Assembly: GCA_025356475.1 (NCBI GenBank)
Contig: JANXSX010000141.1
Span: 1 to 32,999 of the forward strand
Source of the DNA: Isosphaeraceae bacterium
Lineage (GTDB): Bacteria > Planctomycetota > Planctomycetia > Isosphaerales > Isosphaeraceae
Direction: 5' to 3'
Length of the DNA: 32,999 nt
This document shows positions 1 to 32,999 of this stretch, piece after piece (the first letter of the stretch is position 1; each line of letters begins with the position of its first letter). A program made the position numbers and the translations under genes. Below the pieces are notes generated by a model. The model made no database searches, was not told the origin of the DNA, and was given only the letters and a program-made list of their open reading frames with translations.

Positions 1-396
1 GCGAGACGAGATGTGCGGCAAGCCACTTCCGGGCGGGAGATCTGGAAGCTACCCCTTTGAAGGACTACGCGAACGCGATAAGCCGGGTGGCCCGGGACGG
101 TTGCGTCGTCTCAAAGCGATCCCCGATAGTGTGCCTTGTCACGCTGCCGTGGGGAAGACCCGACCCCGCTCATTGAGACGTTTTTGCCAACACCAGATCG
201 GCGAACCCAGACGGCTCAACTCAGCCAGCTTGGGCAAGTTCGCCGTCTTGGCCAGGTTCACTAGTCCGACGGGAGGAACGCTAGAGCCTCATTCTTGTGG
301 GTTTGTGGTCCGTCTAGGTCAGTGAATACGCATTAGCCCTTAGCGAGGACCATTGCTCGCAAGAGTCAACATCGCCCGGCGCTTCCCATAGCGTGT
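1..396. other. No supported gene
   Basis: This stretch lies downstream of the minus-strand prepilin peptidase. One plus-strand frame is open from the window edge to a stop at 323-325, but its translation is rich in Arg, Pro and Gly, has no recognisable domain, and has no clear ribosome-binding site. All three minus-strand frames carry stops between 49 and 113, so no minus-strand gene runs off the left edge. It is probably intergenic. A degraded gene end cannot be excluded. Confidence 0.5.
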
Positions 397-912
397 TCAG
401 AATTTACCGAGCATTCCCATCCAGGCAAAATAGCCGATGGACCCTATCGCAATCGGGATTGCATACGGCAGCAAGGTCGCCTCCGGCTTTCGCAACTCGG
501 CGAGGCGTGAGAGTTCACCTGGTTGGCCGATCGTAATGACCTCTCGGAAGATCGACTCTGTGCTGAGGCAGTGGCGTCGGACCTGGCCGGTCCACAAGAT
601 CATCCCTAAGCCCATCAGACCTCCGGCGATGGCGGAGGTGGCAAAAGCTCCTAAAATCGTCGAGGCCCCAACCCAGGCTCCAAGTCCTGCAAGCAGTTTT
701 ACATCTCCGGCTCCAATCCCGCCAATTGCATGGATCGGCAAGAGGAGCACAAGTCCCAAGAAGAGCCCCTGAACCGACCATACGAATGTCGATAAGCCCG
801 CGGTCCAGTAAGCGAATGCCAGACCACCCAATGCAAAATGGGCGGTGAGACAGTTCGGGACCCGATACGTCAAGCCGTCCATGATCGCCGCCTCAACGAG
901 GACCACCGACAC
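397..912 (-). CDS. Prepilin peptidase (A24 family, TadV/CpaA type), N-terminus interrupted
   Basis: This is an inner-membrane aspartyl protease that would process type IV / Flp-type prepilins. From the GTG at 912 it has 171 residues. The first catalytic Asp is in the MDGLTYRVPN segment (residue 12). The second is in the family GxGD signature, GGIGAGDVKLL (residue 70). Four to five hydrophobic segments surround these. The length suits the small methylase-lacking subfamily. The start is odd: 11 codons upstream, at 945, there is an ATG with GGGGAG seven bases before it. That frame reads nine residues, then TAG (916-918), CTG and GTG 912. The good start is therefore separated from the gene body by an amber codon. 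GTG 912 may be a reinitiation start, or the gene may be crippled. No pilin or Tad genes are in the window, so the substrate is unknown. Confidence 0.8.
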   Translation of the reverse strand: MSVVLVEAAIMDGLTYRVPNCLTAHFALGGLAFAYWTAGLSTFVWSVQGLFLGLVLLLPIHAIGGIGAGDVKLLAGLGAWVGASTILGAFATSAIAGGLMGLGMILWTGQVRRHCLSTESIFREVITIGQPGELSRLAELRKPEATLLPYAIPIAIGSIGYFAWMGMLGKF

Positions 913-958
913 CAGCTACATGACTTCTGGCGGCACATGAACCATCGGCGCTCTCCCC
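913..958 (-). promoter_or_regulatory. Strong SD and ATG leading into a premature TAG, upstream of the prepilin peptidase
   Basis: On the minus strand, GGGGAG (958-953) stands seven bases before ATG (945-943). That ATG is in frame with the prepilin peptidase. Translation gives MVHVPPEVM and then TAG at 918-916. CTG and the GTG at 912 follow directly. It could be a start disabled by one point mutation (CAG to TAG fits a C-to-T change), or a short leader that feeds reinitiation. Confidence 0.6.
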
Positions 959-1148
959 ACCAGCAAGCGAGTCCGAGACGGAACAGTGGAACCTCACCTC
1001 AGAAGGATCGAGTCGGAAGTGAGTCAAGAATTGCTGGCGAAGCTCACTACAAACGGACTCGACCCCTCGACTCGGTCTCCTCATTTGTCTCAAACAACGT
1101 CGCCCGATGATTCAAGCTTAGGTCACCCGAACCTCGAGCGCAAGAAAA

Positions 1149-1182
1149 GAGACAGACGCCCCCGGATTTGGGCGTCTGTCTC
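1149..1182 (-). terminator. Intrinsic terminator of the 95-aa unknown gene
   Basis: A perfect 13-bp inverted repeat (1149-1161 with 1170-1182, ending in the GGGCGTCTGTCTC arm) encloses an 8-base loop. On the minus strand the stem is followed at once by TTTTCTTG. It sits about 30 bases beyond the stop of the gene ending at 1213. The plus-strand side has no T run, so it is oriented for the minus-strand gene. Confidence 0.88.
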
Positions 1183-1212
1183 AAACAAGAGGACAGTGAA
1201 TGCAACCGTGGC

Positions 1213-1500
1213 TTACTTGCGAAGTCCACCGCTGATGTGGAACTCAGCGACGGATTGGCCTGGGTGGTTCGAGGGATGAAGATCGGCATAGATATTGCCG
1301 AAGCGTCCGTCGTCGAACACAAGTTTGTACGGGTTGCGCCCGTCGATCAATTGGGTCCGTTCTGTGGGGACCTCAAAATAACCGAAATAGGTCTTCAGCC
1401 CATTCTTGCGATCGTGAACGCCGAGATAACCATCGACATCTTCGAGTAGCATCCGATCGCCTTCGAACAATTTGCCGTGGAAATGCTCCATTCGGTCCAT
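1213..1500 (-). CDS. Small conserved-looking protein of unknown function (95 aa)
   Basis: I do not recognise the family. The ATG at 1500 is chosen because AGGAG lies eight bases upstream (GGAGAAGACCA then ATG). The frame extends further upstream, but that part is Arg-rich and low in protein character. The product starts MDRMEHFHGK and has alternating hydrophobic and polar stretches (YLGVHD, LKTYFGYFEV, YKLVFDDGRFGNIYADL, VAEFHISG) that suggest a compact beta-rich cytoplasmic fold. It has no signal peptide or membrane segment. It has its own strong terminator and a possible promoter about 100 bases upstream, so it is likely monocistronic. Confidence 0.7.
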   Translation of the reverse strand: MDRMEHFHGKLFEGDRMLLEDVDGYLGVHDRKNGLKTYFGYFEVPTERTQLIDGRNPYKLVFDDGRFGNIYADLHPSNHPGQSVAEFHISGGLRK

Positions 1501-1604
1501 TGGTCTTCTCCTTGCGGCCCAGAGTGAAATGGTGATCCGGGCGCGAACGTGAAACGACCCTCGGGCTTGACCCGAACATCTAAACTGTACGACCCGTCGT
1601 CCAC

Positions 1605-1633
1605 AATACAACACCGGAGACGGATCGTGACAA
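1605..1633 (-). promoter_or_regulatory. Candidate sigma70-type promoter for the 95-aa gene
   Basis: On the minus strand TTGTCA (1633-1628, 5 of 6 matches to TTGACA) is followed after 17 bases by TGTATT (1610-1605, 4 of 6 matches to TATAAT). Transcription would start near 1598, about 100 bases before the ATG at 1500. It was found by eye only. Confidence 0.35.
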
Positions 1634-1702
1634 TCCTATTTCACAATTTCGTCAAAAAACGGGATATCCTTGGCTCTGCCATTACCAAGAGATTTGGATG
1701 CG

Positions 1703-2527
1703 TCATGGACGCAAGCCCGCCTGGCGCATCAGGTTGGAGGTAGACATATAGGCTTCACGAACCCACTCAACAATTTTGTTGGGCTCGGGAGAATATTCCA
1801 GCTCAATGGACATCGTCAGGTCGTCCGAGCCGAGTCGCTTGATCGCCTCCAGGTACGTTGGAAAGTCAACCACCCCCCGGCCTGGCGGTAAGTCGCCATG
1901 CACCTTCCCGTCGCAGTCTGAAATATGAACGTGGGCGACCTTGCCCCTGAGTTGCGCTATCAGTTCGGCGGATTGGTGCGAGAGGACCAGATGGGAGATA
2001 TCCAGGTTGGCCTTTACCGCAGGATGACCCACATCGGCAATGAACCCGACCATGCTGGCCACGTCATTTAAGAGAGAGAGAGGGAACGGCTCAAGTTCAA
2101 GAGCAATCTCCAGGCCAAGCGAATCCGCGTATTCCGCGAGATGTCGAACGTTCGCGACACCGGTTGCCCACTGCTCGACCGGCGGAATGACCTCGCGTTG
2201 CCAGATATACTCACCCAGTACCAGAAGCAAATTCCTGCCTTCAAAGAACCTGGCCATGTCCAGATACGCTTTAACTCGCTCGACATGAAAACGCTGGACG
2301 CTTGGGTTGAAATCGATGAGCCCAACTGCCACACATGCGACGCTGACGATTGGCAAGTCAAGTCGATCGCATTCCCGTTTAATGAGTTTCTTCTCGTGTT
2401 CACTGATTTCGAGCGGATCGGCAAAGATATCGATCGTGTCGAAGCCGATCTCTTTGGTCATCTCGATTCCGTAAGTGGTCTCACGCCCGGCCTGGGCCCA
2501 GGCGGAGTTGATCAGTCCAAGCTTCAT
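1703..2527 (-). CDS. Sugar phosphate isomerase/epimerase (xylose isomerase-like TIM barrel)
   Basis: The product is a 274-residue cytoplasmic enzyme of the AP endonuclease family 2 / xylose isomerase-like TIM-barrel superfamily. The expected metal-ligand segments appear in order: LELE (Glu144/146), NLDISH (Asp176, His179), HVHISD (His199/201) and SIELE (Glu242/244). The PGRGVVDFP loop usual before the last strands is also present. The substrate cannot be read from sequence; members isomerise or epimerise keto-sugars, inosose or hydroxypyruvate. Starting at 2527 gives the family N-terminus MKLGLINSAW with GGAG eight bases upstream. It lies 114 bases downstream of a Gfo/Idh/MocA oxidoreductase on the same strand. 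This pairing is common in planctomycete and inositol/sugar catabolic loci and suggests a shared substrate. Confidence 0.88.
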   Translation of the reverse strand: MKLGLINSAWAQAGRETTYGIEMTKEIGFDTIDIFADPLEISEHEKKLIKRECDRLDLPIVSVACVAVGLIDFNPSVQRFHVERVKAYLDMARFFEGRNLLLVLGEYIWQREVIPPVEQWATGVANVRHLAEYADSLGLEIALELEPFPLSLLNDVASMVGFIADVGHPAVKANLDISHLVLSHQSAELIAQLRGKVAHVHISDCDGKVHGDLPPGRGVVDFPTYLEAIKRLGSDDLTMSIELEYSPEPNKIVEWVREAYMSTSNLMRQAGLRP

Positions 2528-2641
2528 CGGCGGCTCTCCGCTGTTGGTCGATGGGAACCGAGAATTGAAGGGGCTGAGGGCATCGCCAACCGAACTCGGT
2601 TCTCGAGCAGTGAATGCCCCAACCTAACGAAGCGCGGACGC

Positions 2642-3751
2642 TCAGGCCAGTATGTCGGCGAAATCGACAACGCGATGCTCGCGAGCTGCGATGATTACAG
2701 CTTCGCAAAGCGCCAACGTCTCTAGGTTATCGCGACCGGAAATATCGGGAAGTGTCCTTTGTTCGATCGCGATCATCAGGCCAGCCATCGGCCCGGCAAA
2801 GGCGTCCGGGAACCATGCCTCGGGCCATCGAGGGCGATGCCACGCACCTTGATCATCGATTGTCGAGTAGTTGATCGTACTCGGTACGCGATCGGGCCAT
2901 CCCGGCCAACCAATACTGCCATGTCCTAGGCCTTCGGTCCCTTCGACTCGCCAATGAATCGACAGTTCGGCCCCTGCGCCTTCTTTGGCGGGACCAGCCC
3001 AAACATCATCCCAGGCCGAGGCTCTCGCACCGTTGGCGTATTCGAGGATCACGAGATTGATCCCATCCTCATGAGGGAATCGAGTCCGCGGGTCAGGACG
3101 TGTGCTGGCCAAGACTCGGGTCGGGTTTCCCAACCAATAGCGGAACGTATCGAGGTGGTGGATGCTCATAATATAGGTTGAGAGCGACCGACCATCCCTT
3201 GCCCACGACATCCAGTGTGGGATCGCTCGCATATCAATGGTCGCGAGGACTGGTAGGCCGATCGAACCACGATCGATCAGGTGCTTCATTGCCCGGATCG
3301 AGTGGTCGTACCTCATGTTATGGTTGACCTGAAGGGCAATCCCTGCATCCTCACAGCCCTCGACGATTCCGCGAGCCTCGGTCGGGTCCATCGCCAACGG
3401 TTTTTGAGCGAGAATCCCTCGTGGGTGGCGTTTATGTGCAAGAACCCTCGCGATCACCCCAGGCTGTTCGAGCGGAGGAACCGCGATATCGAGGATGTCG
3501 ACTGCGGGATCGTCTAGCAAGTCCTCAATCGTTTCGTGAACGATGGGGACCCCTCGAAGCTGAGCGACCTCTTGGGCAACCTTTCGGGTCCGTGACGTTA
3601 GTCCGACAACACGGAATCCCGCATCGGCATAAGCGACGAGGTGGCAGTCGCACACGATGAAACCAGCCCCCACAACCCCTATACCAAGGGCCTTGCGATC
3701 TGCTGGCATCTGGGGCAGATAACCTAGGTTCCAATAATCTAAGCCAGGCAT
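2642..3751 (-). CDS. Gfo/Idh/MocA family NAD(P)-dependent oxidoreductase
   Basis: The N-terminal Rossmann fold carries GIGVVGAGFI (about residues 23-32). The family EKP motif appears as AQKP (residues 115-118), keeping the Lys with Gln in place of Glu. The C-terminal catalytic domain has the HHLD signature (198-201). Such proteins oxidise or reduce a hydroxyl of a sugar or inositol, substrate unknown. I chose the ATG at 3751 (369 aa). The frame can begin at GTG 3799, but neither start has a strong SD and the extra 16 residues are Arg-rich. No signal peptide is seen, so it is cytoplasmic. The isomerase/epimerase 114 bases downstream is probably in the same pathway. Confidence 0.88.
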   Translation of the reverse strand: MPGLDYWNLGYLPQMPADRKALGIGVVGAGFIVCDCHLVAYADAGFRVVGLTSRTRKVAQEVAQLRGVPIVHETIEDLLDDPAVDILDIAVPPLEQPGVIARVLAHKRHPRGILAQKPLAMDPTEARGIVEGCEDAGIALQVNHNMRYDHSIRAMKHLIDRGSIGLPVLATIDMRAIPHWMSWARDGRSLSTYIMSIHHLDTFRYWLGNPTRVLASTRPDPRTRFPHEDGINLVILEYANGARASAWDDVWAGPAKEGAGAELSIHWRVEGTEGLGHGSIGWPGWPDRVPSTINYSTIDDQGAWHRPRWPEAWFPDAFAGPMAGLMIAIEQRTLPDISGRDNLETLALCEAVIIAAREHRVVDFADILA

Positions 3752-3843
3752 CGATTCTGGTCTTTCTTTGTTGATGTATGCGCAGCGTCGGGCATCCACC
3801 TATAGGCTAATAAAGATGAAACTAGCGGACAGTTAAGGACTTG

Positions 3844-4680
3844 TCAATCCATGGGAGATGAGATGATCGGATGAAACCAACGATGGAATTCTCCTTCCAC
3901 TTTTTGCTGGCGAACACTCTGAACAATTCTCCCGAGCGCCAAAGTGGGAGAACCGACCGCCATTACGATCACGTACGTCTGCCAGGTGATAAACCAGACC
4001 GTGGGAAGCAGGATGGCCAATGGCGTGAGGATGGTCAGAGTCAGCAGCACGACGTGGGGCTCGCACAACTTAGCGGCGGGCCAGGTCACCATCCCGAGCC
4101 CTCGCTTTGGCCAAGGAGGAGCAGGTGCAGGGCGGTCGCCTGAGCCACCATCGATCCGGAACGAACGCCTCTCGCTCTTCAGACGCTGAAAAATCGCCTT
4201 ATAGCGGCAATCGTTGTGGAGCGAGAGGAGCCCCCAACCAAGAGCGATCGCAAATCCCGCGACGGTCCAGGCAAGCTCGCCGGTTTGGTGGGCCAATCCA
4301 TAACCCAAGGCAAATCCTTGTGAAAGGCTCCAAACATGGTGGAGCAGATAATCGAGATAGACTCCATCCAAACTGGCCGACCCACTCCATCGCGCGACCT
4401 GGCCATCCACATGGTCCAGCCAATAGGCCAAGTGCCAGAGCGTGACTGCGAGCACAAAGCTCGACGGCGTTCCCACTCCGAGGGCGACCGCACCACCAAT
4501 TGCAGCAAGAAGCGCCGCACCCGTGATCTGATTGGCGGTCAAATTGAGCCGAACGGCCAGCCATGTCCCATAAATTGCTGAGGGCCTCGCCACGTGGCGA
4601 GCTAGCCAGTTGCCGATGACGCGATGCTGTTGTTTCTGAGATCTGAGACGTAACTCAGCAAGCGACGGGGAGTGAGTCAT
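3844..4680 (-). CDS. CDP-alcohol phosphatidyltransferase family membrane protein, variant active site
   Basis: This 278-residue multi-pass membrane protein carries the CDP-alcohol phosphotransferase signature D89-xx-D92-G-xx-A-R-x8-G106-xxx-D110-xxx-H114. The fourth conserved Asp, which in studied enzymes acts as general base, is His here (YLDYLLHH). Family members transfer an alcohol phosphate between CDP-alcohol and a lipid or other acceptor. Here the activity may be altered or the substrate unusual. An N-terminal cytoplasmic helix precedes about five to six hydrophobic segments. The ATG at 4680 overlaps the upstream glycosyltransferase stop by ATGA, implying translational coupling. It is the last gene of the envelope-glycan operon. 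Confidence 0.82.
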   Translation of the reverse strand: MTHSPSLAELRLRSQKQQHRVIGNWLARHVARPSAIYGTWLAVRLNLTANQITGAALLAAIGGAVALGVGTPSSFVLAVTLWHLAYWLDHVDGQVARWSGSASLDGVYLDYLLHHVWSLSQGFALGYGLAHQTGELAWTVAGFAIALGWGLLSLHNDCRYKAIFQRLKSERRSFRIDGGSGDRPAPAPPWPKRGLGMVTWPAAKLCEPHVVLLTLTILTPLAILLPTVWFITWQTYVIVMAVGSPTLALGRIVQSVRQQKVEGEFHRWFHPIISSPMD

Positions 4681-6605
4681 CGCATAACCGCCCCGCCAAG
4701 GTCATAAATGGCGTAACGTCTCAGGATTCCATCGCCATCCGTGATGGCCTCATGATAGATCGGCGGATGTTCGTCAACCCATGCGCTGAGGTGTCGTGAC
4801 AGCGTCGGGTCGAACTCCACCGCCGTTTCGGGTTCGGGGGGACAGAGCAGCAGGTGGGTGAAGCCTCGGTCGCGAAGGGTCGCAATGACTTCTTGGGCGG
4901 ACTCACCTCGAGAGGCCAGGCCGGTCCGTCGACGGTGGGCCAGCTCCATCGTGTAAGCAACCGGGAAATAATAACCACGATGATCCTGACCGATCATCCG
5001 AGACGAATCCGGGAGGTGATCTCCGACCCAGCGCCCCACTCGTGACGTTGGTTCGCGACGATCGAGGAACGCCTGTGACGACTCCCGGCCAAGCAGAACC
5101 GGAACGACGTGACGGGCGCGTGCTAGAGCCAGGCCCGTCTCGAAGATCAAGGAGACAAGCAGGAGGCTGACCAAGCTGCGGGCAGCGACACCTCGCCGAT
5201 CCCACCACGTTGAAGCGAGCCATCCGACCCCTACGGAGAGGGGGCCGACCGCTGTGAGCACGAATCGCATACTCTGTCGTTGGGTCAGGCAGATGAGTAG
5301 GAACGCATAGCCGATCCCCACAATCCCGAGCACTCGTTTCGGGGTCTTCTCGATCAAAAGCGCCGGCAAAAAGAGCAGGAACACCGGCCCGAACTGATGC
5401 GACAGACTATCGAATCGGTCTGGGTCTAACGTCATTGGCCCGAGCGAGGTCAAGAGGTTCCAGACAGTGACCGCAAGAGGTCGCTTGATTGGGTCGAGAA
5501 CCTCGTCGAGCCCAGCCCCACCGAAGACATTGCGAAAGAAGGGATAGACAGGATTGCCGGTATGTACATAAGCACGTAAATACCAACCGCATCCTATCAG
5601 CATAGCAACACTCCCGAATGTCAGAACATGCTTAATATTTGCAATCCATGTTTCTTTGCGAATCCAGAGTACAGGAATCAGGAGGGTCGCCAGCACGAGC
5701 GCTGGGTATTTCACGCCGATCGCCAGCCCTGTGAAAAGGCCGGATAAGAGAACTCTCTTGAATGTGGGCTTGGTTCGATAGCATAGGGCAGCCACGATTG
5801 AGGCGTTGCAGAAGGCCGCGAGTGCGACGTCATTAAGGGGCGCACCCATCCCGTTCGTGATCGCCGGGACGAGCAACGCGACCGCACCCGCCCATCGAGC
5901 TCGCGAATCCCCCAGGCTTGGTCTGGCCATCGCCACTACGAGCCCGGCGAACGAGACTCCGAGCAGCCATTGTACTAACCGGCATGCGACCGGGCTTCGT
6001 GCTGCAAGGGCGACCGCGTAAAGCATCTCCGTCAAGAGCGGGTAGATCGTTTCATGGAGGTCGGGGTCGAACGTCACCGCATGAGCCTGGAGGAAAACCT
6101 TCGGGACCTGGAGGTGATAACAAAGTGCATCGCCATCAGTCACTGGCGTCAGCGCAGTGAGAAATGTGCCGATCAAGGCGAGCACGATTAGCGCCGTGAT
6201 TACTTGGTCAAGGCCTGACCTGGCTTGATGGTTCTTGATCGGGTTGGATCCGACAAGTCGTAGCCAAACAGAACTCAGCTCCAACCTATCCCCATGAGTG
6301 CGACGACGGTCAGGTCTTCTGTCGGTTTCGCGACTGAGGAATGGGTGCCGTCGTAGAGCGAAGGTCGCGATGAGGAGTCCAATCAGCCAAATCGCTGCGA
6401 TGCCGCCGATCGTTAGCCAACCGATCTCACCCAGTGCCAGTGCCGCCAATGCGAGCGTTCCCAGGCCAAGAGGCAGAGCGAGCGATAGGGCATCGCTCCG
6501 ATAAACCGGTACAGAATCCAAGGCTGAGAGGATGGCTAAACCGAGCCCCGCCGACCAGATTGCCAGCCCGAGTACAAAGGAGACATCCATGAGCACTGAA
6601 GTCAT
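4677..6605 (-). CDS. GT-C fold (ArnT/PMT-like) integral membrane glycosyltransferase
   Basis: The product is a 642-residue multi-pass membrane protein. After an N-terminal hydrophobic block and a charged cytoplasmic stretch (about 85-130), the first GT-C helix is followed by the acidic loop motif TPVTDGDALCYH (Asp157/Asp159), the position of the catalytic or metal-binding acid in PMT/ArnT-type enzymes. About ten further membrane segments and a soluble C-terminal domain (about 530-642) follow. It likely moves a sugar from a polyprenyl-phosphate donor at the outer face of the membrane. Its frame extends upstream to 6986, but that part overlaps the flippase and reads as junk. The ATG at 6605 overlaps the flippase stop (ATGA) and has GGGAGA before it. 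Its own stop overlaps the next start. Confidence 0.85.
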   Translation of the reverse strand: MTSVLMDVSFVLGLAIWSAGLGLAILSALDSVPVYRSDALSLALPLGLGTLALAALALGEIGWLTIGGIAAIWLIGLLIATFALRRHPFLSRETDRRPDRRRTHGDRLELSSVWLRLVGSNPIKNHQARSGLDQVITALIVLALIGTFLTALTPVTDGDALCYHLQVPKVFLQAHAVTFDPDLHETIYPLLTEMLYAVALAARSPVACRLVQWLLGVSFAGLVVAMARPSLGDSRARWAGAVALLVPAITNGMGAPLNDVALAAFCNASIVAALCYRTKPTFKRVLLSGLFTGLAIGVKYPALVLATLLIPVLWIRKETWIANIKHVLTFGSVAMLIGCGWYLRAYVHTGNPVYPFFRNVFGGAGLDEVLDPIKRPLAVTVWNLLTSLGPMTLDPDRFDSLSHQFGPVFLLFLPALLIEKTPKRVLGIVGIGYAFLLICLTQRQSMRFVLTAVGPLSVGVGWLASTWWDRRGVAARSLVSLLLVSLIFETGLALARARHVVPVLLGRESSQAFLDRREPTSRVGRWVGDHLPDSSRMIGQDHRGYYFPVAYTMELAHRRRTGLASRGESAQEVIATLRDRGFTHLLLCPPEPETAVEFDPTLSRHLSAWVDEHPPIYHEAITDGDGILRRYAIYDLGGAVMR

Positions 6606-8071
6606 CTTATGTCTTCTCCCTGTGCCATGAGCGACCGAGATTTTACGAGTGCGATCATCCACGGGGCCGAGAGGATCAGCAGAATGGCCGTGCGAGTGAC
6701 GGGATGCGCGCCTGGGGCGTGAGCAGCGATCGGACCCGCTAGGAATACTCCCACTCCAACGCTGACCTTGGCGAGATGACGAAGCCATGCGGAGCCAAAC
6801 GCCACGAACGATGTAGAGAGATAGACAATCGAATAACCGAAGGTCATACCCCAAGCGACGCCGACAATCCCCGCTCGATCTGCACCCAGGATTCCCGCGA
6901 AGGTGGCGATCGCGAGACCAACGCAGGTCACGAAGCAGAGTCGGAACGGTCGCCCAACTGTGATCAACATCTGGCGAGCTGGCCATGCCAGGCCAAGCAA
7001 CATCATTCCGGGCAAAAGAGGGCGAAGAGCAGCCACTCCTTCGGCATAACGGGGGATCAATCGCGTCAGGATCTCAGGAGCAAGCACATAGGCCCATGCG
7101 CCGGCAAGCCCAAGCCAAGGAGCTTGAGACTCGGTGACCCGCATCGCTTGCTCAGCGACGAGGCGAGGATCTCCTGTTCGACCAAGCGTCGCTTGAAAGT
7201 AGGTATACATTACTGTAGCGATCCGCCCGGCCAAGTCGAGGCTCCAGCTCGTGCCGAGAATCGCCAGCGAGTAGAGCCCTGCTGCACTCTCACCCGCAGG
7301 AAGCCGACTGAGGATGATCCAGCGGTCGACCGTCTGGAGCAGGCCAAAGGCCGTCGTGTTGGCCAGGATCGGTAGCCCAACGAGCATCAATCGCCAGGCG
7401 AGTGGACCATCCCAGGCGTATCGAAACCTCAATGGATGTGACTGATACAGGTAAACAATGTTAAAGAGAAGTAGCAGTCCAACAGATGCCAGGAGGCCCC
7501 AGAGGCCGGCGAACCAGACTCCGATTGGCATCAAGAGTCCAGAGAGTAATCCATCAAGAATTGCCAGCCGAGTGGTCAGCGCGAATTCCTGGTACGCGCG
7601 CAAGACGACGATCTGAAAGTCCTGATAACGTTTGAGGATCGCCAGCCCTGCGATTGCCACCAGTCCCCAGGTCCATTCCGTCGCCAGTGGTGAATGACTC
7701 AGGGAGGCCGAACGAATCCACGCCCAAATCAATAAGCCTATCGAGAAACATAGGCATGTGATCGTGTTTGTCGTATGGGCGACGTTGGTGATTTGCTCAG
7801 CTTCGGTGATTCGACCCGATGCGCGGAGGACCGGGATCTCCTGGATCGCCCCTAGACTGATGCCCAGGCTGGAGCGATTGGTATTATCGAGGTAGAGACG
7901 TAAGCCGGTATAAACACCGAGCCGATCAGGATCGAGCCCCCATCGCAACGCAAGGGCGGCCGCGATTCCAAGGAGTCGCTCGATCTGGCCGCCGACCGTA
8001 ACGATCAGGCTATCGCGGACAGCCCGGCTCGTCACAAATCGCGGCTTGCCCAGGGTAGTCAATCCGGCCAT
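6602..8071 (-). CDS. Lipopolysaccharide/oligosaccharide flippase (Wzx/MOP superfamily-like)
   Basis: The 489-residue protein has about twelve to fourteen hydrophobic segments, few charged residues in them, and the spacing expected of polysaccharide-export flippases of the MATE/MOP superfamily. The substrate would be a lipid-linked glycan moved from the cytoplasmic to the outer leaflet. The basis is topology plus neighbours, because this family has little sequence signature. It starts at 8071 inside the end of the methyltransferase gene (13-base overlap), and its stop overlaps the glycosyltransferase start. This puts it in the middle of a translationally coupled operon. Confidence 0.8.
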   Translation of the reverse strand: MAGLTTLGKPRFVTSRAVRDSLIVTVGGQIERLLGIAAALALRWGLDPDRLGVYTGLRLYLDNTNRSSLGISLGAIQEIPVLRASGRITEAEQITNVAHTTNTITCLCFSIGLLIWAWIRSASLSHSPLATEWTWGLVAIAGLAILKRYQDFQIVVLRAYQEFALTTRLAILDGLLSGLLMPIGVWFAGLWGLLASVGLLLLFNIVYLYQSHPLRFRYAWDGPLAWRLMLVGLPILANTTAFGLLQTVDRWIILSRLPAGESAAGLYSLAILGTSWSLDLAGRIATVMYTYFQATLGRTGDPRLVAEQAMRVTESQAPWLGLAGAWAYVLAPEILTRLIPRYAEGVAALRPLLPGMMLLGLAWPARQMLITVGRPFRLCFVTCVGLAIATFAGILGADRAGIVGVAWGMTFGYSIVYLSTSFVAFGSAWLRHLAKVSVGVGVFLAGPIAAHAPGAHPVTRTAILLILSAPWMIALVKSRSLMAQGEDIR

Positions 8072-8778
8072 GGCCCCGCCACGCAGAACTGACTGTTAGT
8101 ACGTTCGACATCGGAACCGACCGGAATCTCGCTGACCTCCGCGAGAGGAAGGCCGTGTTGCCGATACCATGCGGCAGTGTCGTAGCCGTAACGATTATAA
8201 CTGGTGTCGATGTCTTCGTTGTGTGCTGCGAATTTTTTGGAAACGCGGCAAACCTCGCGACGAATCCGTTCAGCGACATCGCTGGGATTGTGCAAAATTA
8301 CCGCCGAGGTCAGCACGAGGTCAAACGAGTGATCCGCGAAGGGTAGCGAGTCACCGGGAGCCAAGATTAGCTCAATTCGATCCAGGCCGGCCAGGTATTG
8401 CCTTCCTTGGGCAAGTTGGCTCGGGCTGAAGTCCACGCCCGTCATGGGGACGTCCCAGAGTGCCCGGATGGCTCGAAGCTGTTTTCCATAACCGCAGCCG
8501 ACTTCTAATATTGACGTTGGCCGATAGGATGCGACCCGCTCGGCAATCCATGTGGCACGTTCGCCACGCGCAGGTTGCCCTTCTTGTTCCTGGAAATAAT
8601 CATCACCGCCCCGGTGTGTCCAATACTGACGAGGGTCAGCGTAAACTAAGCGTCGTTTCCAATCAGGCCATCGTGCCAATCCGCGGCGGAGTGCTTTATG
8701 ACACGCGTACCGCAGCCCACGCCGTCGAATTGCAGTGACGGCACGTAGTGGCAGGGGAGCGAGGTTCGTGCCGTCCAT
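8059..8778 (-). CDS. Class I SAM-dependent methyltransferase
   Basis: The 239-residue product has the SAM-binding motif I ILEVGCGYG (residues 90-98). It also has the acidic residue ending strand 2 (TGVDFS, Asp116) and a motif around LPFADHSFDLVLTSAVILHN typical of Methyltransf_11/25-type enzymes. The acceptor is unknown. As the first gene of the glycan operon it may methylate a sugar or a lipid-linked precursor. I used the ATG at 8778, with GGAGG 11 bases upstream. A GTG at 8856 with AAGGAG four bases upstream is a real alternative and would add 26 Ser/Pro-rich residues. Confidence 0.83.
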   Translation of the reverse strand: MDGTNLAPLPLRAVTAIRRRGLRYACHKALRRGLARWPDWKRRLVYADPRQYWTHRGGDDYFQEQEGQPARGERATWIAERVASYRPTSILEVGCGYGKQLRAIRALWDVPMTGVDFSPSQLAQGRQYLAGLDRIELILAPGDSLPFADHSFDLVLTSAVILHNPSDVAERIRREVCRVSKKFAAHNEDIDTSYNRYGYDTAAWYRQHGLPLAEVSEIPVGSDVERTNSQFCVAGPWPD

Positions 8779-8910
8779 GGCAGGCGTGGCCTCCGCAGGC
8801 TTTCGTGGGGACAAAGGCGAGCTTGACCAAGATGCGCGCGGGCTACCCTCGCACACCAGGCTCCTTCTGGGGGGAGTCTACGACCATGGCCCAAAGTGGT
8901 CAAGTCGCGA

Positions 8911-8939
8911 TTGGATCGGTTCTGTCCAGTGGTTACAAT
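8911..8939 (+). promoter_or_regulatory. Candidate promoter ahead of the DUF2617-like gene
   Basis: TTGGAT (8911-8916) and TACAAT (8934-8939, 5 of 6 matches to TATAAT) are separated by exactly 17 bases. They lie about 40 bases before the ATG at 8980 in the divergent gap with the glycan operon. The -35 match is weak (3 of 6). Confidence 0.35.
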
Positions 8940-8979
8940 AGATCAGATAGGCCCTCGTCGCGACGAGAGAAGGTGATCG

Positions 8980-9549
8980 ATGGGTGTCAGCCACGGATGT
9001 TCACGGGTCGGCGAATTGAAGTTCCGGGTCTTTGACCGGGCTCTTCACCCCGATTGGTTTGCGACTCGTGCGTTTCGACGGGTCGCTCGAGAAGATTGGG
9101 TTGCCGACATCCGTGCCGTTGATGGCGGCCACTCCATCATTTGGCGGAGTGGCGCAATCCAGCTCACGGAGTGGCTGGCGAACGCAGAGAGTCTTTTACC
9201 GGAGCATGGACAAAGGTTCGATGCGCCAGTCCATCGAGAACGCTCAACCCGTTTGCAGCCGGGGGGTGGTGTCGATTACCAGACGTGCTTTGAGGTCGAG
9301 CGACTCGACCGTGAGGTTTTTGCCCATCTGGCGGAGGAGCTCCGGCTCGACAATGCGAAAGGGGACGTTGTCCACCAATTCCCGACTACGAATCGGCTTT
9401 CTGCTTCGCCGATGACACGCATCCATATCGACCCTCATGTGCGTGGGTTATCAGTCCATACGTTTCACACGTTTCCTGACGAACTTTCGATTGTCCGGAC
9501 CCAGTCCCTCTTTGAAGTACAGACGGCACTTCCTTCGCGATCCCATTGA
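8980..9549 (+). CDS. DUF2617-like protein
   Basis: This 189-residue soluble protein resembles planctomycete proteins placed in DUF2617. I recognise the pattern FRVFDRALHPDWF near the N-terminus, YQTCFEVERLD in the middle, and the C-terminal HTFPDELSIVRTQSLFE. Function is unknown. There is no signal peptide or membrane segment. The ATG at 8980 has GAAGG seven bases upstream. The permease gene begins 28 bases after its stop, so the two may be co-transcribed, but I know no functional link. The family assignment is from memory of the pattern only. Confidence 0.72.
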   Translation: MGVSHGCSRVGELKFRVFDRALHPDWFATRAFRRVAREDWVADIRAVDGGHSIIWRSGAIQLTEWLANAESLLPEHGQRFDAPVHRERSTRLQPGGGVDYQTCFEVERLDREVFAHLAEELRLDNAKGDVVHQFPTTNRLSASPMTRIHIDPHVRGLSVHTFHTFPDELSIVRTQSLFEVQTALPSRSH

Positions 9550-9577
9550 GCGAATTCTTTCAGAAAGCCACTGCGTG

Positions 9578-11218
9578 ATGAAGCGGAAATTGCTTGATCA
9601 TGTAGGAGTAGGTCTGCTGACCATTGCGATCGTCCTGATCCTGGGATGGCCGGTGGTCTCGACTTTGTTCGCTGTGATTCAAGACCGACAGGCGATGGGC
9701 TTGGGCTTGCTCGACCCCGCGATGTTCGAGCGAGGTGAAGTTGTCCGTCCGGCGGGGCTTGCTTTTGAGACGATGCGCCTCGTCTTCGTGACCGAACTGA
9801 TCGTACTCGCCTTGGGCATCCCTCTGGCCTTGTTGCTTGTGAGGACCAACGTCTGGGGACGGCGGCTGATGATCGGGCTTTTGGCATTATCAGCATTTGT
9901 ACCTTTGCCGCTGCATGCAACCGCCTGGCTCGGAGGATTTGGCAGCGCAGGTCGAATCCAACTCCTGGGCGGGGTGCCGATCCTGGTCGGTTGGGCGGGT
10001 GCGGCTTTCATTCATGCGATGGCGACACTTCCTTGGGTGGTCCTGCTCGTGGGGGTTGGGCTCGTGTCGGTCGAACGTGAGCTGGAGGAATCGGCGAGCC
10101 TCGACATGCCCGGCTGGATGGTCGCCTGGCGAATCACACTTCGGCGAAGCCTGGGAGCGATCATGGGCTCAGCTCTTGCCGTGGCGGTGTTAACGGTCGG
10201 AGAGATGACAGTCACAGACCTCTTGCGAGTTCGGACCTATGCCGAAGAAGCCTACATTCAATTTCAGGTTGGACGGGGAACACAGGCAGCACTAGCTGTG
10301 ACCCTGCCTCCTTTGGTGGTACTGGGAGGATTGGTCCTGGCGATGATCCACTGGTTGAATCGTGCCGAGCCAGCTCGATCTGCTTCGATCGCGACCTCGG
10401 CTCGGACGTGGCGACTCGGGCGATACCGAGTCGTGGTTAGCATCATGACTATCTTCTTTGTGGGGGCAGTGGTCGGGGTTCCTCTCGTGAGCTTAGTCTG
10501 GCGTGCGGGTCGGGTCGGTGGCATGGCCGCGATTGGTCAAGGGCCCCGATGGTCCTTGGCTGGCCTCTGGGGAAGCCTTTTTCAAGGCTTTCGCGAGTCT
10601 TGGGGCCCAATCCGTCAAGGGGCGACCTGGGCTGCGGTTGGGGCGGTGGGGACGGTCGTGTTTGCCTGGGGGCTGGCCTGGTCGGCCCGAGAGTCTCGAG
10701 GTTGGGGTGTCCTCACCGCTCTCGTGGTGGCGCTCACACTGGCGCTGCCCGGTCCGGTGGCAGGAATGGGGCTCGTGCTGGCCTATCGTTATATTGATAT
10801 AATTTACGACACACCCTTGATCCTGGTATTTGCTCATATCCTCCGAACGTTACCGTATACCTTGATTGTGCTGTGGCCGGCGATTCGATCGATCCCGAAT
10901 GAGTATATTGAAGCCGCTCAACTTGATGGCCTGGGATCTTGGGGAATCGTTCGCCGAGTTGTTTTGCCGTTGACGATCGGCCCGACATTCGCGGCCTTCA
11001 CGGTTTCCTTTGTGCTCGCCCTGGGAGAACTCCCTGCGGCGAACCTGGTCGCCCCTCCAGGTGTGATGACGGTCACGGTGACGATCTGGAGCCTTCTGCA
11101 CACCGGGGTCGAGAGCCACCTGGCAGGTGTGGGGCTGGTGCTGATTGGGCTCTACGCGTTGTGTGGCTCGGTCGCGTCGATGGCGATTTGGTTCGCTTAC
11201 CGGAGGAGAGCTTCATAA
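9578..11218 (+). CDS. Fused two-domain ABC transporter permease (Fe3+/thiamine-type, FbpB-like)
   Basis: The product is a 546-residue inner-membrane importer subunit in which two binding-protein-dependent permease domains are fused. Each half has about six hydrophobic segments and an EAA-type loop that would contact the ATPase: LEESASLDMPGWMVAWRITL (about 169-188) and IEAAQLDGLGSWGIVRRVVL (about 444-463). This double arrangement is typical of ferric-iron, thiamine and related anion importers. The frame is open from 9437, but the upstream part overlaps the previous gene, so ATG 9578 is preferred. Its SD (AGAAAG) is weak. No ATPase or solute-binding gene is adjacent, so partners must be elsewhere. 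Its end overlaps the convergent oxidoreductase by six bases. Confidence 0.85.
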   Translation: MKRKLLDHVGVGLLTIAIVLILGWPVVSTLFAVIQDRQAMGLGLLDPAMFERGEVVRPAGLAFETMRLVFVTELIVLALGIPLALLLVRTNVWGRRLMIGLLALSAFVPLPLHATAWLGGFGSAGRIQLLGGVPILVGWAGAAFIHAMATLPWVVLLVGVGLVSVERELEESASLDMPGWMVAWRITLRRSLGAIMGSALAVAVLTVGEMTVTDLLRVRTYAEEAYIQFQVGRGTQAALAVTLPPLVVLGGLVLAMIHWLNRAEPARSASIATSARTWRLGRYRVVVSIMTIFFVGAVVGVPLVSLVWRAGRVGGMAAIGQGPRWSLAGLWGSLFQGFRESWGPIRQGATWAAVGAVGTVVFAWGLAWSARESRGWGVLTALVVALTLALPGPVAGMGLVLAYRYIDIIYDTPLILVFAHILRTLPYTLIVLWPAIRSIPNEYIEAAQLDGLGSWGIVRRVVLPLTIGPTFAAFTVSFVLALGELPAANLVAPPGVMTVTVTIWSLLHTGVESHLAGVGLVLIGLYALCGSVASMAIWFAYRRRAS

Positions 11219-12286
11219 GCTGGGATTCGAAAACTCTTTAAGAGGAAGTTCAACCGGCGACTGATGCCGAGAGCTTCGCGCAACCGCCTCGGTAAACTGC
11301 ATATATTTGACACCAGTCTCGAAAGTCGTATGCGTCACCGCACGCTCGCCGCGTATCGATGCAATGAAATCCGCCTCGACCTGCCAACCTCCGCGAAGTT
11401 GGTCGGGGATCGCCAACGGAGTCATGTCGCGTTCTGCGCGTGTCGCTCCCCGGATTTCCTCGCGGGTCAGGTCATAGACCAACGAGCCTTCGGACCCATA
11501 CAGCGCGACACTCATTCCGGGTCCATGCCATGTGACACCGCTCAGTCGATAGGTGCCCCGCGAGCCATCTTCTTGAGTCGTCAAGGCCTGCAAACTATCA
11601 GGGGTTCCGACTCGCACCGTTTTCCCGGTCTCAGGATCGATACGCTTGGAAAGAAGTTTGGAAGCATGGGCCAATACCCGAGTCGCGGGGGCGACCCAGC
11701 GCAGCACAGTTTCATAAAGAATGCCAAGCGTAAGCATGTTGAAACCCGAGTTCTTGGTCGCCTGTCTCCAACTGAGTAGAGTACTGGGGTCGGCGAGGTC
11801 GCGATTTAGTCCATCCACATGAACTTCGCGAAGTGTGCCCAGGAATCCATCGGCAATCAATTTGCGAACGAATGTTTCCCCCAGGAGTCCGTAGGGGCTG
11901 GGTACGATCATGGTGGTGAGGTCGGGACATTCGCGTGAACGGTCGAACATGCGTTGGGCTTCCCGCGCGTTCATGGCCATGCGCGCCTGGGTCAAGACGT
12001 GCTTGCCGGCATCGAGCGCGGCCAGGGTCACTGGACAGTGCAGGTTGGGCCAAGCACCGACCACAACCGCGTCGATGGCATCGTCGTCAATCAGATGTTC
12101 CCAACTGGAGTAGATCGTGGGAATGTCGAACTCGCGAGCAATGCGAGAGGACGACTCACGCCTTAGGTTGCAGACGCCGGCAACCTTGACGCCGGGGATT
12201 GCCGCGAATCCGGGGAGATGCCGGGTCCGGGTAACGCCCCCTGCCCCGACGATCCCGACCCGAATTGCACCGTCAGGTCGTCGCAT
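11213..12286 (-). CDS. Gfo/Idh/MocA family protein of the 'QARMA' type (no EKP lysine)
   Basis: The 357-residue protein starts with a Rossmann fold, VGIVGAGGVTRTRHLPG (residues 10-26). Strand and helix spacing through KHVLTQARMAMN follows the family. The usual EKP motif is QAR (100-102), so the conserved lysine is absent. I recall this QAR-M form as a recurrent subclade in the family, so it is probably natural divergence, not decay. The C-terminal beta-sheet domain is complete. The substrate and even dehydrogenase activity are uncertain. Its stop overlaps the convergent permease gene by six bases. It is divergent from the small secreted protein at 12534. Confidence 0.84.
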   Translation of the reverse strand: MRRPDGAIRVGIVGAGGVTRTRHLPGFAAIPGVKVAGVCNLRRESSSRIAREFDIPTIYSSWEHLIDDDAIDAVVVGAWPNLHCPVTLAALDAGKHVLTQARMAMNAREAQRMFDRSRECPDLTTMIVPSPYGLLGETFVRKLIADGFLGTLREVHVDGLNRDLADPSTLLSWRQATKNSGFNMLTLGILYETVLRWVAPATRVLAHASKLLSKRIDPETGKTVRVGTPDSLQALTTQEDGSRGTYRLSGVTWHGPGMSVALYGSEGSLVYDLTREEIRGATRAERDMTPLAIPDQLRGGWQVEADFIASIRGERAVTHTTFETGVKYMQFTEAVARSSRHQSPVELPLKEFSNPSL

Positions 12287-12533
12287 CGACTGCTCGTTTC
12301 TCGCCCAAAGTGAACGGGACTTCGGATCTTCGACCTCGGCTCAGCATGGAAGCGACTCCGCAATCGGGTTACACTCATGAGTCTAACGGGCCGCGAATCC
12401 CGATGAGATCGAGTTGCTGCCGTCCCACCTCTCGTAGGAGAAGGGACAAGCAAGAGCGATGACACATCGTGCTCGTCCTCGTTACCAGCTCGAAGTGTAC
12501 ATAAAGTAGTACCACCGATCAGAGGCTCCGATC

Positions 12534-13025
12534 ATGATCCGTCTTTTGTCCCTGATTGTAACCCTCGTTGGGTTGGTCCTTCCACTCAATCTTCGGGCGG
12601 AGCACGCCAAGATCAACCTGGATGTCTCGACGAGCAAGGGGCAAGAAACGGCCTTCGTTGATCAAACCCCTCCCGCGTCGGGCAAGAACCCCCGCCCGAT
12701 CTTCAAAGCCAAGGCCGGTGAATCCATCAAGATCCAGTGGATCTTGACCAATGTCTATCCGCACAAGACTCTTGAGAACGTCGTGGTCCATTTTTACGTC
12801 GCCCGCCAAGACAAGGTCGGGCAGAAGGACTTGCCCGATCTCTCGGGCGAAGTCGTGATCGAGACTGCTGCGGAAATGGACTTCAAGCCCGGGGCCAAAA
12901 CCGGGGCGAGAACCACGGTCAAGGTCGATAAGCCGGGTGTCTACCTCGTCAGGATCGAGACCAGGCAGACCCAGAGCGATCACGAACATTTCGCCGCAAT
13001 CGATCTGGTGGTCGAGGCCGATTAA
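12534..13025 (+). CDS. Small secreted protein of unknown function
   Basis: The 163-residue product has a signal peptide (MIRLLSLIVTLVGLVLPLNLRA). A beta-rich domain follows with segments ESIKIQWILTNVYPHKTLENVVVHFYVA and KPGVYLVRIET, resembling a single immunoglobulin or cupredoxin-like sandwich. No metal-ligand pattern is evident. The ATG has GAGG eight bases upstream. It converges on the FG-GAP gene with 95 bases between them. I do not recognise a named family. It should be exported to the periplasm or surface. Confidence 0.72.
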   Translation: MIRLLSLIVTLVGLVLPLNLRAEHAKINLDVSTSKGQETAFVDQTPPASGKNPRPIFKAKAGESIKIQWILTNVYPHKTLENVVVHFYVARQDKVGQKDLPDLSGEVVIETAAEMDFKPGAKTGARTTVKVDKPGVYLVRIETRQTQSDHEHFAAIDLVVEAD

Positions 13026-13120
13026 TAGGAAGAGGCGGACAAACACGAGCAACAACTCTCAAATATCCATCATTTCAGAGTCGTTGCGCGTTATCTCACG
13101 CCTACGGTCGAGAGCCGGGA

Positions 13121-15445
13121 TCAGTTCTTGTCCTTGCCGACATCTTGCCGATAGATCAGCACGCGATCATGGACGATCAGAACGATGTCGGTCCGGCCGT
13201 CACCGTTAACATCGCCCAGATGGATGTCGCGAGGTTCGGTCAGACTATCGACGTCACGGAACGACTTCTGCTCAAAGACCTTGAACGAAACGGCTCGCTC
13301 CAGGGTTGAAGGTGGGGTATAGGCGACAATCTCGATAAAGTGCTCCGTGACGTCGATCATGGCGATATCCATGCGACCATCACCATTCAAGTCACCTGCG
13401 GCGAGATCACCGAACCGTGCCTTCTCGCGGGTCGGCTCATAGCTGGCGAGGGTCTTGAGTCGCAGACCTTTTCGACCGGTCAAGACAACTCCGAAACGTT
13501 CGGTACCGGCGAGGAGCAGATCTTCCCTTCCGTCTCCATCCAGGTCCGCAACATGCATCCCTTGGAAGTCCAGCGAGCCAACTGAGATCGTGCCTGAAGG
13601 ACGGAAGACCCCGTCTTTGGCTTCAAGAAAGAGCAAACTCTTCGACTGACGATCGAGTAAGACAACCTCTTTCTTTCCGTCACCGTTAGTGTCGAGCGCC
13701 GCGACGCCGACGATTTGAGCTGAGGTCTTACCAGAGATATACTGATCTTTGATCTCCCAGTTCCCTTTCGCATCAAGGAACACGTTGCGTGCGAACGTGT
13801 TTTGAGCGACGAGGATGGCAGGCCCGTTCAAGTCCGCAAGGGTCAAGCCGGCTGGGGTCACCGCCGCCATCGAGCCGAGCCCCGCGCCTGGGGCTGGGGG
13901 CTCTCCTTGCCGGCCAAGGAGAAGGACCGGTGAACCGAATGCGTTGAAGATCAAAAAGTCTGGTTGACCGTCTCGGTTCACGTCCAGGACCCGTAACGCG
14001 GGCGGAGCCCCTGAAAGACCCTTGACCGGGACCTCATCGGCGGGACCCCAGCGGAACGGTACGAGGGTGCCTGACTTCTCCTGCTTCAACGCCCGGAGGT
14101 TGTATCCCTCGGTTCCAGTTGAACCCGTGCGTGAGATATAGACAATCTCCTTGATGTTGTCACCGTCGAGGTCAGCAAGGTCCAACGCGAGTGGGTCGCC
14201 CGTGATTGGTAGGGGGGTCGGAAAGCTCAGCCGTGAGCCTTCGAGGACGCTCCGACCAATTTGTTTCTCCTGCTCAGAGAGAACATAAACCTCCGCCTTC
14301 TTGTCGCCGTCGAGATCGGCGAGCTTGACGGTTTTGCCCCCCACGAGACCCGGAAAGGTTTGGCTACTACCGAGTCCGTTGGTCCCGCTCTGGCGATAGA
14401 TGAGGAACTGGGCATTGGCGGGGTCGGTCACGACGACATCGGCTTTACCATCGCCATCAAGGTCGCCGACATCAAGCGACCGGCCTTTATTATTGCCTTG
14501 GGGGAGCGGGTAGAAGATCAATCGACCTCGCTTGCCCGAGTCATCGGCCTCCGCTTCTTCGAGCTTCAAAACCCGTGCGCGACCTGACTGGGCGTCGATG
14601 GTCATCATTTCCGCCCCCTTCTTGCCGTCGAGATCGGCAAAGGCATAAGCACGCAACGGGTCGATTGCGAACCGCTGCTCTGGCCCTAGCCGACCTCCTT
14701 CCGCGGAGAAGCGGACTCGGATTGGGTCATCGGTGACGCCATCGGAGAGGAGTAAGTCGTCGCCACCATCGCCATCAAGGTCGATCGCCTTGATGAACCG
14801 AGCGTTGACCCCGGTGTGTGGGAGTCGCACGGGCTCGCCGAGTTTGCCCCCCGCCTCCTGGTAAAGGGCCACCACGTCGTTTGCAGCTAGGAGCGCCAGG
14901 TCGTCCTTGCCGTCCCGGTTCAGGTCACCCACAGTCAGTGCTCCGCCACTCTCGATGGCCTCGCCGGTCGCGATTCTCCGCGTCTCGGTGAAGTTCCCTT
15001 TGCCATCACCTATAAGGATGACCAACTCGGCGGGAGTTCCATAGTAGGCCAGGTCGGTCTTGCCGTCGCCGTTAAAGTCGCCGGAGACAAGCGAGACAAC
15101 CTCTTTATTGATCGGGATGCTTACCAGCCGCATTCTCTTGTCATAGGCAGGTTGGTTGACTTCTACCTTTTTGGGCGGATCTTCGGCAGGCGTGCCTTTC
15201 TTAGTCGAGAGCAGCAAGTCGATTCGCGACCGGCCGTTGTTGACGACCAGGATGTCGTCAACCTTGTCGCCATCCAGATCCTTAACCAGCAAGCTGCTAA
15301 TCCGATTGTCGAGCTTGTAGACCTCGACAGGTAGAAACCCGAAGTACTCGGCGAGCCCCGGCTCATCGGCTCCCCGAGATGAGCTTGCCATGCTCAACAA
15401 CAGACTCAAAGCGATCCCCAATCCTTGAAGCCGATCAGCGCGCAT
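13121..15445 (-). CDS. Secreted FG-GAP/VCBS repeat beta-propeller protein
   Basis: The 774-residue exported protein has a signal peptide (about residues 1-25, ending SSSRGADE). It is followed almost entirely by FG-GAP-type repeats with the Ca-binding loop D-x-[DN]-x-D-G-x-x-D (for example GDFNGDGKTDLAYYG, GDLDGDGKADVVVTD, GDLNGDGRMDIAMID). I count about fourteen repeats, some degenerate (ADLDGKKGAEMM, ADLNGPAILVAQ), enough for two seven-bladed propellers. Such proteins act at the surface in binding or as integrin-like scaffolds. No enzymatic motif is seen. The ATG at 15445 has GAGG eight bases upstream. The DUF1080 gene lies 261 bases upstream on the same strand. Confidence 0.88.
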   Translation of the reverse strand: MRADRLQGLGIALSLLLSMASSSRGADEPGLAEYFGFLPVEVYKLDNRISSLLVKDLDGDKVDDILVVNNGRSRIDLLLSTKKGTPAEDPPKKVEVNQPAYDKRMRLVSIPINKEVVSLVSGDFNGDGKTDLAYYGTPAELVILIGDGKGNFTETRRIATGEAIESGGALTVGDLNRDGKDDLALLAANDVVALYQEAGGKLGEPVRLPHTGVNARFIKAIDLDGDGGDDLLLSDGVTDDPIRVRFSAEGGRLGPEQRFAIDPLRAYAFADLDGKKGAEMMTIDAQSGRARVLKLEEAEADDSGKRGRLIFYPLPQGNNKGRSLDVGDLDGDGKADVVVTDPANAQFLIYRQSGTNGLGSSQTFPGLVGGKTVKLADLDGDKKAEVYVLSEQEKQIGRSVLEGSRLSFPTPLPITGDPLALDLADLDGDNIKEIVYISRTGSTGTEGYNLRALKQEKSGTLVPFRWGPADEVPVKGLSGAPPALRVLDVNRDGQPDFLIFNAFGSPVLLLGRQGEPPAPGAGLGSMAAVTPAGLTLADLNGPAILVAQNTFARNVFLDAKGNWEIKDQYISGKTSAQIVGVAALDTNGDGKKEVVLLDRQSKSLLFLEAKDGVFRPSGTISVGSLDFQGMHVADLDGDGREDLLLAGTERFGVVLTGRKGLRLKTLASYEPTREKARFGDLAAGDLNGDGRMDIAMIDVTEHFIEIVAYTPPSTLERAVSFKVFEQKSFRDVDSLTEPRDIHLGDVNGDGRTDIVLIVHDRVLIYRQDVGKDKN

Positions 15446-15583
15446 CCCGGTTGCCTCGTCTGCAGTGTCATCCGTTTCGGTAGTGGCCAGGTGGCCGATC
15501 TTGTTCAGGCTACGCAGTTAAGACGAAGACGACAAGCCCGACGGTAGGAAGCTTCGAGGGGTGCACGAAGCCTCAAATGTGTT

Positions 15584-15603
15584 CGCCACTCCATTGAGTG
15601 GCG
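15584..15603. terminator. Hairpin between the DUF1080 and FG-GAP genes
   Basis: A perfect 8-bp stem (CGCCACTC with GAGTGGCG) and a 4-base loop lie about 100 bases beyond the DUF1080 stop. There is no real T run on the minus strand (AACACATTT), so it could be a weak terminator or just an RNA hairpin. Confidence 0.35.
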
Positions 15604-15706
15604 GATTGAGAACTAGGGGTGTCCTCTAGCATGATCGATCTCTGGATGACATCAGGGTGGGAAGCAGAGGTCCCGGATCAGGTTTTGAATTCCCTTGCCG
15701 GTCTGC

Positions 15707-16441
15707 TCAGTCCTTGACCTTAACGAGCCAGATGTTGCGATACTGGACGGGATTACCGTGGTCCTGGAGCATGATTGGACCAGGTGTGCTAGGGTCCCCG
15801 CCCATTCCGCTAACTGTGTTGTCGATGGGAATGAGCACGTCCTTATGGATCGGCTGTCCGTTTTGGATCACGTTGATTTTGGCGGGCGCGACCTTCTTAC
15901 CGTCCGCAAACTTAGGGGCGGTGAAGTCGATATCGTAGGCTTGCCAAACGGTCGGGGCCTTGCAGGCGTTCACAAGCGGGGTGGCTACCTTATAGATACC
16001 TCCACAGTCGTTATCCAGGCTCATCAGACCATAACTGTCGAGGATCTGGACTTCGTAGCGACCCTGAGAGTACACGCCACTGTTGCCACGGCCTTGCCCG
16101 GTCGCCTTTGGCATGTAGGGAACCCGAAACTCCACGTGAAGCTTGAAATGGCCGTCGAATTTCTCCTTGGTGACAAGGTCGCCTTTCTTGACTTGCATCG
16201 AGCCTCCGGAGAGAAGCTCCCACGAGGCGGGACCACCGTCTTTGCTGGTCCAGTTGTTGAGCGACTTGCCATCAAAAAGGAGAAGAGCGCCAGCAGGTGC
16301 GGGGGTTGAAGGCGTATCGATCCCATCCTCAGGCTTCGCGAGCTTCAAGCCGTCGAGCGGGCCAAAAAAGTCTTGGGCGAAGGCGGCCAACGGAACGAGT
16401 GCGAGGACCCCGAGACAGGCGAGAGACTTCAAAGTAGTCAT
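15707..16441 (-). CDS. Secreted DUF1080 protein (3-keto-disaccharide hydrolase family)
   Basis: The 244-residue product has a signal peptide (MTTLKSLACLGVLALVPLAA, cleavage likely after AFAQ). A DUF1080 / 3-keto-disaccharide hydrolase concanavalin-like domain follows: LLFDGKSLNNWTSKDG near residue 60, then LHVEFRVPYMPKATGQGRGNSGVY, the segment YEVQILDSYG, and the C-terminal PIMLQDHGNPVQYRNIWL. All are hallmark stretches. Members are very abundant in planctomycetes and act on oxidised glycosides outside the cytoplasm. The ATG at 16441 (GGAG eight bases upstream) is preferred over the in-frame ATG at 16468. Confidence 0.92.
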   Translation of the reverse strand: MTTLKSLACLGVLALVPLAAFAQDFFGPLDGLKLAKPEDGIDTPSTPAPAGALLLFDGKSLNNWTSKDGGPASWELLSGGSMQVKKGDLVTKEKFDGHFKLHVEFRVPYMPKATGQGRGNSGVYSQGRYEVQILDSYGLMSLDNDCGGIYKVATPLVNACKAPTVWQAYDIDFTAPKFADGKKVAPAKINVIQNGQPIHKDVLIPIDNTVSGMGGDPSTPGPIMLQDHGNPVQYRNIWLVKVKD

Positions 16442-17000
16442 GGAGAGGGCTCCGAAGTGAAGGATCAAGGAGTCGTTCGACTATCGTGTCGCTCCAGACG
16501 GCTTGCGTCAACGGTTCGCTTACTTCTTGCACGCATTCTGCGAAGCCAAGCCCGGCGATCGAACCGGCTGAACGGCCCGGAATTCCGAATTGAGAACCCG
16601 ACTTAGCGAGACCATCAATAGTGGCACTCCGAGTGCTTGTGGTCGGCGGATTAGTTAGGGGCCAGATCCGTTGGTGAACACACGACGACTTGCAGTGTTC
16701 ATGCGTACCAGTTTTCGCGTGACTATCTGATCGTTTGATTCTGGCCCAGGGTGGTGATCTTCGGTTCCTCAGGAAAAAAGCGACTGGTTTGAGTGAAAAA
16801 AATACGGTCTTAAGTCTAAGCAAATTGGCTTCTATTGGAGTGTCAGGGGGGAGTCGCAAGTGAAAGTCATTGGAAAAATGGATTGGCTTGACCCCTCGCC
16901 CTCGCTATTGTCGTCACGATCCGACGAACGGGTTACGACGGGTCTCCCACATCCGCTAGGGTTGGGTCAGTCGGCCCGAGATCCAAGGAGCCTTACCACG
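16442..17000. other. 559-base divergent intergenic region
   Basis: This gap separates the DUF1080 gene (minus) from the ADP-ribosylglycohydrolase gene (plus). It has an A/T-rich patch around 16780-16830 that could hold promoter elements, but I found no well-spaced -35/-10 pair. The open frames here, including one of 176 codons on the minus strand, look like non-coding translation. I see no RNA gene. Confidence 0.5.
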
Positions 17001-18194
17001 ATGCCAACACTGACCCTCCTCAACCGCTCCCGGGGATGCTTCCTCGGGCTGGCTATCGGCGACGCATTGGGAGCACCGCTGGAAGGGTTAAGCCCTCAGC
17101 AAATTCGCACCCAATACCACGTTGTCGATGACTTCGTCGATGGAGTGAGGGCCTGGAAGAAGAAGCCATATCGTTGGCGAATGCCTGGCCTGTACACCGA
17201 TGACACCCAGCAAGCTTTGGTCCTGACCGATGTTCTCCTGGCCAACGGCTCGATTGTGCCCGAAGAAGTCGCATCAATTTACCTGAGCCTGGCAAATCCG
17301 CGTGACACGCATGCGGGAGCCCACCGGGGGACAGGGCGGAGCTTCCGGCAGGTTCTCCTAGATCTCGAGAAGGGGATCTCGCCACGTCAGACCGGCCAGG
17401 CTTCGGCGGGGATCGGTGCGGCGATGCGAATCGCGCCACTGGGTGTTTATTTTCACGATCAACCTGACGCTATATTTGACGCGGTCATGGCCGCCAGCTT
17501 GATCACCCACCGCGATATCCGCAGTCTCGCCGGAGCGATGGCCGTGGCCTACGCGGTCCAGCGGTTAGTCGCGGGCGAACCATGCGGAGCGGGCTTGCTG
17601 CTCTGGGTTGCAGCCGATGTTGCCAAGGCCGAGGATCGGATCGCAGCGGAATATCCTGCCTCCGTGGTCTCAGCCGACCTCCATCGTAGGAGCGTCTCGA
17701 CCTCGATCGCCAAGGCCGAGGCGTTGCTCGAACTCCCTCGCAATGCTGCCTTGGCGGCAATTATTGAGGAAGCGAACCAGCATGGATCGAACCCAGTCTG
17801 TCGGAACGCGACGATGGGCTTTCCCCCCGCGCTAATCCCAGCTTGCCTCTACTTGCTGATGACCACCGAAAGTCTCGAAGAAGCCATCGTTGAAGTCGTC
17901 AATCTCGGTCGTGACGCCGACAGTGCAGGTGCAATTCTAGGGGCTCTCGCCGGTGCGTCTTACGGGGCGGAGACCATTCCCGAACGGTGGTTGGAACGTC
18001 TTCGTAATCGGGAAGGGATCGACTATCGTGGTCAGGCCCTAGCTTACAAGAGCGCGCAGGGATTACCGATCCCAGAGTTGGTCCAGACTGAGCACGATCT
18101 CACGCTCATGGAGAATGAGGTCCGGGAGCGGATGCGAAACAACTTCCTCCCTAACGGTGGCGACCTCGGGGCCAATCGCCGTGCCGGCCACTAG
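17001..18194 (+). CDS. ADP-ribosylglycohydrolase family protein
   Basis: The 397-residue cytoplasmic enzyme is of the DraG/ARH-type fold. Metal-site motifs are present at both ends: GLAIGDALGAPLEG (16-29) and YTDDTQ (65-70) near the N-terminus, and GRDADSAGAILGALAGA (303-319) near the C-terminus. Family members remove ADP-ribose from proteins or small molecules using two Mg2+/Mn2+ ions. The acceptor here is unknown. The ATG at 17001 is chosen because AAGGAG lies ten bases upstream and the family core begins directly after it. The frame extends upstream to 16860 without support. A TPR gene follows 109 bases later on the same strand. Confidence 0.9.
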   Translation: MPTLTLLNRSRGCFLGLAIGDALGAPLEGLSPQQIRTQYHVVDDFVDGVRAWKKKPYRWRMPGLYTDDTQQALVLTDVLLANGSIVPEEVASIYLSLANPRDTHAGAHRGTGRSFRQVLLDLEKGISPRQTGQASAGIGAAMRIAPLGVYFHDQPDAIFDAVMAASLITHRDIRSLAGAMAVAYAVQRLVAGEPCGAGLLLWVAADVAKAEDRIAAEYPASVVSADLHRRSVSTSIAKAEALLELPRNAALAAIIEEANQHGSNPVCRNATMGFPPALIPACLYLLMTTESLEEAIVEVVNLGRDADSAGAILGALAGASYGAETIPERWLERLRNREGIDYRGQALAYKSAQGLPIPELVQTEHDLTLMENEVRERMRNNFLPNGGDLGANRRAGH

Positions 18195-18303
18195 TGTCCT
18201 GAGGGGGACCAGAACACTTCTCAATCTGTTCCCTCTGTGATCTCACGCTCGGTCGAGCGGATTTCGAGGAAATTCATAAGGTGATCTGATCCGTGACGAG
18301 GGT

Positions 18304-18831
18304 GTGACTGTGCACGATCAGATCCGGCGGAGTCTAGAGGAGGCGGAGGGCTATCTGATGCTCGGGATGCCTCTTCGCACCCTGGAAATCCTTGAGCGTC
18401 GGACGGATTGGGCAACGATGCAGTTTGAAGCAAGTCTCCTCAACGGCGAGGCCTTGCGCTGCCTGGAACGATACCACGAGGCGGCGAAATCGCTGGAGGT
18501 CGCCGCAGCCCTCCGGCCTGACCAGATGATGATTGCGGTCCCACTTGCCTGGTGCTATAAGCGGACTCACCGACTCGCCCAGGCGATTGCAATTTTAGAG
18601 CGGGTTCGGCAGTCGCATCCCGATGAGCCACTCTTACATTACAACCTGGCGTGCTATTGGAGCCTGGCCGGTAATCGGGCCAAAGCGCTGGAGTCGCTCG
18701 CACAGAGCATCACTCTCGCGCCGGCTTATGTGAGTACGATGATCGAAAAGGAGTCCGACTTCGACCCGATTCGCGATGACCCAGAGTTTCAGCGGCTCAG
18801 GGCGACTCTTGAAGGCTACGAACCGAACTGA
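18304..18831 (+). CDS. TPR repeat protein
   Basis: The 175-residue cytoplasmic protein has about three tetratricopeptide repeats: roughly 45-75 (GEALRCLERYHEAAKSLEVA), 77-109 (AWCYKRTHRLAQAIAILERV) and 112-145 (ACYWSLAGNRAKALESLAQS). It ends in DFDPIRDDPEFQRL, a common tail of planctomycete TPR proteins. It likely mediates protein-protein contacts; the partner is unknown. The start is a GTG at 18304 (MTVHDQ), with a second GTG two codons later. Its stop is only three bases from the stop of the convergent gene. Confidence 0.8.
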   Translation: MTVHDQIRRSLEEAEGYLMLGMPLRTLEILERRTDWATMQFEASLLNGEALRCLERYHEAAKSLEVAAALRPDQMMIAVPLAWCYKRTHRLAQAIAILERVRQSHPDEPLLHYNLACYWSLAGNRAKALESLAQSITLAPAYVSTMIEKESDFDPIRDDPEFQRLRATLEGYEPN

Positions 18832-18834
18832 TCA

Positions 18835-19470
18835 TCAGCGTGTGTGGGGTGATGGGGGCAAGCTAGCGACCGTTCGCACGGCTAATGGTTGCCCGAGTAG
18901 GCTCTTCCATCGCTCTCGCTGGAGTTCTGAGAGGGTTGCGAGAGTCCGCTCAGCGTACAAGTGTTCTACTTCGCCTCGAATCTTGCCGGTCGCCTGTTTG
19001 GCGTCTCGGTCAGCAAGTGACTGGCGAAGTGTTTGGATCTGTGAGGCGGTGAGGCCAAGCGAGGATGTGAGGATCGGCCGGCTAATCAGTGCCGACGGTC
19101 CTTCCCACTGAAGATCAAGTTGAGCCAATCGCTCGCGTTGGCTCGGGCTGAGAAACCTCTCCAGCCAGCGTTTCTGGGCGTCTTCCAGGAGCTTCCGAGC
19201 TTCGAGCAACGGTGGAGTGTCTGGCCCACGCAGAGTTGCGGCCCGACTCCGGAGGTCGGCGATCGCGCCTCGAGCGGCTTCGATCTGTTTTGCCTCGAGT
19301 CTGAGATCCGCCTGAACCTCGGGTCGACTCAATAGCAACAGTGGGGCGGTTCTCGCTCCAAGGGCAATGTCGGGTAGAGTCCAGTCTCCCCCACTGGCAC
19401 TCGTTCCGAGCCAACCGCCCAGTCCGACCAAGAGTACGCCTATCCGCATCCAGCGATCTCGCTTGACCAT
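18835..19470 (-). CDS. Secreted helical protein, paralogue of the 372-aa neighbour
   Basis: The 211-residue product has a signal peptide (about residues 1-27, GTSASGG). It shares with the product of 19634-20752 the order LLLLSRPEVQADLRLEAKQ, then WLERFLSPSQRERLAQLDLQ, then WEGPSALISRPILTSSLGLTASQ and RERWKSLLGQPL. The repeated 'LxLTxxQ' pieces recall LTXXQ-type periplasmic helical proteins (Spy/CpxP-like), though I cannot claim membership. Function is unknown. A terminator separates it from the upstream paralogue, so it probably has its own promoter. Confidence 0.72.
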   Translation of the reverse strand: MVKRDRWMRIGVLLVGLGGWLGTSASGGDWTLPDIALGARTAPLLLLSRPEVQADLRLEAKQIEAARGAIADLRSRAATLRGPDTPPLLEARKLLEDAQKRWLERFLSPSQRERLAQLDLQWEGPSALISRPILTSSLGLTASQIQTLRQSLADRDAKQATGKIRGEVEHLYAERTLATLSELQRERWKSLLGQPLAVRTVASLPPSPHTR

Positions 19471-19560
19471 GAATCCCTGCCTCTTGCGGAGAAGTCGTCA
19501 ATTCTACAGCAGTTTACGAAGATTCCCGAAAGCGGCCAAGCCGAGGTTCAGGCGCAAACA

Positions 19561-19600
19561 AACCCCGACGAACCACCCGATTGGGTGACTCGTCGGGGTT
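19561..19600 (-). terminator. Terminator of the 372-aa secreted protein gene
   Basis: An 11-bp perfect outer stem (AACCCCGACGA with TCGTCGGGGTT) continues after a two-base mismatch into a five-bp inner stem with a GATT loop. On the minus strand it is followed by TGTTTG. It lies about 34 bases beyond the stop at 19634, between the two paralogues. Confidence 0.72.
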
Positions 19601-19633
19601 GTTTGAGAGTTAATTCGAGAGTCAGCACCAGAC

Positions 19634-20752
<1,119 letters not shown>

Positions 20753-20944
20753 TGATAGGTCTCCGGCCAGGCCGGCAATTCGGTTGTCGATACGACCGAT
20801 CGCCGCGCAGGGGTAAGTAGGTCAGCGAACATTCCAATCCAGATAACCCTATCTAGCGCCAACGCCCTCCGACCCGGCCCCCCGTTTTCCGATTTTTCAA
20901 CCACTGGATCTAAATTGAGAAACCTTTACACTGCAATCCAGGAC

Positions 20945-21667
20945 TCAGCCCACTTTCGAGCGGGCCAACCACAGAGCGAGACCTGCAACAGCGCTCAAGG
21001 TGGCCATCCAAACCACCAGCTTATAGACCAGGAATCGCCCTTTCTCCTGGGTCTGGTCCTGCTGTAAGGTCGATACGGCATTCAGGCCGACAAGATGGAC
21101 CAGGCCAAGAAGAACGAAGCCATAACCATGCTCTACCCAAGAGCGCCAGGGGAGTGGGGGGATTCCCGGTTTCCAGTTCGACGGGGTTGTCAGTGGCTTG
21201 TCCGACTGATAGACCAGCAAGTTTAACATTTGTTTGTCGGAACTCGTTGTATCACTGACCCAGAGGTTTAACGCGATTGGTCTGGGAGTCCCTTGGGTTG
21301 GCGTTCCTTCGACGGTTCCTGTCTCGGAATCAAATGTTAAGCCTGTTGGCAATTCCCCATCCAGCATCCACCGGCGAGGTCCAGTTCCACCGGTAGTTGC
21401 GAGGGCCAGGTGGTAAGGGCGACCCGCGATCGCCTCTGGAAGGTCGGACGGGGTCGCGATCTTGATCGGGGCCTTCTTTGCAGCCTCGGCGTCCGAACTC
21501 GCCACCTGATCAACACCCTTGGGGATCAAGGCCATAATCACCATCGTCAGCAACAAGATGAACAACAATGCCCCGGTCAGTTTGGTGACGACCACGGCGA
21601 CGAACGAGTCTTCGCCCGACCCACCAAACTCATGACCTGAGGAACTTCCCCGGCGCTGGCGTCGCAT
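20945..21667 (-). CDS. Membrane protein with a putative Ig (He_PIG-like) extracytoplasmic domain
   Basis: The 240-residue product has a short basic, Gly/Ser-rich cytoplasmic start, then TM1 (about 22-48, VAVVVTKLTGALLFILLLTM). A beta-sandwich domain follows (about 68-152) with the He_PIG pattern GELPTGLTFDSETGTVEGTP. Two further membrane segments lie near 181-200 and 213-236. The stretch GEDSFVAVVVTKLTGALLF before and into TM1 loosely recalls the acidic residue plus single TM of ExbD/TolR/MotB-type partners. It follows the MotA/ExbB-like gene by 54 bases, so I infer it may be that protein's partner. It is the last gene of the operon. Confidence 0.76.
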   Translation of the reverse strand: MRRQRRGSSSGHEFGGSGEDSFVAVVVTKLTGALLFILLLTMVIMALIPKGVDQVASSDAEAAKKAPIKIATPSDLPEAIAGRPYHLALATTGGTGPRRWMLDGELPTGLTFDSETGTVEGTPTQGTPRPIALNLWVSDTTSSDKQMLNLLVYQSDKPLTTPSNWKPGIPPLPWRSWVEHGYGFVLLGLVHLVGLNAVSTLQQDQTQEKGRFLVYKLVVWMATLSAVAGLALWLARSKVG

Positions 21668-21721
21668 GGTCCGTCGGCCTCCTTGCCGCCCCGATCCCGA
21701 AACATCTCTCTACCGGATGGA

Positions 21722-23008
21722 TCAGGCTGCCTGATCCTCGGAGACCACGTTCAAGGTCGGCATCATTTTCTTGACGATACTTCGGTAGAGCGAGTTGCCC
21801 TGTTCGATGCTGACGTGGATCAGTTCGAGCGCGTCTTTGAGGTTGTTCAGGGTGCGGGCGAGCTGATCCTGGGTTTGGCGGTTCGATCGCTCGTAAGCAC
21901 CTGCGAACGACTGCGAGAGGCTCTCGATCGAGCCGGAAGCCTTGTCGACCGAGCGTTTGATCTCATCAAGCCGATCTGAAGGGGCATCACCCGATCCGAG
22001 TGTGGACTCGATTCGACCGAGGGTGGCGACACCGCGACGGAGACTCTCGCCCGCGCTCGTAACCGACCCAAGCTCGTTTGAGACACGCTCCATGGCCTCC
22101 GCGCCACGCTGGAAGCCAGCCATCGTGAGCGGGAGTCGATCCACGGTCTGCGAGAATCGCTCGACATGAGGCCCGAGCCCATCGCCAAGTCGGTCGCCGA
22201 GGGCTCGTAACGCTTCGTCGATCTTCAACAGCATTGGTGCAAGTTCGGAAGTGGCTTGGGACGATGCACCCAGGCGTGGCAATGCGTGCTCAACTACCCA
22301 GCGATCGACCCTTGCCAGAAGCTCATCACAACGACGATGGATTAAGGTCTGTACCAACATTAGTGATGCGCTCAAGAAGAGGGCGAGAAGTGTACTATCG
22401 AAGGCGACTTGAAGCGCGGATGTCACGCTGGTTAAGTTATTCATGAAATCGTCGAGGTTCTTCACCATGGGAAGAACCCGACTGATATTCATCAATGCGT
22501 GCGAGATCCCTTCGACCGTGCCGATGAAGCCGATGATCGGCAGCAGATAGAGAATGTATTTCGGAAGCGTGAATCGGCCTGCCGCCTGTTCCTGGTCGAG
22601 GCCGGACGCTTCACGGTTCAGCTCCATGAGTTCCGCCGCAGGGCGACCCTTGGAGGTGAACAACTGCCGAAGTCGCGCGGGCAAGAGGCGAGGCTCATCG
22701 GGATCGACCACGAGGTCGCCGGCGGTGAGAGATTCGGCCAACTCCGTTGTGCCCTCGAAAGCTTTTTCTTCCGACCATAGCCTTCTGAGTTCTAGCGCAA
22801 GCGTCCCGAGTGCCCAGAGGTAAAGGCTCGTACCGGCGTACTGTTCCCAGCCTCGCTTAAACATCAAGGTCGGGTTGAAAATCATCAGAGCGATCGGAAA
22901 GGCCAGCGCCAATCCCATGATCGCCAGAGTGCCCCAGTAGGCCCGCTTCAAACCGCTGAGCTTGCCAGACATGCGCGTGCCCCTTCCTGGGACCTTGAGT
23001 CGTTCCAT
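21722..23008 (-). CDS. MotA/TolQ/ExbB-like proton-channel protein with a long C-terminal helical tail
   Basis: The 428-residue membrane protein has TM1 (about 24-44), TM2 (60-78), a cytoplasmic loop, TM3 (about 150-168, LLPIIGFIGTVEGISHAL) and TM4 (about 202-223, FDSTLLALFLSASLMLVQTL). The TM3-TM4 layout and the G-x-x-GT-x-x-G motif are typical of the MotA/TolQ/ExbB proton channel domain. Residues 225-428 form a long hydrophilic, heptad-like tail unlike short ExbB proteins and closer in plan to ZorA-type channels. A second start at M13 (22972, preceded by AGGAAGGGG) is possible. Genes on both sides are within 15 and 54 bases. Confidence 0.83.
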   Translation of the reverse strand: MERLKVPGRGTRMSGKLSGLKRAYWGTLAIMGLALAFPIALMIFNPTLMFKRGWEQYAGTSLYLWALGTLALELRRLWSEEKAFEGTTELAESLTAGDLVVDPDEPRLLPARLRQLFTSKGRPAAELMELNREASGLDQEQAAGRFTLPKYILYLLPIIGFIGTVEGISHALMNISRVLPMVKNLDDFMNNLTSVTSALQVAFDSTLLALFLSASLMLVQTLIHRRCDELLARVDRWVVEHALPRLGASSQATSELAPMLLKIDEALRALGDRLGDGLGPHVERFSQTVDRLPLTMAGFQRGAEAMERVSNELGSVTSAGESLRRGVATLGRIESTLGSGDAPSDRLDEIKRSVDKASGSIESLSQSFAGAYERSNRQTQDQLARTLNNLKDALELIHVSIEQGNSLYRSIVKKMMPTLNVVSEDQAA

Positions 23009-23023
23009 CTCTTGTTCTCTTCG

Positions 23024-23509
23024 TCAATCGTCGGGCACAGACTTGAGCTCAAATCGGAAATCGCAGTGGGTCGCGCCCTGCATCAAGGTTTGGGTCCTTG
23101 TCAGTTCAATCGCCGAGTTAAAGCCCTCGACAAGTGCGAAATCCCTCTGACACGACAAGCTTGCCCCAAGGTCCGAGATCCCGAGGGATCGATACATTTC
23201 CGCATACTTGCAGCGCGTCACATTGAACGACAAACGCTCAGCCGACTGTTCAAGGACCTCAATTTCGAGGGCTCCCCCCGCATTCCACCGACCCAGGCAT
23301 CCTGCGAAGGCTTCGAGTGAAGTTGCCCCGAACTCTTGTGCCAGCCCAGCACCTGATTCCTTCGCCAGTTGAGTAATCACCTGGCGAACGACATCAAGGG
23401 AACGTTCTTCACCAATCTCGGCGATGAAACCTCGGATCAACGGCCCGACGATCTTGGCTTCGATCTCTCTCCGTTCCAGGAGTGTCAAAGCTGGTCGTTC
23501 ATCCGCCAT
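23024..23509 (-). CDS. L-2-amino-thiazoline-4-carboxylate hydrolase-like protein
   Basis: The 161-residue cytoplasmic protein has the C-terminal signature of the ATC hydrolase family: FNVTRCKYAEMYRSLG (95-110), LSCQRDFALVEGFN (118-131) and ELTRTQTLMQGATHCDFRF (135-153). These contain Cys100, Cys120 and Cys149. The founding member opens ATC on the way to L-cysteine, but most homologues are uncharacterised and often act near transcription or redox genes. Here it is squeezed between a secreted protein gene (24 bases) and a MotA/ExbB-like gene (15 bases), which does not suggest thiazoline catabolism. A heme, redox or sensing role is possible but is inference. Confidence 0.8.
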   Translation of the reverse strand: MADERPALTLLERREIEAKIVGPLIRGFIAEIGEERSLDVVRQVITQLAKESGAGLAQEFGATSLEAFAGCLGRWNAGGALEIEVLEQSAERLSFNVTRCKYAEMYRSLGISDLGASLSCQRDFALVEGFNSAIELTRTQTLMQGATHCDFRFELKSVPDD

Positions 23510-23533
23510 GCGTCACGACTCCGGGGCGAGGTT

Positions 23534-24793
23534 TCAGGGAAAGTTGAAGCCGGGCAGTTGGGCCGGGAAGCCGGGCATCCCTAAAAACTGATGGATCGAG
23601 CTGCAACTCTGGCCCATTAACTGGACTTGTTGAATATTGGGTCCGGTCCGACCCTGAGCGATCCGGCTGGTTCGTCTTGCCAGTCGCTGGAAGCAATCAT
23701 CGACGTCCCGAAATTGATAGGCAAGCCGACCTAGGTCAGCACCGGCGACGAGTTCGTTGCGAAAGTTGATGGTCGCGTTTCGCATTCGACCAGCATCATC
23801 AAGGAACTGGCGACCCTCTGGGACTCGACCGGCGGTCGCACTAAAGACGCGTATGAAGTCATCAAGCTGACCGAGCAACTGGTCGGTCACTGGGACCAAG
23901 TTGGCAGCGGGTCCAGGAGCTGTGACAGGGGGAAGGACCTGGGGCGGGATGGGACTGGCTACGACCGTCGTTCCGAGGTTCAATCGCTGGCGAAGTAAAG
24001 CCTCAACCGATTGATAGGCCGCCCAGTTGTTCCTCACGTTGGGTGTGAGGACGACCCCGGCGTAGTCGCGACGCATTGCTTCGCCGATGCTGAGAGTCTG
24101 ACCAAACTGACCGGCCACATCTTGCGCTGGAATTCGGTTGGATTCCAGTGCGTCATGAAAGGCGTCCCCAGCGCGAGCGAGATCGTCGGCCTCCCGAGCG
24201 AGAAGGTTCCCATTCGGGCCCGAGAGCATTTCTACCCGGACCGTTGAGGAGAGGGCAAGAGCCCGGTCAGCAAGTGCGTGAGCCAGTCGGCGGGTCTCAT
24301 CCAGGCCGGTTAGTGGCGGCCCTTGGCCGTAAAAGTCTCTTGGAGTTGCATTGAGCCCTAACAACGCCTGAAGCTGGTTATCCAACTCGTCGATCCGAGC
24401 GACGGAGCGGTCGACTCCAGGGGCTGGCCCGAGCCCGACCGAAGGCCTCAAGAGCTGGCCACGCACAGTCGACCAGGCGGTGTTGATTCCCCGGAATTGC
24501 TGACGGAGTCGGTTGGGGTCAGTATTCTGGTTTGAGCGTGCCGCGAAGTCGTCAAGTGATTGTGAAAGTTCCTCGACGTCCTGTCGGAGATATTGCGAGC
24601 CAGGCGTTCCTGCGAACGAATCGCCTGCCTCCTCGCCCAGAATCCGGACCCTTTCCGCCATCCGTTGAGCTGTTTGGGTGACCTGAGCGGGGTCGATCTG
24701 AGGGGCGAACCCGATTTGCTGGGCTGAGCCAGACGAGATCAGTCCCAGCCCGACCACAAAGGCGACTCGCCAAGAACTAAGAGCTGAGGGCAT
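23534..24793 (-). CDS. Secreted alpha-helical protein of unknown function (operon leader)
   Basis: The 419-residue product has a signal peptide (MPSALSSWRVAFVVGLGLIS, cleavage near SGSAQ). The mature protein is rich in Ala, Arg, Gln, Leu and Asp with long predicted helices. It is arranged as three related stretches (about 40-130, 140-260 and 290-395), each pairing a helix ending in an R-x-[LF] pattern with a 'D..DDF' or 'D.L' segment (VEELSQSLDDFAA, ADDLARAGDAFHD, LLGQLDDFIRVF). The ATG at 24793 has GGGAG eight bases upstream. The frame extends to 24865 without need. It is the first gene of the four-gene operon and is likely periplasmic. Confidence 0.75.
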   Translation of the reverse strand: MPSALSSWRVAFVVGLGLISSGSAQQIGFAPQIDPAQVTQTAQRMAERVRILGEEAGDSFAGTPGSQYLRQDVEELSQSLDDFAARSNQNTDPNRLRQQFRGINTAWSTVRGQLLRPSVGLGPAPGVDRSVARIDELDNQLQALLGLNATPRDFYGQGPPLTGLDETRRLAHALADRALALSSTVRVEMLSGPNGNLLAREADDLARAGDAFHDALESNRIPAQDVAGQFGQTLSIGEAMRRDYAGVVLTPNVRNNWAAYQSVEALLRQRLNLGTTVVASPIPPQVLPPVTAPGPAANLVPVTDQLLGQLDDFIRVFSATAGRVPEGRQFLDDAGRMRNATINFRNELVAGADLGRLAYQFRDVDDCFQRLARRTSRIAQGRTGPNIQQVQLMGQSCSSIHQFLGMPGFPAQLPGFNFP

Positions 24794-24904
24794 GGAGAAA
24801 ACTCCCAGGTGAGTGTCGTTACTGTCGTTGGATGATGCCAGGCTCTTACGCGGGTTGGGACCCATAGACTCGTCACGAGTTAGTCAGTGTGTACAACCAC
24901 TCCT

Positions 24905-24919
24905 ACCACCACCACCACC
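24905..24919 (+). repeat. (ACC)5 microsatellite in a 5' leader
   Basis: Five ACC triplets sit just before the SD (GGAG, 24924-24927) of the gene starting at 24935, in the divergent gap. The tract lies in the leader and could be read as polythreonine only if translation began at 24887. Confidence 0.8.
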
Positions 24920-24934
24920 ACACGGAGCTTCCTC

Positions 24935-25330
24935 ATGTCCCAAGCCGAGACGCAATCTCCCCGACAACTGAGCCATGAACCGATCGTTGGCTGGATATTG
25001 CTTGCGATTGCCGTGCCGTTGGGAAGCTGGCTCATCTGGGAAATCCACCGAACGATCGGGTTGTCAGACCCACACTTTTGGGACCTCTTGAAGAACGACC
25101 GAGTTTTCGACGTAGCGATGCTCGACTTCTGCTTGACCGCTGGGTGGGCGGCACTCGTCATCATCGAGCGTGCCAACCTTAAGACCTGGCAGTTTTGGGT
25201 CAGCATGAGTCTCTTCTGCGTCATTCCATCGTTAGGAATCGCTCTCTTTCTGATCCTTCAACGGGCCTCAAAGGGGCGACCAATCGATCCCGCCTCATTT
25301 CCCAGTTACTCTGGTTCTCGAACTGGTTGA
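24935..25330 (+). CDS. Small membrane protein, possibly DUF2834-like
   Basis: The 131-residue protein has three hydrophobic segments: GWILLAIAVPLGSWLIWEI near the N-terminus, FCLTAGWAALVIIE in the middle, and FWVSMSLFCVIPSLGIALFL near the C-terminus. The order FWDLLKNDRVFDVAMLDF, then VIIERANLKTWQFW, then a C-terminal SLGIALFLILQR resembles DUF2834-type four-helix membrane proteins, but this is from memory. Function is unknown. The ATG at 24935 is chosen because GGAG lies seven bases upstream; the frame opens at 24887. It is divergent from the MotA/ExbB-like operon. Confidence 0.65.
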   Translation: MSQAETQSPRQLSHEPIVGWILLAIAVPLGSWLIWEIHRTIGLSDPHFWDLLKNDRVFDVAMLDFCLTAGWAALVIIERANLKTWQFWVSMSLFCVIPSLGIALFLILQRASKGRPIDPASFPSYSGSRTG

Positions 25331-25416
25331 TGTTCGTAATTAGAAGCCAGGATAACCCATCGGCTGAGCCCGCAGCATCCCTTGGAATCGCTCAGCCCAA
25401 CTTGGGGAGGTGCATC

Positions 25417-26073
25417 ATGGAGGACTTCAATCCCTACCAAGCTCAAGAAAAACTGGCGGGTTCGCTTCGACAACAGCCCCATCGAAGCCGTTGGTGGTCG
25501 GATCGGAGATACCTCCTTGTTTTTCTGGTGAACCTTCCGGTTCCCACGTACTTGGCACTCATGACACAGGAAAGGCGGGTAGTGTGGGGGATCCTCCCAG
25601 GCTTGATCGTGTTGTTTGTGGGTGGCCGCCTGATTTGCGGTAGGAGCGCCCATGTTCGTCACGCGTTCCTCCTCGGATGTTCGTTGGTCGCGCTCTCACA
25701 GCTCTTCCCCGTTTTGCAATTAACCGCTGGGATTTTTGCAATTCTTTTGAGTGAACAAATCGGAATATCGGGATCAAGGCTTGTAGAAGACATTGTCCTG
25801 GGCGCGGGAGTACTTTTGTTTCGGGACCTTTTGATAACTTCGTTGGCGACCATCATCACGGGCGGGATCTTTATGGGTGCAGGTACGTGGCTCGGGTTGG
25901 CGATTGATCCCCTCGACCCTAAAGGATCACCGATACTCGCGAAGACTCACCGATCAATCTCCTTTGACGCGCGCGTCCCAACGTTCATCCTTGGAATGGC
26001 TTACGACCAAAATCAACACGCATCAGCGCACTCGCTTGCGACTTTTTCATCCTCGGTCAAACTGACGTGCTAG
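25417..26073 (+). CDS. Membrane protein of unknown function (218 aa)
   Basis: The ATG at 25417 is well supported: GGGGAGG stands six bases upstream. The product starts MEDFNPYQAQEKL, a soluble amphipathic start common in small planctomycete membrane proteins. Four to five hydrophobic segments follow (YLLVFLVNLPVPTYLAL, ILPGLIVLFVGGRLI, HAFLLGCSLVALSQLF, LQLTAGIFAILLS, ITSLATIITGGIFMGAGTW). The last 45 residues are hydrophilic and less protein-like, so a late frameshift or poorly conserved tail is possible. I do not recognise the family. The upstream gene ends 86 bases before it; they may share a transcript. Confidence 0.68.
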   Translation: MEDFNPYQAQEKLAGSLRQQPHRSRWWSDRRYLLVFLVNLPVPTYLALMTQERRVVWGILPGLIVLFVGGRLICGRSAHVRHAFLLGCSLVALSQLFPVLQLTAGIFAILLSEQIGISGSRLVEDIVLGAGVLLFRDLLITSLATIITGGIFMGAGTWLGLAIDPLDPKGSPILAKTHRSISFDARVPTFILGMAYDQNQHASAHSLATFSSSVKLTC

Positions 26074-26335
26074 ATTACGGTGTGTCGCCTACATGAGACA
26101 CCACCTCGACTGACTCCTCACGGGCGATCTTCGTGTATCCCGGTCGATGATTGTTTGATTATGGATGATCACAGCTAGGCCTTTTCGCCGGTCTGAGATG
26201 TAGGCTCACATGGATGGGCTTATCACTCGATTGTTGCCAGAAGTGTTGGCTGATGGATTGAGGATCTGGCCGTTCGGACGGAATTCGAACTGGTCTTCTT
26301 GCACGGACGCCCCGCGACGCTCAGCGAGGGTGGAT
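26074..26335. other. Intergenic region before the large surface protein
   Basis: No gene is supported here. An in-frame ATG at 26210 could extend the large protein by 42 residues, but it lacks a convincing SD and the extra residues are not a signal peptide. No clear promoter pair or hairpin was found. Confidence 0.45.
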
Positions 26336-29300
26336 ATGTCGAACTCACGGAAGCGACGCGCTGCGTTTGCAGCGCCAATCTCTGCCCTGGAAACCCGGTG
26401 CCTCCTTTCAGGAGTAACCGGAACCTGGATCGGACAGGATGGCCACGACCTCGTCGGCCCAGGTTCGATTCCAGGGGGCGATGATGTCCAGGATATCCGA
26501 ATTGCGCTGAGCGGTTTGCCCGCAGATAATGCGGTGACTTCTGTTAATGTTCGCGGTCTGGGCGGTGGTGAGTGGACGATGAATCCGCCACCAGGGCCTG
26601 CTCCATGGGCTGCAGCCTTGACACGAGCCCCTAAATCGACGTCCGCCGACTTGTTTATTGAACCATATCAGGTTGAGAATCATCGGACGTTCTCCGTCGA
26701 GTTGGATTACGCCGACGGAACCAAGGACTATCTCTGGGTGAAAGGGGGGACCGCTGACCCCAATCTCCGGATGCCCCACGCTGCCCTTACCGCAGGCTGG
26801 ATCGGTCAAACCAATGTCGACCTGACCGGCCTCGGGCCAAACGTCGGACCTGACGGTAAGGTTGATACGCAAATCAGGCTGGGAAATCTTTCGATAACGT
26901 CCGAGATCACCAGCGCGGTCTTGACCAGTCAAAATGGCTCTACCTGGACGTTCGGCACCAATCCCCAAGCGGGGAACTCCGCCGAGCTGATCCGTCGCTC
27001 TGCGGATCCAACCACGGCTGATTTCTCATTCCAGGCCGACCATAACCTTGTGGGCCAGTCGCTCACACTGGTCCTGAATTACGGTAATGGGAAGACCGAT
27101 TCGCAGTCGCTGGTCGCGGGAGTAACTTCTCCGACGTTGTCGATGCCAACCCCGCCTCCCTTGGCGATCAGTTCAAACGTGTTGACGGGTCAATGGATTG
27201 GTCAGGTCGATGATCCTGCGGCTGGCCGAGGTGCGGTGAAAGCGACCATCGGCGGGATTCCCACGAGTCGGACGATCGCTGCCGCGACCCTAAGCGATCC
27301 GGTCGGAGGCTCCTGGACCTGGGTTGCCCAGCCCGATGGGCCGATCTTTGTCGATCCGGCGGCCGGAACACTGATCCTGCGACGATCGACTTCGGATCTG
27401 AGCAAGGCGGATCTGCTCTTCCCGCCCAGCCGAAACGAGTTGGGATCGGATCTGACCGTCCGGTTGGTGCTTGACGATGGGACGACCATTGTTAATAAGT
27501 TCATCGGTGGCTTGTCCGACGTTAGCAAGCGAGCCCCCCTCCCCGCTTCGAGCTCGGTCGTTGCCAAGCCCGGTGATGATCTCAACCTGCTGGCAACCAA
27601 GTTCGGCGCGATCAGGCTCTCGGCTGGAATCTACAACCTCACCGAGCCTCTGGTGCTCAATTCGCCGGTGACCATCACCGCCGATCCCGGTGCCACCCTG
27701 CTCTTTTCGCAACCGGCCAACTCCGCCGAATGGTCAGCCGCGATCAAGATCAAGGCGGGGAATACCACGCTCGACAACTTCGCTGTTCGATTCTCGGGCC
27801 CAATCCGCTGGCGGAGTGATATCAGCTACGGACCGGCAGTCATTGGGACGTCGGACAATACCGATCCTCCCAACGGCAATATCCTGGTCGGCATCAACCT
27901 GACGAGGCTCGACCTCCAAGGTCCCCAGGCCAACTCGAGCTGGGATGAGGCGATTCGTCTGATGAGACTCGTCTGGGCTCGGTCGGGTAGGGTCGTCGGC
28001 AATACGCTCAAGGGAGGCCCGGTCGAGTTCTTCGGCGGACCTTGGACCGTGACCGACAACACGTTCCTTGGCACGATGCCCAACACATATTCTTATAATA
28101 TCTTTTCGGTCCATGCCACTCATGACCTCGACCTGAGCCGGAACGTCGTTTCTCAGGCGTTCGACGCAGGGAAGACCTGGCGATTTCTGGTCATGACCTA
28201 TGGCGGTTCAAACGACGTTATTCAGAACAACATGATCTCGGGTATCGGACCCATTGATGGCGACGGCGTCCCCGACGTCAATGCAAATGAGATCATCCTG
28301 ACTGAGGCCTATAGCCTGAAGTTCGAGGGTGTCCCATCCTCTGTCTCTGCGGATGGTCGGATCGTTCAGATCAGTACAGTCCAAGGCGATGCCCCCCAGG
28401 CAGGAGACGTCGTTGCGATCCTCTCGGGCACCGGGGCTGGCCAGTATCGACGGATTGCACAAGTCTTGAGTCCAACAGCCTACTTGCTCGATAGTGGACT
28501 CCCAGCGGGGAGTGGCGCTATTTCGATCGCGATGGGATTCGTGGGGGAGACCTTTCAGAACAATACAGTCGATGCCAGGTCGAGCATCGTGGCGTCAGAT
28601 CTGGTTCTGGCAGGGAATCACTACGGGACAAAGGTGATCGGCAACCATTTCATGGGGGGGGCGTATCCCCTGCGACTGGAAGCCTCACCCTCGGAGCATC
28701 CTAATAACTGGGGATGGTCACACGTCTCATTCTTGGGAGCGACGATCTCCGGAAACACCCTCGAAGATGGTTGGATCGGATCAAGCTTGTCGGTCAGCCA
28801 AGGTACGCCGGTGAAGACAAGTCGTGGCCGCACCTACTTCTCGGGTGAAGTCAGCGATAACACCTTCGGCTGGTCGCAAGCCTTCTTGACCAAACGACTC
28901 AAGGCGGGATTCTCGACCGATCCCCTCAACCTGATTCTCGACGGTGGCGACTCAGCGGGTCTGAGCCTGACGGTCCGTGGCAATCGTGTGCTTGAACCTG
29001 CAGGAATGGTGCCGGGTGGGTCGCTGCAGATCACCTCGGCGATGATCAATGGGGTCTTCCAGGCCCGCCAGACGATCACGCTACCCACCGCACCTCCTCT
29101 GCCCCCTAGCGGTCTCAGCCTTGTCAATGATACAGGTATCAGTGCTACCGATGGGATCACTAACGATTCTCGGATGCAGATCGATGCCCTGCGGGGCTCA
29201 GCGACCGGAGCCGAGTACCGCCTCGCAGGTTCAACAACGTATAGCCCGATCCCGGCGACGGGACTCTTCACACCAGCGGGATTGGTCCAAGGTGTGAACA

Positions 29301-30490
29301 TCGTTTCGGTGCGTCTCTATGACGTCACAGGAAATCGAGGTCCGGAGACCTCGCTGAGACTAACTTACGACACCGTTGCTCCATCCCCCTCTGCCCCAAT
29401 TCTTCTGCCGGAAAGTGATAGTGGACGGTCGCAGAGCGATGGCATCACCAACGTGACTGCCCCAGGTTTCGTTGTCCAGGGAAGTGACTTCACGACAGCG
29501 GTTCTCCTTCGTGATGGCGTCGCAGTCGCACAGAGGACGGATGCGGGAGTCCTTCGCGACCCTGGTTCTGCTACCGATGGTTTGCATAGTTACACCGTAA
29601 AGGCGACCGACCTCGCCGGCAACACGGCGACTAGTCCCTCGACCACAATTACGATTGATACCGTTCCACCAAGTCCGCCCTCTTCCCTCAGCTCCAGCAA
29701 CGACGGCAAGGTCTCATTCGCTTCGGGGGGAGGCGAACTGGTTTATGAATATCGACTCAATAACGCAACGAATTATACGCCCATCGGATCTGCAACCAAT
29801 CTCACCTTAACTGGGATGATCATTGGTGCCAATCAGGTCAAGGTCCGCTCGGTCGATGTGGCGGGTAATGCGAGTGCCGACGCATCGGTGACGTTCATCT
29901 ACAATCCAGTTGCCATCCCGAAAGTTCTCTATCTCGGGCAGGATGGACACGATTACACAGGTTCGCGGCCCAGTCTAGGAGGCGATGGCTATCAAGATAT
30001 GAACTTTAGCCTTCAGAACCTACCGCCTGGTCGGTGGATCAGGGGCCTACAAGTGCGCGGGGTGGGCGGAGGATTCTGGTCGCTTCGTTCAACATCAGGG
30101 GCCTGGGCAGCAGCCGTTCTCCAAGTCCCAGGCGCAACAAGTGCCGACGTCTTCATTCAACCCACTCAACTCTCTACCAATCGTACTTACAACATTACGA
30201 TCACGTTTGACAATGGACAGACGCTTAACCTTTCAATCTCGGGCGTGACCTCCCGGTCGAGGTTGCCGGTGGGGACTTCCCTCGCTGGCCAGCCGAGGCC
30301 GACCGGTGATCTGCCTCCCTTGAACTTCTCCCCTAGCGTCTTGGGAAGTCAGAGCGTCACCACCACGACAACTCAAGTTGTGGGACATACGTGGCAGCGC
30401 CCGAGCTTTATTATTGGCAGGCCTGCCAATGCCACAGCGTCAAAAACCATCACCGTTAAGCATCACTCGATACGTCGTCACGGTGTTTGA
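26336..30490 (+). CDS. Large LExR-motif surface protein: four WIGQDGHD repeats, beta-helix, Ig-like modules
   Basis: The 1384-residue exported protein begins with a basic stretch (MSNSRKRRAAF) and the planctomycete N-terminal motif LETRCLLSG, an LEPR-xLL-type sequence. Repeat 1 (about 27-147) starts GTWIGQDGHDLVG. Repeats 2 (152-272) and 3 (282-396) are more divergent and start with GWIGQ and GQWIGQ. Residues about 415-915 form a right-handed parallel beta-helix of the pectate-lyase type with NxT/NxF-like turns (GNTLKGG, DNTFLGT, NNMISGIG). About 922-1190 are Ig-like modules with DTVAPS and DTVPPS linkers. Repeat 4 (1197-1312) starts LYLGQDGHDYTG. A basic tail ends the protein. It may bind or cleave a polysaccharide; no catalytic residues can be assigned. 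ATG 26336 has GAGGG seven bases upstream; ATG 26210 is an alternative. Confidence 0.85.
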   Translation: MSNSRKRRAAFAAPISALETRCLLSGVTGTWIGQDGHDLVGPGSIPGGDDVQDIRIALSGLPADNAVTSVNVRGLGGGEWTMNPPPGPAPWAAALTRAPKSTSADLFIEPYQVENHRTFSVELDYADGTKDYLWVKGGTADPNLRMPHAALTAGWIGQTNVDLTGLGPNVGPDGKVDTQIRLGNLSITSEITSAVLTSQNGSTWTFGTNPQAGNSAELIRRSADPTTADFSFQADHNLVGQSLTLVLNYGNGKTDSQSLVAGVTSPTLSMPTPPPLAISSNVLTGQWIGQVDDPAAGRGAVKATIGGIPTSRTIAAATLSDPVGGSWTWVAQPDGPIFVDPAAGTLILRRSTSDLSKADLLFPPSRNELGSDLTVRLVLDDGTTIVNKFIGGLSDVSKRAPLPASSSVVAKPGDDLNLLATKFGAIRLSAGIYNLTEPLVLNSPVTITADPGATLLFSQPANSAEWSAAIKIKAGNTTLDNFAVRFSGPIRWRSDISYGPAVIGTSDNTDPPNGNILVGINLTRLDLQGPQANSSWDEAIRLMRLVWARSGRVVGNTLKGGPVEFFGGPWTVTDNTFLGTMPNTYSYNIFSVHATHDLDLSRNVVSQAFDAGKTWRFLVMTYGGSNDVIQNNMISGIGPIDGDGVPDVNANEIILTEAYSLKFEGVPSSVSADGRIVQISTVQGDAPQAGDVVAILSGTGAGQYRRIAQVLSPTAYLLDSGLPAGSGAISIAMGFVGETFQNNTVDARSSIVASDLVLAGNHYGTKVIGNHFMGGAYPLRLEASPSEHPNNWGWSHVSFLGATISGNTLEDGWIGSSLSVSQGTPVKTSRGRTYFSGEVSDNTFGWSQAFLTKRLKAGFSTDPLNLILDGGDSAGLSLTVRGNRVLEPAGMVPGGSLQITSAMINGVFQARQTITLPTAPPLPPSGLSLVNDTGISATDGITNDSRMQIDALRGSATGAEYRLAGSTTYSPIPATGLFTPAGLVQGVNIVSVRLYDVTGNRGPETSLRLTYDTVAPSPSAPILLPESDSGRSQSDGITNVTAPGFVVQGSDFTTAVLLRDGVAVAQRTDAGVLRDPGSATDGLHSYTVKATDLAGNTATSPSTTITIDTVPPSPPSSLSSSNDGKVSFASGGGELVYEYRLNNATNYTPIGSATNLTLTGMIIGANQVKVRSVDVAGNASADASVTFIYNPVAIPKVLYLGQDGHDYTGSRPSLGGDGYQDMNFSLQNLPPGRWIRGLQVRGVGGGFWSLRSTSGAWAAAVLQVPGATSADVFIQPTQLSTNRTYNITITFDNGQTLNLSISGVTSRSRLPVGTSLAGQPRPTGDLPPLNFSPSVLGSQSVTTTTTQVVGHTWQRPSFIIGRPANATASKTITVKHHSIRRHGV

Positions 30491-30504
30491 AAGCAGTCAA
30501 TCTT

Positions 30505-30531
30505 GGGGGTGGCGGCTCGAGCGCCTCCCCC
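30505..30531. terminator. GC-rich hairpin between convergent genes
   Basis: The GGGGG-T-GGCG arm (30505-30514) pairs with the CGCC-T-CCCCC arm (30522-30531) around a 7-base loop, with one T-T mismatch. It lies 14 bases after the stop at 30490 and 20 bases from the end of the convergent gene. T runs are poor on both sides, but position and strength suggest a shared terminator. Confidence 0.5.
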
Positions 30532-30551
30532 CTCATCATCTAATGCAGACG

Positions 30552-31079
30552 TCAGACCCCCGGAAGGACATGGATCGGCTTGGGGGGTCTACTCGGGTTG
30601 AGCGGAACGACGGCACCTGCGTAGACGGCCGCACTATTATCTGCGTCCTGCGAGGTTAGGAGAATGCTGTACTGTCGCCCGTACGCATTAGGTCCATTCT
30701 TCGTGCTTCGACTTGCCTGCAGCGGGATCTTGACAATATACCGATATGCGTTTGGATTGATGGGGATCAGGTGGACGATCCGACCGTGTGGCTCGTACAC
30801 ATGGTACTGGTCCACCACCAAATAGCGGACGATCGGCTTCACTTTGGCGCTGGACTCGGTGACATTCCCCTGGACCGTGACCTGGATCGTCTGCCCTTTG
30901 GGTGGAATCAACACATTCGGCACGACGGACAGAACGCTGATGCCGGTCGAGTTGAGCGTTCGGTCTTCCAGCCGAGCGATGCCTGGGCTAAAGGCGTGCT
31001 GCTGCCGATTGTAGTGTCCGATCACGACGATTCTCCTGCCAAGACGCGACCCGAATGGCGTGATCCACACGACCCTCAT
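30552..31079 (-). CDS. LExR-motif exported protein with an Ig-like domain (175 aa)
   Basis: The 175-residue product has the sequence ARLEDRTLNSTG near residue 37, which parallels LETRCLLSG in the neighbouring large protein. This suggests the same planctomycete export or anchoring signal. The rest is beta-rich with VLIPPKGQTIQVTVQGNVT and RYLVVDQYHVYEPHGRIVHL, like a single Ig or bacterial surface domain. Function is unknown. The start at 31079 lacks a clear SD, and an internal start is possible. It converges on the large surface protein gene. Shared motif and location suggest related roles. Confidence 0.65.
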   Translation of the reverse strand: MRVVWITPFGSRLGRRIVVIGHYNRQQHAFSPGIARLEDRTLNSTGISVLSVVPNVLIPPKGQTIQVTVQGNVTESSAKVKPIVRYLVVDQYHVYEPHGRIVHLIPINPNAYRYIVKIPLQASRSTKNGPNAYGRQYSILLTSQDADNSAAVYAGAVVPLNPSRPPKPIHVLPGV

Positions 31080-31210
31080 TCTTTGAATCGGGACGAGAGG
31101 CTCAGGCCCTTCAGCCGACCTGACTCAAGCTTCGAGCCCAGGCCGACAAGATCGCCCCAATCGCCTTGACCGTCATGGATCGCGAAGCAGGAATGATCCT
31201 TGCGACCGGC

Positions 31211-31525
31211 TCAACTTGGTCGAAGAGCCCTGGCAGCAACGACGCCGAGAATCCCGAGAACAACTCCGGCTGAGAACCAGGCAGTCCAGATCCAGAGGAA
31301 GGCTTGCGCCAGGTGCGATACTCGTGGCATCGTCGGGTTAGGTCGGGCACCTTGATGGTTCGTGATCTTCGTTGGCTGCTCACGCTCGATCTCGCGCATC
31401 CCGCGTAAGGCCAACCAGGGCGCGAGCCCACACCCAATGATCCCGGCGGCGATCAGTGCCCAGATCTCGCCCAGCTCGCTACGCAGCAACCCGAGTGAGA
31501 TGGCCACAACCGCCACCAGGGACAT
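31211..31525 (-). CDS. Small two-TM membrane protein of unknown function
   Basis: The product has two hydrophobic regions, MSLVAVVAISLGLLRSELGEIWALIAAGI at the N-terminus and WIWTAWFSAGVVLGILGVVAA near the end, with a basic loop between them. The ATG at 31525 gives 104 residues. The preceding in-frame residues SHWTLGHL match the N-termini of similar planctomycete proteins (xFTLxxLMxxVA), so the true start may be a few codons upstream near the stop of the gene ending at 31557, possibly coupled to it. The start is unresolved and no SD decides it. Confidence 0.55.
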   Translation of the reverse strand: MSLVAVVAISLGLLRSELGEIWALIAAGIIGCGLAPWLALRGMREIEREQPTKITNHQGARPNPTMPRVSHLAQAFLWIWTAWFSAGVVLGILGVVAARALRPS

Positions 31526-31556
31526 CAAGTGGCCGAGAGTCCAGTGGCTCCGGGGT

Positions 31557-32153
31557 TTATTCCATTTCGACGAAGGTGTCACCCAAGAAGATCCAGTTGC
31601 CAGGTGCATCCGAAAGCGGTCCGTTGATGCCAAAGATAGCGATCTGATAGACTTTGCCGGGCTTGGGGTCTTTCAGCTCGACTCGATTAGGCGTGTTGAA
31701 CCCGGCGACGATGGCACCTCCGCTCTGGCCAACTTTCCGAGGCAGTTTGCCATCGACCCAGACCTCGCCATAGTCATCGACTGTCGTCTGGAAGAAGAGT
31801 TTCTTGCCGGCCGCTCCCTCGGGTATCGTCAGCTTGATCCGATACCAGGAGAAGCAGATCTGCCCCGTGTTGCGCCCTTTGCCGAGGGTGGTCGGGTCGA
31901 GCACCTCCCACTTTGAATCATCGAACGACTCGGCGGATGCCTTGGGCTCGATATTATAAGTTGTGTTGGGCTTGCCGTCGGGCCCTTTACCGGGAACCTC
32001 GACGATTTTCACATCCGAATAGCGCCATTCCCCCTTGACGGTTTTGACCCCGTCTTTGGTTCGGAGGTCGATCTTCTGGGCGAAGACGGAACCCGCCAGG
32101 AGCAAACAAATCCAAGCGGATTTGAGCACAACTTTGGTTGTTCGTACTTGCAT
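31557..32153 (-). CDS. Secreted galactose-binding-like (jelly-roll) protein
   Basis: The 198-residue product has a signal peptide (about residues 1-26, ending SVFAQK). The mature domain fits the galactose-binding-like jelly-roll seen N-terminal in glycoside hydrolases and sialate esterases. Its order is SFDDSKWEVLDPTTLGKG, then ICFSWYRIKLTIPEGAAGKKLFFQT, then VDDYGEVWVDGKLPRKVG, and a C-terminal NTPNRVELKD plus YQIAIFGINGPLSDAPGNWIFL. It is a free-standing domain with no catalytic partner in the polypeptide. It may bind carbohydrate in the periplasm. GGAAG lies about nine bases before the ATG at 32153. Confidence 0.8.
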   Translation of the reverse strand: MQVRTTKVVLKSAWICLLLAGSVFAQKIDLRTKDGVKTVKGEWRYSDVKIVEVPGKGPDGKPNTTYNIEPKASAESFDDSKWEVLDPTTLGKGRNTGQICFSWYRIKLTIPEGAAGKKLFFQTTVDDYGEVWVDGKLPRKVGQSGGAIVAGFNTPNRVELKDPKPGKVYQIAIFGINGPLSDAPGNWIFLGDTFVEME

Positions 32154-32497
32154 TGAGTTACTTCCCGTTTGAGACAGTCGAGGCCGATGAACGCTGAGAA
32201 CGCACGTCTTCTGGGCTCATGTTACGGCCCCCGGCATTCTCCAACAAGAGTCGAACGAATTGAACCTCGCCTCGTTCGTCTGAGCGTTCACAAGGTCGAT
32301 CAATGTCTATATTTGGCAATGCAAATGGATAAAATAGAGGCGACGAGCAATATAGGAGATCCGTGGCGATTGGTGATTGTGTTCCGATTCGGGTGTGCCT
32401 AGGATAGGAGAGCCTCATGATGAGGCATCACTTCTTTGAGCCGCGAGGGGATTGAATTCACCACGCGGTTGGCATCACTCAAATTGAGAGGCAAACG
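32154..32497. other. 344-base divergent intergenic region
   Basis: This is a non-coding gap between divergent secreted-protein genes. A possible plus-strand promoter is TTCACA (32287-32292), 15 bases, TATATT (32308-32313), each 5 of 6 matches to consensus but with short spacing. A short inverted repeat (GCCTC at 32412-32416 with GAGGC at 32422-32426) lies in the leader of the gene at 32498. Open frames here look non-coding. Confidence 0.4.
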
Positions 32498-32999
32498 ATG
32501 AAATGGAATGTGGATTTTGCTCAGGTGTCGTTTCGCAAATTGGTTCCCGTCATCCTGGGTGTTCTCGGCTTGGGAGTATTGTCTGCCCATGCCTTAGCGG
32601 CCGAGCCCCCCGTGATTACGGCGGTTGGCCTAACAGACGCGAGGCGTGGGACGGAGTCGACTTTCTACATCCTGGGTAAGCACTTTAGCCCTGTGAACGT
32701 CCGGGTGAACATCTTCGACCCACGCGAAGCGCGGATTTCGGTCTGGGAGAATAAGACCCTCAAGGCTCGATTTATCAATGCGAACACCATTGAGGTCAAG
32801 GCAACGCTCAAGTATACCCCAGAGTCACAATTCTTGACGTATCCTCAGCGCTTTGACGGCGTCCTCCACGTGGCGGTGTCCTGCGCCGACCTGGCCAATC
32901 CCACGAAGCAACTCTACTCGAAACCGTTCAAGCAGCATCATGTCCACTATTTCCCCGAGTATGTCGCCCCACCACCTCCCGCAGTACCGCCAGGTGGTT
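32498..32999 (+). CDS. Secreted protein with an IPT/TIG-like domain, 3' end outside the window
   Basis: The ATG at 32498 is preceded by GAGAGG six bases away. The frame stays open to the window end (167 codons), so this is a partial gene. A signal peptide is visible (hydrophobic VPVILGVLGLGVLSAHALA, cleavage near AEPP). It is followed by PVITAVGLTDARRGTESTFY, the usual entry of an IPT/TIG-like Ig fold, with GKHFSPVNVRVNIF and further beta segments. The last residues are Pro-rich (APPPPAVPPGG), so a linker begins there. It is exported; function is unknown. No other protein in the window is obviously its partner. Confidence 0.72.
   Translation, partial: MKWNVDFAQVSFRKLVPVILGVLGLGVLSAHALAAEPPVITAVGLTDARRGTESTFYILGKHFSPVNVRVNIFDPREARISVWENKTLKARFINANTIEVKATLKYTPESQFLTYPQRFDGVLHVAVSCADLANPTKQLYSKPFKQHHVHYFPEYVAPPPPAVPPGG

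Follow-up and report, generated by a model that had tools for sequence, protein, structure and literature searches.

A MotA/TolQ/ExbB-family wheel and its constant Ig-domain partner in Isosphaeraceae: a probable two-gene membrane complex with an acid-free axle helix

The stretch of DNA considered here (the window; 32,999 nucleotides of contig JANXSX010000141.1 from an Isosphaeraceae bacterium) carries four minus-strand open reading frames (ORFs), which the ORF list of the window confirms to be real and separated by gaps of 54, 15 and 24 bases. By ascending coordinate, they encode IgTM, the proposed axle and hereafter called so (20945-21667, 240 aa), in which a first transmembrane helix (TM1) is followed by a He_PIG Ig domain and by TM2 and TM3; the wheel (21722-23008, 428 aa), of the MotA/TolQ/ExbB family, with four TM helices in its AF2 model and a helical cytoplasmic tail (approximately residues 250-415); an ATC-hydrolase-like protein (23024-23509, 161 aa), a neighbour outside the conserved core; and a secreted helical protein (23534-24865, 443 aa) with no assigned function. 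The stretch delimited in an earlier note on this DNA ended at 24793, which is an internal ATG of this last gene located directly before a signal-peptide-like stretch, whereas the full frame runs to 24865. Further downstream on the same strand, two secreted proteins are possible accessories: an LTXXQ (Spy/CpxP-type) protein at 19634-20752 (PF07813, 27.3 bits against a cut-off of 24.3), and a second one at 18835-19470, seemingly LTXXQ-related but with no family of its own in the profile search. Signals retrieved by a promoter/terminator scan were no commoner than in shuffled sequences.

Profile searches matched the axle to PF05345 (He_PIG; 38.1 bits, cut-off 24), the wheel to PF01618 (MotA_ExbB; 32.8 bits, cut-off 22.9) and the 161-aa protein to PF14196 (ATC_hydrolase; 117.6 bits, cut-off 28.1), the latter being a probable enzyme on that basis, and retrieved zero families above cut-off for the 443-aa secreted protein. 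None of the four proteins, IgTM included, matched PF02472 (ExbD) at E <= 0.1, in line with the absence of ExbD claimed earlier.

Judged by its sequence, the 428-aa protein is a member of the MotA/TolQ/ExbB family. When its AF2 model was compared with known structures, it aligned with TolQ (8odt, Z 13.4), ZorA (8vvn, Z 10.7) and MotA (8gqy, Z 9.7), and the first 19 rows were all TolQ, ExbB or ZorA (Z 13.4 to 10.7) with the first unrelated row at Z 10.6, values that helical models may reach without kinship. The lead of TolQ, ExbB, ZorA and MotA in these model-based comparisons is consistent with the wheel fold. Foldseek retrieved nothing for the wheel at E <= 0.001 (best match 0.009), a sequence search against solved structures gave no useful match for either the wheel or the ATC protein, and confidence in the AF2 models is intermediate (pTM 0.45 for the axle, and 0.54). 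In an alignment of 33 of the 36 orthologues, from which L054, L063 and L069 were omitted due to a long or truncated frame, mean pairwise identity is 0.89 for TM3 (22466-22567, residues 148-181) and 0.84 for TM4 (22334-22456, residues 185-225), and 0.42 and 0.60 in the tail. TM3 contains the invariant Thr164 and Glu166 (GTVEGIS) and TM4 the AFDST motif with Asp204; both acids are present in 33/33 rows, and Glu also occupies position 166 in at least 95% of the rows of a 36-row alignment.

The TM-Ig-TM-TM architecture that had been proposed for the axle agrees with its AF2 model (mean pLDDT 79, pTM 0.45), which shows a helix at residues 18-52, an Ig sandwich at approximately 85-150 and two further helices at 174-204 and 209-239. 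These last two form the putative C-terminal TM hairpin (20951-21148), TM2 and TM3 being predicted from AF2 and hydrophobicity alone, and the Ig domain (21203-21466, residues 68-155) is presumably periplasmic. Fold searches with the axle listed Ig-like and other beta domains, and nothing for TM1 or the hairpin among those matches. He_PIG is the only family above cut-off in IgTM, and the families listed for the axle alignment (33 rows: the window plus 32 loci with IgTM in the fetched stretch) include no OmpA-like peptidoglycan-binding domain; 32 of these rows match PF05345 at E <= 0.01. In this alignment, the segment comprising SGEDSF and TM1 (21521-21619, residues 17-49) reaches a mean pairwise identity of 0.96 with a minimum of 0.85, against 0.52 for the Ig domain and 0.58 and 0.43 for the two hairpin helices (residues 174-204 and 209-239, respectively). 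Conservation thus appears to concentrate in the parts that would touch, that is, axle residues 17-49 and wheel TM3 and TM4, as compared with the Ig domain and the wheel tail.

A wheel orthologue (E 1e-40 or better) was found in 43 of 45 Isosphaeraceae genomes and a full-length axle in the same 43; the two genomes that miss both, G014 and G059, are drafts, in which an assembly gap may account for the loss of the two genes together. The axle gene lies directly downstream of the wheel, on the same strand and within 700 bases, in 28/36 loci, while in the remaining ones it is found further downstream (three), nearby on the other side and on the opposite strand (two) or outside the fetched stretch (three). 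Wheel and axle are apart in 3/36 loci, by 10 and 15 kb in two and on different contigs in one. Distances of the two proteins correlate with r 0.79 (33 loci), little above the 0.67-0.74 of other gene pairs (13-23 loci), and this correlation therefore reflects shared descent rather than contact. As far as sequence can tell, IgTM is the constant genetic partner of the wheel across the examined Isosphaeraceae genomes.

The conserved core is formed by these two genes, wheel and axle, and not by four. The earlier note had read all four genes as one envelope machine that includes the ATC-hydrolase-like enzyme as a coupled soluble subunit, a reading that the tight gaps in the window favour. Its own test, namely whether the genes stay together in relatives, breaks the four-part system and leaves the two-gene core standing. 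The ATC-hydrolase gene is present in 35/37 family genomes, but it sits directly upstream of the wheel in just 9/36 loci, a lower bound since some contigs end near the wheel; a tenth case (G015) is read across a contig break. It belongs to the same cluster in seven more loci, 3.2-3.4 kb downstream on the opposite strand, and is outside the fetched stretch in the others. The secreted helical gene adjoins the wheel only in the window: no homologue was detected in any of the 40 fetched loci, and elsewhere it is near full length in 6/58 other genomes and partial in ten more, at other places, most family genomes having no copy or a partial one. Although in one genome (G018) the ATC and helical genes are found approximately 0.85 kb apart on one strand, gene order largely refutes the four-gene machine, which now appears very improbable. 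Both proteins look like neighbours. The four-gene operon was likewise rejected on gene order, even though ATC and wheel genes adjoin in a quarter of the loci.

An ExbD encoded elsewhere in the genome was considered as the partner of the wheel and rejected: all seven ExbD (PF02472) places found lie at four other ExbB loci (contigs C23, C147, C187 and C189). The seventh wheel of this genome, on contig C175, is without a clear partner. Three of the four ExbB loci contain two ExbD places each, and one of the ExbDs could therefore be shared, IgTM acting as an accessory or regulatory subunit next to a true axle of the ExbD type, a reading that the acid-free TM1 of IgTM also favours. Nevertheless, every ExbD found sits at its own ExbB locus, conservation in IgTM is far higher at residues 17-49 than in the remainder, and for 23 of 30 homologous wheels from outside the orthologous group the next gene encodes a product whose N-terminus carries a TM stretch, so that a shared ExbD seems quite unlikely. 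The set of 30 includes two paralogues from inside Isosphaeraceae (L136 from this very genome and L149 from G004) and the near-duplicates L141/L139 and L076/L073, while L155, L156, L162 and L169, which repeat others, were excluded. The next-gene test found no partner in seven cases (L144, L153, L154, L158, L160, L161 and L165), with Asp-type TM proteins located further off in L160 and L161. The proposal that the TM-Ig protein stands in for ExbD, TolR or MotB is thus supported by co-occurrence, gene order, the near-invariant TM1, the location of the ExbDs at other ExbB loci and the same-place partners in relatives.

The acids noted before TM1 are indeed there, as E19-D20 precede the helix (D20 in 33/33 rows, E19 in 32/33), but no D or E occurs at residues 21-48 in any of the 33 rows. 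The canonical Asp site, seven residues ahead of a conserved Gly, is D, A, S or T in 12/12 outside partners compared and Val25 in the axle (33/33 rows), a placement also given by a weak HMMER alignment of TM1. D20 lies five residues ahead of this site, and the idea that a pre-membrane acid replaces the axle Asp position for position consequently fails. Thr28 and Lys29 are also invariant (33/33 rows each), Lys29 being one turn past Val25. The acid-free state of TM1 is independent of how the Asp site is aligned.

A pair lacking the axle Asp could be non-conducting and serve, without being energised, as a membrane scaffold or receptor in which the wheel fold was kept and ion coupling lost. Such a loss would agree with Val25 at the Asp site of an acid-free TM1 and with an axle in which no peptidoglycan-binding domain is recognisable. 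However, invariant intramembrane charges on both partners (Lys29 on the axle; Glu166 and Asp204 on the wheel) would be costly unless used, and a scaffold of this kind is regarded as unlikely.

The preferred reading is that wheel and axle probably form a 5:2-type motor with its acid on the wheel and its axle anchored in the membrane. As in ExbB/ExbD and MotA/MotB, five MotA-like wheels would ring TM1 of an IgTM dimer in the inner membrane, and ions would pass at the wheel/axle interface via the wheel acids Glu166 (TM3) and Asp204 (TM4) instead of an axle Asp, with axle Lys29 as a possible fixed counter-charge. The axle Ig domain would cap the ring on the periplasmic side, the C-terminal hairpin may re-enter the inner membrane in place of peptidoglycan anchoring, and the helical wheel tail would carry relative rotation to the cytoplasmic side. 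Glu166 lies only two residues from Thr164 and for this reason may not face the axle. Moreover, the coincidence of Glu166 and Lys29 is one evolutionary event, because all family rows share both.

Among the outside homologues, Glu166 occurs in none of the 29 that are readable at this position (L158 is not), and most have AFDTT or AFETT as their TM4 motif; for L148 the TM4 pattern gave a wrong reading, and the Asp of L136 was identified by visual inspection. Axles are acid-free in 16/23 outside pairs, which contain neither the wheel Glu166 nor the axle Lys, and it follows that neither is required to accompany Asp loss. These planctomycete pairs of a wheel and an SLFPFL partner resemble the pair described here in their related wheels (mostly AFDTT in TM4), in having the partner as next gene and in the missing axle-site Asp; they differ in that most partners have a single TM, the long remainder being often coiled-coil-like. 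One of the 23 partners, from a different planctomycete family (G121) and encoded 21 bases downstream, combines TM1, three He_PIG domains and a TM and has an intramembrane Asp. A bolder version of the motor, in which its charge has been relocated to the wheel (Glu166, with Asp204), an invariant axle Lys lies near the old Asp site, the hairpin clamps the axle and all output is cytoplasmic, with planctomycetes more widely using ExbB-like motors on Asp-less axles, is conceivable but rather doubtful. No description of the planctomycete pairs was found in the literature and no paper on the wheel-IgTM pair, the latter as judged by titles and abstract openings of the papers listed, in searches that covered subscription journals thinly.

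Among known motors, the 5:2 motors ExbBD and TolQR (PF01618 plus PF02472) share with this pair the wheel family and fold and the order of a wheel gene followed by the gene of a partner that starts with one TM. In contrast, IgTM has no ExbD domain, has Val25 at the Asp site of an acid-free TM1 with Lys29 one turn on, and adds an Ig domain and a C-terminal TM hairpin, while the wheel has four predicted TMs and a long helical tail. Zorya ZorAB and MotAB are similar in other respects, namely the helical cytoplasmic tail of ZorA and the four-TM topology of MotA. ZorB and MotB carry an OmpA-like peptidoglycan-binding domain, unlike IgTM. In the MotAB model, a protonatable Asp sits on the axle and the axle is anchored in peptidoglycan (PMC9389320).

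A Zorya-like anti-phage system was also weighed, since the wheel, tail included, is weakly similar to ZorA models (best PADLOC E 0.0014). With 22.6 bits against a cut-off of 100 on NF033915, however, the ZorA score is far too low and Zorya membership was rejected; defence models other than ZorA gave no match to any of the four proteins at E <= 0.01, and nearly all family genomes carry a single full-length copy of the pair, whose distances resemble those of genes nearby, whereas defence genes are patchy. An anti-phage role of this type is therefore extremely improbable.

The gliding/type IX secretion motor GldLM is the known case of an acid on the wheel. GldM domains are Ig-like, and GldM carries Arg9 near its TM helix. 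Glu49 (E49) of the wheel GldL is the proton site, two TMHs being present in GldL and one in GldM (PMC8986121), and the axle GldM has a large dimerising periplasmic part (PMC9389320). The key acid on the wheel, proposed for the present pair, thus has a precedent, although the wheel here has four predicted TMs, and IgTM seemingly loops back into the membrane and would be unable to span the periplasm. GldL and GldM families were not among the profile matches listed for wheel or axle. A family-wide pair whose axle lacks an acid and seemingly returns to its own membrane would, if the motor reading is true, probe whether either partner may carry the motor acid, and whether anchoring in the very membrane that powers it is compatible with a working motor. 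It also draws attention to a larger group of wheel/partner pairs in planctomycetes.

Finally, the secreted proteins encoded downstream are more frequent companions of the pair than the ATC-hydrolase-like and helical proteins. An LTXXQ gene is found on the same strand downstream in 20/36 loci and a homologue of the 18835-19470 protein in 19/36, both queries matching the same ORF in several loci (for instance, L048 and L068). These LTXXQ/Spy-like proteins may mark a role in envelope maintenance.

The wheel, a MotA/TolQ/ExbB-family protein of 428 residues (window 21722..23008, minus strand), and the axle, the 240-residue TM1-Ig-TM2-TM3 protein IgTM (20945..21667, minus strand), form a real pair. 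The wheel (E <=1e-40) and a full-length axle occur in an identical set of 43 of the 45 Isosphaeraceae genomes compared, and their distances correlate as expected under joint vertical descent. Both are missing from the two remaining genomes, G014 and G059, the former showing an Ig-domain match only; these are drafts, and the joint absence is possibly an assembly gap. Elsewhere in the phylum, 293 genomes yielded Ig-domain matches and no full-length axle among at most nine candidates scored per genome, a scope that does not prove absence. The same axle gene is present in 32 loci, the named records including Singulisphaera acidiphila, Tautonia sociabilis, Aquisphaera insulae and Paludisphaera soli; other records are MAGs titled Isosphaeraceae, Planctomycetota or Planctomycetales, with four of the 32 labelled otherwise (three Candidatus Kuenenia, one 'bacterium'). 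The Kuenenia records, three MAGs under the title Candidatus Kuenenia stuttgartiensis (L131, L132 and L134), contain an Isosphaeraceae-type axle gene, and their labels look wrong.

The four open reading frames and intergenic gaps described in the earlier note are indeed found in the window, and in a profile search the wheel matched PF01618, the axle PF05345 and the ATC-hydrolase-like enzyme (23024-23509, minus strand) PF14196, each above cut-off. The 5.9 Mb draft genome to which the window contig, C28, belongs has no ExbD to spare for this channel: it contains seven PF01618 and seven PF02472 places, and all of the latter, on contigs C23 (one), C147, C187 and C189 (two each), lie in groups that adjoin an ExbB. 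Three wheels are left without ExbD, namely that of C139, whose partner has a transmembrane Asp, that of C28, which has IgTM, and that of C175, which has no clear partner. The MotA_ExbB match on C175 (L135) falls in a 444-residue frame overlapping a 1029-residue frame, with no ExbD seen nearby, and is possibly a fused or frame-shifted gene.

What did not survive comparison is the proposed four-gene envelope operon. Wheel orthologues are present in 35 of 36 family relatives, and up to about 15 kb of sequence surrounding each was read, as the contig permitted. With the window included, the axle gene directly follows the wheel on its strand in 28 of 36 loci and lies farther downstream in three; in two it is nearby, on the wheel's other side and in the opposite orientation, and in three it falls beyond the fetched stretch. 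The ATC gene is directly upstream of the wheel in only 9/36 loci, to which G015 adds a tenth case, the gene standing there just before the 5' part of a wheel gene at a contig end; in seven loci it has the opposite orientation and lies 3.2-3.4 kb downstream. The gene for the secreted helical protein (23534-24865, minus strand) adjoins the wheel in 1/36 loci; near-full-length relatives occur in six of 58 other genomes and partial relatives in a further ten, at places away from the wheel. The ATC gene occurs in 35/37 family genomes versus 2/22 others. In G018 (L138, contig C53), the helical and ATC genes share a strand some 0.85 kb apart, distant from the wheel; this hints that the two are loosely linked and may belong together. 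Relatives of the ATC gene, none reaching 60% identity, were also seen on 85 plasmid records, mostly of Sinorhizobium, Azospirillum and Ensifer.

Conservation is unevenly distributed along both proteins. Across 33 axles, residues 17-49 (SGEDSF plus TM1) have a mean pairwise identity of 0.96, compared with 0.27 for the linker, 0.52 for the Ig domain, 0.58 for TM2 and 0.43 for TM3; in 33 wheels, the values are 0.89 for TM3, 0.84 for TM4, and 0.42 and 0.60 for the tail halves. Judged from these sequences, such conservation of TM1 over the rest of the axle would be expected of a helix packed within a ring.

Thirty homologous wheels outside the orthologous group were read, 28 from other families and two paralogues within Isosphaeraceae, and 23 are followed directly by an open frame for a protein that has a TM stretch close to its N-terminus. 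Seven of these partners have D at the ExbD/MotB Asp site of the axle, which a comparison of 12 partner helices places seven residues before a conserved Gly; the other 16, the majority being of the SLFPFL type, have A, S or T. In IgTM the site is Val25; none of the 33 rows has an acid at axle residues 21-48, and the invariant Lys29 lies four residues, one helical turn, beyond Val25. In the wheel, Glu166 of TM3 is present in 33/33 family rows and in none of the 29 outside wheels that could be read, where the position is L, I, M, V, Q or W. Asp204 of TM4 is common to most outside wheels. Since the 16 acid-free outside axles pair with wheels devoid of Glu166, loss of the axle acid alone needs no Glu166. 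The Glu/Lys combination, confined to a single family, counts as one event.

The partner group whose TM1 is of type SLFPFLAVLICTMGALI, with A, S or T replacing the canonical axle Asp, is planctomycete and is encoded downstream of wheel homologues (L073-L077, L139-L141, L143, L145-L148, L163, L166, L168); such pairs may represent motors whose axles lack the acid. Of the loci examined, G121, from another planctomycete family, has the protein most like IgTM in architecture: a TM1 that retains the Asp, then three He_PIG domains, then a TM at the C-terminus. Its gene (L157:284-1432) starts 21 bases downstream of the wheel homologue, and a HMMER TM1 alignment with IgTM, itself not significant, uses the conserved Gly named above. 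The G121 protein perhaps resembles closely the one from which the Isosphaeraceae axle descends.

As to mechanism, five wheels and two axles would form the complex, the acids sitting on the wheel and the Lys on the axle; the Ig domain would cap the ring and the C-terminal hairpin would anchor the axle to the inner membrane. The structure models are of middling confidence, and no Foldseek match to the wheel reached E <=0.001. In the axle model, about 16 residues lie between helix 18-52 and the Ig strands, and about 23 between those strands and helix 174-204; linkers this short would leave the axle unable to cross the periplasm, so that its output should go to the cytoplasmic tail. In working principle the proposed motor, in which the TM-Ig protein would stand in for ExbD as the earlier note suggested, is nearest among known systems to GldLM, whose GldM has Arg9 and Ig-like domains. 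In that system, proton-gradient harvesting needs GldL E49, on the wheel (PMC8986121, in part). The 5:2 motors are reviewed in PMC9389320; according to the accessible portion of PMC12505986, A genes have their B genes on the downstream side, and non-flagellar A subunits differ widely in the domains added to them; that portion does not treat the wheel-IgTM pair.

Two tandem secreted proteins, one of LTXXQ/Spy type, are encoded at 18835-20752; roughly half of the loci keep them on the downstream side of the motor pair. LTXXQ/Spy-like neighbours of the pair were counted in 20/36 and 19/36 loci, and hint at envelope upkeep as a possible role of the pair in the cell. At 26210-30490, the window also encodes a 1426-residue protein with Big_13 Ig repeats, a relative of which lies near the wheel in two of 40 fetched loci (L040 and L066).
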